Positions 1 through 64,000 of a DNA stretch of 64,000 nt are shown piece after piece (position 1 is the stretch's first letter; each line of letters opens with the position of its first letter). Both the position numbers and the translations under genes were made by a program. Under the pieces are notes generated by a model. The model searched no databases. It saw only the letters and a program-made list of their open reading frames with translations, and was not told the DNA's origin. Origin of the DNA: Chitinophagaceae bacterium T5-Br10_B2g13 (lineage in GTDB: Bacteria > Bacteroidota > Rhodothermia > Balneolales > Balneolaceae); NCBI GenBank assembly GCA_001564065.1, contig LKNA01000003.1, forward strand, positions 28,501 through 92,500. The letters run 5' to 3'.

Positions 1-538
1 CACCGGATTTAAGCATAACGGTATCTTTAAACTGAAAGAATTTATCCCGAAAATCAGAAAAATTTATTTCTATCTGATACTCACCGGGAATACTTCCTGA
101 TGTATCTATATGCAGATTAAAACCACGTACGGTAAGGTCTTCAAAATGGACATTTTCAATTTTATAAATATCAGATATTAACTTCTGTTGTTCTTTGAGG
201 TTTTCTCTGGTTAAATCAGCTCTGTATTCACCAATCAAAAAAAATGTGAAAGTCAGAATAACTACGAAAATGAGTACAGCCAGAGAGTTTCGTGATAGTT
301 TATGCAGGGCCGTATTCTGAAAGGCTTTCAATCCGATACCGATAAAGTAAGCACCCGCGGCATTTAGCAGAATGCCAAAGAAAACAAGTGGCAGGTACCA
401 AAACTGGAGTGACTGGTCAGGTTGACCTAAGGACTGAACGGCCGTGTAGACGTATAATCCAATCAGATATAATCCACCCAACGCAAGCAGAATACCTGAA
501 ATGATGGATAAAGTGGGTATGAGCCGATTTGATTTCAT
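1..538 (-). CDS. Partial membrane protein of unknown function (N-terminus MKSNRLIPTLSIISGILLALGGLYLIGLYVY...), C-terminus runs off the window
   Basis: Open frame on the minus strand from ATG (cat at 536-538) to the window edge, with two hydrophobic N-terminal segments; absent from the ORF track because it is truncated. Confidence 0.7.
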   Translation of the reverse strand, partial: MKSNRLIPTLSIISGILLALGGLYLIGLYVYTAVQSLGQPDQSLQFWYLPLVFFGILLNAAGAYFIGIGLKAFQNTALHKLSRNSLAVLIFVVILTFTFFLIGEYRADLTRENLKEQQKLISDIYKIENVHFEDLTVRGFNLHIDTSGSIPGEYQIEINFSDFRDKFFQFKDTVMLKSG

Positions 539-712
539 AAGCAATAAATATGATAAATCTCGGATCATATGCAATGCTTGTCTATCCAAGCTATACTTTT
601 GATTTCGATGTGAGGAGCGAAGCAGTTATTTCAGAACAGGGAACATTTTGTACTTAGTTACTTACAATTCATCAGTATTTAAACTGCTCGACACATTATA
701 GAAACAGGTTTT

Positions 713-1081
713 ATGAAAGTTTTAAAAACGGCTCTACCCCTATTGCTTCTTTTCACCGGGGCATGCGCAACAACGAACCCGCCAACACAACAGCTAACGG
801 AAACGGAAACTGTGATTCGTCAAGCTGATCAGATTGGGGCGGGGGATTATGCACCGCTTGAAATTCGTCAGGCCAGGCAGAAACTGGAACAAGCTCGCGC
901 CGCATACAACAATTAAGATTATGAGGAAGCGGCGCGACTTGCAGAGCAGGCCAAAGTAGATGCTGAGCTTGCCCAGATTAAAACGCTTTCAGGTAAAGCG
1001 CAGCTCGCTGTACGAGAGCTCAGGGAGAGCATCCGGCTGCTTAAAGAAGAGATAAGTAATCGAAATGGTGAAAATAAATAG
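713..1081 (+). pseudogene. DUF4398-type lipoprotein interrupted by one in-frame TAA at 914-916
   Basis: MKVLKTALPLLLLFTGACATT lipoprotein signal; after the TAA the same frame continues DYEEAARLAEQAKVDAELAQIKTLSGKAQLAVRELRESIRLLKEEISNRNGENK to TAG at 1079-1081. Confidence 0.7.
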
Positions 1082-1090
1082 TGAAATAAT

Positions 1091-1966
1091 ATGAAGAGAA
1101 TGACACGACTATTAACCATTCCCGGACTTTTAATACTGTTTACAGCCTGTGGCGGCCCGCTTGCCATGAACCCGATGCTTGAAGAGGCCGAAAATGAATT
1201 TTCAACCGCTTCTCAAGACTCCTCTATTTTGGTATACGCACCGGTTGCACTTGTTGAGGCAGAAGAGGAACTGGAGCGCAGCCGCATGCTATGGGAAGCT
1301 AAGGCCGATCGAACATTAATTGAACACCATGCATATCTGGCTAAACAGAAAACAAAGATTGCCAGAGAAACAGCCAGCCTGAACCAGGCACAAGTAGAAA
1401 TTGAACGGGCTGAACCTGAGCGGCAGCGAGTACTTATAGATATCAGAAGAAACCAGGCCATGCAGGCAGAGCAACGAGCTGAGCAGGCTCTTGAGGAAGC
1501 GCGCCATGAAAGAGAAGAAGCGGAAAAAGCCAGAACTCGGGCTGAGGAACTTGCACAAAGGGTTAATGAATTGGAAGCACAGCAAACTGAACGAGGTTTG
1601 GTACTAACACTGGGTGATGTACTGTTTGATTTTGATCGCGCAGAACTCCAGCCCGGTGGGCAGCGTGCTGTTGCCGAACTTGCCCGCTTTCTGGATGAAT
1701 ATCCCGAACGAAATGTAATGATAGAAGGATTCACGGATAGTGTCGGCTCGGAAGAGTATAATCAAAACCTTTCGCTGAGAAGGGCTAATTCTGTACGGCG
1801 TGCATTAATTGATAGAGGAATTTCATCAAGCAGAATTGAGACGATCGGTTACGGAGTGCGCTATCCGGTAGCTACCAATCAAACAGAATCGGGACGCCAG
1901 CAAAATCGCAGGGTAGAAGTCATTATTTCAGATCAAACCGGATCTATACCGGTAAGGGAAAACTAA
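1091..1966 (+). CDS. OmpA-family lipoprotein with N-terminal DUF4398-like coiled region
   Basis: C-terminal VLFDFDRAELQPGG...VMIEGFTDSVGSEEYNQNLSLRRANSVRRALIDRGI...NRRVEVII OmpA peptidoglycan-binding motif. Confidence 0.88.
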   Translation: MKRMTRLLTIPGLLILFTACGGPLAMNPMLEEAENEFSTASQDSSILVYAPVALVEAEEELERSRMLWEAKADRTLIEHHAYLAKQKTKIARETASLNQAQVEIERAEPERQRVLIDIRRNQAMQAEQRAEQALEEARHEREEAEKARTRAEELAQRVNELEAQQTERGLVLTLGDVLFDFDRAELQPGGQRAVAELARFLDEYPERNVMIEGFTDSVGSEEYNQNLSLRRANSVRRALIDRGISSSRIETIGYGVRYPVATNQTESGRQQNRRVEVIISDQTGSIPVREN

Positions 1967-2169
1967 CTTACATCATCTCTTCTTAGCATGCCCGCAGTTC
2001 CAATGATGTAAAGGATGCGGGCAGTTTACTTTGTCTTCTTCCTTAAATATAGAAATCCACAAAAAGTGAGGTTTCAAGGCTGCATCTCTTTTTATATTTC
2101 GATGTGAGAAGCGAAGTAGTTATTTTCATCAAAATATCAGCAATCAACCTATAAATTAGTAGAACAGAT

Positions 2170-3006
2170 ATGTCTCAGGAAAAAGGATATGGATTATTAA
2201 AAGGTAAAAAGGGGATCATTTTTGGCGCACTGGATGAGAGGAGTATTGCCTGGAGAATTGCCCTGGCTTGTAAAAGAGAAGGGGCTGATTTTGTACTGAG
2301 TAATGCCCCTATTGCTCTCCGCTTGGGAACGTTGGATGCATTGAGCGAAGAGACCAACGCGAAAATTATTCCGTGCGATGTAAGCAGCGAGGAGGATGTT
2401 GAGAAGTTAATGATGGAGACGAAAGAGGAGCTGGGCGGAGTGGATTTTATTCTGCATGCGATTGGGATGTCTCCAAATGTTCGAAAGAAGAAAGAGTATA
2501 GAGACTTGAACTATCAGTGGCTAAATCAAACATTGGATATTTCAGCAATCTCGCTTCACAAAGTTCTTAATTATGCAGAAAAAACAGGCGTTATAAATGA
2601 TGGTGCAAGCGTTGTAGCACTCTCCTACATTGGAGCTCAAAGAATTTTCTCCAAGTATTCTGATATGAACGATGCTAAAGCACTGCTCGAAAGCATCGCG
2701 CGTAATTATGGCAGTCGCCTGGCCGATCGCGGAATTCGCGTGAATACGGTATCTCAGGCGCCAACTAAAACGTCGGCCGGAACCGGAATTAAAGGGTTTG
2801 ACAGCATGTATACATTTGCTGATAAAATAGCCCCTCTGGGCAACCCCACCGCTGATGAATGTGCAGACTACTGCGTGACTCTCTTCTCGGATCTGACCCG
2901 AAAAGTAACCATGCAGAATCTCTACCACGATGGCGGTTTTGTTACCAGCGGTATTTCGGAAGAGATGATTGACGGCCTTGTAAAACTCTACGCAGACGAA
3001 GAGTAA
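2170..3006 (+). CDS. fabI: Enoyl-ACP reductase (NADH), FabI family
   Basis: SDR fold with FabI-type motifs: GIIFGALDERSIAWRIA, HAIGMSP, SYIGAQR, YSDMNDAKALLES, RGIRVNTVSQAPTKT. Confidence 0.9.
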   Translation: MSQEKGYGLLKGKKGIIFGALDERSIAWRIALACKREGADFVLSNAPIALRLGTLDALSEETNAKIIPCDVSSEEDVEKLMMETKEELGGVDFILHAIGMSPNVRKKKEYRDLNYQWLNQTLDISAISLHKVLNYAEKTGVINDGASVVALSYIGAQRIFSKYSDMNDAKALLESIARNYGSRLADRGIRVNTVSQAPTKTSAGTGIKGFDSMYTFADKIAPLGNPTADECADYCVTLFSDLTRKVTMQNLYHDGGFVTSGISEEMIDGLVKLYADEE

Positions 3007-3017
3007 ACTCTATAGTG

Positions 3018-3116
3018 AGACATGGTATTTTTATTAACAGTAGGTTCTGTTTGTGATGTTCCTGAGCCGGTTATGGTTTAAGGAGAAGTAGTTGCATATT
3101 TAAAAATACCATGTCT
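3018..3116. repeat. About 100-bp segment bounded by perfect 16-bp inverted repeats AGACATGGTATTTTTA / TAAAAATACCATGTCT
   Basis: Arms at 3018-3033 and 3101-3116; a related TAAAAATACCATGAC lies at 3362-3376. Confidence 0.75.
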
Positions 3117-3188
3117 TTTCAATTTTTAAGTTAATGGTATTTACCGTGAATCTTTCATTCTAAGTATTATATCAATAGTCAGATATTT

Positions 3189-3310
3189 CCCCTCCTTCGT
3201 AAGGAGGGGCCGGGGGTGGTTATTAGCTTTAGATGCGGATTTATTATGGAGAAATTAATCTAATTGCCCAAATTAACCACCCCTAAATCCCCTCCTTGGA
3301 AATGAGGGGA
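3189..3310. repeat. Composite palindromic element (CCCCTCCTT..AAGGAGGGG..GGGGTGGTT and its inverted partner)
   Basis: CCCCTCCTTCGTAAGGAGGGGCCGGGGGTGGTTA ... TTAACCACCCCTAAATCCCCTCCTTGGAAATGAGGGGA; same design at 62362-62487. Confidence 0.85.
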
Positions 3311-3382
3311 CTTTTCATATTCCCAAATCCACATAGATTTATGTCGAAATCTCGTTAACTATAAAAATACCATGACTGCTTA

Positions 3383-3973
3383 ATGGAAAAGAGTAAGCGA
3401 ATAAAAATCCTCGGTATCGACCCCGGTTCACGAACCACGGGATTTGCAATTCTGGAAGAGGAGAATGGAAAATACCGGGCAGAGGTTTGCGATGTGATCC
3501 GGATGGCCAAAATGGATGATCACAACGATCGCCTGCAGTTTATTTTTGAAGAGATTACCAAACTGATTAAGGAGCATAAGCCTACTCAATGTGCCATAGA
3601 AACCCCGGTTTACGGCGTGGATCCGCTGGCGATGCTGAAGCTGGGCCGTGCTCAGGCGGCGGCTATCCTGGCTATTACCAATCAAAAAATTCCGGTTACG
3701 GAGTACTATCCAAAAGCGGTAAAAAAAGCGATTACCGGAAACGGAAACGCCAGTAAAGAGCAGGTTGCTTTTATGTTGGAGCGGGTAATGACTCTTCCCG
3801 ATAAAAAGTTGAAAGACGATGCTACAGATGCCCTGGCTGTAGCCTGGTGCCATCACACAAAAACAGGTCATTTGCCATCCGGTCAGCTGAAGAAGAAAAT
3901 GCATCAGAACAATAGCAAAAACAGCTGGGCTGCGTTTGTTGACGCCAACCCCGATCGGGTAAAAAAGCACTGA
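3383..3973 (+). CDS. ruvC: Crossover junction endodeoxyribonuclease RuvC
   Basis: ILGIDPGSRTTGFAI, CAIETPVYG, KAVKKAITGNGNASKEQV, DDATDALAVAWCHH. Confidence 0.95.
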   Translation: MEKSKRIKILGIDPGSRTTGFAILEEENGKYRAEVCDVIRMAKMDDHNDRLQFIFEEITKLIKEHKPTQCAIETPVYGVDPLAMLKLGRAQAAAILAITNQKIPVTEYYPKAVKKAITGNGNASKEQVAFMLERVMTLPDKKLKDDATDALAVAWCHHTKTGHLPSGQLKKKMHQNNSKNSWAAFVDANPDRVKKH

Positions 3974-3998
3974 AACAGAACAAAACAGATAAAATTAT

Positions 3999-4592
3999 AT
4001 GATTGCCTTTCTGAACGGAATTCTTCACAGTAAATCGGAAGAGGAGTGTATTATTGATGTTCAGGGAGTTGGGTACCGGGTGGAGATTTCCAATCAAACC
4101 CTGCAGACTCTGCCCGAAAGCGGAAAAGAGATCCGGATTTTGATCTATCACCATATCACCGATAACGACCAGCGACTTTTCGGGTTTGCCACATCGAAAG
4201 AGAAGAATCTGTTTGAGCGGCTGATTACCGTGAAAGGTATTGGGCCAAAACTGGGGCTTACTATTCTGTCGGGTATGCCGGCGGCAAATCTGATGGAGGC
4301 GATTGTAACGCAAAATACAGCGGCACTCTCCAATATTTCAGGGATTGGTAAAAAAACGGCTGAGCGAATGTGTCTTGAGCTGAAAGATAAACTGTTTGAT
4401 GAAACACAGCCGTCTGTAGCCACAGGATCCACAGAGCAGCGCAGTAAACACGAAGAGGCTGTTTCTGCTCTTGAAGCGCTGGGTTTTAAAAAGAGGGATG
4501 CCGAGCAGTCGGTTCAAAAAATTACAGCAACCAACCCTAAGTTTTCTGTTTCTGATATCGTGAAGAGTGCCCTTAGCTCTATGAACAGGTAA
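3999..4592 (+). CDS. ruvA: Holliday junction branch migration protein RuvA
   Basis: MIAFLNGILHSKSEEECIIDVQGVGYRVEIS; LITVKGIGPKLGLTILSG; ISGIGKKTAERMCLELKDK. Confidence 0.95.
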   Translation: MIAFLNGILHSKSEEECIIDVQGVGYRVEISNQTLQTLPESGKEIRILIYHHITDNDQRLFGFATSKEKNLFERLITVKGIGPKLGLTILSGMPAANLMEAIVTQNTAALSNISGIGKKTAERMCLELKDKLFDETQPSVATGSTEQRSKHEEAVSALEALGFKKRDAEQSVQKITATNPKFSVSDIVKSALSSMNR

Positions 4593-4676
4593 TATTAACT
4601 TAACACAGAATGGTTACTTTGAATTAAACTTCACTCCGTTATGTGAAGGTTGAATCGAAATTAAAGCCTATTTGAT

Positions 4677-5354
4677 TTGTCAAAACAAACCATTCTTGTC
4701 GTTGATGATGAACAGGATTTGCTCGATCTGATTGAGTATAATCTGAAGAAAGAGGGATACAATGTACTGAAGGCCGAAAATGGTGTTCAGGGATTGGAAA
4801 TGGCAAAAGAACACAGCCCCAATCTTGTGCTTTTGGATATTATGATGCCAAAAATGGACGGCATTCAGGTATGCGAAAAAATGAGGTCGAACCCTGATCT
4901 GAAATCAATTCCGGTTATTTTTCTTACTGCGCGCAGTGATGAAAAAACGGAAGTTGAAGGACTGAATACAGGAGCTGATGATTTTGTTACGAAACCGATC
5001 AGTACAACAAAGCTTCTTTCTCGTATAAAAGCTGTACTTCGCAGATACGATGATACGCAAGAGGAGGTGAACAGGCTGGAAGTTCACGATCTTGAAATTG
5101 ACAAAGATCGCTACATTGTTACGCGGGGAAAAGAGGAATTTCAACTGCCACGAAAAGAGTTTGAACTTCTCTACTATCTTGCCAGCCGAAAAGGGAAAGT
5201 TCGCGACCGGCAGACACTCTTGAACAAGGTGTGGGGAGATAATATTTATGTTGTTGATCGTACAGTGGATGTCCATGTTCGTAAAATTAGGGAAAAGCTT
5301 GGCGATCACTATATTGAAACTGTAAAAGGTGTCGGTTACCGTTTTAAAGAATAA
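4677..5354 (+). CDS. OmpR/PhoB-family response regulator
   Basis: Receiver domain (ILVVDDEQDLL, LVLLDIMMPKMDG, VIFLTAR, KPIS) plus winged-helix DNA-binding C-terminus (TVDVHVRKIREKLGDHYIETVKGVGYRF); TTG start. Confidence 0.92.
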   Translation: MSKQTILVVDDEQDLLDLIEYNLKKEGYNVLKAENGVQGLEMAKEHSPNLVLLDIMMPKMDGIQVCEKMRSNPDLKSIPVIFLTARSDEKTEVEGLNTGADDFVTKPISTTKLLSRIKAVLRRYDDTQEEVNRLEVHDLEIDKDRYIVTRGKEEFQLPRKEFELLYYLASRKGKVRDRQTLLNKVWGDNIYVVDRTVDVHVRKIREKLGDHYIETVKGVGYRFKE

Positions 5355-5366
5355 AGGTCTGCACAG

Positions 5367-6428
5367 TTGAGAAAGAATCTATTTTCTGCCATATCTCTGC
5401 GTACAGCGGGAATTTCGTCGTTGGTTATAGCCCCGACAATTTCACTTATGATGTGGTACATTACAGGGCTGAGTTCTTTTGAAACGCTGCTGCTGTTTGT
5501 ACTCCTTTTTGGCGTGGTGTTCGTTATCATCTACTCAGTATCTGCCTACCTGCATAACTCAAGGGTTAATAAGCTTACCAGAATCATAAAGAATATTTCT
5601 CACAAACAATTTGAGGAGTATGATGATATCGATATTGAGAATAATGACGAACTGGACGAATTGATCAAACAAACCATTCGCGCCAGCAAAATGGTTGAGA
5701 AAGAGCTGGTTCGTCTTAATAAAATTGAAAACTACCGGAAGGAGTTTATCGGTGATATTTCGCATGAGTTAAAAACGCCCATTTTTGCAATCCAGGGATT
5801 TATAGAAACACTTCTAAATGGTGCAATTCATGACGAAGAGGTGAACGAAGTTTTTCTGCAAAAAGCCATGAATAATGTGAACCGGCTCACCTATCTGACA
5901 AAAGATCTGATGGAAATTTCACGGCTCGAAACGGGAGAGCTCAAGTCGAACATACAGGAGATGTTTCTGCGTGATGTTGTTCTCGATGTAGTTGAGAACC
6001 TACAGTACAAAGCAGATAATGAGAATATTGAACTGATTGTTCACGATTTTGATAAAAACATTCAAATCAGGGCTGATCGGAATCAGATAAAACAAGTGCT
6101 GATTAATCTGATTGAAAACGCTATTAAGTATAATAGGGTGAATGGAAAGGTGGAAGTAGGTTTAAACAGACTTGGAGAGGATAAGGTAGAGGTCTACGTT
6201 AAAGATTACGGTATTGGAATTGATGAAAAAGACATTGAACGGGTAACTGAGCGTTTTTACAGAGTAGATAAATCCCGGTCCAGAGAGAAGGGTGGTACCG
6301 GCCTTGGATTATCTATAGTGAAGCACATCATCGAGGCACATGGAGAGAAGCTAACCATAGAAAGCAAACCGGATGAAGGTTCTGTTTTCCGTTTTACTTT
6401 AACCCGCGTTTCTCACGTTTCAGTTTGA
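5367..6428 (+). CDS. PhoR-like sensor histidine kinase
   Basis: N-terminal TM segments, HAMP-like linker, DISHELKTPIFAIQGF H-box, NLIENAIKYN N-box, GTGLGLSIVKHIIEAH G2 box; TTG start. Confidence 0.92.
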   Translation: MRKNLFSAISLRTAGISSLVIAPTISLMMWYITGLSSFETLLLFVLLFGVVFVIIYSVSAYLHNSRVNKLTRIIKNISHKQFEEYDDIDIENNDELDELIKQTIRASKMVEKELVRLNKIENYRKEFIGDISHELKTPIFAIQGFIETLLNGAIHDEEVNEVFLQKAMNNVNRLTYLTKDLMEISRLETGELKSNIQEMFLRDVVLDVVENLQYKADNENIELIVHDFDKNIQIRADRNQIKQVLINLIENAIKYNRVNGKVEVGLNRLGEDKVEVYVKDYGIGIDEKDIERVTERFYRVDKSRSREKGGTGLGLSIVKHIIEAHGEKLTIESKPDEGSVFRFTLTRVSHVSV

Positions 6429-6488
6429 TTCCCTTTTTTCTACCTTTCTGATGAAATTTCAATTTATTTAAATTCAAGTTCATCAGAT

Positions 6489-7565
6489 ATGACCTATGCA
6501 GTAATTATGGCCGGGGGATCGGGCACAAGATTTTGGCCAAAAAGTACAAAAGCACTTCCCAAGCAGTTTTTGAACTTGTTTGGTGAAAATACAATGATAC
6601 AAGAGACTGTAGAGAGGCTTAAAGGTGAAATTGAACCGGCAAACGTACTGGTTGTAACTAATGATAGCTACGTCTCCATAGTTGAGGCTCAGCTTCCGAA
6701 TGTTCGAAAAGACCATATCATAGGAGAGCCTGTTGCGAAGAACACCGCTCCCTGTGTAGCGGCAGCTGCGGCCATAATGAATAAGCTGGACCCGGATTCT
6801 GTAATGGTTGTCTTGCCGGCCGACCATCAAATAACTAATGATAAAGCGTTTCTGAAAATTCTGAATACTGCTGTTGAAACAGCAAAAAGTGAGAACTCAC
6901 TGGTAACGATCGGAATTGAGCCAAATCGCCCTGAAACCGGATATGGGTATATCTGTTACGAAAAAAACAGTGAGTTGAAAAAAGCCGGAAACCCGGTCTA
7001 TTCGGTTAAAAACTTTACTGAAAAGCCAAATCGTGAAAAAGCAGAAGAGTTTTTAGAGTCAGGTAACTACCTCTGGAACAGCGGGATGTTTATCTGGAAG
7101 ACAGAAACGATTTTAAATGCCTTTAAAAAATATCTGCCCGAAATTTCTAAGCTGACGAAAAAGCTTCAGGATTCTGATTTAACTCAAGAGGATATTAATC
7201 AATTTTATCAAGCCTGCCCATCCATTTCAATTGACTACGGGATTATGGAAAAAGCAGAAACGGTTCATGTTGTGCCCGGTGAATTTGGATGGAATGACGT
7301 AGGTAGCTGGACGGCTGTGCATGAGCTGTCTGATAAAGATGATGAGGGCAACGCTTTTGGAAATGCAAAGATTACTATCGTAGACTCTTCACAAAATTTA
7401 GTTCATACCGAGAGCGGGAAAATGGTCTCTCTCGTAGGGGTTGATAATGTAGCTGTAGTGGAAACTGAGAAAGCTATCCTGGTTGTAAACCTGAAAAAAG
7501 CTCAAGGTGTAAAAGAAGTTGTAGAGGAGCTGAAGTCTAACCCTGAATTAAATGAGTTTCTCTGA
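6489..7565 (+). CDS. manC: Mannose-1-phosphate guanylyltransferase
   Basis: VIMAGGSGTRFWPKS, VLPADHQI, TGYGYI, NFTEKPNREKA, YLWNSGMFIW. Confidence 0.92.
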   Translation: MTYAVIMAGGSGTRFWPKSTKALPKQFLNLFGENTMIQETVERLKGEIEPANVLVVTNDSYVSIVEAQLPNVRKDHIIGEPVAKNTAPCVAAAAAIMNKLDPDSVMVVLPADHQITNDKAFLKILNTAVETAKSENSLVTIGIEPNRPETGYGYICYEKNSELKKAGNPVYSVKNFTEKPNREKAEEFLESGNYLWNSGMFIWKTETILNAFKKYLPEISKLTKKLQDSDLTQEDINQFYQACPSISIDYGIMEKAETVHVVPGEFGWNDVGSWTAVHELSDKDDEGNAFGNAKITIVDSSQNLVHTESGKMVSLVGVDNVAVVETEKAILVVNLKKAQGVKEVVEELKSNPELNEFL

Positions 7566-8324
7566 TCAGATATTGATTTCCATTTGATCATAGGCCAGCT
7601 GTACATGATCCGGAAGTTTTTTGTTTGACTCTTCGTGATCCACATATCCATTCATGTGTATGAGGTAGGTTTGTGGAATTTCCAGCTCATCTGCCAACTG
7701 AACTGCTTCAGGGATTGTTAAATGTGTCGGGTGTTTTGGGTTCCATCTCAAACCACTCAGTACCATTACTTTACTTCCTTTAACCAGCTCCTTTGTTGAT
7801 TCCGGAATGGCTTTAACATCTGTCATATAAGAAAAGTCGTTTATGCGGTAGCCCTGTACGTCTATTTTACCATGGTTATAGGGCAGGGGAATAATATCCA
7901 GGTCTCTGAACCTGGTTTTATTTTCAATAACAGACATATCCACAGATGTTGAGCCCGGATATTTATTCTTACCAAACATGTAGTTAAATCGAGTCCTGAT
8001 TGAATTTCTTGCCTGTTCTGATGTATAAAGGGGAATGGGGCCACTCTGTGCATAGTTAAATGCCCGGAGATCATCAAGTCCGGCAATATGATCCATGTGT
8101 TCGTGGGTTATCAATACAAGGTCGATGCGTTTTACACCAGACCTAATAGTTTGAATACGAAATTCCGGACCGGTATCAATTACTACGGAAGACTCTTCTG
8201 TCTGCACCCACATGGAACAGCGTGTACGATCATTTCGAGGATCTCCATTAATGTGCTCAGATCCAAAACCACCGGCAACGGGTACACCCATAGATGTTCC
8301 GGTTCCTAAAAACGTACACTTCAT
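7566..8324 (-). CDS. MBL-fold metallohydrolase (PhnP/RNase Z-like)
   Basis: FLGTGTSMGVP, VLITHEHMDHIAGLDDLR, VMVLSGLRWNPKHPTHLTIPEA, HMNGYVDH. Confidence 0.88.
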   Translation of the reverse strand: MKCTFLGTGTSMGVPVAGGFGSEHINGDPRNDRTRCSMWVQTEESSVVIDTGPEFRIQTIRSGVKRIDLVLITHEHMDHIAGLDDLRAFNYAQSGPIPLYTSEQARNSIRTRFNYMFGKNKYPGSTSVDMSVIENKTRFRDLDIIPLPYNHGKIDVQGYRINDFSYMTDVKAIPESTKELVKGSKVMVLSGLRWNPKHPTHLTIPEAVQLADELEIPQTYLIHMNGYVDHEESNKKLPDHVQLAYDQMEINI

Positions 8325-8623
8325 GATTCCTGAATTTCTTCTGTGATATTTTTGTCATTAAATCGATCAAGACGGTCCCATATTTTTTCGAGCTCTTTAC
8401 GAACAGCCGGTTTAATGTAGGTGTCATCCGGATCCATATTTTTTAATACTTTGGCTAAAATTGCAGTCTGAGATTCAGGAGGTTTATTCTTGTTGATAAC
8501 AATTAATTTGTCACCTTCAATTATGCATTGGTCTCCGCGAAAAGCACCTCTCTCTTTACGAATAGTGTAGCCGCCTTTTTCGCAAAGCGTCTCTAATTCC
8601 ATTAAAAGAGTTTCCGTTTTCAT
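8321..8623 (-). CDS. Conserved hypothetical protein, translationally coupled to the downstream hydrolase
   Basis: 100-aa ORF overlapping its neighbour by 4 nt (ATGA-type); co-directional. Confidence 0.7.
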   Translation of the reverse strand: MKTETLLMELETLCEKGGYTIRKERGAFRGDQCIIEGDKLIVINKNKPPESQTAILAKVLKNMDPDDTYIKPAVRKELEKIWDRLDRFNDKNITEEIQES

Positions 8624-9348
8624 TAAAAAGTTATTCCGATTGATATTGAATGGGAAGTATAATCGTAATCATTTTGATCACCATCAATATCGTATCTTCT
8701 ATAGTCGAAATGGTAACTCAAGGCTAAGCCACTGTTACCAAATACATTTTTAATCAGTATCTGTGATGTTCCATCAAAACGGAACAGACTACCACCAAAT
8801 AAATTACCCTGAGAGAAACTGAAACCATAGTTAGGCGTAGCTTTTAAAGAGAAGTCAAAATTTTCAGAGATTCTTGCAACAGTTCTGATGCCGGATCCAA
8901 CAATGAATGAGCTTTGTTGAAATTCAGTGTCGACATTATTTCGCTGAACCCGTTTTAAATCTGTTGTAATCTGAATTGGCGCCTGAAGTATAAAGTTTCG
9001 TTCGTCACTCATATACAGATTAAGATTGTTGTGCAGCCTGGCAAGAATGTTAATATAGCTGTTGTTGTCCATACCGGTAATGGAGCCGCCCAAGCCAAGA
9101 CCAATATCAATTCCGGGACTTTCCAGTCTTAATTTTAAAATACTGTCATTAAAACTGTAGTCGTCAATATCTAACAAATCACTGTTTCTGTTGTCAAAAT
9201 CACCTATTTCCCAGCCTACACTCAACGTTGTAGCGGTTCCAAGTTGCTGCTGACGTACAGGGGAGGAGTCGTCAACGGAAAACATCTGACTATATCCGCT
9301 TAAAGGGATAAAAAGTAAAAACAGTACGAATAAGAGAAAGTTTTTCAT
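8623..9348 (-). CDS. Outer membrane beta-barrel-like secreted protein
   Basis: Signal peptide MKNFLLFVLFLLFIPLSGYSQ; alternating beta pattern; terminal aromatic ...HSISIGITF. Confidence 0.7.
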   Translation of the reverse strand: MKNFLLFVLFLLFIPLSGYSQMFSVDDSSPVRQQQLGTATTLSVGWEIGDFDNRNSDLLDIDDYSFNDSILKLRLESPGIDIGLGLGGSITGMDNNSYINILARLHNNLNLYMSDERNFILQAPIQITTDLKRVQRNNVDTEFQQSSFIVGSGIRTVARISENFDFSLKATPNYGFSFSQGNLFGGSLFRFDGTSQILIKNVFGNSGLALSYHFDYRRYDIDGDQNDYDYTSHSISIGITF

Positions 9349-9417
9349 GATATTTATTTATCAAGGAATGATTCTTGAGTTGCGAATGGTTCAACTATAA
9401 ACAAAATGTAGTCATCT

Positions 9418-9954
9418 ATGAAAACAATATCTTTAATAATTGGTTCACTCTTATTTATGAGTATTTCTGTAAACACATCTATTTTCGATTTTGAATTTAA
9501 TACCCTTTCAGGTGAAGAGGTTTCACTTTCTGAGTTTAAAGGTAATGTACTCTTAGTTGTTAATACTGCTTCTGAATGTGGTTACACTCCTCAGTACAAA
9601 GAGCTTCAGGAGCTTTATGAAACCTACAACGATCAAGGGTTTTATGTATTGGGCTTTCCTGCAAATAACTTTGGAGGCCAGGAACCCGGATCTGATGAAG
9701 AGATTGCTCAGTTTTGTGAGATCAATTATGGAGTAACTTTTCCGATGTTTTCTAAAATTTCAGTTAAGGGAGATGACCAACATCCATTGTATAACTATCT
9801 GACCCAGGTAGATAACCCGGATTTTACCGGTGAAATAGGGTGGAACTTTGAAAAATTCCTTGTTGATCGGAACGGAAATATCATCAGAAGGTTTAAGAGT
9901 AATGTAACTCCAATGGGCAGTGAATTAATAAACGCTCTGAAAGAAATTTTGTAA
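9418..9954 (+). CDS. Glutathione peroxidase family protein (Cys type)
   Basis: NTASECGYTPQYKELQELYETY, GFPANNFGGQEPGS, NFEKFLVDRNGNIIRRF. Confidence 0.93.
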   Translation: MKTISLIIGSLLFMSISVNTSIFDFEFNTLSGEEVSLSEFKGNVLLVVNTASECGYTPQYKELQELYETYNDQGFYVLGFPANNFGGQEPGSDEEIAQFCEINYGVTFPMFSKISVKGDDQHPLYNYLTQVDNPDFTGEIGWNFEKFLVDRNGNIIRRFKSNVTPMGSELINALKEIL

Positions 9955-9986
9955 AAGAACTTACATACATCCCATCACCATCCCGA

Positions 9987-10020
9987 TAAAGGGCTACAGT
10001 TGAAACCTGTAGCCCTTTTA
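9987..10020 (+). terminator. Probable intrinsic terminator after the glutathione peroxidase gene
   Basis: AAAGGGCTACAG TTGAAAC CTGTAGCCCTTTT. Confidence 0.75.
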
Positions 10021-10103
10021 TATTTCGGGAAAAAAGTTTCATTCTTCCTTGACTTCGTATCCGAACCCTCCCTATATTTAAATCTGTTCAAAAATGGAAC
10101 AAT

Positions 10104-10177
10104 GGTCCGGTAGTTCAGCTGGTTAGAACGCCTGCCTGTCACGCAGGAGGTCGCGAGTTCGAATCTCGTCCGGATCG
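10104..10177 (+). tRNA. tRNA-Asp (anticodon GTC)
   Basis: Cloverleaf: acceptor GGTCCGG/CCGGATC, D arm AGTTCAGCTGGTTAGA, anticodon arm CCTGCCTGTCACGCAGG, T arm CGCGAGTTCGAATCTCG. Confidence 0.95.
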
Positions 10178-10182
10178 CTTTA

Positions 10183-10217
10183 AAAGCCGCTCGCAATGTG
10201 AGTGGCTTTTTTTGTTT
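10183..10217 (+). terminator. Intrinsic terminator of tRNA-Asp
   Basis: AAAGCCGCTCGCAATGTGAGTGGCTTTTTTT. Confidence 0.8.
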
Positions 10218-10406
10218 GTGGGTGTTGCGTCTGTTGATGTTTCTACAATAATTTTATACTGCTCTTCTAAAAAGCAGGAAAAGGATAAGAGTAGAAATAA
10301 TCGTTATCTACAGCATTTGATACTTTAAAAGTGATATCGCAATAAGCAATCAATGGTTTGTTGATTACTTTATTAGGGGATCTCAGAGATATTAATTCCT
10401 CTTCGT

Positions 10407-10488
10407 GCAGGAGGTCGCGAGTTTCCCGAACCGTCGGGATCCGGATCGCTTTAAAAGCCGCTCGCAATGTGAGTGGCTTTTTTTGTTT
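10407..10488 (+). repeat. Partial duplicate of the tRNA-Asp 3' end plus its terminator, T-loop replaced by a palindrome
   Basis: GCAGGAGGTCGCGAGTT (matches 10143-10159) + TCCCGAACCGTCGGGAT + CCGGATCGCTTTAAAAGCCGCTCGCAATGTGAGTGGCTTTTTTTGTTT (matches 10170-10217). Confidence 0.9.
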
Positions 10489-10629
10489 CTGATTATTGGC
10501 ACATTTATAACTGTCTCGCAATCGAGGGAATAAAAGAGCACAGATAAATCATCGTCTTAAATATTTACTTAGTTAATGCTGACCTGCTGAATAACTCTTA
10601 TTGTACTCTTTCAGTCGCATCATTCACCG

Positions 10630-11955
10630 TTATACATTTAAACCCAATTTATTTACTCTCATTTGAAACTGCTTGATGGCGTAGTTTAAAAACCACTCTT
10701 TATCCAGATTAAAAGGGATCTCATCGTATGGTTCAAAAATTTCGTGAATAATATTGGTTGCATCATCAAGAAGAGTAGTTAACTCATCTCTTGCAGTCTC
10801 CTGTAAATCGGGATTTTCATCAAGTATTCTATTGATCAGGAAAAGTCCATAAGCAATGTGACGAGATTCGTCCTGTTTTAATTTGTTAATGCCTTCTCGC
10901 AGACCTGGTAAAAGATTTCTCTCCTCAAGCATGTTATAAAAAGCCGCATAACCTGTTTCAGCCAGTGTTCCTTCAACAATCATATTGTATGTTATGGATG
11001 CTTTCAACAGGTTAACAGCAGATGGATCTTTGTCTAAAGAGGAGAGGGCAAATGGAAGTTTTTCATAAAAGACAATCTTGTAAAATGGTTTGTGAAACTT
11101 CTCGGCGTCGGGAATTCCATTAAATACATTTTGATTATACATCGAAAAAAATTCCACGTGTTTAGCTTCTTCCCATAAGAATGATGTTAGATAGATCTCG
11201 TCTTCCAGCCTTCCTTCATTACTTATTACTTTTATGAGCGGTAGAAGATCTGATGTAACTGCTTCCTCACCGGCTAAAAAAAGTGATGTTAAGTGATGAA
11301 TAATTCCCTGTTCTTCATTGGTAAGTTTTTTCCACTGTTCAATATCTGTTGCTAAATTAATTTCCGACGGATTCCATACACCGAACTGTTTGGCTTTCTG
11401 GAAAAGTCTCATCGGATAACTATCATGGTCTAATCCTTTACTTGTGGTTTTGAATGATGATCTCTTATGTGAATTTTTCGTTTCTACGGTTTTTTCCTTC
11501 TCTTCATAGATGTTTTCTCCGGAAGGTTTGGGAGCAGCCAACATTAATTCCATTGCTGCTTTTCTCTGTGTGGAGAGAAGCACTAAGCTTCCTTTCTCTA
11601 AACTTATCCTGCCGAGCATAATCAGTTTTGTTGGATCTCCATTCTTTTCCATTAAACGTATCCAGGTTTTCTCATCTGCTTTCAAAATTACATCTGATTT
11701 TGGCTCATCTTTACTCTCTGCATATCGAACCTCTTCACAATTGCCATATTTCAAATCCAAGAAAATGCCTATGATTTCTTTCTCTCTTAAACTGGCTGAA
11801 ACAGGGTGTGTTATTTTCAAAATAATGGGGGCGTTCCAGGATTTACCGTAGTTATTGTAATTTTTGCTTCTATTGATATTCTCTTTCCATTTATTCATCC
11901 ACTCTTCAGTGAAATAACCGGAACCTTTTTTCTCGATCTTTTTTTTAAACCACAT
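10630..11955 (-). CDS. SCP2-like domain fused to an R2-like ligand-binding oxidase (R2lox)
   Basis: C-terminal ferritin-like domain with GEEAVTSDLLPL, WEEAKHVEFF, YNMIVEGTLAETGY, DESRHIAYG; N-terminal ~145 aa resembles SCP2 sterol-carrier folds. Confidence 0.85.
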   Translation of the reverse strand: MWFKKKIEKKGSGYFTEEWMNKWKENINRSKNYNNYGKSWNAPIILKITHPVSASLREKEIIGIFLDLKYGNCEEVRYAESKDEPKSDVILKADEKTWIRLMEKNGDPTKLIMLGRISLEKGSLVLLSTQRKAAMELMLAAPKPSGENIYEEKEKTVETKNSHKRSSFKTTSKGLDHDSYPMRLFQKAKQFGVWNPSEINLATDIEQWKKLTNEEQGIIHHLTSLFLAGEEAVTSDLLPLIKVISNEGRLEDEIYLTSFLWEEAKHVEFFSMYNQNVFNGIPDAEKFHKPFYKIVFYEKLPFALSSLDKDPSAVNLLKASITYNMIVEGTLAETGYAAFYNMLEERNLLPGLREGINKLKQDESRHIAYGLFLINRILDENPDLQETARDELTTLLDDATNIIHEIFEPYDEIPFNLDKEWFLNYAIKQFQMRVNKLGLNV

Positions 11956-12101
11956 ATCGTAAAATCTTTATTTGTTTTTATTCGTTTGGACAGACAAAGC
12001 TTCTGTTTATTGTAACATTTATTGTTTCATTAATAAACGGTATTTTACTAGACTAAGCCGAATTTAGAAAAAATCTATAAACAAATAAAAAACAAACAGA
12101 T

Positions 12102-13991
12102 ATGAAAAATTTATATCCCACATATGATGTAATTGTTGTGGGAGCGGGCCATGCAGGGAGTGAAGCAGCGGCTGCATCGGCTAAAATGGGCGCTAAAACA
12201 CTACTCATAACCATGAACTTGGATGCCATTGCCAAGATGTCTTGCAATCCGGCAATGGGTGGTGTAGCAAAAGGTCAGCTTGTACGGGAGATTGATGCTC
12301 TTGGTGGTTTGAGTGGTTTAGTGAGTGACCTTAGTGGAGTTCAGTTCAGAATGCTGAATCGCAGTAAGGGCCCGGCTATGTGGAGTCCGCGGTGCCAAAG
12401 TGATCGCTCTCTCTACTCAAAATTAATGAGAGAAAATTTAGAGAAAATTGAAAATCTCTATTTTCGGCAGGATAATGTAGTTGATATTGTAACTGACAGC
12501 GATGGTAAGCAGGTTAAAGGTGTAGTAACACAAACCGGCCAGACATTTGAGACAAAGTCTGTAATCCTAACCAGCGGGACATTTTTAAACGGGGTTATTC
12601 ATATAGGTGAATGTCAATACGGAGGTGGGCGTTCAGGCGAACGAGCTTCTGTTGGGATTTCATCAGCCCTTGAAGAATTAGGTTTTGAAGTTGGAAGACT
12701 GAAAACGGGAACACCTCCAAGAATAGATGGACGTTCTATTGATTACTCAAAACTGGAAATTCAATATGGAGATGAAGATCCGAGCCCTTTTTCATTTATG
12801 ACAGAAGAGCTCCCCGGAATTGATGAACAACTAACTTGCTGGATTGGATATACAAATGATGACGTTCATGAAATGCTGAAAACGGGTTTTGACAGAAGCC
12901 CAATGTTTAATGGTAGAATTAAATCTGTAGGGCCCAGGTATTGCCCAAGTATAGAAGACAAGATAAATCGATTTGCTGACAAAGATCGGCATCAGTTATT
13001 TTTGGAACCAGAGGGCTGGGATACTTACGAAATGTATTTGAACGGATTCTCTACGTCTCTGCCAGAAGATGTTCAATACCATGCACTGCGCATTATTCCC
13101 GGTTTTGAAGAAGCGGTTATGTTAAGACCCGGTTACGCAATTGAGTATGACTATTTTCAGCCATATCAAATAAAGAGAACTCTTGAAACAAAGATTGTAG
13201 ATGGGCTCTTTTTTGCAGGGCAGATTAATGGTACCACAGGATATGAGGAGGCGGCTTGCCAGGGATTAATGGCCGGAATAAATTCAGCTCTTTATGTTCA
13301 GGAGAAAGAACCTTTCGTGATAAAAAGATCGGAAGGTTACATCGGCGTATTGATTGATGACCTCATCAACAAAGGCACGGAAGAGCCTTACCGTATGTTT
13401 ACATCCAGAGCGGAGCACCGGATCTTATTGAGACAAGATAACGCCGATCTTCGTCTTACAGAGCTTGGAAGAAAGATTGGCTTGGTTGATGATGAGCGAT
13501 ACGAACGATTTTCTAAAAAAAGAGAGGAGATTAATCATCTGTTTGATCTAGTAGAAAATTATACTGTACGACCGGATAAGATGGATCCTATGCTGAAAGA
13601 AAAAGAAACTTCAACACTTTCGCAGCCGGTCAAGGCAAAAACATTAATTCCGCGACCTCAATTAACTCTTAATGATCTGCTTTCTGCTGATGAAGAATTG
13701 AGCAGGAAGGTGTCTGACATTACATCTAATCGAGATGTTTTAGAACAAGTGGAAATTCAGATTAAATATGAGGGATATATCAAACGGGAATTTGAAATGG
13801 TTGAAGAGATAAGTAATAAGGAGAATGCCGAAATCCCGGGGAAAATTGATTATTACAAAATTAAAAGTCTTTCTTCAGAAGGGCAGAGTAAATTGAGCAA
13901 AATTCAGCCAGAAACCATCGGTCAAGCCTCTAGAATAAGCGGCGTCTCTGCAAGCGATATCGCCGTATTGATGATATATTTAAAAAATTAA
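12102..13991 (+). CDS. mnmG: tRNA uridine-5-carboxymethylaminomethyl(34) synthesis enzyme MnmG
   Basis: [86 protein letters not shown]. Confidence 0.97.
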
Positions 13992-13997
13992 AGGAAC

Positions 13998-14013
13998 TGT
14001 TTCACGTGAAACA
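13998..14013. promoter_or_regulatory. parS (ParB-binding) site 1, contains the rsmG GTG start codon
   Basis: Perfect palindrome TGTTTCACGTGAAACA. Confidence 0.92.
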
Positions 14014-14638
14014 TCAAATAGAAGAGATTAAACTAGACTCTGAAACTTTAAAAAATACGAGAGAACTTTACTCAAAGCACGAGGAGAGATTAGAGGCTTA
14101 CATCAGCTTTCTTTTGGATTGGAATGATAAAATAAACCTTGTGAGCCGTAATGTTTCACGTGAAACACTTCGCGAACATGTTGTTCATTCCTTAATACCG
14201 ATAGAGATAGGGCTTCTCGGTAGTATTGATGAATGGATAGATTCCGGTACGGGGGGGGGATTGCCGGGAATTCCATTGGCAATAGTAGTGCCGGAGAAAA
14301 AGTTTTTTTTGAACGATAATGTTCGAAAAAAAATGAAGGCGGTTTCTGATATTGTTAGCTCTCTTGGTTTAGAAAATGTAGAAATATTGGCTAAAAGCAT
14401 ATCATTGGTCGGCATTAAAACAGGGGTGGGAATTGTAACAAAGCATGCATTTAAAATTGATGATCTACTCCGGCTGACTAAGAAAAAACCGTGGAAAAGG
14501 GTTGTAATGTGGAAGGGAATTGAGGGGGCGCACGAAGAGATGGGGCGTGTCCATTCAAAGATAAATTGCACATTCTACTCCTTCCACTTTGGGCATGAGT
14601 TTTACGAAGGTAAAGGCTTGGTTGTTCTGGAAAAGTAG
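14006..14638 (+). CDS. rsmG: 16S rRNA (guanine(527)-N(7))-methyltransferase RsmG
   Basis: FLLDWNDKINLVSRN, WIDSGTGGGLPGIPLAIV; directly follows mnmG; GTG start. Confidence 0.93.
   Translation: MKHQIEEIKLDSETLKNTRELYSKHEERLEAYISFLLDWNDKINLVSRNVSRETLREHVVHSLIPIEIGLLGSIDEWIDSGTGGGLPGIPLAIVVPEKKFFLNDNVRKKMKAVSDIVSSLGLENVEILAKSISLVGIKTGVGIVTKHAFKIDDLLRLTKKKPWKRVVMWKGIEGAHEEMGRVHSKINCTFYSFHFGHEFYEGKGLVVLEK
14152..14167. promoter_or_regulatory. parS site 2, inside the rsmG coding sequence
   Basis: Perfect TGTTTCACGTGAAACA, encoding part of NVSRET. Confidence 0.93.
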
Positions 14639-14769
14639 CTTGTCATCCCTTTCTTTTTTGTGAGATAGAGTCCATATTGTTGGCTCATTTAATCGCACAG
14701 TATCAGTGCGCTGTTGTAGAAGCATTATTCCGGTATTCATCATCATAAAATTTCAAATCAGCATAAATT

Positions 14770-15729
14770 ATGTCCAGACTTAAAAGTTCTGAAAGACGCC
14801 TTAAGTTAATTTTGATGCTTCAGGATTCTAAAAGAAAACTCACTGTAAATGATTTAGCTGAGGAGTTCGGGGTGAGTCGACGAACTATATTTCGCGACTT
14901 TAATTTTTTGTCTGATATAAATGTGCCGGTAACCTGGGATGAATACAGCGGATATGGTGTAATTGAAGGGTATAAAATACCTCCGCTGATGTTTAACTCA
15001 AGGGAACTTGCGACAATCATGGTGGGGTTGAACTTTGTAAAGTCACAAATAGATAAAAATCTTGTAGATGACGCCAAGGGTGTGGAATTAAAGATAAAAA
15101 ACGTTCTACCTGATGATTTAAAAGAATTTATGAAATCCCTGGACAACCGAACGGTTGTTGATCCTTTTCTGCACTTTGGTGCAGAGAAAAAGGAAGGAGG
15201 AAATTGGTACTTGGTTAGCAGCGCTATATCTCAATCAAAAAGTATTGAGTTTACCTATCGCAGTAAAAAGGATGGGAGTGTGACCGGAAGAAAAATCGAT
15301 CCGTATCTTTTGGTTTTCTATCGAGACCATTGGAATGTGATAGGATACTCACACAAAAGAGAGGCTATTCGGAATTTTGTGCTCGATAGAATGGAAAACG
15401 TTAAAATTTTAGACCAAAATTTTAAACTAGAGAAAGAAATTGACGTAGAGGGGTTAATTTTTAATTCTAACGAGTCTGGGCAAAAAATCAGGGTAGTACT
15501 CGATGAATCTGCAGAACGCCCGTTTAAAGCCAATCTACCAACAAAAATATTTAAGGAAAGTAGCGTTGGTTCTAAAAAAATTAAGGTAGAGTTCAATTTT
15601 GAAAATCTTGACTATATCAACGAATGGTTGCTTCAATTTGGTAATAAGGTAAAAGTGGTGGGTCCGGACAGCCTAAAAAAGAAAAGAGAGACTACACTAA
15701 AAAATATGTTAAGTGACATTAAAGATTAA
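14770..15729 (+). CDS. HTH + WYL-domain transcriptional regulator (YafY type)
   Basis: N-terminal LAEEFGVSRRTIFRDFNFL HTH; middle WYL-like region NWYLVSSAISQSKSIEFTYRS...DPYLLVFYRDHWNVIGY. Confidence 0.85.
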   Translation: MSRLKSSERRLKLILMLQDSKRKLTVNDLAEEFGVSRRTIFRDFNFLSDINVPVTWDEYSGYGVIEGYKIPPLMFNSRELATIMVGLNFVKSQIDKNLVDDAKGVELKIKNVLPDDLKEFMKSLDNRTVVDPFLHFGAEKKEGGNWYLVSSAISQSKSIEFTYRSKKDGSVTGRKIDPYLLVFYRDHWNVIGYSHKREAIRNFVLDRMENVKILDQNFKLEKEIDVEGLIFNSNESGQKIRVVLDESAERPFKANLPTKIFKESSVGSKKIKVEFNFENLDYINEWLLQFGNKVKVVGPDSLKKKRETTLKNMLSDIKD

Positions 15730-15756
15730 TCACCCAATTTAAAAATTAGCGGATAT

Positions 15757-15788
15757 AAAAAAGGCTCCGAAATTTCGGAGCCTTTTTT
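15757..15788. terminator. Bidirectional terminator between the WYL regulator and gyrA
   Basis: AAAAAAGGCTCCGAAATTTCGGAGCCTTTTTT. Confidence 0.9.
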
Positions 15789-15811
15789 GTATTAACTATA
15801 AATCAGGAATT

Positions 15812-18286
15812 TTACTCAACGGAAGGGGCGTCCTCTTCAGAAGTTTCTTCCTCATTCACCACTCGAGTAACGGCAGCAATTTTGCCATCTTCATCAAGTC
15901 GCATGATTCTTACTCCCTGAGTATTGCGACCCATGGTTCGGATTCCCTTACACTGCATCCGTATGATTTTACCGCGTTCCGTAATTACCATCAGATCATC
16001 TTTGTCTGAAACTTCCTTCAGCGCAATCAGGCTTCCGGTTTTCGGCGTTACTTTTAAAGTGATGACTCCTTTACCGCCACGGCTTTGCTCGCGATAATCA
16101 TCTACTAGAGAACGCTTACCGAATCCGTTTTCAGATATCGCAAGTACGGTTGCTTCATGTGTGTTTTTGATGACAACCATATCTACCAACTCATCACCCT
16201 TGTTAAGGTTCATTCCGCGAACACCCGATGTGTTACGTCCCATTTCACGAGCCTCTTCTTCATGGAAACGAATGGCACGTCCAGATTTATTGGCTAGTAT
16301 AATATTACTTTCACCATCTGTGAGTGCAGCTTCGAGCAGACTGTCATCATCCTTAATGTTGATGGCGATGATACCATCGCGGCGTGGCCTGCTGTAGGCT
16401 TCGAGTGAAGTCTTTTTAACCTGTCCTTGTTTTGTGGACATGATGATAGAATGAGATTTTATGTAATCTTCATCATCAAGTGTTTTAACAGGTACAAAAG
16501 TTTTAATGCTGTCATCTTTCTCGATATCAATCAAGTTAACAATAGCACGGCCACGAGCTAATCTTGAACCTTCAGGAATTTCATAAACTTTTAACCAGTA
16601 ACAGTTTCCTTTTTCAGTAAAGAATAGGATATAGTTGTGATTAGTCGCAACAAACAGATGTTCTACATATTCATCATCTTTTGTCGTGGTTCCTTTCATT
16701 CCTTTACCACCGCGTCGTTGTCGGCGATACCCGCTTACCGGCATTCGTTTAATGAAGCCTTTGTTTGAAATAGTAACAACCACATCTTCATCGGCAATCA
16801 TATCCTCAATATTGAAATCATCGGCAGAGTATACAATCTGTGTACGTCTCTCATCTCCGTATCGATCTTTCAATTCAAGTAACTCTCGCTTAATGATTTC
16901 ATTCTGCTCTTCGCGATTAGATAGAATTTCTCTGTAATCTGAAATCTGAGTTGCAATATCCTGATATTCAGTATCAATTTTATCGCGCTCAAGTCCGGTT
17001 AGCTTTTGAAGACGCATATCCAGAATAGCTTTAGCCTGAATATCGGTGAGGGCAAACTTTCTGCGTAACTCCGTATTAGCTTCCTGGGGATTCTTAGATG
17101 CACGAATCGTCTTAATTACTTCATCAAGATTATCGAGGGCAATTTTAAGACCTTCCAGAATGTGTGCGCGAGCTTCGGCTTGATCTAAATCATAAATCGT
17201 ACGCCGTATAATAACTTCAACCCGATGCTCAATAAATCGAGATATTAACTCCTTGAGCGACATTACTTTAGGCCGCCCCTTAACGAGCGCTAGATTAATG
17301 ACGCCAAAAGTTTGCTGCATCTGCGTGTACTTGTAAAGCTGATTAAGTACTACTCCTGCATTCGCATTACGTTTGAGAATAATTACGATTCTCATTCCCT
17401 CGCGATCAGACTCATCACGGATTTCAGAGATTTCTGTAATTTTTTCATCACCAACGAGCTGGGCAACTTTTTGAATCAGAGTAGCTTTATTAACCTGATA
17501 AGGAATTTCAGTAACTACAATCTGTTCCCTGGAATTTCGGAGTTCTTCCACATTTGCACGGGCGCGCATTGTTATTTTTCCGCGACCGGTTGAATAGGCT
17601 TCCTTCACACCTTCATAACCATAAATAATACCGCCGGTAGGAAAGTCAGGAGCTGTGATGTGCTTCATCAGCTCTTCTGTTTCAATATCGGGATTATCAA
17701 TTACGGCAACGGTTCCGTCAACAACTTCTGTTAAATTGTGAGGAGCCATATTGGTGGCCATACCAACTGCAATACCGGATGCTCCATTTAGCAGAAGGTT
17801 GGGCAACATGGCGGGCAGTACAGTAGGTTCGGTTAGTGTATCATCAAAGTTAGTTTGATAATCCACAGTCTCTTTGTTGATGTCTGCCAGTAGTTCCTCA
17901 GCAATCCGCTGCATCCGAACCTCTGTGTAACGCATCGCCGCGGCAGAATCACCATCAATTGAGCCAAAGTTACCCTGTCCGTTAACGAGTGGATACCGAA
18001 GAGAAAACTCCTGTACCATCCGCACAATAGAGTCATAAACCGCGGAATCACCGTGTGGGTGATACTTACCAAGAACTTCACCTACAATACGGGCACTCTT
18101 TTTAAAATTCCGATTATGCAGCATACCGAGATCACTCATACCGTAAAGAATACGCCTGTGCACGGGTTTTAATCCGTCACGCACATCCGGAAGAGCTCGG
18201 GAAACAATCACAGACATCGAGTAATCGATGTAGGATGATTGCATTTCATCTTCAATTGAAATAGGTATAATTTTTTCTGTAGCCAT
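15812..18286 (-). CDS. gyrA: DNA gyrase subunit A
   Basis: [68 protein letters not shown] GyrA box. Confidence 0.98.
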
Positions 18287-18314
18287 GAATCAGTTTTATC
18301 AGATGAATATTTTC

Positions 18315-20273
<1,959 letters not shown>

Positions 20274-20457
20274 TTAAAAATAGCCTCTTAGACGGTGGAA
20301 AATAGCGCAAGATCGGGCAAAATCAAAAAAAGGAATGGGTCTATGTGCCTTTTTGTAACATCTCCTTAAAATGGGCGTTTTTGGAGTCTGTAACAGGTGT
20401 AAGGAAGTGTGAAAATCGTTGCGCTAAAGCAATTCGAAAATAATATGCAAAAAAGCA

Positions 20458-20488
20458 TTGAATTTAAAATGTAATCGCCTTAATTTTG
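20458..20488 (+). promoter_or_regulatory. Putative Bacteroidota-type promoter for rpmB (TTG - N20 - TAATTTTG)
   Basis: TTG at 20458-20460 and TAATTTTG (fits TAnnTTTG) at 20481-20488, 35 bp before rpmB. Confidence 0.55.
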
Positions 20489-20522
20489 GTGTCTATCGAA
20501 AAACCAGCTAAGTAAATGAATT

Positions 20523-20768
20523 ATGGCACGCAAGGACGATATCACAGGACAAAAGCCGCTGAACGGTTATCGCTCATCTAAAGCGAATAACAAAACGAAG
20601 CACCGTTTTCATTTGAATTTGAAAAAGCGGCGATTCTATATTCCTGAAGAGGATCGGTGGGTTACACTGAAGGTTTCTAATAAAACCCTCCGTACAATTA
20701 ACAAGAAGGGAATTTCTGCAGTTTTGAAAGAGGCCAGAAAAAAAGGAACACTTTTAAAAGAGGTATAA
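20523..20768 (+). CDS. rpmB: 50S ribosomal protein L28
   Basis: MARKDDITGQKPLNGYRSSKANNKTKHRFHLNLKKRRFYIPEEDRWVTLKVSNKTLRTINKKG. Confidence 0.95.
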   Translation: MARKDDITGQKPLNGYRSSKANNKTKHRFHLNLKKRRFYIPEEDRWVTLKVSNKTLRTINKKGISAVLKEARKKGTLLKEV

Positions 20769-20771
20769 ACA

Positions 20772-20936
20772 ATGGCGAAAGGTAATCGCATTCAGGTAAT
20801 TTTAGAATGTACAGAAAAACCGGGTAGCTCACGGTATGTAACGATGAAGAACCGTCGTAATACTACGGATCGTTTGGAGCTGAAGAAGTACAACCCGGTA
20901 CTTAGAAAGCACACAATCCATAAAGAAATTAAATAA
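20772..20936 (+). CDS. rpmG: 50S ribosomal protein L33
   Basis: 54-aa [57 protein letters not shown]; below the ORF-track cutoff. Confidence 0.95.
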
Positions 20937-20944
20937 GATCAACC

Positions 20945-21115
20945 ATGGCGAAGAAACAAGCATTTGGTGAAGAAGCTCAGGCGCTGAAACAAGCTCAGCG
21001 TAAAATGGCGAAGGTTATCATCTCTACAAAGAATGAGCGTGGAAAATATGCGTTCAGAGAAACGATGATGGACCAGGATGATGTGAAAGATTTTATCAAC
21101 AGAAATAAATCGTAA
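20945..21115 (+). CDS. DUF4295-family small basic protein (likely ribosome-associated, as in Bacteroidota)
   Basis: 56-aa ORF MAKKQAFGEEAQALKQAQRKMAKVIISTKNERGKYAFRETMMDQDDVKDFINRNKS directly after rpmG. Confidence 0.85.
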   Translation: MAKKQAFGEEAQALKQAQRKMAKVIISTKNERGKYAFRETMMDQDDVKDFINRNKS

Positions 21116-21139
21116 AGGTTTATTGACGATTTTGTAGAA

Positions 21140-21175
21140 AAGGTTGCATCCCGAACGGATGTAACCTTTTTTTTT
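21140..21175 (+). terminator. Intrinsic terminator of the rpmB-rpmG-DUF4295 operon
   Basis: AAGGTTGCATCCCGAACGGATGTAACCTTTTTTTTT. Confidence 0.85.
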
Positions 21176-21210
21176 GCTTACATTTGACGATAGTTTCAAC
21201 TTAAAAAAAG

Positions 21211-21681
21211 ATGAGAAGGTTTATGAGTATTAAAGAGACCATTATGAACGACTTGAAGGAAGCTATGAAGTCTAAAAAGACGGATGAACTTCGTGTGCTT
21301 CGTTCATTAAAGGCCAAAATTCTGGAAAAAGAGATCAGTGAACGCAAAGGCGGTGAAGCTACTATTACCGATGAGCAGGTAACTGAGGTGCTGATGAAAG
21401 CAGCAAAACAGAGAAAGGAATCCATCGACCAGTTTGAACAGGGCGGACGAGATGATCTTGTTGATAAGGAAAAACAGGAGCTCTCTATTATTGAGTCCTA
21501 TCTTCCTGAAATGATGGATGACGATGCCATCAGAAAGGAAGTTCAAAAACAGAAGGAAGCTATGGGAGCTACTTCCATGGCCGATATGGGCAAGTTGATG
21601 GGGGTTATGATGTCTAAACTGAAGGGCAAGGCGGAAGGCGGTGACGTTAGCCGAATTGTCAAAGAGGAACTGTCCAAATAG
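21211..21681 (+). CDS. GatB/YqeY domain-containing protein
   Basis: IKETIMNDLKEAMKSKKTDELRVLRSLKAKILEKEI...RKESIDQFEQGGRDDLVDKEKQELSIIESYLP. Confidence 0.92.
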   Translation: MRRFMSIKETIMNDLKEAMKSKKTDELRVLRSLKAKILEKEISERKGGEATITDEQVTEVLMKAAKQRKESIDQFEQGGRDDLVDKEKQELSIIESYLPEMMDDDAIRKEVQKQKEAMGATSMADMGKLMGVMMSKLKGKAEGGDVSRIVKEELSK

Positions 21682-21687
21682 ATAGAA

Positions 21688-22251
21688 ATGAATCTGCTCG
21701 ATTTTTTTATCGTGATACCCATTGGCTACTTTGCGTATCGCGGTTTTATGAGCGGAGTCATACATGAAGTGCTAAATATTGCAGGAATTATTTTAGCAGT
21801 ATTTATCACTTTTGAATATATGGATGAAGCATCTGTATTATTCAGGCCCTTTTTTGATAATCCGGATTACGCGGTTGTTGCTGCGGGAATATTTCTGTTT
21901 GTAGCTACCGTAGGTGCTGTACAGGCAATTGCCTATGCAACGAAAAAACTGCTTGAAGTAATTAAGTTAAATTTGATAAACAGACTAGCCGGCCTGCTCT
22001 TTGGCGCCTTGAAGTCCGGAGTTGTTGTCAGTGCTGTACTTTTACTGCTAGCCGGGCTGAATCTGCCGGGAGAGGATACCAGAACTGAATCTGTATCGTA
22101 TCCTTATGTTATTTATATGGCACCTATGGCTTTCGATTTAGTAGCGAAAGTATACCCTGGTGCAGAAAATTTTATTGAAACGATTGATCAGACAATCGAA
22201 GCAAACAATCCGATAAAATCATTACCAATATTTGAAGATCTAAATTTATGA
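21688..22251 (+). CDS. CvpA family membrane protein
   Basis: [41 protein letters not shown] and multiple TM segments. Confidence 0.85.
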
Positions 22252-23462
22252 GTTTTCCATCTGTAGAAGAACAACTAAATGTTATCAAAAGGGGTACAGT
22301 TGAAATTGTACCTGAAGACGACCTGGTAGAAAAGCTGAAAAAATCGAAGAAAGAGAATAAGCCTCTGCGTATAAAGCTTGGGTGTGACCCAACCAGACCG
22401 GACCTCCATCTTGGACACTCGGTTATTCTGAGAAAACTCCGACAGTTTCAGGATTTAGGGCACCATGTGATTCTTATTATTGGTGATTTTACCGCGCTGA
22501 TCGGAGATCCGACCGGGCAAAATAAAACCCGACCATCTCTCACAGAAGAGGAGATAAAGGAGAACGCCAGAACCTACCTGGATCAAGCCGGGAAAATATT
22601 GGACGGCGATAAAACGGAAATAGTGTACAACTCTGACTGGTTGAGTGGAATGAAGTTTCAGGATGTAATTTTACTCAGCTCCAAAATGACGGTTGCCCGA
22701 ATGATTGAGCGGGATGACTTTTCAAAACGTTATAAGAACAATGAGTCGATTTCACTTCATGAATTTCTCTATCCGCTGGCTCAGGGGCAGGATTCTGTTC
22801 ATCTGAACTCAGATGTTGAACTTGGCGGAACAGATCAGAAATTTAACCTACTTGTAGGGCGCGATTTGCAAAGAGATGCCGGCCAGGATCCGCAGGTATG
22901 TCTGATGATGCCGCTGCTTGTTGGCACGGATGGTTCGATGAAGATGAGTAAATCTTATGATAACTACATTGGAATTGATGAGCCGGCTAATGAAATGTAC
23001 GGCAAGGCGTTATCCATTCCGGATGACCTGATGTACTCGTACTATGAATTGGTAACGGATATCTCTACAGTTGATTTGGAATCCGTTAAAAAGCGAGTTG
23101 AAAAAGATCCTCGCAACACAAAGCACGATCTGGCGTTCACCATTACCCGGATGTATCATGGGGAGCAGGCCGCGAAAGAAGCGAGAAAATATTTTGAGCA
23201 GACCGTCATCAACAAAAATATTCCTGATGATGCGCCTGAATTTACCTTTAAGGCGGGGTCAACACACAGACTTCTGGATATTATTTCTGAAGCAAACCTG
23301 ACATCCAGTAACGGTGAAGCAAAGCGAATGATGAAGCAGGGCGGGGTTACCCTGGATGATGAAAAAATTAAAAGTCCCGGGCATGAAATCACTTTTAAAG
23401 AAGGTGATGAAATTGCACTAAAAGTAGGTAAGAGAAATTTTGCTAAATTAAAGGCAGAATAA
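22248..23462 (+). CDS. tyrS: Tyrosyl-tRNA synthetase
   Basis: [64 protein letters not shown]-terminal S4-like domain. Confidence 0.95.
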
Positions 23463-23521
23463 ACATAGAATATGGCCGGAATTAATTAAAGATATTCCGG
23501 CTTTCCTGAACCCGACATACT

Positions 23522-23974
23522 ATGGGAACACATTTTTCCGGATCAAGCTCTGAAGTAAACACCCTGAACGCTTTCATAAAAATTATGAGGGCAACGGAAT
23601 CACTTACTAACCGGCTGAACAGGCACCTTGCAGAGGCAAATCTTACAGAGAGTCAATTTGGGACGCTGGAAGCACTTCACCATTTAGGCCCGCTTAACCA
23701 GCGATCGATTGGTGAAAAAATATTGAAGAGTGGCGGAAACATAACCATGGTGGTGGATAACCTGGAAAAGCAGGGCTATGTGAAGCGAAAGAAAGATCCC
23801 AACGATCGCCGCGCAGTTTTGATCCATCTTACACCGGAAGGTCAGGAATTTATAGAAGGCTTTTTCCCAAAGCACCTCCAAAAAATTAAAGAGGAGTTTT
23901 CCGTTTTTACAGAAACTGAGAAGAAAGAACTGGCTCGTTTGTGTAAAAAACTGGGAGTTAAAGAAGAAGAGTAA
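23522..23974 (+). CDS. MarR family transcriptional regulator
   Basis: LTESQFGTLEALHHLGPLNQRSIGEKILKSGGNITMVVDNLEKQGYVKRKKDPNDRRAVLIHLTPEG. Confidence 0.92.
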   Translation: MGTHFSGSSSEVNTLNAFIKIMRATESLTNRLNRHLAEANLTESQFGTLEALHHLGPLNQRSIGEKILKSGGNITMVVDNLEKQGYVKRKKDPNDRRAVLIHLTPEGQEFIEGFFPKHLQKIKEEFSVFTETEKKELARLCKKLGVKEEE

Positions 23975-24024
23975 AGCCCATTAATAGATCTGTAAGGAAT
24001 TTTGCTTTCCTGTTTCTTACAGAT

Positions 24025-26442
24025 ATGAGTGGATCCAAAAGATACCGTTTTCCCAGCGCATCATACCCGGCCGTTAGGGTTATGCTTTTAATGGTAATGG
24101 GAATTATCTACGGTTATGTATCGGACCTGAACTTAATCCCTTCCATACTGCTGTTTATTACAGTAGTACTATTTTGGTTTGTATCGGAATTCATACTGAG
24201 AAAAGTTAACATTATTCTCTCATCTCACCTTTCAACCATTCTCTACTGCTTGGTAATATTTACCGCTTCATTTTTATGGTATAAAGTTGCTGACCATAAC
24301 CTTGAAAAAAATTTTAATGAATCCGGCTTCATTCATTTTTATGCCTGGGAAGAAATTGAATTATCAGGTACAGTGAGAGAAAAAGGATATACCACGAGTG
24401 GTAAGAGAGTATATGTTGCAGAAATCGATAAAAGCTTTTTAGAAGAAGGTTTATCAACTTCAAAAAAATACAGAATAAGGCTTTATAATGGTGAGGTAGG
24501 GGGGCGAGATCTGCAAATAGGCAGTTCCTTCAGAGCGGTAGTTCGGCTGTACGAATTTCCTGAAAGAAGAAATCCACATGAATTTGACTATGGGGGCTGG
24601 CTTTATAAGCAACAAATAGCAGCGCATGGCGAAATAACCGAGCTTATAGAAAAGGATGAACCACAAACGGTATTTAGCTGGATAAGCTTAAGAGGATATG
24701 TACAAAAAAATGTGGATGAGCTCTTTAGTCCTCAAACTGCACCCATGGCAAAAGCTCTGTTTCTGGGATATAAGGAAGAGATAGGTGAAGATACGCGGCA
24801 AAATTTTTCAAGGTCAGGACTGTCGCATATTATGGCAGTTTCTGGTTTGCATGTAGGTTTTATTGTAGCTCCAATATGGTTTATCATTCCGTTTCTGTGG
24901 ACTAAAAGGTGGGGGAAGTGGGTTGGTTTAATTCTTTTAACTGTACTGCTATTTGGTTATGCAGGACTTACCGGGTTCAGCGCTTCAGTTAGCAGGGCAT
25001 CACTTATGGCCTGGCTGATTACATACGGCAAGCTTTTTAGTAGAGTTCGCAACTCAATAAACTTGACGGCCGCTGCTGCAATAATATTGTTGATAGTCAA
25101 TCCATACCAGCTGTTTGATGTGGGTTTTCAGCTGTCGTTCGGTGCTGTTTTTACAATTCTCTTGTTGATGCCCGAAGCTCAGCGAATCATGCCGGCCAGA
25201 TATCGCTATGGTAAAATTGGCGCCTTAGCTACCATAGTCATTATTTCTGTGGTGGTGCAGGCAGGATTGTTTCCAATTCTCACCTACTACTTTGGGGAGT
25301 TTTCAATAGCCGGGCCTATAGCCAATGCATTGGTCATTCCAATAATGACGGTTACCGTGCCGGCAGGTTTAGCTATTTCATTACTTCCGATGTCATCAAA
25401 TATCATGCTGTCCTATGGAGCAATACCGGTAGAGTGGAGTTTAATATGGATAGAATCTGTGGCAGAGAGTATTGGTAAAAGTGAATTGAGCTATTTCACA
25501 ATTTCAAACGAATCGTTATTAATTTTTCTGCTATGGGGCTTAATGATCCTGTTTGGCGGTTCAATTAGGATTCCGGAGTTGAGATGGAAACTTTGTATTG
25601 CAGTTTTACTTGTTTTCAACCTTTTTATGATTGAGCAAATTTTCCAAAACAAAGGGCAAAGCCAACTTAAAATAACATTTCTGGATGTGGGGCAGGGAGA
25701 TGCAGTACATATTCAGACGCCTTCAGAAAAGCATATTTTAGTGGATGTTGGCAGGTGGAACCCGGGTTACGACAGCGGTTCAAGAGTGATTACTCCCTAT
25801 CTGAAACATAGAGGCGTGGAAACGGTTGATGCTGTAATACTTTCACATCCGCACGCAGATCACATCGGAGGAATTGAATCGGTTATGAATGAATTTAAAG
25901 TGCTAAATATTTATCAAAGCAGTTACGAGTATGAGAGCCAGCTTTATAACAATTATGTAAGAAAAGCCGATTCATTGGGTATATCTGTGCAAAATGTTTA
26001 TGCGGGTGATCTTATTGATATTGAAAGCAACCTGCGATTATACGTTTTAGGGCCTCTGGAAAAAGAAACAAAACCGTCGAATCCCAATAACTATTCTGTA
26101 GTAGTAAAAATAGTTTATGGAGATCAATCCATACTGTTAACCGGCGATGCAGAAAGCCAACAGGAGCTGGATTTAGTGACTTATTACGGGGACTTTTTAA
26201 GGTCTAATCTATATAAAATGGGTCATCACGGAAGCAGAACCAGCTCAACGAAAACATTTATAGAACATGTAGAACCTGAAATCTCCGTTGCATCTCTTGC
26301 TTTTAGGAATAGATTCCGCCATCCAAACCGGGATGCCGTGAGCAGGGTGAGTACATATAGTGAAGAAAATTACTTTACAAGTTTGGAGGGGGCTGTTGTT
26401 TTTAAATCAAACGGTAAAGGTTTGCAGAGAGTTGAATGGTAG
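24025..26442 (+). CDS. comEC: ComEC/Rec2-family competence protein
   Basis: ALFLGYKEEIGEDTRQNFSRSGLSHIMAVSGLHVGFI, C-terminal MBL domain FLDVGQGDAVHIQTP...HPHADHIGG. Confidence 0.93.
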   Translation: MSGSKRYRFPSASYPAVRVMLLMVMGIIYGYVSDLNLIPSILLFITVVLFWFVSEFILRKVNIILSSHLSTILYCLVIFTASFLWYKVADHNLEKNFNESGFIHFYAWEEIELSGTVREKGYTTSGKRVYVAEIDKSFLEEGLSTSKKYRIRLYNGEVGGRDLQIGSSFRAVVRLYEFPERRNPHEFDYGGWLYKQQIAAHGEITELIEKDEPQTVFSWISLRGYVQKNVDELFSPQTAPMAKALFLGYKEEIGEDTRQNFSRSGLSHIMAVSGLHVGFIVAPIWFIIPFLWTKRWGKWVGLILLTVLLFGYAGLTGFSASVSRASLMAWLITYGKLFSRVRNSINLTAAAAIILLIVNPYQLFDVGFQLSFGAVFTILLLMPEAQRIMPARYRYGKIGALATIVIISVVVQAGLFPILTYYFGEFSIAGPIANALVIPIMTVTVPAGLAISLLPMSSNIMLSYGAIPVEWSLIWIESVAESIGKSELSYFTISNESLLIFLLWGLMILFGGSIRIPELRWKLCIAVLLVFNLFMIEQIFQNKGQSQLKITFLDVGQGDAVHIQTPSEKHILVDVGRWNPGYDSGSRVITPYLKHRGVETVDAVILSHPHADHIGGIESVMNEFKVLNIYQSSYEYESQLYNNYVRKADSLGISVQNVYAGDLIDIESNLRLYVLGPLEKETKPSNPNNYSVVVKIVYGDQSILLTGDAESQQELDLVTYYGDFLRSNLYKMGHHGSRTSSTKTFIEHVEPEISVASLAFRNRFRHPNRDAVSRVSTYSEENYFTSLEGAVVFKSNGKGLQRVEW

Positions 26443-26520
26443 CGAAGTAAAAAAGAAGTTTGAACGTGGTAGATCGAAGGTGTAATTTCATCAAGTGTGA
26501 ATTAAAAAGAATAGATAATT

Positions 26521-26736
26521 ATGTCAGAAAAGGAACGGCTGAGTTTCGAAGAGGCTTTAAAACAATTGGAAGCAATCGTCGAAAAACTCAATGATAAAGA
26601 AATATCACTCGAAGAATCTGTAGCCTTGTACGAAGAGGGGCAGAAGCTTTCAAAAATATGTTCTGAAACATTGGAAAGCGCGGCTTTAAAAATTGAGAAA
26701 ATAGATCAAAGTAAGAGCGCTCCTGAGAATGAGTAG
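26521..26736 (+). CDS. xseB: Exodeoxyribonuclease VII small subunit
   Basis: SFEEALKQLEAIVEKLNDKEISLEESVALYEEGQKLSKICSETLESAALKI. Confidence 0.93.
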   Translation: MSEKERLSFEEALKQLEAIVEKLNDKEISLEESVALYEEGQKLSKICSETLESAALKIEKIDQSKSAPENE

Positions 26737-26745
26737 CAGTAAATT

Positions 26746-28668
26746 ATGGAAACATACAAGCCAACCCCGGGCCCCTTATTAGCAAAGATATCATCTCCGG
26801 ATGATCTGAAAAAACTTTCATCGGAACAGCTACAGGATGTGTGCGATGAGTTGAGGGAGTATATCATTGACTCTGTGTCTGTTTATGGTGGTCATTTCGG
26901 AGCCAGCCTTGGTGTGGTTGAGTTAACGGTTGCGCTTCACTATGTATACGATACACCAAGAGATAAGCTGGTGTGGGATGTTGGGCATCAGGCTTATGGC
27001 CATAAGATATTAACCGGAAGAAGAGACCAATTCTATACAAACAGGAGATATAACGGTCTTTCCGGTTTCCCAAAACGATCGGAAAGTGAATACGATGCAT
27101 TTGGCGTTGGTCATTCCAGTACATCCATATCAGCAGCTTTGGGAATGGCCGTTGCATCTGATTTAAACAGTGAGAATAAAAAAGCTGTTGCGGTAATCGG
27201 TGACGGAGCTATGACCGGCGGTATGGCCTTTGAAGCTCTGAATAACGCCGGGGCTCAAAATTCAGACATTTTGGTGATTCTGAATGATAATAATATGTCT
27301 ATTGATCCCAATGTTGGTGCTTTGAAGGAGTACCTGGCAGACATCACGACCAGCAAGACTTTCAATAAAATGCGTGATGAGATTTACGATCTGCTCGGAC
27401 ATTTTAAGTCAGCCGGTGAAAAAATGAGAAAAGTGGCTTCAAAGCTTGAAAAAGCGATGACTGCCGCAATTACACCCGGTGCACTTTTCCAGGCACTTGG
27501 ATTTAAGTACTATGGACCCGTTGATGGCCATAACGTGGATGCCCTGCGAAGACATTTGGAGGATTTGAAAACTGTATCCGGTCCCAAACTGCTGCATATT
27601 GTGACAGTAAAAGGGAAGGGATTTGCACCTGCCGAGCGGGAACAAACAAAGTGGCATGCTCAAAGCAGTCCGTTTGATAAAATTACCGGCAACCCTTTAA
27701 CCAAGCCTAAAACGAAGGAAAAACTACCTCCAAAATATCAGGATGTATTTGGAGAGGCTTTGGTGGAGCTGGCTGAAGATAATGAAGATATCGTGGCTAT
27801 TACGCCTGCAATGCCTAGTGGTTCCAGCCTTTGGCCTATGATGAGAGCTTATCCTGATCGCTCGTTTGATGTGGGTATTGCGGAGCAGCATGCAGTTACG
27901 TTTGCTGCCGGACTCGCAACAGAAGGAAAAAAAGCCTTTGCCGCCCTCTACTCTACCTTTTTGCAGAGAGCCTATGATCAGGTGATCCACGATGTGGCTA
28001 TTCAAAAACTACCGGTTGTTTTTTGTATTGACAGGGCCGGCCTGGTTGGAGCTGACGGACCCACTCATCACGGGCTCTATGATATTTCTTATCTGCGAGC
28101 TGTACCGAATATTATTGTTTCCTCTCCGATGGATGAGCAGGAGCTTCGCGATATGATGTTCACAGCATCTGAGTATGATCAAGGCGCTTGGGCGATCCGA
28201 TATCCGCGTGGCAGGGCGACCGGAATGGAAGTTCGTAAGGAGTTTCAGAGAACAGAAATTGGGAAAGGCAGAGTCATTCAAAAAGGAGAATCGGTTGCGG
28301 TGTTAAGTTTTGGACCGATTGGCAAATATGTAATGGACGCTAATGAATTACTTCAGCAGGAGAATATCCACATTGGTCACTACGATCTGAGATTTGCCAA
28401 ACCACTGGATACAGATATGATCGACTCTGTGTTAGAGTCGTACGATTATATTATCACGCTGGAGGATGGAACCAGACTCGGTGGGTTTGGATCTGCGGTA
28501 GCCGAATATGTGGCTGAAAAGGGCGCAGGTGTACCGGTGAAGATTTTGGGCGTTCCCGACCAAATTATTGAACATGGTTCACAGAGAGAATTGCACGACG
28601 AGGTGGGCATTGGCCCTGACGGTATCGTGGAAACCGTAAAAAATTTATTGGGAATTAAAATTGCCTGA
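26746..28668 (+). CDS. dxs: 1-deoxy-D-xylulose-5-phosphate synthase
   Basis: GGHFGASLGVVELTVALHYVYDTPRDKLVWDVGHQAYGHKILTGRR, IGDGAMTGGMAFEALNNAG, VGADGPTHHGLYDISYLR. Confidence 0.97.
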   Translation: METYKPTPGPLLAKISSPDDLKKLSSEQLQDVCDELREYIIDSVSVYGGHFGASLGVVELTVALHYVYDTPRDKLVWDVGHQAYGHKILTGRRDQFYTNRRYNGLSGFPKRSESEYDAFGVGHSSTSISAALGMAVASDLNSENKKAVAVIGDGAMTGGMAFEALNNAGAQNSDILVILNDNNMSIDPNVGALKEYLADITTSKTFNKMRDEIYDLLGHFKSAGEKMRKVASKLEKAMTAAITPGALFQALGFKYYGPVDGHNVDALRRHLEDLKTVSGPKLLHIVTVKGKGFAPAEREQTKWHAQSSPFDKITGNPLTKPKTKEKLPPKYQDVFGEALVELAEDNEDIVAITPAMPSGSSLWPMMRAYPDRSFDVGIAEQHAVTFAAGLATEGKKAFAALYSTFLQRAYDQVIHDVAIQKLPVVFCIDRAGLVGADGPTHHGLYDISYLRAVPNIIVSSPMDEQELRDMMFTASEYDQGAWAIRYPRGRATGMEVRKEFQRTEIGKGRVIQKGESVAVLSFGPIGKYVMDANELLQQENIHIGHYDLRFAKPLDTDMIDSVLESYDYIITLEDGTRLGGFGSAVAEYVAEKGAGVPVKILGVPDQIIEHGSQRELHDEVGIGPDGIVETVKNLLGIKIA

Positions 28669-28702
28669 TCTCAAATCCTTATCTTTTTTTCTGAAATAAT
28701 AA

Positions 28703-29725
28703 TTGATCAGAAAATATATACCCTTGTCTTACACGCTCAAAGATTTTGATTATCATTTGCCTGAAGAGCTGATTGCTCAAAAACCGGCTATTCCAAGAGA
28801 TCACTCCAGGCTTTTAGTCTATGATCGCGAAAGCGGCACTATCCGGGATGATTATTTCTATAACATCGGCAAGTATCTGCCGTCTCAAACTTCACTGGTA
28901 GTAAATAACAGTAAAGTTGAAAAGTGCCGCCTGCTGTTTAATGACGACAAGATTGAGATATTTGTAACTAAAGCTGTAGACGATCGCATTGTTGAAGCGA
29001 TGGTGCGACCGGGAAAAAAATTCAAGCCGGGAAAAACGGTTGAGCTTGCGGTCGGATTGAGTGCGAAAACCCTGAACATTGCAGAAGACGGAATCCGAAC
29101 CATTGAATTAAGCCGCTCTCTGGATGATGCTATCACGGAAAAATATAAACACACACCGTTTCCTCCATACATAGAACGGGATGAATCGCTTGCAGATCGA
29201 TATCAAACAATCTACGCAAAAGATGAGGGAAGTAAGGCGGCTCCAACCGCGGGACTGCATTTTACGCCTGAGCTGATCAGCAAACTGGAAAAACAGGGAA
29301 TAGAAAAGAAAGAGGTTACTCTGCATGTGGGGTTAGGGACTTTTGCACCGGTAAAAACCGATAAGATCGAAGATCATATTATGCATAGTGAGTGGTATCA
29401 GATTTCTGCTGATCAAGCCAGTGCTTTGAACCGTTCAAAAACCATTACTGCAGTCGGAACCACAAGTGTGAGAGTGCTGGAATCGGCGAAGAAAATTGGG
29501 CAGAAGTTCACGGCCTGCTCCGGAGAAACGGATATTTTCATCACTCCGGGCTATACATTTCAATCCGTAGACCACCTGATTACAAACTTTCACCTTCCCA
29601 AAAGCACCCTTTTAATGCTGATTTCTGCTTTCATAGGGTTTGATGAAATGAAAAAAGTGTATCAACACGCAATTAAGGAGGAGTACAGGTTTTACTCGTT
29701 TGGCGATGCGATGCTTTTGCTCTGA
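28703..29725 (+). CDS. queA: S-adenosylmethionine:tRNA ribosyltransferase-isomerase QueA
   Basis: FDYHLPEELIAQKPAIPRDHSRLLVYDR, AAPTAGLHFTPELISKLE, VTLHVGLGTFAPV, NFHLPKSTLLMLISAFIG; TTG start uncertain. Confidence 0.94.
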   Translation: MIRKYIPLSYTLKDFDYHLPEELIAQKPAIPRDHSRLLVYDRESGTIRDDYFYNIGKYLPSQTSLVVNNSKVEKCRLLFNDDKIEIFVTKAVDDRIVEAMVRPGKKFKPGKTVELAVGLSAKTLNIAEDGIRTIELSRSLDDAITEKYKHTPFPPYIERDESLADRYQTIYAKDEGSKAAPTAGLHFTPELISKLEKQGIEKKEVTLHVGLGTFAPVKTDKIEDHIMHSEWYQISADQASALNRSKTITAVGTTSVRVLESAKKIGQKFTACSGETDIFITPGYTFQSVDHLITNFHLPKSTLLMLISAFIGFDEMKKVYQHAIKEEYRFYSFGDAMLLL

Positions 29726-29744
29726 ACCAAAAATTTAATTCAGA

Positions 29745-30794
29745 TTATAAGGGCCACTCTGCTCGCCAGATTTCTCCCTCAAATTGATTGTTGAAATAGA
29801 GTGCGCTTCGTTCTGCAGAGATTGTAAAATTTTTCGAATTAATTTCCAGATCTGAGTACTGAAGTATTTTCATTTCGGTTCCTTCATTATTCATCCACCC
29901 AACTGTTACGGGTGTATCACTTGGGGTGTTAAAAAGAATAGCTACTCCATCATCAGTCGCCTCGAGATGTGAAGCGTACATCAGAAAGATGATGTTTCCA
30001 CGATCAAGCATTCTTCTATTTGCCTCGATATAGTTTTCGAAAACCTCATCCATAAAGTCGGTTTCAATGAGGTGCTCCCACTGCAGTTCATATTGGTGAT
30101 TGTAGGCCTGTAAAACACCGGTTGTAAGTTGAAAAGAGAAGATTCGTTCACTATTTACCGCCGGCATAACTCTGTTTTTCATAAATGAAGGTACCTGATT
30201 CCGCTCAATGGCCTGCCTTGTTGATGAAATGCTGATATCGTCATCATCACTAGTTAATGATTCTCCAAAATGGTGAATAGTGCTGTTATTTAAACTGGAA
30301 TGGGTGAGCAGGCTTCCATCGTGACCACCCGACTGGAAGTAGAACTCGCCTTTTGATCCGGCCGACATCATCTGTGAATATTGTTGAGAAGAGAGGCTCT
30401 GCTCGTCTAAAAACTCTCCATCAAAAGAGTAGGAGATCAGCTTGGCATTTCCGGGATCGAAACCGAGTATCTCATCATCAAACATCCAGAGAGATGCCAG
30501 ATATTGAAACTCCTCAGGACCGTTGCCCTGATTTCCGAAAGATTGAATTAGCCGATAATCCTCGTCAAATCTGTGAACAACCCCGGCGCCGAAATCGTAG
30601 ACGTAAAGACCTTCGGAAGTTGCCAATATCGATGAGGGCATAGCAAATCGGTCGTCTGTTGTGGTATCGATAACGCGTTCTGCACCGTTCAGTTCCAGAT
30701 TAGTCCGCTCAATCTCAGCAGGAGGTGTATCGGATTGGCATGAGGTAAGTGTTATTAGGAGAAGGGTGAGAGATAAAATGTACCGATTGTGCAT
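29745..30794 (-). CDS. Six-bladed beta-propeller lipoprotein
   Basis: Lipobox SLTLLLITLTSCQS; repeated blade patterns such as SEGLYVYDFGAGVVHRFDEDYRLIQSFGNQGNGPEEF. Confidence 0.75.
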   Translation of the reverse strand: MHNRYILSLTLLLITLTSCQSDTPPAEIERTNLELNGAERVIDTTTDDRFAMPSSILATSEGLYVYDFGAGVVHRFDEDYRLIQSFGNQGNGPEEFQYLASLWMFDDEILGFDPGNAKLISYSFDGEFLDEQSLSSQQYSQMMSAGSKGEFYFQSGGHDGSLLTHSSLNNSTIHHFGESLTSDDDDISISSTRQAIERNQVPSFMKNRVMPAVNSERIFSFQLTTGVLQAYNHQYELQWEHLIETDFMDEVFENYIEANRRMLDRGNIIFLMYASHLEATDDGVAILFNTPSDTPVTVGWMNNEGTEMKILQYSDLEINSKNFTISAERSALYFNNQFEGEIWRAEWPL

Positions 30795-30876
30795 AAAAAA
30801 AGTATTATTTAATTAGTACTAACACTGTAGCACAACGCACTGGGAATTGCAAGCCAAACCTACATACTACATATTT

Positions 30877-31095
30877 TCAATTATCCTCTTCCTTATATTG
30901 GGCTTTGTAACCGTTTTTGATTTTCTGATTCATGTGTCGTTTATAATTATCGTACTCATATTTTCGTACGGTAAATTCTGAGTGATAATTTCCGTCATTA
31001 CAGTCTACGTGAAACTTATTTGGATTTTCAGTTTCTGAGATGACTACCTGAATGTCGCCCAGTTTATAGGATTCTATTTCTTTTTTTGTGCTCAT
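30877..31095 (-). CDS. Small hypothetical protein
   Basis: 72-aa ORF with charged, plausible composition, not overlapped by a better ORF. Confidence 0.5.
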   Translation of the reverse strand: MSTKKEIESYKLGDIQVVISETENPNKFHVDCNDGNYHSEFTVRKYEYDNYKRHMNQKIKNGYKAQYKEEDN

Positions 31096-31200
31096 TCTGT
31101 CGATGCGGTTATAGGAATTATTTTGGTTTAAGATAACAGTTTTGTTTTATAGTGATGAATACGGATTTTACTTGTGTCAATTTCAAATAAATGGATCAAA

Positions 31201-31776
31201 ATGAATAAACTGACTTATCTACTATTACCAATTTTGCTTATTACAGTGGCATGTGGAGGTGAGGCCCAAACGGATTTAACTCCTGAATTGCCTCGTGATA
31301 CACCTCAGGAAGCATTTTTTGCCAATGTGTTTTCGTTATGTGGAGAAACCTTTGCCGGAGAATCAACATTCCCCGACGATCCGGATCACGATTTAGTTGA
31401 TACAGAACTTATGGCAACGGTTTCTACTTGTACGGAAGAGCTAATCGAAGTTGATTTTTTGCGTGATGGCGGTACATGGCACGCAACCTGGGTGTTGGAA
31501 ATGCGTGAAAACGGACTGCATCTTTATCACGATCACATCGGTGAAAATGTGTATGAAGAGGGCGAAGCACCTTTGACAGGATATGGCGGGTATGCTGATG
31601 AGAGAGGCAATGAATACCAACAGTATTTCCCTGCAGACGATTACACGGCAGAAATTTTACCGGAAGCAGCAACCAATGTTTGGATGATGCAATACGATCC
31701 TGAAGAGGGAACTTTTGAATACTCTTTAGAAAGGCATCAGGAACCTAGATTCAGAGCGGTTTTGACAAAGCTCTAA
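31201..31776 (+). CDS. Hypothetical lipoprotein
   Basis: ORF 31174-31776; internal start MNKLTYLLLPILLITVACGG gives a clean lipoprotein signal. Confidence 0.7.
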   Translation: MNKLTYLLLPILLITVACGGEAQTDLTPELPRDTPQEAFFANVFSLCGETFAGESTFPDDPDHDLVDTELMATVSTCTEELIEVDFLRDGGTWHATWVLEMRENGLHLYHDHIGENVYEEGEAPLTGYGGYADERGNEYQQYFPADDYTAEILPEAATNVWMMQYDPEEGTFEYSLERHQEPRFRAVLTKL

Positions 31777-31833
31777 AACATAATTAGGGGAGGGTGTAAC
31801 AATTACTCCCTCCTTTTTTCAATTCATAACATT

Positions 31834-32943
31834 GTGCTATTGCATTTTCTTTTACCATATCTGTTCCTTTTATCTTTTGCAGAGATTGAGATTTTTTCAG
31901 TTCCAAATGTGGAAATGGAAACTGAAGAGGAAGTAATATTTTATACATCCTATGGCTATCTGGATGATGAAGAGTGGGTGATACCGCTACGCATCTATGT
32001 ACAGGAAAACCGGTCGAGGGTGGCAAACTTATCACTTAGAGTAGTGAACCGCATCAGAGGTTTAAATGAAGAAGAAAGTGCGCTCTTTAGCTACCGAATC
32101 TCAGATTTTGTGGCAGATAGTGAGTCACGCGAAACTGTAAAATTTATCTTTGACAACGATCCCGATCGTCAAACTTTCTATCTCAATGAAGATGGGAGTC
32201 CTGTAGAAACGAACCTGAACGGCTTTAAAGTTGGAGAAATTCGGCTTTCTATAGAGAAAGCTGACGTATTGTTAAAAAAGCAAAATTCAGAAAATGGATG
32301 GTTAGTGTTTCGTGCCGTATCGGATGAACACTCAGGTATTGGAAGAGTAAGACTGATTGAACAAGAGGGGTTATCGGTAATATCTGATATAGACGATACA
32401 GTAAAAATTTCACAAATACCCGCTGGCAGCAGGGTTGTGATCAGAAATACATTTTTTAAAGAGTATAAACCGGCACCCCGAATGGCCAATTTATACAGTA
32501 ACTGGGACAATGCCGCGTTCCATTATGTTTCAGGATCCCCCTGGCAGCTATATCGTCCGTTAAAAAATTTCCTTTTTAGTGATAATGCAGGGTTTCCGGA
32601 AGGAAGCATGCATATGAAGCAGGTCACCAAAAACCTTTTGAGCATAAATACGTGGCGGGGATTAAATGATTTGATCACAAATGAAAATGTAACATACAAT
32701 CAAAAAATAGATCAGATAAGCCGGATATTTCAACATTTTCCTGATCGAGAATTTATTTTAGTAGGTGATTCCGGTGAGCGAGACCCTGAGGTTTACAGGG
32801 AGATTGCCCGGCGCTATCCTGACCAGATATCTAATATTATAATCAGAGATGTTATTAACGACAGAGAGAACAGGCCGGATCGACTTGAGGGAATGGAAAT
32901 TATTCCGGCGCCAACAATTCAGCCGGGTGTATTCAACCCTTAG
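31834..32943 (+). CDS. Phosphatidate phosphatase App1-like (DUF2183) protein
   Basis: VISDIDDTVKISQIPAGSRVVIRNTFFKEYKPAPRMANLYSNW...FHYVSGSPWQLY...FILVGDSGERDPEVY; GTG start. Confidence 0.88.
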   Translation: MLLHFLLPYLFLLSFAEIEIFSVPNVEMETEEEVIFYTSYGYLDDEEWVIPLRIYVQENRSRVANLSLRVVNRIRGLNEEESALFSYRISDFVADSESRETVKFIFDNDPDRQTFYLNEDGSPVETNLNGFKVGEIRLSIEKADVLLKKQNSENGWLVFRAVSDEHSGIGRVRLIEQEGLSVISDIDDTVKISQIPAGSRVVIRNTFFKEYKPAPRMANLYSNWDNAAFHYVSGSPWQLYRPLKNFLFSDNAGFPEGSMHMKQVTKNLLSINTWRGLNDLITNENVTYNQKIDQISRIFQHFPDREFILVGDSGERDPEVYREIARRYPDQISNIIIRDVINDRENRPDRLEGMEIIPAPTIQPGVFNP

Positions 32944-35843
32944 AAGCTTCCAAAATAAGTTGTGACTTGATTTCTGGTTGGTTCCCACCCAACAGAAATT
33001 CCAATATCAAAACGCAGATTACTCAATCTGAATCGAGACCGTATTCCTGCACCATAAACAGCCCGACTGGCATCAGCCAGATTGCGGCGATCTAAGTCAG
33101 TAACGGTTTGGGAAAACAGAACCAGGTAGATGTTAGATAGATAAACGGGAAGTAAAAGCCCTCCATCATCAGGATATACAATGGGTATGGTGTAACGAGT
33201 GTTAAAAATACCGGCGTTGTTAACGGCAGGGAGCGGTATTTCTGAAAAGCTATCGGAATAGAGTGTTGAAATGTTAAAAACGGGCAGATCGGTTTGGGTT
33301 ATGATCTGTCCCGTTAAACGAAGTGACTGATTGTAGCGAGAAAGAGGGGCAATAAATGTGGATATGTACCCCCGAAACCCTTTCCGGTCGGTCAGATTGG
33401 CATTAATGTTGAACTGATCAGACTGAATATCCAGAGATGTTTGATTGAGTCCATAACGTGACTCAGTAAAAAATATCCAGCCGGCATTTGGTTGTACATC
33501 ACGGAAATATTGCCTGATATTGTAATTGAATACGGTTCTCAAACCCAACGTATGTCGGGTTCCGAACTCTGAATATGCCTGAGAGGTATTGTTCGGATTT
33601 AAAAATCTGAGTTGATTGACAAAAAATTGCGGTTCCACCAGTAGTGATGTAAAACGGGTATTTCTTTCGAGGTAGTATCGAAATGGTACTTTTAAAGAAG
33701 CCCCTCTGGATTGCTGCAGAAACGGAACGATAAATTGCTCATCATTTTGAGTGATCCTGAAAGATGTTAGCGCGGGATCATTGTAAATATTTACCCTGAA
33801 ACCCGGAAAGAAGCCTTTATAGCTGTATTCAAGATCATACCAAAACCGGTCCATGTAGTGCGAGAGCTCCATCTCGTAACTTTGGCGATTAAGCTGATCT
33901 ACACTTTCAAAATTTACCATTATTCGGTCGAAGCCGTTTTCTCTTTCAAATCCCGGAGTCCATAAACGAGGTTTCAACCAACCCGCGCCGGTTCTGTACT
34001 CTTTAAATTCCCATGATGAACTATCCGGGCTAAACTCTCGATTCATAAGAGGTCTGTTGAGCTTTTCAGAAATCCGGTTATTCATTGAATAGGAAGAAGC
34101 GGCAAGTATACTGCGCCGATCTTCATTTAATGGAAGAGTGTAAATAAGGGTTTCGTTTTGTACCTGTTTTACAAACGCAACTGAACTGCCGTCAGGTGAA
34201 TAGGAGGGTTCAAAGCTGTTAGTTATGCCATCTGTTATCTGGGTTGATTCAGCTCCATTTGTATGATATTCATAGATGTTCATTACGCCCGTATGATCAC
34301 TTACAAAAAGAAAATGATCTCCGCTTTTGTGCCAATTCAAATCAAAAATAGATCCGTTTTCAAAAACCAGGTCGGGATCACCGGAAAGAAAATTTGTGGA
34401 ATCATCTATGTCCTGAAGCCAAACGGCTTGAACACTGTTTATTCTGCCAATTACTGCAACTTGGTTGGGATGGGAAGGATTAGGCGCAACCTGTATAACG
34501 GTGCTGTTTTCAGGTTTATCGAACTCTTTAACGATCTTTCCGGACTCTTTGTCAACCAGTACCGGTTTTTGAGTGTGCGCATCTGTCTGAAGTGCAAAAA
34601 GCTGTTGGATACCGGACTGAATAGGTGAAAAAAGTCGGCTGCCGAAAGTTATCCGCTTCGATTGTTGAGTTTCAACATCGAGTTGATGCAGATCGCCCCG
34701 AAACAGATTGTCGTAGCGGGCGTCAGTATGGTATCGGCTGTAGTATATATTTGAAAAGTCCTCAGAGAGATTGAAAAAGTGATCTTCGGTAATTTGAACT
34801 TCTTTGATAAGATCAGACTCTTTGGTTTCAAAATTATAGATGTAGAATCCGGATGGCTTATTACAAAAACGGCCGTAATAAACTATCTCGTTATCGTTTA
34901 ACCAAAGCGGGCGGTTAGCTCTTCTGCAGTTGCCATTTAATCCAATAGGTTGCTCCAAAGCCGGCGCGCTCAATTCATCTCTTCTGCTGCGTTCAGCATC
35001 AATTGAATGCTCGGTAAATTCACTATACAGTGCTGAGGGCCATTTCCCCGTGGCCGATCGCAATGCAGTACCGTATCCTAAAAAGGGATATTTATAGTGG
35101 AACTGAATGGACTCTTTGGCGGTATCGGATCCATAGGTTTCCTGAACCCAGTGAATAAACTCATATCCGCCCACATAGTGCCGGTTGAAAGGAAGGGTAT
35201 AGTCAGTAGTGTGAAATAGCTGCCCCATCGACCATTGGTCTGATGTATCGAGCAAACTGTTAAAATGGTGATTGAAATAGGGATAGTTTCCACGCCCGGA
35301 ATTAGGTATGGTTCCGTGGCTTTCATACTCTACAGCAGTTCCCTCGTGTACACCGAGCGGAGCGGCGGCGTGAACTGATCGTCGCAGATCCGGTGAAAAA
35401 AGGCCTAGTATTCGCGTTAGAGCCGGAGGGTTCACACTAAAGTGAAGGGCGTGCACCAACTCATGTGGTAAAACCGATTCAAGCCAGTCGCCTGATTGTG
35501 GGTTTAAAGCTTTTCCACGCAGAGGAGCCAGTTCTACTTCTGAGCGGAAATTGATAGGGCTAACAAATCCGTTAGAGCGGTCGTTTTGGGGATTAAGAAT
35601 AAATGGAAACTGATGAAGGTCACCCCCGATAAAACTCTTAATATCCTCATATTCCGCTTCAAGAATGGATAGCGACCGAACAGCCTCATCTCTGTAGATG
35701 GATGGATAAATGACCCTGAACTGTTCAGAACGGATTTCCTGCCAGTCTGAACCGGGTAATCTATACTGAGTTGAATAGACTTGTGCAGACAGATCCGTGA
35801 TAACGAAGCTAAAAAGCAGGAGTGCAAAAAGAGTTTTTTTCAT
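32940..35843 (-). CDS. Secreted TolB-propeller / outer-membrane barrel-like protein
   Basis: ORF to 35945; likely start MKKTLFALLLFSFVITDLSAQ at 35843; PHELVHALHF metallopeptidase-like motif, WD40/TolB repeats (SYSPDGSSVAFV), C-terminal barrel-like region. Confidence 0.78.
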   Translation of the reverse strand: MKKTLFALLLFSFVITDLSAQVYSTQYRLPGSDWQEIRSEQFRVIYPSIYRDEAVRSLSILEAEYEDIKSFIGGDLHQFPFILNPQNDRSNGFVSPINFRSEVELAPLRGKALNPQSGDWLESVLPHELVHALHFSVNPPALTRILGLFSPDLRRSVHAAAPLGVHEGTAVEYESHGTIPNSGRGNYPYFNHHFNSLLDTSDQWSMGQLFHTTDYTLPFNRHYVGGYEFIHWVQETYGSDTAKESIQFHYKYPFLGYGTALRSATGKWPSALYSEFTEHSIDAERSRRDELSAPALEQPIGLNGNCRRANRPLWLNDNEIVYYGRFCNKPSGFYIYNFETKESDLIKEVQITEDHFFNLSEDFSNIYYSRYHTDARYDNLFRGDLHQLDVETQQSKRITFGSRLFSPIQSGIQQLFALQTDAHTQKPVLVDKESGKIVKEFDKPENSTVIQVAPNPSHPNQVAVIGRINSVQAVWLQDIDDSTNFLSGDPDLVFENGSIFDLNWHKSGDHFLFVSDHTGVMNIYEYHTNGAESTQITDGITNSFEPSYSPDGSSVAFVKQVQNETLIYTLPLNEDRRSILAASSYSMNNRISEKLNRPLMNREFSPDSSSWEFKEYRTGAGWLKPRLWTPGFERENGFDRIMVNFESVDQLNRQSYEMELSHYMDRFWYDLEYSYKGFFPGFRVNIYNDPALTSFRITQNDEQFIVPFLQQSRGASLKVPFRYYLERNTRFTSLLVEPQFFVNQLRFLNPNNTSQAYSEFGTRHTLGLRTVFNYNIRQYFRDVQPNAGWIFFTESRYGLNQTSLDIQSDQFNINANLTDRKGFRGYISTFIAPLSRYNQSLRLTGQIITQTDLPVFNISTLYSDSFSEIPLPAVNNAGIFNTRYTIPIVYPDDGGLLLPVYLSNIYLVLFSQTVTDLDRRNLADASRAVYGAGIRSRFRLSNLRFDIGISVGWEPTRNQVTTYFGSF

Positions 35844-36052
35844 ATGCAGAAGATTGTTGCTAAATCTTTCAAAATATAGATGAAAGCATTCAGAAACAGA
35901 AAAATAGAATAACAACTGAGGAGGTAAAATAAATGGTGTTATCAATGAAAATAGTTGCAGTTTAGTGAGTTTGTGGAACCTTTATATTCAAATTTTTTTT
36001 ATGTTTTTATAACAGACATAACAAATAACCCAAAGTAATAGATGAGGTTAGG

Positions 36053-37180
36053 ATGGTAAGTGAAAAAGAGATCAATAAGCTTGTAAATAGAAATGGGAGT
36101 AATTTAGTGACGATCACTCTGCCTACCCATAAAACCGGGGAAGAGTCAAAACAAGACCCGATACGGTTGAAAAATTTGCTCACCGAGGCAATCTCTATTC
36201 TAAAAGAGAACGGAAAGAAAGAGTCTGAGGCTGAAAGTTATCTTAAGCCAGCCTTCGACTTGCTGGAAAAGCCACTTTTCTGGTCACATGCTGATAAAGG
36301 ATTGGCTCTCTATTTTAGCGAAGACGGCATGGAGATGTATAAACTGCCCTACGAAGTAGAAAGTGAGGTTTATATAAACGATCATCACCTTATTACACCT
36401 CTCCTGCCTATGTTGAGTATGGACGGTACATTTTGTGTACTTGCCATAAGCCGGCAAAAAGCCAGGCTGCTAAGGTGTACACGAAATGATGTTCAGGAGA
36501 TTACACCTGAGGATATATCTGTTTCTGTAGAGGATTACCTTGAAATTGACCCTGAAAAACAGCTTCAGTTCCATTCCGGCTCAAAAGCTCAAAAAGCAAT
36601 GTATTTTGGTCACGGTGCCAATGAAGAAGATAGAATGGTGATTGTTGAACAGTTCTTCAGAGAACTGGAAAAGGAGATTACAAAAGTGATGCGTGAGCGA
36701 AATGACCCGTTAATAGTTATGGGACTACAGGATAACCTTTCGCTTTATAAAAAAATCAACAACTACTCCAGGGTTGTAGATGAGACGATAGACCATAATC
36801 CTGATGAGTTGACGGACCAAGTTATTCGGGATAAAGGGTGGAATGTGATACAAAAACACTTCCTGAAAGAGATGTACAACTCGCTGGAGAAGTTTTCCGA
36901 ACAAACTGACGGAAAGGTTTCCAACAATCTTGGTGATATTGTTGAAGCGACGATTCAGGGGCGTTCACACTCCATATTTATCTCAAAAGACGAGAAGAAA
37001 TGGGGCGTTTTTGACGAGGCTGAACAGACGGTTCACTACAGTAGTAAGCCGAAAAATGGAGACATAGAGCTACTGAACTGGCTTTCAATTACCGGCAGAA
37101 AAACGGGAAGTAACGTTTATATCCTGCCAAAAGAGGAGATGCCAATGCGGTCTACCGTAGCGGCAGAGTTCAGATTCTAA
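36053..37180 (+). CDS. baeRF-family (bacterial archaeo-eukaryotic release factor-like) protein
   Basis: NLVTITLPTHKTGEESKQDPIRLKNLLTEA..., PLFWSHADKGLALYFSEDGMEMYKLP, late MPMRSTVAAEFRF. Confidence 0.75.
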   Translation: MVSEKEINKLVNRNGSNLVTITLPTHKTGEESKQDPIRLKNLLTEAISILKENGKKESEAESYLKPAFDLLEKPLFWSHADKGLALYFSEDGMEMYKLPYEVESEVYINDHHLITPLLPMLSMDGTFCVLAISRQKARLLRCTRNDVQEITPEDISVSVEDYLEIDPEKQLQFHSGSKAQKAMYFGHGANEEDRMVIVEQFFRELEKEITKVMRERNDPLIVMGLQDNLSLYKKINNYSRVVDETIDHNPDELTDQVIRDKGWNVIQKHFLKEMYNSLEKFSEQTDGKVSNNLGDIVEATIQGRSHSIFISKDEKKWGVFDEAEQTVHYSSKPKNGDIELLNWLSITGRKTGSNVYILPKEEMPMRSTVAAEFRF

Positions 37181-37205
37181 GTTTTATTTCTGAAAAATTG
37201 AAGAG

Positions 37206-37238
37206 GCGGTATCGGCGAAAGCCGGTGCCGCTTTTTTT
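37206..37238 (+). terminator. Intrinsic terminator with GNRA-type loop
   Basis: GCGGTATCGGC GAAA GCCGGTGCCGC TTTTTTT. Confidence 0.8.
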
Positions 37239-37348
37239 ATGAAGTTTTTAAAATATGTTTCAGTTAACGGTTGAATTTCAAAGAGTGCGCTTAATTGATT
37301 ACTATAATGACAATCTTTGCCATAACTAATAAAACATCATTATATCGA

Positions 37349-39925
37349 ATGAAATCTTTACTACAATCTTTACTCTTATTCCTGGTTCTGCCATCGCTGG
37401 CTTTTTCTCAGGTACAACTCGACTATTACCTGCCGGACGATGTAACCTACGACTCCTCAATACCCACACCGAAAGAGGTAGTTGGGCACGAAGTAGGAGA
37501 GTGGCATATCACTCACGATAAGCTTGTTCAATATATGTATGCAGTCGCTGAAGCGTCTGACAGGGTGAGCATTCACGAATATGCCCGCACTTACGAGAAC
37601 CGTCCGCTATTACTGTTAACCATCACATCGCCGGATAATCACTCATCAATCGATCAGATTAAAGAGAACCACGCATTGCTGAGAGATCCATCACGATCCG
37701 GAAACCTGGATGTGGAAAGCATGCCGGTTATCACCTATATGGGCTACAGCGTACACGGTAACGAGGCCAGTGGATCGAATGCTGCATTGTTGAGTGCTTA
37801 CCATTTTTCCGCTGCACAAGGAGCGGAAATGGATGAAATTCTGAATAACACGGTCATACTGATCGATCCGTCTTTTAACCCCGACGGACTTCAAAGGTTT
37901 TCGACATGGGTAAATATGCACAAAAGTGCGACCTCAGTTACAGACCCGGCTGCCCGTGAGTTTAGCGAAGTTTGGCCAAACGGTCGGACAAATCACTACT
38001 GGTTTGACTTGAACCGGGACTGGATGCCGGTTGTGCATCCGGAAAGCCGTGGCCGGATCCAGATGTACCACGAGTGGAGACCTCACGTGTTAACCGACCA
38101 CCACGAGATGGGAACCAACGCCACCTACTTTTTTCAGCCCGGAATTCCATCCAGAACCCATCCGCTTACTCCGCAGCGTAATCAGGATTTAACAGCCGCC
38201 ATTGCTGAGTATCATGCAGATGAGCTGGATAAGATTCAGAGCCTCTACTATACAAAAGAGTCGTTTGATGATTTTTACTACGGAAAAGGATCTACCTATC
38301 CTGACATTTTCGGTACGATAGGTATCCTGTTTGAGCAGGCCAGTGCCAGAGGACATGCTCAGGAAAGTGTGCACGGCGTGGTGGACTTCCCTTTTGCAAT
38401 TCGTAACCAGTTTAAAACATCACTCTCTACAGTTGATGCATCTAACGGGCTTCGAATGGAGTTGCACGACAACATGAGAGAGTTTTACAGAGAGGTTCAG
38501 CAGGAAGCTTCCAGAAACTCAGTAAAAGCGTTGGTTGTTGGAGACCGGTACGACTCCGGTAAAAACTTCCATTTTGCTGACCTGATGACCCACCACAATG
38601 TTGAACTGTATGAGCTGGCGCAAAACCTTGAAGTTGACGGGCAGCAGTTTGAGCGTGGCAATGCCTGGGTAATACCGATGGAGCAAACAGAGTACAAGTT
38701 TATTGAGGCTATGTTTGAAAAACGAACAGAGTTTACAGACAGTCTCTTCTATGATGTGTCAACATGGACACTCACCTCTGCTTTTAATTTGCCGCACGCG
38801 GAGCTTACTCAACGTCAGTTTGATAGTAATTTGATGGGCGACAGGGTAGAGTCACCTGAAATTCCGGCCGGACAACTGGTAGGCGGCAGAAGTAACTACG
38901 CGTATGCATTTGAATGGGATGAGTATTATGCTCCGCGAGCTCTGTACAGACTGCAAAATATGGGTGTTCGTACACAGGCGGCTTTTAAAACATTTCAATC
39001 GGTAGTATCAACCGGAGTGAAGGAGTTCAATTACGGAACAATTTTAATTCCGCTTGGCATACAGGATGTAGAAGAGGCGGATATTTTCAGAGCGCTTCAG
39101 GAAATTACGCGACAGGACGGGGTGGATGTATATAGTTTACGGACCGGCCTTTCAGCCGGCGGTGTAGATTTAGGCAGCCCGAATATTAACGCCCTGGAAA
39201 AGCCGAGCATGGCAATTTTAGCCGGCAGCGGAGTCAGTAACCTCGAAGTAGGTGAGGTGTGGCACCAGCTCGATCAAAGATATAAGATGCCAATTACCAT
39301 TCTTGAAAAAGATCGAGTAGCCCGGACAGATTTAAGTCGATACAATCGCCTGATTATGGTAAACGGCGGCTATGGCGACCTCAGTGAAAGTGCCAAAGCA
39401 GACATCAAGTCGTGGGTACGGGACGGCGGTACGCTGATCGTACAAAAGAGCGCGGTAAACTGGGCTATGAGTGAAGGTTTGTTGAACGCCGATCGTGTAG
39501 AGCGTGAGCCATCGGAGAGCAGAAGAGTTGCCTACGAAGACCTCTCAGCTGCCCGTGGTGCACAAGTAATAGGCGGGTCTATTTTTGAAGCCAATGCCGA
39601 TGTTACAAATCCACTGTTATTTGGCTATAGAAATGAAAGTATGCACATCTTCAGAAACAGCACCAACTTTCTTCAGATCACAAGAAACCCTGCCGCTACT
39701 CCACTCTATTTAACTAGTGAGCCTTTGGTAAGTGGCTATATTTCTGATGAGAATAATGAACTGATCAAAGATACGGCATCTATCCTTGTAGGAAGTTACG
39801 GTTCGGGCCGGGTTATTGGTTTTGTGGATAATCCAAACTTCAGAGCGTTCTGGTATGGGACGAATAAGTTGTTTGCCAACGCACTCTTTTTTGGTGATCA
39901 AATAAGCAGGGCAGCAACGAACTAA
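37349..39925 (+). CDS. M14-family zinc carboxypeptidase, secreted
   Basis: ORF from 37295; likely start MKSLLQSLLLFLVLPSLAFSQ; YMGYSVHGNEASGSNAALL, LIDPSFNPDGLQRF, LTDHHEMG. Confidence 0.87.
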   Translation: MKSLLQSLLLFLVLPSLAFSQVQLDYYLPDDVTYDSSIPTPKEVVGHEVGEWHITHDKLVQYMYAVAEASDRVSIHEYARTYENRPLLLLTITSPDNHSSIDQIKENHALLRDPSRSGNLDVESMPVITYMGYSVHGNEASGSNAALLSAYHFSAAQGAEMDEILNNTVILIDPSFNPDGLQRFSTWVNMHKSATSVTDPAAREFSEVWPNGRTNHYWFDLNRDWMPVVHPESRGRIQMYHEWRPHVLTDHHEMGTNATYFFQPGIPSRTHPLTPQRNQDLTAAIAEYHADELDKIQSLYYTKESFDDFYYGKGSTYPDIFGTIGILFEQASARGHAQESVHGVVDFPFAIRNQFKTSLSTVDASNGLRMELHDNMREFYREVQQEASRNSVKALVVGDRYDSGKNFHFADLMTHHNVELYELAQNLEVDGQQFERGNAWVIPMEQTEYKFIEAMFEKRTEFTDSLFYDVSTWTLTSAFNLPHAELTQRQFDSNLMGDRVESPEIPAGQLVGGRSNYAYAFEWDEYYAPRALYRLQNMGVRTQAAFKTFQSVVSTGVKEFNYGTILIPLGIQDVEEADIFRALQEITRQDGVDVYSLRTGLSAGGVDLGSPNINALEKPSMAILAGSGVSNLEVGEVWHQLDQRYKMPITILEKDRVARTDLSRYNRLIMVNGGYGDLSESAKADIKSWVRDGGTLIVQKSAVNWAMSEGLLNADRVEREPSESRRVAYEDLSAARGAQVIGGSIFEANADVTNPLLFGYRNESMHIFRNSTNFLQITRNPAATPLYLTSEPLVSGYISDENNELIKDTASILVGSYGSGRVIGFVDNPNFRAFWYGTNKLFANALFFGDQISRAATN

Positions 39926-39945
39926 ACATTGATAATATTTACTTT

Positions 39946-39980
39946 AAGCCCGATTCTCATTCTGAGGGTCGGGCTTTTTT
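39946..39980 (+). terminator. Intrinsic terminator
   Basis: AAGCCCGATTCTCATTCTGAGGGTCGGGCTTTTTTT. Confidence 0.8.
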
Positions 39981-40038
39981 TATTATTTCGGACATAATCT
40001 TCCGAAATAACTTGACAAATAAGGTGGGGCGCCTTAAT

Positions 40039-40058
40039 TTAAGATTAAATACTCTTAA
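40039..40058. promoter_or_regulatory. Candidate Rrf2 operator 1: TTAAGATTAAATACTCTTAA
   Basis: Dyad AAGA-N8-TCTT 17 bp before the Rrf2 gene; related site at 40564. Confidence 0.45.
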
Positions 40059-40075
40059 TTACTTTATGGATCATA

Positions 40076-40540
40076 ATGCTGCTATCTAAATCTTGCATCT
40101 ACGGCTTACGCGCCTCACTATACCTCGCTTCACGATCAAGTCAGGATTACATCCCGATAAGAAAAATGAGTGATGATCTGGAAATTTCATTTCATTTCTT
40201 AACAAAGATACTGCAACAGCTAACGGCTGATCAGCTATTGGAATCATTTAAAGGGCCAAACGGAGGGGTTCGTTTAAAAAAATCCGGTGAAGAAATAACA
40301 TTTATGGATATTGTTATAGCAATTGACGGCCCGGGTTTATTTACGGAATGTGCTTTGGGATTACCGGGCTGTGGAGTTGAAAAACCTTGTCCGTTTCATG
40401 AGCAGTGGGCTGAAACACGCGATAAAATTAAAACAATGATGGAAAGTACCAGTATTACCGACCTGGCTATTAAAGGAAGGGAAGAGAATCTGAGGCTTAC
40501 GGCTAAAGGCGGATTTGAGAAATTTTTTGATTTAGAATAA
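40076..40540 (+). CDS. Rrf2-family (NsrR-like) transcriptional regulator with three-cysteine cluster motif
   Basis: HTH KMSDDLEISFHFLTKILQQLTADQLLESFKGPNGGVRL; ECALGLPGCGVEKPCPFHEQW. Confidence 0.88.
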   Translation: MLLSKSCIYGLRASLYLASRSSQDYIPIRKMSDDLEISFHFLTKILQQLTADQLLESFKGPNGGVRLKKSGEEITFMDIVIAIDGPGLFTECALGLPGCGVEKPCPFHEQWAETRDKIKTMMESTSITDLAIKGREENLRLTAKGGFEKFFDLE

Positions 40541-40563
40541 CCTTAATATTTTTTTATCACTAT

Positions 40564-40585
40564 TTAAGATAAAAGTGTCTTTTAA
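40564..40585. promoter_or_regulatory. Candidate Rrf2 operator 2: TTAAGATAAAAGTGTCTTTTAA
   Basis: Shares TTAAGATnAAAnnnTCTT with site 1, 22 bp before the cytochrome c gene. Confidence 0.45.
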
Positions 40586-40607
40586 CTAAAAATAAAATTA
40601 CAAAAAG

Positions 40608-41072
40608 ATGAAATCGATACTAACGGCACTGGTTGCGCTAACTTTAATATTCACCGCCTGTTCAGGAGACGATTCCCAACAGAGGGCAGACTCCTCTGAG
40701 ACCGAAGAACAAGGGCTTACTGAATTTGAGCTTGAACACGGCATAGGCCCAATAACAGAACGGGTGAGTTTAAGTGAAGAGCCGGATGAAGATCTGGTTA
40801 TAAGAGGCCGGGATATTTACGAAATGAAGTGTGAAATGTGTCACAACATGGAAGGCCGAATGGTGGGTCCGGCTTTAGGCGATGTGTTGGAGAGACGTAG
40901 CGCGGAATTTGTGATGAACTTTATCCTCAACCCACAAGGTATGACACGAAATCATCCGGAAGGACAGAGAATGCTTCAGGAGTATATGACCGCAATGCCA
41001 TTTCAGAATGTATCAGAAGATGATGCAAAAGCTCTTGTAGAGTTTTTGAGAGACTACAACATGAACAATTAA
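40608..41072 (+). CDS. c-type cytochrome lipoprotein of the nos cluster
   Basis: Lipobox LIFTACSG; GRDIYEMKCEMCHNMEGRMVGPALGDV (CxxCH). Confidence 0.88.
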   Translation: MKSILTALVALTLIFTACSGDDSQQRADSSETEEQGLTEFELEHGIGPITERVSLSEEPDEDLVIRGRDIYEMKCEMCHNMEGRMVGPALGDVLERRSAEFVMNFILNPQGMTRNHPEGQRMLQEYMTAMPFQNVSEDDAKALVEFLRDYNMNN

Positions 41073-41108
41073 CCAACAACTCCTCTATCAAACAAAACAA
41101 CCAATACT

Positions 41109-43088
41109 ATGAGTAAAACAAAAAATAAAAAGTTGAGAGGGCTAATACTCGGGATGGGATTTGTAGTATTTGCTGCATTTCTGTTTACGGGATGTCCTTC
41201 AAACCAACGAATGTTAGACAGCGGAGACGCTGCACAAAAAGTATATGTAGCACCGGGTGAGCACGATGAATTTTACGGCTTCTTTTCCGGTGGTTACAGT
41301 GGACAGTTAAGTGTATGGGGTTTGCCCTCATCACGACTGCTGAAAGTGATACCTGTATTTTCTCAGGATCCGGAAACAGGCTACGGCTATTCGGAAGAAA
41401 CCAAGCCACTGTTCGAAACCAGTTACGGTTTTATACCTTGGGATGATTCCCACCATCCGCACATCTCACAAACTGATGGAGATGCTGATGGAAGATGGAT
41501 CTTTATCAATGCAAATAATACTCCTCGTATTGCAAGAATTGATTTAGAAACATTTGAAACAAAAGAGATACTGGAACTGCCAAATACCGGCGGTAACCAC
41601 GCATCTTCTTTCGTTACATCAAACACAGAGTATGTAATTGGAGCTACTCGTTTCAGTATTCCGTACGAAAAAGATCTGGATGTACCGATTGACAGTTATA
41701 GCGATGAGTTTAGAGGTGCGCTGACCTTTGTTGATATCAACAGCGAAACAGGTCGGATGAATCTGGACTTTCAGGTAGTTGTACCGCCGTATAACTATGA
41801 TTTAGGTCGTGCCGGTAAAGGTGCTTCGAGCGATTGGGTGTTCTTTACTACCTACAATACCGAAGAAGCTCATACCATGCTTGAGGTAAACGCATCCAGA
41901 AATGACAAAGACTTTATTGCTGCCATTAACTGGAAAAAAGCAGCTGAACTTGTTCGTGAAGGCCACGGCAGAACAATGGATGCAGAATACTATCACAACT
42001 ACTACGAAGGAAAACAGGGTTATGCTGTTTCTACTGTAGGTGATGAAGTAATGGTGCTGGACACAAGAGAAATAGATGAGAATTTCATCTACTACCTGCC
42101 TACTCCTAAATCTCCGCACGGTGTAGATATTGATCCAACAGGAGAATATATCGTTGGTGGTGGTAAACTGGCTACAATTATTCCGGTACACTCTTTTTCC
42201 AGAATGCTGGAAGCTATTGAGAACCAGGACTACGATGAAGTAATTGATGGAATTCCTGTGCTTAACTACGACTCTACGATTATTGGCGAAGTTGAAAATC
42301 CGGGTTTAGGCCCGCTACACACAGAGTTTGACGGCAGAGGGTATGCTTACACATCTGTATACATCTCTTCTGAAATCGTGAAATGGTCTTTGGAAACATT
42401 TGAAGTGGTTGACAGAATCGACTCTTACTACTCCATTGGTCACTTGATGATTACCGGCGGGGACACAAGAAATCCGGATGCACAGTATATGGTTGGCTTG
42501 ACCAAGACAGCCAAAGATCGATACCTGCCAACAGGTCCTAAGCAGAACCACCCGGCTCAGCTATATGATATCAGCGGAGACAGAATGGAGTTGCTGCTTG
42601 ACTTCCCGACCATAGGAGAGCCACACTATGCTCAGGCCATACGCGCAGATAAGATCAAGGATAATGTTGCACAGATCTACGAGATGGAAGAGAATGATCA
42701 CCCAGATGCATTACTGCGAATTGCAGACAACAGAGTGGAAAGAAGAGGAAATAATGTTCATGTGTACATGGGTTCAACTCGAAGCCACTTCCGCCCTGAT
42801 AATATCGAAGGTATTAAACTGGGAGACACAGTTTACGTACATCTTACAAACCTTGAGCAGGAGTGGGATGTGGTACACGGTATTGCTATAAAAGGTGCAC
42901 AAAATTCAGAAATTTTGGTGGCGCCCGGGCAAACCAAAACGATTACATGGACACCGACAAGAACAGGAATTTATCCGTTCTACTGTACAGCTTTCTGTTC
43001 GGCTCTTCACCAGGAAATGCAGGGATACATTCGTGTGTCTGAAGCAGGGTCTGATGTTGAGTTAACCTGGAAAACAGGTACGAACTAA
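41109..43088 (+). CDS. nosZ: Nitrous oxide reductase, clade II / Sec-type
   Basis: DDSHHPHISQTDGDADGRWIFINANNTPRIARID (CuZ region), SPHGVDIDPTGEYIVGGGKLA, CuA motif FYCTAFCSALHQEMQGYI; Sec/lipoprotein-like N-terminus without a Tat motif. Confidence 0.96.
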   Translation: MSKTKNKKLRGLILGMGFVVFAAFLFTGCPSNQRMLDSGDAAQKVYVAPGEHDEFYGFFSGGYSGQLSVWGLPSSRLLKVIPVFSQDPETGYGYSEETKPLFETSYGFIPWDDSHHPHISQTDGDADGRWIFINANNTPRIARIDLETFETKEILELPNTGGNHASSFVTSNTEYVIGATRFSIPYEKDLDVPIDSYSDEFRGALTFVDINSETGRMNLDFQVVVPPYNYDLGRAGKGASSDWVFFTTYNTEEAHTMLEVNASRNDKDFIAAINWKKAAELVREGHGRTMDAEYYHNYYEGKQGYAVSTVGDEVMVLDTREIDENFIYYLPTPKSPHGVDIDPTGEYIVGGGKLATIIPVHSFSRMLEAIENQDYDEVIDGIPVLNYDSTIIGEVENPGLGPLHTEFDGRGYAYTSVYISSEIVKWSLETFEVVDRIDSYYSIGHLMITGGDTRNPDAQYMVGLTKTAKDRYLPTGPKQNHPAQLYDISGDRMELLLDFPTIGEPHYAQAIRADKIKDNVAQIYEMEENDHPDALLRIADNRVERRGNNVHVYMGSTRSHFRPDNIEGIKLGDTVYVHLTNLEQEWDVVHGIAIKGAQNSEILVAPGQTKTITWTPTRTGIYPFYCTAFCSALHQEMQGYIRVSEAGSDVELTWKTGTN

Positions 43089-43241
43089 CGATCCCCTCGT
43101 CCCGAGGAAATATCGGGACTTATGATCCATAACCGGGTTCGGTTAGTAGCCGGACCCGGGATTATAAAAAGTTGATTGATGAGAGGGTTTGGCCGGAGAG
43201 TCAAACCCAATCATGAATCAATCAAAATTAAATGCAGCTTA

Positions 43242-43814
43242 ATGGAACTGAAATCGAAGATATTAATGGCTATAGCTGCCCTGCTTTTAGGCGGGCTCTA
43301 CTCAATGCCATTTTGGACAATTAGTATGTCGGCCCCGCAATATCCGGAAGGTATTGGGATGTACATTCATATTGATGATGTGACGGGCCATAACAGGCAC
43401 GATTTACAGAGTATTAATACACTGAATCATTATATCGGCATGGCGGAAATACACAGAGATGATTTTCCGGAATTTGACATTATGCCCTGGGTTATAGGAT
43501 TTTTAATAGCGTTTGGGCTTCTTGCGGCCATTACCGGTAGCATAAAACTTGTAATAACATGGCTAGTATTGATGGTTATTTTGGGAATTGTAGGCCTGGT
43601 AGACTTTTATCTTTGGGGTTACGACTACGGACATAATTTAAATCCGGATGCACCAATAAAAGTACCCGGCATGAGCTATCAGCCGCCGCTTATTGGATGT
43701 AAACAACTTCTAAATATAAACGCATGCTCCTGGCCATATACAGGATCAATCTTTATTGGATTGTCTTTTGTACTGGCTTCGGGAGTTGTATGGATCGAAA
43801 AATTCAAAAAATAG
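43242..43814 (+). CDS. Membrane protein adjacent to nosZ (positional NosB candidate)
   Basis: ORF from 43176; likely start MELKSKILMAIAALLLGGLYSMPFW; about 4-5 TM segments, immediately after nosZ. Confidence 0.7.
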   Translation: MELKSKILMAIAALLLGGLYSMPFWTISMSAPQYPEGIGMYIHIDDVTGHNRHDLQSINTLNHYIGMAEIHRDDFPEFDIMPWVIGFLIAFGLLAAITGSIKLVITWLVLMVILGIVGLVDFYLWGYDYGHNLNPDAPIKVPGMSYQPPLIGCKQLLNINACSWPYTGSIFIGLSFVLASGVVWIEKFKK

Positions 43815-43822
43815 ATAAAACA

Positions 43823-44350
43823 ATGGATCATAAATATTTAATCACCTCTTTGGTGATGATTCTGATGCTGCTGGGGGGCTGTACAGAATCAACCGAAAAG
43901 CAGAATGACGTGTTGCTCTATACCAACTCTGTAGATATAGACTACGGGTCGGATATGTGCAGTTTTACGAACGAAGTGATCGAAACTGTTCGCTACGGAG
44001 GGAAAATCGATCTGGAAAATGGAGAGTCACATAAATTTATGTCGGTTGAATGTGTAGCGGGTTTCTATCTGTCTATGGATGAAACTGAACGTGACAAAAT
44101 TGTATCGATCGATATTGTTGACTTTGCTCACGGCCAGCAATACCTCCCTGTTGAGGAACTCGTTTTTCTTAAAAGTTCACTCAGGCCAAGCCCCAATGGG
44201 ATGAACCTTACGGCAATAGATAATTCAAATGAGAGAATGAAAACCTATATCTATGATGCCTATCCAGGTGATTTTATGTCATGGGATGAGGTTCTGGAAT
44301 TGGTGAATGAAGAGTGGAATCTGAATGGATCAGTCGCACAAAAGCGATAA
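43823..44350 (+). CDS. NosL-like lipoprotein paralog with altered metal-site motif
   Basis: MDHKYLITSLVMILMLLGGCTES signal; YGSDMCSFTNEVI...GESHKFMSVECVAGFYL parallels YGSDECAYCRMIV...SFKFDSIECMAAY in the next gene. Confidence 0.75.
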   Translation: MDHKYLITSLVMILMLLGGCTESTEKQNDVLLYTNSVDIDYGSDMCSFTNEVIETVRYGGKIDLENGESHKFMSVECVAGFYLSMDETERDKIVSIDIVDFAHGQQYLPVEELVFLKSSLRPSPNGMNLTAIDNSNERMKTYIYDAYPGDFMSWDEVLELVNEEWNLNGSVAQKR

Positions 44351-44365
44351 TCAAAAATTATAGAG

Positions 44366-44860
44366 GTGTATATGAGGGGTGGATTAATCATTGTATCAAC
44401 ATTTATTTCACTGTTAATATTAGCGAGCTGCGGTGAGCCAAGGCCTCAACCTATTCAGTATGGCAGTGATGAGTGCGCATATTGTAGAATGATTGTTACA
44501 GATGCTGAGTTTGCATCACAGGTTCTAAATAATCAGGGCAGATCGTTCAAATTTGATTCGATTGAGTGTATGGCAGCGTATGATATTACAAATGAAGAAC
44601 CTGAGAATATTCATTCAAAATGGGTTCCTGATTTCCATAACAGAGGCGAGTGGCTTGAGGCGGAAAATGCCGTATATCTGCACAGTGAAACTCTAAGAAG
44701 TCCGATGGGGCTATTTCTGTCATCCTACGCAGACAGATCAACTGCAGAAGAGATGAAAGAGGAGTATGGCGGCGAAATCATAGATTATAACGCTGTAAAA
44801 CAACTGGTGGAACAGGAGTGGCTGAGCAATAATGGGTCAAGGCAGGGAATGCGCCAATGA
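44366..44860 (+). CDS. nosL: NosL copper-chaperone-like lipoprotein
   Basis: Lipobox LLILASCGE; YGSDECAYCRMIVTDAEFASQ, RSFKFDSIECMAAY. Confidence 0.88.
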   Translation: MYMRGGLIIVSTFISLLILASCGEPRPQPIQYGSDECAYCRMIVTDAEFASQVLNNQGRSFKFDSIECMAAYDITNEEPENIHSKWVPDFHNRGEWLEAENAVYLHSETLRSPMGLFLSSYADRSTAEEMKEEYGGEIIDYNAVKQLVEQEWLSNNGSRQGMRQ

Positions 44861-46116
44861 ATGGAATAGTGATGAAGTATTTTAGCACAAATCTTTTTCT
44901 ATTAGTCATGGCCTTGGGGATAACCACTCAAGGTTTGGCTCAAATAACGGTGAGCCCGGACGGGCCGGTTACATCAATCCGGGAAGCAATATCGATGGTG
45001 GAGCCCGGCGGACATATTGAAGTTATGCCCGGTGTATATTCTGAAAACAATATAGGAATTGATAAACCTCTGACGCTGGAAGGAATAGATCGACCGGTGA
45101 TTGACGGTGAAAGTGAAGGCTTTATTATTGTGATAAAGGCCGATAGTGTTACAGTTCGGGGATTTGATATTAAAAATAGCGGACGAAGCTATGTGCGGGA
45201 TTATGCGGCTATAATGATTGAAGGCTCTGCCGATTTTACGATAGACAATAACCATCTGGATAACGTCTTTTTTGGTATTTACCTGGCAGAGACTGTTCGT
45301 GGCGTAGTAAGCAATAACCGGGTAGAAGCCTATGATGCAAGAGAAGCTTCTTCGGGTAATGGAATTCATCTGTGGAGTGTAAAGAATCCCAGGATATCTG
45401 ATAATTTTGTTACAGGAATGCGAGATGGCATTTATCTGGAATTTGTGGATGATGCTGAGATCTACGGAAACACAAGCAATAACAACAACCGTTACGGGCT
45501 GCACTACATGTTCTCGGATGGCGGCCGATATTATCAGAATACATTCAAAAGAAATGGCGCCGGCGTTGCCGTGATGTATTCCGACAATGTGGATATGATG
45601 GACAATCTCTTTGAACACAATTGGGGTACCTCTGCCTATGGACTCCTTCTCAAAGATATTAATGACAGTAAAATAGAGGGCAACCGGTTTATCCGTAATA
45701 CGGTGGCTATCTACTCAGAAGGATCCAACAATGTTCACATTCACCGGAATGATATTGAGCTGAACGGCTGGGCTATAAATATAAAATCGAACAGTGCCAG
45801 AAATAGATTTACAGAGAATAATTTTATAGAAAACAGTTTTGATGTTCGTACAGACAGCCCGCGAAATAACAATGTATTTGAGGGGAATTACTGGAGTAAC
45901 TACGAGGGGTATGATCTGGACAGAGACGGTGTTGGCGATGTTCCCTACAGGCCGGTAAGCCTCTTTTCAGTGATTATAGAAAAACAACCGGAATCTCTCA
46001 TTCTGTTGAGAAGTATGTTTATCAGGCTTCTTGATACCGCTGAGAGGATTGTGCCGGTTTTAACTCCAAAGACTCTCTTCGACGAAAAACCAAAAATGGA
46101 TCGAATAAGACGATGA
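44857..46116 (+). CDS. nosD: NosD periplasmic copper-enzyme maturation protein
   Basis: Right-handed beta-helix repeats: TSIREAISMVEPGGHIEVMPGVYSENNIGIDKPLTLEGIDRPVIDG..., GNYWSNYEGYDLDRDGVGDVPYRP. Confidence 0.93.
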   Translation: MNGIVMKYFSTNLFLLVMALGITTQGLAQITVSPDGPVTSIREAISMVEPGGHIEVMPGVYSENNIGIDKPLTLEGIDRPVIDGESEGFIIVIKADSVTVRGFDIKNSGRSYVRDYAAIMIEGSADFTIDNNHLDNVFFGIYLAETVRGVVSNNRVEAYDAREASSGNGIHLWSVKNPRISDNFVTGMRDGIYLEFVDDAEIYGNTSNNNNRYGLHYMFSDGGRYYQNTFKRNGAGVAVMYSDNVDMMDNLFEHNWGTSAYGLLLKDINDSKIEGNRFIRNTVAIYSEGSNNVHIHRNDIELNGWAINIKSNSARNRFTENNFIENSFDVRTDSPRNNNVFEGNYWSNYEGYDLDRDGVGDVPYRPVSLFSVIIEKQPESLILLRSMFIRLLDTAERIVPVLTPKTLFDEKPKMDRIRR

Positions 46117-46835
46117 TTGAAATTCAGAGTGTAAAAAAGAACTTTGGTGATCTCTCCGTACTTAAAGGAATGAGTTTGGAGATTCCCAAAGGGCAGGCAA
46201 CAGGAATAGTTGGACCGAACGGGGCCGGGAAAACCACCCTGATCAAAACCATCCTTGGTTTGGTAAAAGCTGATTCCGGCGTGATAAAAGTGAATGGCAA
46301 TGAGCTGGACAGTGACGGCTTGTACAGAAAAGATATTGGGTATATGCCACAGGTTGCACGCTATCCGGAAAATATGAAAGTGCAGGAGCTGCTCGATTTT
46401 ATTAAAGGGCTGCGAGATCAGGACCCTGTTTATGAGCAGGAACTGATTGATCAATTTAACCTGAGACCGGAACTGGAAAAACCGCTGAGAACACTATCGG
46501 GCGGTAACCGGCAGAAAGTGGGGGCCACACTGGCCATGATGTTTAATCCGGATATCCTCTTCTTTGATGAACCGACCGCAGGCCTCGATCCGCGATCCAG
46601 TCACAAATTTAAACAGAGGGTGCAAGCGGAAAAAAAGAATGGAAAAACGGTAATTATAACATCCCACATCATGAGTGAGCTGGAGCAGCTTGTGGATCAC
46701 GTGATTTTTATTCTGGATGGGAAAATCCGCTACTACGGTTCGATGGACGATCTGCTGAAAGAGAGCAATGAAGAACGACTTGAAGCGGCTATTGCCGGCA
46801 TGATGGATTCAGATACAGAAGAGGTAGCGGCATGA
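46113..46835 (+). CDS. nosF: ABC transporter ATPase NosF
   Basis: GIVGPNGAGKTTLIKTILGL Walker A, RTLSGGNRQKVGATLAMMFNPDILFFDEPTAGLDP. Confidence 0.92.
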   Translation: MIEIQSVKKNFGDLSVLKGMSLEIPKGQATGIVGPNGAGKTTLIKTILGLVKADSGVIKVNGNELDSDGLYRKDIGYMPQVARYPENMKVQELLDFIKGLRDQDPVYEQELIDQFNLRPELEKPLRTLSGGNRQKVGATLAMMFNPDILFFDEPTAGLDPRSSHKFKQRVQAEKKNGKTVIITSHIMSELEQLVDHVIFILDGKIRYYGSMDDLLKESNEERLEAAIAGMMDSDTEEVAA

Positions 46836-47623
46836 GCTTACTAATACACATCGTCAGAAACGAATGGCAAAGCCTGTTGAGAGGAAAATGGGTGATCGGT
46901 TACGGACTTATCTTCTTAATCCTAACCGATACTCTGCTAAGATTTGGCGGCGGAGGCCCGGAAACACTGCTGAGTCTCAGTAATGTAATGTTGCTGTTTA
47001 TTCCGCTGGTTGGCATGATTTATGGAATTCTTTACATCTATCAATCCAGGGAGTTTGTTGAGCTGCTGCTCACTCAGCCAATCAACAGGCGCGTGCTCTA
47101 CTGGGGACTCTTTTTAGGGATAGCAACTCCGCTGATGGCCGCTTTTATTATCGGTTCGATGCTGCCGCTTGCTTGGCACGGAATTTTGATGATAGACGGA
47201 ACAGCTTCTGCCATGGTGCTCGGTTTGGGCGGAGTGCTAACTCTGATCTTTGTATCTCTTGGCTTTGTTTTTGGGCTTCTCTTTTACGAAGATCGCATTA
47301 AGGGTTTTGGATTCACAATTGTTATCTGGCTGTTTCTCGCAATTCTTTATGACGGACTGGTACTCCTGTTGGTATTCATGTTTGGTAACTATCCGCTCGA
47401 ACAGTTTGTAATTGCGGTATCCATGCTAAATCCGATTGATCTGGCGCGAATAATGGTGATGCTTGAATTCGACGTATCTGCTCTGATGGGATATACCGGC
47501 GCTGTTTTTAATCGATTTTTCGGAACAGCAATGGGAATTACAACAGCCGGTGCAATGCTGCTGGTTTGGTTGAGTGTTCCAATGTGGATTGGACTTAACG
47601 TATTTCGTAAAAAAGACTTTTAA
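46832..47623 (+). CDS. nosY: ABC transporter permease NosY
   Basis: Polytopic membrane protein overlapping nosF; LNPIDLARIMVMLEFDVSALMGYTGAVF. Confidence 0.9.
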   Translation: MSLLIHIVRNEWQSLLRGKWVIGYGLIFLILTDTLLRFGGGGPETLLSLSNVMLLFIPLVGMIYGILYIYQSREFVELLLTQPINRRVLYWGLFLGIATPLMAAFIIGSMLPLAWHGILMIDGTASAMVLGLGGVLTLIFVSLGFVFGLLFYEDRIKGFGFTIVIWLFLAILYDGLVLLLVFMFGNYPLEQFVIAVSMLNPIDLARIMVMLEFDVSALMGYTGAVFNRFFGTAMGITTAGAMLLVWLSVPMWIGLNVFRKKDF

Positions 47624-47699
47624 AGATACGCAGGCTGGTATTCCCCAAGAATTCATAATTGTTAATGATCTTGTGGAGCAAAGCTTCAAAAGAAAAATA

Positions 47700-49067
47700 A
47701 TGCAGACTACTAAAGAACTCATCAGGAAATACAACGTGCCGGGACCGAGGTATACCTCTTATCCCACAGCTGTGCAATTTCAGGAAACGGATGATCTGAG
47801 TGATGTAATATCTCACCTCGACAAGCGAAACCGGGAACCGAGAAATATCTCTCTCTATTTTCATGTTCCGTTCTGTTTTTCGCTCTGTTGGTATTGCGGA
47901 TGTACAAAAATCATCACTAAGAATACCGATCGCGGGGATGTTTATATCGACTACCTGGCAAAAGAGATGGATCTTGTCAAAAATAAAATACATCCGGAAA
48001 GTAAAGTGATTCAGCTGCACATGGGAGGCGGAACACCCACCTTTCTTAAACCCGATCAGCTAAAACGTTTGGGAGAAGAGATTAAGAAACGGTTCAATTT
48101 TCATAAAGAGATTGAGTTCAGTGTGGAGATTGATCCCCGCACCTGCAGTAAAGACCATGTGGATGCCCTGGCTCAAATAGGGGTGAATCGTGCGTCACTC
48201 GGTGTTCAGGATACCAATGAGGAAGTTCAGAAAGCCATTCACCGAATTCAGCCCTTCGAACAAACCGTTCAGGTTACGCAGTGGCTCAGAGAGGCGTGGA
48301 TAGACTCTATTAACTTTGATCTGATTTATGGCCTTCCAAAGCAGAATGCAGAAACCTTTAAAAAGACACTGGAAGATGTAAAGACTTTGACACCCAACCG
48401 GCTGGCGGTGTACAGCTATGCGCACCTTCCAAACCTGATGCCCTCTCAACGATTGCTGAATGAAGAGGATTTTCCCACACCGGATGAAAAACTGTCGATG
48501 TTAATGCTTGCTATCGATAATCTGGAAAATGAGGGGTATCGCTATATCGGGATGGATCACTTCAGTAAAGAAAATGATGAACTGACTAAAGCCCTGGTAG
48601 AGGGAACGCTACAGAGAAATTTCCAGGGCTACAGCACGCACGCCAATACCGACATGTACGCGCTGGGGATGTCCGGAATATCCATGATTGATTCGATCTA
48701 CTATCAGAATACCAAAGATCTGGACGCCTATTACAGTAGATTGGATACGGGTGAACTTCCGGTAATCAAGCAGATGATATTGACCCGGGATGATCTGCTC
48801 CGCCGCGACTGGATTTCCAGGCTGATGTGTAAACCAACTGTGTATTTCGATCAGTTTGAAGAAAAATGGGGGGTAAACCCGCGGGAATACTTTTCTGAAG
48901 AGTGGGAAAGACTGGATGAATTGGAAAAGGACGGATTGATCATTAAGCTCAAAAATGAAATTCAAATAACTAATCGGGGCCGACTATTTTTGAGAAACAT
49001 AGCGATGGTTTTTGACGCCTATCTTTCTCAAGACAAGAAGACAAAACGATACTCAAAAACGGTATAA
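47700..49067 (+). CDS. hemN: Oxygen-independent coproporphyrinogen III oxidase
   Basis: ORF from 47574; likely start MQTTKELIRKYNVPGPRYTSYPTAVQF; radical SAM motif FHVPFCFSLCWYCGCTKI. Confidence 0.95.
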   Translation: MQTTKELIRKYNVPGPRYTSYPTAVQFQETDDLSDVISHLDKRNREPRNISLYFHVPFCFSLCWYCGCTKIITKNTDRGDVYIDYLAKEMDLVKNKIHPESKVIQLHMGGGTPTFLKPDQLKRLGEEIKKRFNFHKEIEFSVEIDPRTCSKDHVDALAQIGVNRASLGVQDTNEEVQKAIHRIQPFEQTVQVTQWLREAWIDSINFDLIYGLPKQNAETFKKTLEDVKTLTPNRLAVYSYAHLPNLMPSQRLLNEEDFPTPDEKLSMLMLAIDNLENEGYRYIGMDHFSKENDELTKALVEGTLQRNFQGYSTHANTDMYALGMSGISMIDSIYYQNTKDLDAYYSRLDTGELPVIKQMILTRDDLLRRDWISRLMCKPTVYFDQFEEKWGVNPREYFSEEWERLDELEKDGLIIKLKNEIQITNRGRLFLRNIAMVFDAYLSQDKKTKRYSKTV

Positions 49068-49078
49068 GACTAGATTTA

Positions 49079-50125
49079 ATGGGGATGGAAGAACAGGATA
49101 AAAGGTGGATGAGAGCTTGGTTTATCAGCGGAGCAGTACTGATTATGCTCATTCTGATTGTAGGTGGAATTACAAGGTTAACAGGTTCCGGTTTGTCCAT
49201 GACGGACTGGAAGCCAATTCTGGGTGCAATACCGCCCATAACCGAAGCGCAGTGGGAAGATGCGTTTGATCAGTACAAACAGTTTCCGGAATACCAGCAG
49301 ATCAATCGCGGGATGGAACTGTCTGAGTTCAAATTTATCTTCTTCTGGGAGTATTTGCATCGAATGCTTGGGCGATTGATTGGAATCGTATTTTTGGTTC
49401 CGTTCGTCTATTTCGTAGCCAAGAAAAAAATGAATGCAAAGTGGCTGAAACGGTCTGTCTGGCTGCTCATTTTAGGTGGGTCGCAGGGCTTGATGGGGTG
49501 GTATATGGTGCAGAGCGGGCTTGTTGATGTGCCCTATGTAAATCCCTACCGGCTTACAGCACACCTGATGCTGGCGTTTATCATCTTTGGATTTTGTGTC
49601 TGGTATGCTGCGGATTTAACAAAGTTTAAGTCGCAGGTTGAACCGAAAAAAAGTGAATTTGGCAAGTGGCTTAAAATACTGTTCGGAATCGTGATTGTTC
49701 AGGTTGCCTGGGGAGGCTTGGTTGCAGGCCTCGACGCGGGACACGTTTACAACACCTTCCCGAAAATGTACCAATACTGGGTGCCGCCTGAAGTGATGGC
49801 CCTGGAACCGTGGTATCAAAATTTGACTGAAAACTCATCAACGGTACAGTTTATTCACCGAACACTGGCCGCTCTTATAGGGATAATGGCCATAGGATAT
49901 TGGGTGCGACTTTTCACGGTTCAATCCAGTAAGTCGGCTAAACTCTGGGGCGGTGTAATATTTGTACTGGTGCTCATACAATATCTTCTGGGTGTATTTA
50001 CACTAATAACTCACGTGCAGATTACCCTGGCTGTGCTTCACCAGTTTTTTGCGATTTTGCTGGTGGGAGCTATTTTGATCGGCATCTACAGTATGCGGGG
50101 AAACCGTATTCAGCCGGCTGATTAA
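49079..50125 (+). CDS. ctaA: Heme A synthase (CtaA/Cox15)
   Basis: LIVGGITRLTGSGLSMTDWKPILGAIPP, FIFFWEYLHRMLGRLIGIVF, FIHRTLAALIGI. Confidence 0.93.
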   Translation: MGMEEQDKRWMRAWFISGAVLIMLILIVGGITRLTGSGLSMTDWKPILGAIPPITEAQWEDAFDQYKQFPEYQQINRGMELSEFKFIFFWEYLHRMLGRLIGIVFLVPFVYFVAKKKMNAKWLKRSVWLLILGGSQGLMGWYMVQSGLVDVPYVNPYRLTAHLMLAFIIFGFCVWYAADLTKFKSQVEPKKSEFGKWLKILFGIVIVQVAWGGLVAGLDAGHVYNTFPKMYQYWVPPEVMALEPWYQNLTENSSTVQFIHRTLAALIGIMAIGYWVRLFTVQSSKSAKLWGGVIFVLVLIQYLLGVFTLITHVQITLAVLHQFFAILLVGAILIGIYSMRGNRIQPAD

Positions 50126-50136
50126 GTAGAAATGTT

Positions 50137-51354
50137 ATGGAGAAGAGAGATCATCTATTACAGAAGATTTGGCTGTGGAGTTTGGCTTTTTTTCTGCTGG
50201 CTGCAGTGACCGGACTTTTGTATCGCTGGGGATTGATTGGCGGAGATTCTTTCGGGCTGAGGCTGTCTAATATCCGCCATGCCCACTCACACCTGATGTT
50301 TTTTAACTGGGTTACACCTGTGCCGATGGCATTTATTGCAAGATCGCTGTTAAAATCATCACCCGAAGCGTATAAAGCACTGTTCAGGCCAATCTATGCG
50401 GTAATTCTGATTGGGTTCGCCTCGTACCCGTTCTTTCTTCTTTATGGTTATCACCCCGTACAGGTTGGTTCTGCAAATCTTCCATTTTCTGTGATGCTGT
50501 CAGGACTGGTGATGATAGCTTGGTACTGGTTCATGGTTGTTTATCTCAGATATAGAAAAAGTACGGACGACAGCCTCTCCTCTCTGTTTTATGATGGCGC
50601 GCTGGTCATGCTTTTCGTAAGCTCTTTGGGAGCATGGGGAGTTGCCGTTATTCAATTTGGGAATATTGACAGCAATCTGCTCTCCGGTGCCATGACTCAT
50701 TTTTTCCTGACTGTATTTACAGAAGGATGGTGCGTGCTGGCAGCGATTGGGATTTTTTATGAGCTTACCGATAAGCAGACATCACTGCCGTTTGATAAAA
50801 ACTGGCTGATAGCTCCAATAGTGCTGGGAGTTCCACTCATGTTCCCATTCGGTCTTTCTACTGATCTGCTGACCGATCAACTTCTATGGATTGCCAGGGC
50901 GGGATCTTTTCTGGTTTCAATCGGCTTAATCATGAATTTATTTTTCATGATCCGTCTGAATCCATCAGTAATGAAATGGGTGTGGAGTCTGATTCTAATC
51001 TTATTTGGAGTAAAAATTGGTTTGCAAATTGGGGCAGCGGTTTTGCCTTCCCGGATATGGCTTGGCGAGCACGGGTTGAGAGTGCTCTATTTGCACCTTC
51101 TGCTGCTGGGCTTTGTTAGCTCACTCTATTATGCCGGTATCCATACGCTCCATTTCCGTCTGCCCAAGATTGGGTTGTATTTGTTTTTAGGGTCAGTGCT
51201 GTTTTTGATTGTAACACTTGTGTTCATCAGCGGGTTGTGGCCAATTCAGTGGCAGCCTGAAAATGTTTATCTGTGGGTAACAGTTGGCGCTCTACTGCCA
51301 TCAATTGCTATTGCGGCAGAGCTGGGAGTTGTCGGGTACTTTAAGTTTAAATAG
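50137..51354 (+). CDS. Polytopic membrane protein with conserved His-rich helices (heme-copper oxidase I-like segments)
   Basis: RLSNIRHAHSHLMFFNWVTPVPMAF and LRVLYLHLLLLGFVSSLYYAGIH; about 11-12 TM segments. Confidence 0.7.
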   Translation: MEKRDHLLQKIWLWSLAFFLLAAVTGLLYRWGLIGGDSFGLRLSNIRHAHSHLMFFNWVTPVPMAFIARSLLKSSPEAYKALFRPIYAVILIGFASYPFFLLYGYHPVQVGSANLPFSVMLSGLVMIAWYWFMVVYLRYRKSTDDSLSSLFYDGALVMLFVSSLGAWGVAVIQFGNIDSNLLSGAMTHFFLTVFTEGWCVLAAIGIFYELTDKQTSLPFDKNWLIAPIVLGVPLMFPFGLSTDLLTDQLLWIARAGSFLVSIGLIMNLFFMIRLNPSVMKWVWSLILILFGVKIGLQIGAAVLPSRIWLGEHGLRVLYLHLLLLGFVSSLYYAGIHTLHFRLPKIGLYLFLGSVLFLIVTLVFISGLWPIQWQPENVYLWVTVGALLPSIAIAAELGVVGYFKFK

Positions 51355-51359
51355 CGATT

Positions 51360-52259
51360 CTACCGCCCAGATACATTTGTCTGAACCCGATAAACAGAGT
51401 TTGGTGCTGTTACATAAAGCCTGCTGTAATCGGCATCTCCCCAAGCCAGGTTGGTAATGCGTTCATCAAAACCTAAAAGTTGAATTCGGTTGCCTTCTGT
51501 ATCAAAAATTGACAATCCCCCGGGACCGGTTGAGTAGAGCCTGCCGTCGGAATCTGTTTTCATTCCGTCGGCTGCGCCTGTATTGTCCCGTTCACCTACG
51601 CTGGCAAACAGGGTTTCATTGGTAACAGAGCCATCTTCAAGAAGATCGAAGCGTAATATTTGACCGGTTGCGGAGTCATTGACATATAGTTTTGATTCAT
51701 CCGGTGATAGCGCAATTCCGTTGGGATAATCAAACCCGTCGTAAAGCAGGGTCAACGTTCCATCGTGATCAAGTCTGAAAACACCGCTGAAGTCAAGCTC
51801 TCTGTCTTCATCTGATACGCCAAAAGGCGGATCGGTGAAGAAGATCTTCCCATCTGATCGGGCAACCAGATCGTTTGGGCTGTTCAGCCTGTTTCCATTA
51901 AACTGATCAGCCAGTACGGTAATCGTTAAATCGTCATTGATTTGAGATACCTGCCCGTTATGCTGGGCAATCAGAACGTCTCCATCGGGCGATGAGGTGA
52001 TTCCGTTAGAGTTGCCGCTCGGCTGAATATAAACTTCAGATTCACTGCTGCCCGGCTCCCACTTATAGATAATATTGGCGGGTATATCACTAAATAAAAG
52101 GAAACCGTTGGGATGCCAGTATGGGCCCTCTGTAAACTGAAATCCATCTGATACCACTTCCGGTTCTCCAAGCATCACTTCAGTTTCGCCAGAACAGGAG
52201 AGTAGTGGTATCAGTAAGAAAAATAGAATTCCGGGTAATAGAAAAGCTGAACGTATCAT
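51360..52259 (-). CDS. SMP-30/gluconolactonase family lipoprotein
   Basis: FTEGPYWHPNGFLLFSDIPANIIYKW, SPNDLVARSDGKIFFTDPPFG, YPNGIALSPDESKLYVND. Confidence 0.92.
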   Translation of the reverse strand: MIRSAFLLPGILFFLLIPLLSCSGETEVMLGEPEVVSDGFQFTEGPYWHPNGFLLFSDIPANIIYKWEPGSSESEVYIQPSGNSNGITSSPDGDVLIAQHNGQVSQINDDLTITVLADQFNGNRLNSPNDLVARSDGKIFFTDPPFGVSDEDRELDFSGVFRLDHDGTLTLLYDGFDYPNGIALSPDESKLYVNDSATGQILRFDLLEDGSVTNETLFASVGERDNTGAADGMKTDSDGRLYSTGPGGLSIFDTEGNRIQLLGFDERITNLAWGDADYSRLYVTAPNSVYRVQTNVSGR

Positions 52260-52368
52260 AGCTGTGTGATTTAAATTGGTGGCAGTGAATCGGGATAAAT
52301 TACTGCTGATAAAGTTGTCTCTGTTAAGTTTATAAGTAAGCGAAATTTAAAATGGAAAAGAAATTGAA

Positions 52369-54252
52369 CTAATCAGAGAATGGATCCAGAATCAAAAAGC
52401 CAAATCGTAGGAGTAACCTTTCCGCGTTGGTCAGTTCAGAAAACTCATTTGCAACTTCGATTGCCAGCTCGGTTTCATCAGTAATTAATCCGGTAACCTG
52501 TTTTTCGAGCAGATCGACCATATTCCCCGTAGAATTAACAGTCCACGCATATACCTCCTGATTTCTACTCCTGTAATTTTGAACCAGCTGTGAAGTTACA
52601 TTTTGCTGATTAATAGCAATAAAATCCATGGGAATGCGGCTGAGATCACCTGCGGCAACGGCAGAAACATACCCCATTGGGAGATCCGGCGCGAGAGTTT
52701 TTACCTGCTGAACAGACGGTATTGAAAGTGACATTAATATGACCTGATTTTCCATTTCATGTTCTCGAATTACACGAATAGTCTCTTCGGCCAAATCTTC
52801 TCTGAAGCCGTAATACTTCAGTTCAATCATTAAGCCGATTTCGCTGTTTGCCATTTCCAGGTATTCAGAAAGTGTTGGGATTACGAGCAGTTCTTCCGGA
52901 AAGTCCTTCTCTGAGAGTAGTTGGTGCTGCTGCATTTCGGAATACGTCATTTGATCAACCCGTCCCGGATGACCGGCTACACGCATTAGATCTGCGTCGT
53001 GTAAAATTACGGCAACTCCATCTGCTGTAAGCTGTACATCAATTTCTGCATAATCTGCCCCGAGCCGAATGGATTCCTGCAGAGCGGCCAGACTGTTTTC
53101 GGGTGCACCTCCGGCATTTGCCCTGTGAGAAACGATTTCGGGATTGTACTCAGCAGCATCCGGCGATCTTGTTAAAATGATGCTGGACACAATACTGCTT
53201 AAGATCAGGATGGATAAGATGAGGGTGAGGTATTTAGGGCGACTGATCCATCGCAGTGAACGAATCGTTTTTTTAGTAAGCTGAAGCATTCCAGGAGAAA
53301 TCACCGCCTCATTTCCCCGAATATTGATGTAGTAAAATTTTGTGATAATTGCCGAGATGAGTGAGAATCCTACAAAAGAGATGGAGGCTGTAATGATAAA
53401 ACTCAGAATTAAGTAGCTTCCGGCAAATGCAGCAAGCAGGCGAAGGGAGCCGCTTATATCCAGCACCCATCCACTCATGGCGCCAAATAATAAAATGAGA
53501 ATTGAGTCTGAGAATAGCCGTATTAAAACCCAAAAGAAGATGGCAATACCGATACTATTTAAAAATAAAAGCATTTTGGTGAATGGGAGAGTCCATGATT
53601 CCTTTAAGGCTTCACGGAGCGTTCGTCGTCCATCCAGGTACGAGGGAAGAGCCGGAAGAGAAAAGCCAACCAGAAATAAAACCCCGATCCCCCAAAGACC
53701 GGTCCATATTCCTCCCAGAGTGATGGCTCTGTACCATTCCGGTGGAGTTACCGATATATAATAGTTGATATCAAACTCCGTGAGATAGGTCTGGTAGATT
53801 CCCCAGATACCTGCCAAAAGCGGCAGCGCCAGAATGATCGCCGCGCCAACAGTAATAGCACAAAGCTTGATAAGAAAGTGAATACGCTGAGCAATTCGAA
53901 CAGTTGTGGAGGTAATGGAAACATGCCTGCCACGGAGCTCGTCAGTAATAATTTGAAATAACCCGGCGTACCGAACAGTTGTACCTGTTAATGTGATCAG
54001 GATGATTAAAAAGAGATAGGAGAATCCAGTAGGTGAAAGCGCAAATTGCAGCAACTCATCGTTACCGGCCGGAAGACGATCCCCCCGAAAAACTCCCCAG
54101 TGCACCATTGCGATAAAAATTGGAGAGAGAATGGCGGTAAAAAAAGCGTAGACGATAAGCGTCCAGCCGGCCATAGGTTTCCATAGCATCACTACAGATC
54201 TCCAAGACGAACGGAATGTAGATGAAAAAAGGGCTTGGATAAATCGGCTCAT
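52369..54252 (-). CDS. Glycerophosphodiester phosphodiesterase with N-terminal membrane domain
   Basis: C-terminal VSHRANAGGAPENSLAALQESIRLGADYAEIDVQLTADGVAVILHDADLMRV; multi-TM N-terminal half. Confidence 0.92.
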   Translation of the reverse strand: MSRFIQALFSSTFRSSWRSVVMLWKPMAGWTLIVYAFFTAILSPIFIAMVHWGVFRGDRLPAGNDELLQFALSPTGFSYLFLIILITLTGTTVRYAGLFQIITDELRGRHVSITSTTVRIAQRIHFLIKLCAITVGAAIILALPLLAGIWGIYQTYLTEFDINYYISVTPPEWYRAITLGGIWTGLWGIGVLFLVGFSLPALPSYLDGRRTLREALKESWTLPFTKMLLFLNSIGIAIFFWVLIRLFSDSILILLFGAMSGWVLDISGSLRLLAAFAGSYLILSFIITASISFVGFSLISAIITKFYYINIRGNEAVISPGMLQLTKKTIRSLRWISRPKYLTLILSILILSSIVSSIILTRSPDAAEYNPEIVSHRANAGGAPENSLAALQESIRLGADYAEIDVQLTADGVAVILHDADLMRVAGHPGRVDQMTYSEMQQHQLLSEKDFPEELLVIPTLSEYLEMANSEIGLMIELKYYGFREDLAEETIRVIREHEMENQVILMSLSIPSVQQVKTLAPDLPMGYVSAVAAGDLSRIPMDFIAINQQNVTSQLVQNYRSRNQEVYAWTVNSTGNMVDLLEKQVTGLITDETELAIEVANEFSELTNAERLLLRFGFLILDPFSD

Positions 54253-54440
54253 ACAATAGATTAAACAAAATGAATATGCTTAGAAAACTTACTGTAGTAA
54301 AACACTCTGATAGTTGTCTTTTACTATTCTAAATGAAATTGATTGCCTTCTTGTTTAAATAACAGTATTGCTTACGACTTCTGAAAATTTTATCCGACTT
54401 TTGAAAAGTACAGTAAAACGGGAAACAGTATAAATCAGGG

Positions 54441-54815
54441 ATGAACAAACAGAAAAAGCGGCTTTTGAAAAAGGCTGATGAATTAAAGATAAATGAAATT
54501 CAACGCCACATTTTCATATGTGCAGATCAGACAAATCCGAAGTGCTGTAAAAAAGAGTTCGGATTAGAAGCATGGTATTATCTCAAAAACAGACTGCGTG
54601 AACTGAATTTAGATGGTTCAGGAGGAGTCTATCGAACCAAGGCAAACTGTCTGAGAATCTGTAAAAGGGGGCCCGTTGCGGTTGTTTATCCGGAGGGAAC
54701 CTGGTATCACTCCTGCACGCCGGAAGTACTGGAAAGAATTATTCAGGAGCACTTAATAGGCGGTGAGCCGGTAGAAGAGTACATCATTACGCAACAACCC
54801 TTACAAACCGACTGA
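54441..54815 (+). CDS. (2Fe-2S) ferredoxin-like protein
   Basis: [35 protein letters not shown]...[25 protein letters not shown]. Confidence 0.85.
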
Positions 54816-54816
54816 T

Positions 54817-55587
54817 ATGGAAAAATGGATTTTGATAATAATCACAGCACTTTTTTTTATTCCGGCAGCCGGGTTGGCTCAGTCAGAATCAAATATAGAT
54901 TCTCTGCTAACCAAGGCGGAAGAGAAATTTGATGATGGCGATGAGAAAGAGAGTCTGGATATCTATCTGGAGATTTTGGATCATGATTCCAATCATTATG
55001 GTGCATTATGGAATGCCAGTTTGATCTACTCTAGGCTGGGATATCAGCTTGGAGATGATGAGGAAGAGACTCAGCTTGAGTATTACAACGAAGCCCTCGA
55101 TCTGGCTGATCATGCAAAAGAGCACTATGGCGACAAAGGTCACCCCTACTATATAAAAGCGGTAGCATTGGGTCGATGGAGCGAACTGCAGGATACCGAC
55201 ACCCGAATTGAAACCTCTCATGAGATTAAAGAGAACATTGAAAAAGCGGCTGATCTAATTCCAGATTACGCCCCGGTCTGGCATTTATACGGGGTTTTCC
55301 ATTCTGATGTAGCCAACATCAGCAGTGCGGAACAGTTTGCGGCAAGTCTGATTTCGGAGGGAGTTCCTGATGGAAGCAATGAGAAAGCCGAAGAGTATCT
55401 GAAAAAGGCGATCGAGATGATGCCGGAAAGCATTCTTTTTCGCCTCGACCTCGCCAAGCACTATCTGAAAGTGGATGAAGAGGAGAATGCAAGAGAGGTG
55501 TTGGAGGAGATTTCTGAGATGGATGTAGAGCTGCCAAATGAGAACCAGCTGAAAGAGGAGGCGGCCAATATTCTGGAGGATTTGTGA
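54817..55587 (+). CDS. TPR-repeat secreted protein
   Basis: Signal peptide MEKWILIIITALFFIPAAGLAQS and TPR-like helices. Confidence 0.82.
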   Translation: MEKWILIIITALFFIPAAGLAQSESNIDSLLTKAEEKFDDGDEKESLDIYLEILDHDSNHYGALWNASLIYSRLGYQLGDDEEETQLEYYNEALDLADHAKEHYGDKGHPYYIKAVALGRWSELQDTDTRIETSHEIKENIEKAADLIPDYAPVWHLYGVFHSDVANISSAEQFAASLISEGVPDGSNEKAEEYLKKAIEMMPESILFRLDLAKHYLKVDEEENAREVLEEISEMDVELPNENQLKEEAANILEDL

Positions 55588-55590
55588 TTG

Positions 55591-55721
55591 GTTTTTACCT
55601 GACTTGGATTTGCTTCAATATCCGTTAATCGAAGTGTGACAATTATTTTTTTATGACCGGCTGGTTTAGATAGAAAGATTTCTTCCCTGCGCCACCGCGG
55701 TGAATTTCCTATTCATTAATG
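55591..55721 (+). repeat. Direct repeat copy A flanking the toxin-antitoxin cassette; includes a remnant of the toxin gene 3' end
   Basis: 129/131 identical to 56391-56521; mismatches at 55598 and 55717 only. Confidence 0.97.
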
Positions 55722-55789
55722 CAATTACGTTATACTTGGCAAGTTAATCGGTCGTTTTTACTAATGTCAGAGATTAACTACATTCTAAT

Positions 55790-56029
55790 ATGTCTGAAAA
55801 AGAACTCATAAAACAGATCAGAAAGCTTCCTTCTGAAGCTCAACAAGAAGCAGCAGACTTTGTTGAATTACTTACCAAAAAGTATGTTCTGAAATCTGAG
55901 GAAGCGGACTCTTCTAAGAAAAAGTCTATTCTTGAAAATTCTTTTAGAGGAGCTTGGAAAGACCGTGAGGATCTTCAGGACAGTACCAAGTGGGTAAGAG
56001 AGCTCCGCAAAAGCCGTTGGTTTAATTAA
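55790..56029 (+). CDS. Antitoxin (DUF2281/VapB-like)
   Basis: MSEKELIKQIRKLPSEAQQEAADFVELLTKKY...GAWKDREDLQDSTKWVRELRKSRWFN; immediately upstream of a PIN toxin. Confidence 0.85.
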   Translation: MSEKELIKQIRKLPSEAQQEAADFVELLTKKYVLKSEEADSSKKKSILENSFRGAWKDREDLQDSTKWVRELRKSRWFN

Positions 56030-56037
56030 TATCTATC

Positions 56038-56439
56038 ATGGCTAAGCAAGTAGTCATTGATACGGATATTTTAATCGATTTTGGCCTCGACAAAGACGAT
56101 GCTGTCAAATCTATATCAACTCTTGAAGAGAATTACGAGCTAACTATAAGCGTCATTACTGCTATGGAGCTATATTCCGGCTGCAGGAGCAAACGGGATT
56201 TAAAGAAAGTGGATTTATTGATTGCAGACTTGAATATCCATTTTGTATCAAAATCAATTTCAGCACGAGCTTTTGAATTGATGAAGAAATATAGGTCTAG
56301 TCATGGGGTTGAGATAAATGATATGCTGATAGCTTCTACTGCAATTGAATCAGATGTAAAGATGATTAGTAAAAATCAAAAACATTATCAGTTTTTATCT
56401 GACTTGGATTTGCTTCAATATCCGTTAATCGAAGTGTGA
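56038..56439 (+). CDS. PIN-domain toxin (VapC family)
   Basis: VVIDTDILIDFG, SVITAMELYSG, VEINDMLIASTAIESDVKMISKNQKHYQFL. Confidence 0.9.
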   Translation: MAKQVVIDTDILIDFGLDKDDAVKSISTLEENYELTISVITAMELYSGCRSKRDLKKVDLLIADLNIHFVSKSISARAFELMKKYRSSHGVEINDMLIASTAIESDVKMISKNQKHYQFLSDLDLLQYPLIEV

Positions 56440-56521
56440 CAATTATTTTTTTATGACCGGCTGGTTTAGATAGAAAGATTTCTTCCCTGCGCCACCGCGG
56501 TGAATTTCCTATTCATCAATG
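56391..56521 (+). repeat. Direct repeat copy B flanking the toxin-antitoxin cassette; spans the toxin 3' end and the stop of the downstream gene
   Basis: 129/131 identical to 55591-55721. Confidence 0.97.
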
Positions 56522-57001
56522 AACGATCACATCCTGATCGTTACCATCTCCATCACCTTTATTTCGATTCTGAAATAGCCTAATCAGGTTTGAAACCCCA
56601 TAGAGTAGCATAAATGCTGCGATGAAGTAGGCAACCGAATCGGGATTCATTAAAATCAGTACGGCGATAATCAGGGTTAAAAAGCCCATAATGGCGAACT
56701 GAAACGCCATAACCATCAACAGGCCGAAAAATCCCAGGAAAATGGCGAAGGTGTAGGGAATCAGCTCCGGAAAGATAAAGATCAAAGCGCCTGCAACAAT
56801 CGGAAACCCGGCGATGAAGGCCGGAACGCGGGCGTACATAAACATCAAGCCCAGAGCGACCAGGTAACCGCCTGCAATCAGGTATAGAAAATTCGGATAA
56901 ATGAGAACAAGGGCTCCGGTTACCAGCGCCAAAAGCGCAGTTAAAACCTGGCGTTCTCTCGATTTTTGCGGTGTGGAAGATATTTGAAAGTGGAATTGCA
57001 T
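56516..57001 (-). CDS. HdeD/DUF308-like membrane protein
   Basis: Repeated hydrophobic helices: LTALLALVTGALVLIYPNFLYLIAGGYLVALGLMFMY...LTLIIAVLILMNPDSVAYFIAAFMLLYG. Confidence 0.75.
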   Translation of the reverse strand: MQFHFQISSTPQKSRERQVLTALLALVTGALVLIYPNFLYLIAGGYLVALGLMFMYARVPAFIAGFPIVAGALIFIFPELIPYTFAIFLGFFGLLMVMAFQFAIMGFLTLIIAVLILMNPDSVAYFIAAFMLLYGVSNLIRLFQNRNKGDGDGNDQDVIVH

Positions 57002-57109
57002 GGGTTTTGTGTTTTTTGAGATCCTTCAGTGCGCGTCAGGTGATCAACGTTAGAGTACTCGTGGTACGACTTAAAGGCGTGCCACGAGTGCTCAGAGTTC
57101 CTTTTCAGT

Positions 57110-58444
57110 CTACTTCATCACTTCCTCAACCTCCTTAATCTCCTTCGGCACATTGGTCATATTTTCATAGCCGTCTTCAGTGATAATGAGGTTGTCTTCA
57201 ATACGGATTCCGCCAAAGTTCATCAGCCCTTCGATTTTTTTGGAGTTTAGATATCTGGACTGTTCTGCATTTTCCAGAGCCGGTTTTAGCAGGGCGGGGA
57301 TGAAGTAGATTCCCGGTTCGATGGTAATCACCATGCCCGGCATAAGCTCACGACGCACTCGTAAAAATTTGATTCCGGGGCGGTCGATTCGATCCACACC
57401 TTTGGGGTAACCGCCAACATCATGAGTGTCGAGACCGAGGAAGTGGCCGAGTCCGTGCGGAAAGAATAGTGCGAAGATATTGTTCTCCATCATCTCGTCA
57501 AGATCTCCTTTTACCACTCCGATCTCCTTCAATCCGTGGAGGATGATCCGGCAGGCACCCAGGTGCAGATCCTCCATCTTTACGCCGGGCTTTACATTTT
57601 CAATGCTTTTGTTGAGAGCATCAAGTACGATCTGATAAATCGCTGCCTGGTCTCCGGAAAACCGTCCATTTGCGGGATAGGTTCGGGTCACGTCCGATGC
57701 GTAACCTTCACACTCATAACCGGCGTCGATCAGGTAAAAATCTCCATCGTTGATCTGCTGATTGTTTTCCACATAGTGCAGAATGGCGCTGTTGGTGCCA
57801 CCGGCGTGAATTCCGGTATAGGCCGGCTGCAGCAAACCATGTTTTTTCTGGTGGTAGTCGAAGATCGCTTTTGCCTCATACTCATATATTCCCGGTTTGA
57901 TCGACTTCATCACCTCAAGGTGCGCGATGTTGTTTACATGTGCAGCCTCCCGCATTCGTGTTAATTCGTACTCAGTTTTGATACAGCGGCAGTAGGTGAT
58001 TGCATCCTGCAGGGTTTCGGTTTCCACAGTAAAATCACGGTTCAAATCTTCTACAAACTCGGCTTGCTCTTCATCCAGGCAGTAGATCACAGAGGGACTG
58101 AGCTTTTTTAAAACCGATAAAATATCGTTGCTGAAGTGGAGGTGGTCCGGCCGGTACTCATTTTGAATCTGATCCTGACTCTTAATCTTGCCATGCCAGA
58201 CTGCAAACTGGGCATCCCGTTTGGGCGCAAACAGGTGATACTCTCCGGACTTAATATCCAGAATCATATGGTACTCCGGCTCATTTACCCCGGTCAAATA
58301 CCAGAAATTACTCTCCTGGCGGAACGGGAATTCAAAATCGGTTCCGTATCGATACATGATTTCAGCTCCTTTCAGATAGATCAATCCATCCTGGTTATCA
58401 TCAAATAGTGAGAGCAGTTTTTCGCGATGTAGTTTTGTGGACAT
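57110..58444 (-). CDS. pepP: Xaa-Pro aminopeptidase (M24B)
   Basis: YTGIHAGGTNSAILHYVENNQQINDGDFYLIDAGYECEGYASDVTRTYP, FFPHGLGHFLGLDTHDVGGY, GMVITIEPGIYF. Confidence 0.95.
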   Translation of the reverse strand: MSTKLHREKLLSLFDDNQDGLIYLKGAEIMYRYGTDFEFPFRQESNFWYLTGVNEPEYHMILDIKSGEYHLFAPKRDAQFAVWHGKIKSQDQIQNEYRPDHLHFSNDILSVLKKLSPSVIYCLDEEQAEFVEDLNRDFTVETETLQDAITYCRCIKTEYELTRMREAAHVNNIAHLEVMKSIKPGIYEYEAKAIFDYHQKKHGLLQPAYTGIHAGGTNSAILHYVENNQQINDGDFYLIDAGYECEGYASDVTRTYPANGRFSGDQAAIYQIVLDALNKSIENVKPGVKMEDLHLGACRIILHGLKEIGVVKGDLDEMMENNIFALFFPHGLGHFLGLDTHDVGGYPKGVDRIDRPGIKFLRVRRELMPGMVITIEPGIYFIPALLKPALENAEQSRYLNSKKIEGLMNFGGIRIEDNLIITEDGYENMTNVPKEIKEVEEVMK

Positions 58445-58509
58445 GTCAGTAAAATCTTAGTCGTTTTTCTTTTTGAGTTATTATGAGACTAATGTACTGT
58501 TTCGGCAGA

Positions 58510-59448
58510 TTAATCAAAAAATCTCATGAGGTAGTGGGGGAGCTGTTCGATCCGTTTTGAACTGAATCTGTTTTCAAAAAAAGGCAGAAGCTTACCGGTA
58601 TTACGCGTTTGCACTTCACCGGCATGAAAAAGCCTGGCCGAATCGGTATGACCTTCTGAAAGCTGATTTAAGTTGATCGATAAAACAGCGTGATTTTCTC
58701 CTTTTATATTCAGGATTGCGACGAGGTTTGTAGTTTCGGCAGGTGTACCGATAAATGAAATAGCCAGTTTTTGTTCGTTATCGATAACTGGGATTCGGTA
58801 ATATTGCTGAAGTCCAAAACTGAAGGGAGAGCTTGAAAAATTGAGATAATTCATCTGCCAGTCGATGGAATCACTCCAGAAGTGAGTGATGGACTTTTGC
58901 AATATCTCTTCGTTTGAGTCGGAAAATTGTCCGGCACAAAAACCTCGCTTGCTCCAGTAGTCATAATCGCGATGAATCTCGGAAATAGGCCGAGTCTCTT
59001 TGAAGGGGAAATCCGGGGTAGTGTTGGGTTTAAATTCTGTAACAGTACCGTCCTCAACCCGATACCAAAAATCGCTTACACCGTTGGTAAGGCAGATATA
59101 TGGAGCTCCAACGGCCTGATTGTAACGGGCGGCTTGTTCGGCCACAGTGCTGTTAAGCCTGACTGATTCTGCTTTGCACTCAATCAGGATTTCTGGTGAC
59201 ATATTTCTGTTGTAGAGAATCAGGTCGGCACGCAGGGCGTTTTTTGCCTGATGAAGCGTAACCGGCGCCTCAAACCCAATACGCGATTTGGGCCAGTCGG
59301 TTTGATAAGCCAGATACTCCACCCATTTAAGACGGACGCGCTCTTCGGGTCGATTTTTAAAACGTTTTTTTAATATCGGATTAAAAAGTACGGATTCGTT
59401 TCCGTTGCAGATGAAACGTGGAAAGTGCCTGTTTGCAATGCTTTTCAT
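58510..59448 (-). CDS. Stand-alone HsdR-N-like (type I restriction enzyme R N-terminal domain) protein
   Basis: ALRADLILYNRNMSPEILIECKAESVRLNSTVAEQAARYNQAVGAPYICLTNG nuclease-like D-ExK core. Confidence 0.82.
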   Translation of the reverse strand: MKSIANRHFPRFICNGNESVLFNPILKKRFKNRPEERVRLKWVEYLAYQTDWPKSRIGFEAPVTLHQAKNALRADLILYNRNMSPEILIECKAESVRLNSTVAEQAARYNQAVGAPYICLTNGVSDFWYRVEDGTVTEFKPNTTPDFPFKETRPISEIHRDYDYWSKRGFCAGQFSDSNEEILQKSITHFWSDSIDWQMNYLNFSSSPFSFGLQQYYRIPVIDNEQKLAISFIGTPAETTNLVAILNIKGENHAVLSINLNQLSEGHTDSARLFHAGEVQTRNTGKLLPFFENRFSSKRIEQLPHYLMRFFD

Positions 59449-59558
59449 AGATAAAAAAATACGAAAGTTTACACGGCATTAAAGTGGTTTTAAAACAGTT
59501 TTTCAAAACTCTTAAAAAAGATTTGGAATTAATTTGAGATTACCGCAAGTTAGGATTC

Positions 59559-59621
59559 ATGAAATTTAACGCACACACAACAACTCTTTCTCTTCGCCGT
59601 CGCCGCCCTTGGGGCGTGTGA
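59559..59621 (+). CDS. Putative arginine leader peptide MKFNAHTTTLSLRRRRPWGV
   Basis: 20 codons including CGC CGT CGC CGC, followed by an antiterminator/terminator and argF. Confidence 0.75.
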   Translation: MKFNAHTTTLSLRRRRPWGV

Positions 59622-59694
59622 TAGCAGTGTGTGTAGTGTAAACTACCAGGATTTATCACAAGCCCCGACAATTTAATTTGTCGGGGCTTTTTTT
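59611..59694 (+). promoter_or_regulatory. Transcription attenuator: antiterminator GGGGCGTGTGATA (59611-59623) / TATCACAAGCCCC (59654-59666) versus terminator
   Basis: 12 of 13 positions pair, and the 3' arm overlaps the 5' arm of the terminator stem. Confidence 0.72.
59660..59694 (+). terminator. Intrinsic terminator in the arg leader
   Basis: Perfect 12-bp stem AAGCCCCGACAA / TTGTCGGGGCTT followed by a T tract. Confidence 0.92.
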
Positions 59695-59794
59695 ATGCAA
59701 TTTGGTTTCCACCTTTGGAGCCTGAGCATCTCTTCTGAATCCTGTCCCCCCCGACCCAACATCTTATTTCCTAAAAACTGAAATACCTATATCC

Positions 59795-60766
59795 ATGAAT
59801 CATCTGTTAACCATTGGCGACCTCGAAGCCGATCAAATTCAATCCATACTCGACCTCAGCGCAGAGCTTGAGAAAAACCCAAAGTCTGTACTTACCGGGA
59901 AAAACATCGCTTTTGTTTTTGAGAAACCATCACTCAGAACCAAGGTGGGAACCGAAGTGGCGATCAATCACCTGAATGGAAATGTCATCCCCATTGATGC
60001 CGATCTAATCTTTTCCAGCGGAAAGGCGGTGCCCTTTACCAGCCGTGAATCCCTGAAAGATGCCATGATGAACGTTTCACAATGGTGTGACGCGGTTTTT
60101 GCCCGGGTCTATTCGCACAACACGCTGAAAAAAATGGCGGATTATGGAGAAATACCCGTTGTGAATGCCTTGTGCGATCAGCACCATCCTATGCAGGCAC
60201 TGGCCGATCTTTACACGATGCAGCAGAAATTCGGTAAAGATCAAAAACTGACAATTACCTACGTGGGTGACGCTAATAACGTCGCTTTTTCACTGATTGA
60301 AATCGGGCTGAAGTTGGGCCATACCCTGAAGTTTTCAGGTCCCAAGGAGTACTCCTGGAAAGAGGAGCAGCTCGGATACTTTTCGCTCCTTGCTGTTGAA
60401 CACGGCGGCACATTCATCCAAACATCTGATCCATTTGAAGCGGTTTATGAAACGGATTTGGTCTATGCCGATACCTTTATCTCAATGGGTGAAGAACACC
60501 TTTACGATGAAAAGATCAGGCACTTCGAACCTTACCAGGTGAATGAAAAGCTCTTTTCACAGGCTAAAAGCAGCGCCGGTTTTTTGCACTGCCTGCCCGC
60601 CCACCGGGGTGTGGAAGTCACCGACGAAGTGATCGACCATAAAAACTCCTGGGTATATCAGCAGGCCAAAAACCGGATGATTGTATCGAAGGGTGTTTTT
60701 GCAACACTGCTTACGGGTGTAAAAACGGAAATACAAACAAATGGAGCAGTAAAAGTCCCCTCTTGA
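59795..60766 (+). CDS. argF: Ornithine carbamoyltransferase-family protein
   Basis: FEKPSLRTKVGTEVA, CDQHHPMQALADLYT, HCLPAHRGVEVTDEVID. Confidence 0.88.
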   Translation: MNHLLTIGDLEADQIQSILDLSAELEKNPKSVLTGKNIAFVFEKPSLRTKVGTEVAINHLNGNVIPIDADLIFSSGKAVPFTSRESLKDAMMNVSQWCDAVFARVYSHNTLKKMADYGEIPVVNALCDQHHPMQALADLYTMQQKFGKDQKLTITYVGDANNVAFSLIEIGLKLGHTLKFSGPKEYSWKEEQLGYFSLLAVEHGGTFIQTSDPFEAVYETDLVYADTFISMGEEHLYDEKIRHFEPYQVNEKLFSQAKSSAGFLHCLPAHRGVEVTDEVIDHKNSWVYQQAKNRMIVSKGVFATLLTGVKTEIQTNGAVKVPS

Positions 60767-60906
60767 GAGTGGCTCCGAGCGATAGCGATTCCCACGCAGT
60801 GATTTAGGGGTGTGTAAAAAGGTCTCGAGACATAACATGAACACACCCCTCGATCACTCGAACAGGCTATGCCTTTCGTGCTCACTTTTCCCCTCTCAAG
60901 AGGGGA
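60756..60906. repeat. Palindromic element spanning the argF stop codon
   Basis: Arms TCCCCTCTTGAGAG (60756-60769) / CTCTCAAGAGGGGA, plus inner AGGGGTGTGT / ACACACCCCT. Confidence 0.8.
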
Positions 60907-60970
60907 TATCTGACAACCAAATTTTAAAAAAAACATAAACCTAAATTAAACCCCAGACTTCTTTTCGAAG

Positions 60971-61010
60971 TCCCTCCTCTCTACCTGTAGAGAGGGGACA
61001 GGGGGTGAGT
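60971..61010. repeat. Half-element CCTCTCTAC-CT-GTAGAGAGG + GGGGGTGAG upstream of argG
   Basis: TCCCTCCTCTCTACCTGTAGAGAGGGGACAGGGGGTGAGT. Confidence 0.7.
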
Positions 61011-61019
61011 CCAAACGCC

Positions 61020-62303
61020 ATGAAAAATCAAACCACATACAAAAAAGTAGCCTCACACGAAGCCGAAAAAGGAACCTTTAATACATGCCTGCTGCTCTAC
61101 TCGGGCGGGCTGGACACCAGCATGATGCTAAAGTGGATCCAGGAGGAGTATGAGTGCGATGTTATCGCAATGACCGTAAACATTGGCCAGACGGCTGATA
61201 ATCTTGACGCTATCAAACAGAAAGCGCTGAATCTCGGCGCGAAGGATGCCATCGTTTATGACGCGAAGGAGGAATTCGCAGAGCTTTGCGCCGAAGCGGT
61301 AAAAGCCAACGCCGATTACCAGGGCGGGTATGCACTCGGGTGTCCACTGGGCAGGGTGATGATCTCACAGCTGGCCGTGCAGTTTGCCGCCGAATTCGGT
61401 TGTGAGGTGATAGCCCATGGCTGCACCGGTAAGGGAAACGACCAGGTGCGGTTCGAAAGCTACATCACCACGCTGAACCCTGACCTGAAAATCATTGCCC
61501 CTGTTCGGGAGTGGAGCATGGGCCGGGACGAACAGATTGCCTACGCCATCGAAAACGGAATTCCGGTCGATCAGACACAAAAGAGCCCCTATTCGTACGA
61601 CGAAAACATGTGGGCCAACACCGGAGAAGGCGGAGAGATCGAAAACCCCGAATTGATTCCGCCGCTTGAGAACATTCTGAAATGGGCCAACACTCCGCAA
61701 AACGCGCCCGATAAGGAAGAGTTGGTGAAGATCGGATTTGAGAAAGGTGAGCCGGTTTCGCTGAATGGAATCAGTTATGATAAAAAAGACCTGATTCTGT
61801 TGCTGAACGATATCGGCGGAAAACACGCGGTTGGTGTGTTTCACCTAATCGAAGACCGTGTAGTGGGGCTGAAGGTGAGGGGTGTGTACGAAAACCCAGC
61901 GGCCACCATTCTGATACAGGCGCACAAAAACCTGGAACAGTTGGTTTCCACCCGGGAAGAGAACGAGCTTAAAAACTTTATGGACCAGAAGTGGGCCTAC
62001 CTCATTTACGGAGCCAAGTATTTCGAGCCGGTTATGGATAACATCCGGGCCTTCATCAACGAACAGAACAAAAAGGTGACCGGCGAAGTGACCCTGAAAC
62101 TTTACAAGGGGAACTATGACGTGGTGGCACTCTCCTCACCCTACTCGCTGTTCGATGAAAACCTTGCTACATTCAACAAGTCAGCTGCCTTTAACCAGAA
62201 CGCCTCGGCGGGATTCATCGAGCTGTGGAATCTGCCTCAGAAAACGGCGTACCAACTGAAGAAGGAGGTCGTGAAAAGTACAGCGGGCAGCTTGGCTGAT
62301 TAG
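61020..62303 (+). CDS. argG: Argininosuccinate synthase
   Basis: LLLYSGGLDTSMMLKWIQEEY, AHGCTGKGNDQVRFE, MWANTGEGGEIENP; ORF track starts at GTG 61005, ATG at 61020 preferred. Confidence 0.95.
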   Translation: MKNQTTYKKVASHEAEKGTFNTCLLLYSGGLDTSMMLKWIQEEYECDVIAMTVNIGQTADNLDAIKQKALNLGAKDAIVYDAKEEFAELCAEAVKANADYQGGYALGCPLGRVMISQLAVQFAAEFGCEVIAHGCTGKGNDQVRFESYITTLNPDLKIIAPVREWSMGRDEQIAYAIENGIPVDQTQKSPYSYDENMWANTGEGGEIENPELIPPLENILKWANTPQNAPDKEELVKIGFEKGEPVSLNGISYDKKDLILLLNDIGGKHAVGVFHLIEDRVVGLKVRGVYENPAATILIQAHKNLEQLVSTREENELKNFMDQKWAYLIYGAKYFEPVMDNIRAFINEQNKKVTGEVTLKLYKGNYDVVALSSPYSLFDENLATFNKSAAFNQNASAGFIELWNLPQKTAYQLKKEVVKSTAGSLAD

Positions 62304-62361
62304 TGAGATGTTACTTTAAATATAAGCTCGTCATTAATCTTAGAAACTGGCAATGAAAAAA

Positions 62362-62487
62362 TCCCCTCCTTTGTAAGGAGGGGACTTAGGGGTGGTTTGA
62401 AAAAGGCTGTAAGTTGACTACCTAATTTTCTATCCATTTAAAATAATTATAACCACCCCCCGACCCCTCCTTGAGAAGGAGGGGAGA
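62362..62487. repeat. Composite palindromic element between argG and argH
   Basis: TCCCCTCCTTTGTAAGGAGGGGACTTAGGGGTGGTT ... AACCACCCCCCGACCCCTCCTTGAGAAGGAGGGGAGA. Confidence 0.88.
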
Positions 62488-62546
62488 TTCTATTCCTGAA
62501 CAAAGTTTCAGGTCTAATATCAAAACAAATTAAAACCCAAAAATCC

Positions 62547-63830
62547 ATGTCTAAACTCTGGCAAAAATCATCAACTGATACCCAATCCGATATCGCGAAA
62601 AAGGTGGAGGCGTTTACGGTTGGCAACGACTATAACCTGGACCAGGTTCTGGTTCCCTATGATGTAATGGGATCAAAAGTGCACGTCAAAGCGCTTCATA
62701 AAGCCGGTATTCTGAATGAAAAGGAGCTGGAGAAGTTGCTTGCCGGGCTGGATGAGGTACTGTCCGTCTGGGAAAAAGGGGAGTTTGAAATTACCGTCCA
62801 GGATGAGGATATGCACACGGCAATTGAGAATTTTCTGATAGAAAAACTGGGTGATCTCGGTAAAAAAATTCATACCGGGCGGTCGCGAAATGACCAGGTG
62901 TTGACGGCGATGAGGCTCTATGAAAAGGAGGCGCTGGAAAAGATCCTCACTGAAGTCAGGGCTTGCGCGGAGTTGCTTATCGACATAGGCGAGAAACACG
63001 AAAAGGTGCCCATGCCGGGATATACACACACCCGCAAGGCGATGCTCAGTAGCGTGGGGCTCTGGGCCGGTGGTTATGCGGAGATGATAATCATGCAGCT
63101 GGAAGCTGCGTCCGGGATCAAAAGCCTCATCAATCGGTCTCCACTGGGTACCGCGGCCGGTTTTGGCACTACGTTTGATATCGACAGGGAATTTGAAGCC
63201 GAGGAGCTTGGCTTTGCCGTGCCAATTGTCTGCTCTACAACAGCCCAGCTTTCACGCGGATGGGTGGAGTTACAGATGGTTCAATATCTGTCAGGAATTA
63301 CCGCAATCATGAATCGATTTGCCGCAGATGTGATCCAGTTTAGCAGTGAAGCTTATCAATTTTTTGACCTTGATGAGGTGGTTTGTACCGGTTCGTCGAT
63401 CATGCCGCAGAAAAAAAATCCGGATGTGGCAGAACTTTTGCGGGCTGGGCATTCCGAGATTGTGGGAGCGGCATCAACCCTGCAAATGCTGACTGCCAAT
63501 CTCGGCAGCGGATATCACCGGGATCTCCAGCTTACCAAAGAGCCGGTGATTCGAGCTGTAGAAAAAACGATGAACTTATTAAACGTCTCACAAATCCTGA
63601 TATCCGGAATTTCTATTGATCAGAAAAAGTTGGAAGCGGCATGCACATCTGAACTGTTTGCTGCTGAGGCTGCAAACCAACTGGTAGTGGAGAAAGGTGT
63701 CGCTTTTAGGGAAGCATATCGTGTTGTTGCGGGTGAGTCATCAATCAGTAAAGGTTGGTCTGCTAATGAGGTGATAAAAAAGTACACCCACCTGGGATCT
63801 CCGGGCAATCCCGGATTAAGTCGTTTTTGA
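62547..63830 (+). CDS. argH: Argininosuccinate lyase
   Basis: HTGRSRNDQVLTAMRLY, PGYTHTRKAMLSSVGLWAGG, GSSIMPQKKNPDVAELLRA. Confidence 0.95.
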   Translation: MSKLWQKSSTDTQSDIAKKVEAFTVGNDYNLDQVLVPYDVMGSKVHVKALHKAGILNEKELEKLLAGLDEVLSVWEKGEFEITVQDEDMHTAIENFLIEKLGDLGKKIHTGRSRNDQVLTAMRLYEKEALEKILTEVRACAELLIDIGEKHEKVPMPGYTHTRKAMLSSVGLWAGGYAEMIIMQLEAASGIKSLINRSPLGTAAGFGTTFDIDREFEAEELGFAVPIVCSTTAQLSRGWVELQMVQYLSGITAIMNRFAADVIQFSSEAYQFFDLDEVVCTGSSIMPQKKNPDVAELLRAGHSEIVGAASTLQMLTANLGSGYHRDLQLTKEPVIRAVEKTMNLLNVSQILISGISIDQKKLEAACTSELFAAEAANQLVVEKGVAFREAYRVVAGESSISKGWSANEVIKKYTHLGSPGNPGLSRF

Positions 63831-64000
63831 GATAGAATGGATAAAGATGGAGAATGAAGGTTGAATTGCGCCATGACAAAAAATACTTAAAGGAAAATGC
63901 GTATAAAGAATAAATATATGTAAAAATTCGCCTCAAAAGCGCTTCCAAAAGGATATAATGATTGATTTTAGGGTAAATATGTGCTATCTGTAGAGACGAA

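Follow-up and report, generated by a model that had tools for sequence, protein, structure and literature searches.

A probable arginine-sensing transcription attenuator upstream of argFGH in Rhodohalobacter, and Arg-codon leaders in the class Rhodothermia

The element at 59559-59694 of the window, by which we mean the whole stretch of 64,000 nucleotides that was analysed, very likely regulates argFGH as a transcription attenuator, with the ribosome reading out how far Arg-tRNA is charged; the case was made without data on transcripts, ribosome profiling or expression. This reading is based on a leader and terminator present in 36 of 36 testable genomes, the specificity for Arg, synonymous codon changes, co-variation of the pairing arms and footprint folding. 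It is also based on the absence of ArgR from the order and on the function of the controlled genes, which make arginine. The host was a Rhodohalobacter of the family Balneolaceae, and a named relative within its genus group was Rhodohalobacter sulfatireducens WB101. The host bacterium is salt-loving.

The argF-argG-argH order downstream of the leader, claimed in a preliminary description made from the sequence alone, was confirmed with NCBIfam models (Table 1). The end of the terminator T-run (59694) and the argF start were separated by 101 nt. The gene 5' of the leader (58510-59448) was divergent, on the opposite strand, so the leader probably opens a transcription unit. The contig of the window ended at 92,500, which is 170 nt past argH (63830-64000), and genes beyond that point were out of view. 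In the relative G011, a GNAT acetyltransferase gene was located between argG and argH (L086:4137-4628).

The preliminary description had also proposed a leader ORF with four Arg codons, a perfect 12-bp terminator with a U tract, a pairing at 12 of 13 positions between 59611-59623 and 59654-59666, an outer pairing, and a CGCCC/GGGCG pause-type hairpin. All of these were correct to the base. By direct reading, the ORF began with ATG at 59559, comprised 20 codons and encoded MKFNAHTTTLSLRRRRPWGV. Its stop codon TGA (59619-59621) was located inside GGGGCGTGTGATA, which forms the antiterminator with TATCACAAGCCCC. The terminator consisted of AAGCCCCGACAA (59660-59671) and TTGTCGGGGCTT (59678-59689) with a 6-nt loop, and its T-run extended to 59694. 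The pause-type hairpin was formed by 59604-59608 and 59612-59616, and the outer helix was CACACA/GTGTGT.

The element is not a chance pattern. The leader fold had a z of -5.6 against shuffled sequences, and a single copy of the Arg-codon string was present in 64 kb, where 0 were expected. In the genes of the window, CGC made up only 13% of the Arg codons. The two strands of the window contained 1152 short ATG ORFs, of which only this leader combined an Arg run with a strong terminator behind it. The TTTG found ~36 nt 5' of the leader ATG was inferred to be a -33 promoter element, a role that is untested. If it is, the 5' UTR would be very short or absent, and the mRNA leaderless or nearly so. 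An A-tract and TTTG were conserved in 59515-59559 and in the same stretch of the relatives.

Table 1. Features of the putative attenuator and its operon in the window, and loci of related leaders
Feature	Position	Strand	Evidence or remark
TTTG, inferred -33 promoter element	59522..59525	+	TTTG/TTG similarly placed in nearly all genus members
Leader peptide ORF MKFNAHTTTLSLRRRRPWGV	59559..59621	+	~20-codon length and LRRRRP(x)G(V/A) ending kept in genus
Arm A, pairs with 59627-59634 without ribosome	59571..59578	+	Folding
Four Arg control codons CGC CGT CGC CGC	59595..59606	+	Direct reading; synonymous variation in relatives
Arm B (CGCCC), pause/anti-antiterminator hairpin with 59612-59616	59604..59608	+	100% of cells paired in genus
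Arm C, antiterminator 5' arm, overlaps leader stop	59611..59623	+	Pairing, cross-lineage co-variation, folding
Arm D, partner of arm A	59627..59634	+	Folding
Small hairpin E (GTAGT...ACTAC), apical part of antiterminator	59633..59647	+	Co-varying UA/UG/CG pair, genus alignment columns 79-92
Arm F, antiterminator 3' arm, overlaps terminator 5' arm	59654..59666	+	Pairing, cross-lineage co-variation, folding
Intrinsic terminator (59660-59671/59678-59689) and T-run	59660..59694	+	Pairing kept despite sequence change across genus
argF, ornithine carbamoyltransferase	59795..60766	+	NCBIfam TIGR00658, 299 bits
argG, argininosuccinate synthase	61005..62303	+	NCBIfam TIGR00032, 455 bits
argH, argininosuccinate lyase	62547..63830	+	NCBIfam TIGR00838, 321 bits
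G018 leader	L088 (G018:C17:45000-60000), near contig 50651-50789		
argG-type leader loci	L134, L135, L137-L149, L159, L191-L219		Upstream of argG

An argF of the window's type was found in 39 of 135 Balneolales genomes. Three of them (G016, G009, and G114) were left out as untestable because the contig ends were too near argF. In all 36 others, which represented about ten genera and three Balneolales families, an Arg-run leader and a terminator were located 5' of argF, and this conservation is shown. G116 carried the weakest leader, with a run of only RR...R; in G085 the leader and argF were on two separate contigs, and the leader of G090 started with GTG. The peptides of the genus were 19-21 codons long and ended in (L)RRRRP(L/M/W/S)G(V/A), while their N-terminal half drifted. 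Other leaders ended in SLRRRRRSGV (g27), SSLRNRRRPC (G049), NERRRRPKGRNT (G080), LSIRRRRPRA (G030), VVLRRRCRTG (G027 and G033), and LVLRRRRP (G032).

Arg specificity is likewise shown. When runs of each of the 20 residues were scanned in the same argF windows, Arg was found in 34 of 36 (strict) and any other residue in at most 4 of 36. The Arg codons varied synonymously among relatives (CGC, CGT, and CGA, with CGG x4 in G030 and G039), and the L004 leader contained one whole additional codon with the frame kept. The terminator was present in all testable argF relatives; in the genus alignment its pairing was kept while the sequence changed, and it co-varied, as did the small post-stop hairpin. 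Had relatives not preserved the Arg run or the alternative pairing, the proposal would have been refuted; both were preserved, and the element passed this test. Weak covariance-model matches (E > 1e-6) that were not before argF were mostly generic terminators or unrelated sequences (L081, G023, and G066 were inspected) and were ignored.

In the genus-only alignment the antiterminator was conserved and nearly invariant, with little covariation, and therefore partner shuffling was applied across 13 lineages. Co-variation of the arms is shown at this level. Pairs of arms that changed together were GGGCGTGTGATA/TATCACAAGCCC in Rhodohalobacter, GGCGTGTGA/TCACAACGCC in g27, CGGGCAATG/CATTGCCCG in G049, GGGCGAAATACTT/AAGTATTCGCCC in G080, and CGGGTGT/ACACCCG in G116. 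The mean energy of the cognate duplexes was -18.0 kcal/mol vs. -12.7 ± 0.9 (sd) for shuffled partners, and none of 100,000 shuffles was as good. With stricter (short) arms the values were -12.8 vs. -9.3 (0 of 100,000), and 2 of 100,000 shuffles were as good when three lineages near Rhodohalobacter were excluded. The relatedness among lineages was not fully corrected. Some lineages had weak antiterminators (G027, G033, and G036, with LRRRCRTG); that of G036 reached -13.4, and -4.3 when strict arms were used.

For footprint folding, the nascent RNA was folded as far as arm F, with an assumed ribosome mask that covered 18 nt upstream of the A site and 12 nt starting at it. In the window, the expected number of C:F pairs in the absence of a ribosome was 3.7, A:D and B:C being the favored pairings. 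It was 12.9 with the A site at the first or second Arg codon, 10.5 at the third, 7.2 at the fourth, and 0.0 at the stop. Within this model and its assumed footprint, the three states are shown to be thermodynamically feasible. The stall/finish logic of the preliminary description was thus supported in silico. G049 and g27 behaved like the window; in G032 and G116 the folding model did not favor termination without a ribosome.

In the proposed mechanism, RNA polymerase would transcribe the short ORF carrying the four Arg codons. When arginine is plentiful, the ribosome would get to the UGA within arm C and mask this arm, so that the terminator folds and ends transcription short of argF. When arginine is scarce, a ribosome stalled at the Arg codons would cover arms A and B and leave C free; C would then pair with F, sequester the 5' arm of the terminator, and allow argFGH to be transcribed. 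Without any ribosome, A:D and B:C would hold arm C, and termination would be the default. Translation of the leader, termination in vivo and arginine-responsive readthrough are inferred, with no experiment behind them.

The element met the features of trp/his-type attenuation: a run of codons for the end product in a short leader ORF (RRRR; Arg in 34 of 36 argF windows), an intrinsic terminator separating this ORF from the first structural gene, and an antiterminator that uses the 5' arm of the terminator and is mutually exclusive with it (12 of 13 pairs, co-variation over 13 lineages). The release of the antiterminator by a stall (12.9 pairs) and its masking at the stop (0.0) were met only in silico, with an assumed footprint. 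The preliminary description had proposed this type of attenuation for arginine, which is supported by the conservation, the Arg specificity and the co-varying arms, the response to arginine in vivo being inferred.

Three other explanations were considered. A basic RRRR-Pro peptide might stall the ribosome as a nascent chain, perhaps with free arginine as its ligand, the fungal arginine attenuator peptide being the precedent, and set the same RNA switch afterward. The basic run is indeed followed by Pro in most members of the genus. However, the flanking residues were not conserved across lineages (SGV, RCRTG, NRRRPC, FRRRLERDLCKDCV, and VRPIRPVRRPRRPRGGGTG), and Cys, Pro, Ile or Leu broke up the runs, so that only the richness in Arg and the pairing persisted. 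Moreover, if high arginine arrested the ribosome as a ligand, arginine would induce the operon, opposite in sign to what biosynthetic genes in this layout require. Nascent-chain arrest is therefore very unlikely.

It is also conceivable that the conserved CGCCGTCGCCGCCC is kept only as RNA, as a hairpin or a protein-binding site, with an incidental Arg frame. The nucleotides of the Arg run were identical within Rhodohalobacter, where the CGCCC/GGGCG pairing was invariant. However, Arg runs persisted elsewhere although the nucleotides changed (CGG x4, AGG, and CGA-rich runs in other orders), the indel in L004 was exactly one codon, and Arg was the sole enriched residue of 20; an RNA-only element is all but ruled out. 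Even less room is left for a constitutive terminator of an upstream transcript, in which the ORF would have no regulatory role. The strong, perfect hairpin and T-run would fit it, but the divergent neighbor (58510-59448) left no obvious same-strand upstream transcript that needed an end, and an antiterminator in co-variation with the terminator arm would serve no purpose. Arginine attenuation remained the preferred reading.

The preliminary description had regarded the lineage as one that is usually regulated by ArgR. This remark was wrong, because ArgR (PF01316) was found in 0 of 135 Balneolales genomes by profile search (E up to 0.001). The same search was positive in 9 of 14 control genomes. 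Over the class, 2 of 252 genomes exceeded the cut-off, one of them via repeated sequence. The class Rhodothermia is thus essentially without ArgR and apparently uses Arg-codon attenuators instead, for which there is no experiment.

Both in further Balneolales families and in orders of the class other than Balneolales, argG was not preceded by an argF of the window's type. An Arg-run leader and a terminator were located ~150-450 nt 5' of argG in those argG-first operons, with peptides such as MKLNMTYNLCNDSRRRRFRRRLERDLCKDCV and MLPQTFHMMQPVRPIRPVRRPRRPRGGGTGASCPVAVW. The strict scan detected this leader in 11 of 12 windows of the order and in 23 of 34 of the other orders, which became 28 of 34 with five relaxed matches. 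Shuffled upstream windows matched in 10 of 580 cases vs. 19 of 29 real ones (class); a lone match at high GC is therefore no proof, whereas the whole set is. The argG-type leader was found in none of eight Balneola-type operons (the genus name is inferred) and in none of 30 Bacteroidia (a name inferred from the position outside the window's class). In genera g11, g13, and g15 (L150, L152-L157, and L160), there was neither an Arg leader 5' of argG nor ArgR, and their arginine control is unexplained.

The geometry of the argG-type leader was its own. No convincing pairing was found via the outer terminator arm; instead, the 3' part of the leader paired with the loop-proximal side of the 5' arm, e.g., TGTGAAGATT/AATCTTCGCA. 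Shuffled partners matched the cognate pairing in 0 of 20,000 trials in the class and 32 of 20,000 in the order. Since the peptides, the RNA and the geometry of the two types are dissimilar, we consider it likely, though not shown, that the argF-type and argG-type leaders have separate origins.

The element resembles the his, trp, leu, thr, and phe leader attenuators in its ORF of cognate codons, pause hairpin, antiterminator, intrinsic terminator and inferred logic. It differs in the sensing of arginine, the unrelated sequence, the occurrence in Rhodothermia and the two dissimilar architectures. No Rfam leader family (His, Leu, Trp, Thr, or Phe) matched at the gathering score, and the sole Rfam match of the window was a tRNA; in ten loci no leader match was found even at E up to 1. 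No T-box was matched by Rfam upstream of the operon in the window or in the ten loci. In Salmonella, the speF leader orf34 likewise contains consecutive Arg codons, two in number, and pausing at low arginine alters the RNA structure and raises expression (PMC6386406). However, it controls ornithine decarboxylase via Rho and RNase G, without an intrinsic terminator (PMC6386406). By inspection, the orf34 (DUF2618) core HIRRT...HIMM before ornithine decarboxylase was absent here, and the peptides and downstream genes differed. The carAB leader of Pseudomonas aeruginosa also encodes a peptide, with suspected attenuation of a gene feeding arginine synthesis, but the possible attenuation is ascribed to pyrimidines, the arginine control is placed at transcription, and no Arg-run switch was described (PMC4997734). 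The fungal arginine attenuator peptide (AAP, arg-2/CPA1) is a uORF on which translation is arrested at high arginine. It shares the uORF and arginine, but it is eukaryotic, depends on a specific nascent peptide and has no terminator.

Arginine operons of E. coli and many bacteria are controlled by ArgR and ARG boxes, that is, by a DNA-binding protein, and attenuation is used in none of those of E. coli (PMC6245113). In Actinobacteria, a comparative study detected no RNA element ahead of the arginine operons, and T-boxes were the only ones it listed for arginine elsewhere (PMC1262725). A Flavobacterium transcriptome (supplement aside) described leader-peptide attenuation before amino-acid operons, arginine not being named (PMC9723704). 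The open literature searched, subscription journals excluded, contained no report of arginine control by a leader switch with an intrinsic terminator. The mechanism is classical; as far as that literature can tell, its specificity for arginine, its two architectures and its use throughout the class seem undescribed. With respect to attenuation, arginine has until now been an exception among amino acids. If true, our reading would give a simple and testable account of arginine control in Rhodothermia, back the repeated origin of leader-peptide switches, and make a natural arginine sensor part available.

Genome G018, a Rhodohalobacter without argF or argG, retained the leader MKFYGNILLMHTRRRRCLLGM (covariance model E = 2.9e-15) at the argFGH locus of its relatives. 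Next to the locus were the aminopeptidase and the HSDR_N gene that neighbor it in the window. Its B:C hairpin displayed compensated changes (TGCC/GGCA), and the antiterminator GGGCATGTGA/TCACAAGCCC and the terminator were intact. The next genes 3' of it encoded a TonB-plug SusC-like receptor and SusD. The leader may be a mere remnant, and its action on uptake is unresolved; if the attenuator reading is true, G018 would be a possible natural swap, with a biosynthetic sensor placed in front of a transporter. A bolder joint reading would be that class-wide Arg attenuators originated on two unrelated types of operon, each with its own pairing geometry, and that a portable sensor made SusC/SusD import in G018 arginine-responsive; we lean slightly against it. 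argF and argG were not found in four Rhodohalobacter genomes (G018, G023, G024, and G013), the absence being weaker in G024, which was 84% complete. These four are likely arginine auxotrophs within a mostly prototrophic genus.

An ORF, MLNTQTTNVRRRRSSSER, was observed in L049, filed as Candidatus Gracilibacteria, ~650 nt upstream of an argF that was 58% identical to that of the window. This contig was probably mis-binned or transferred.
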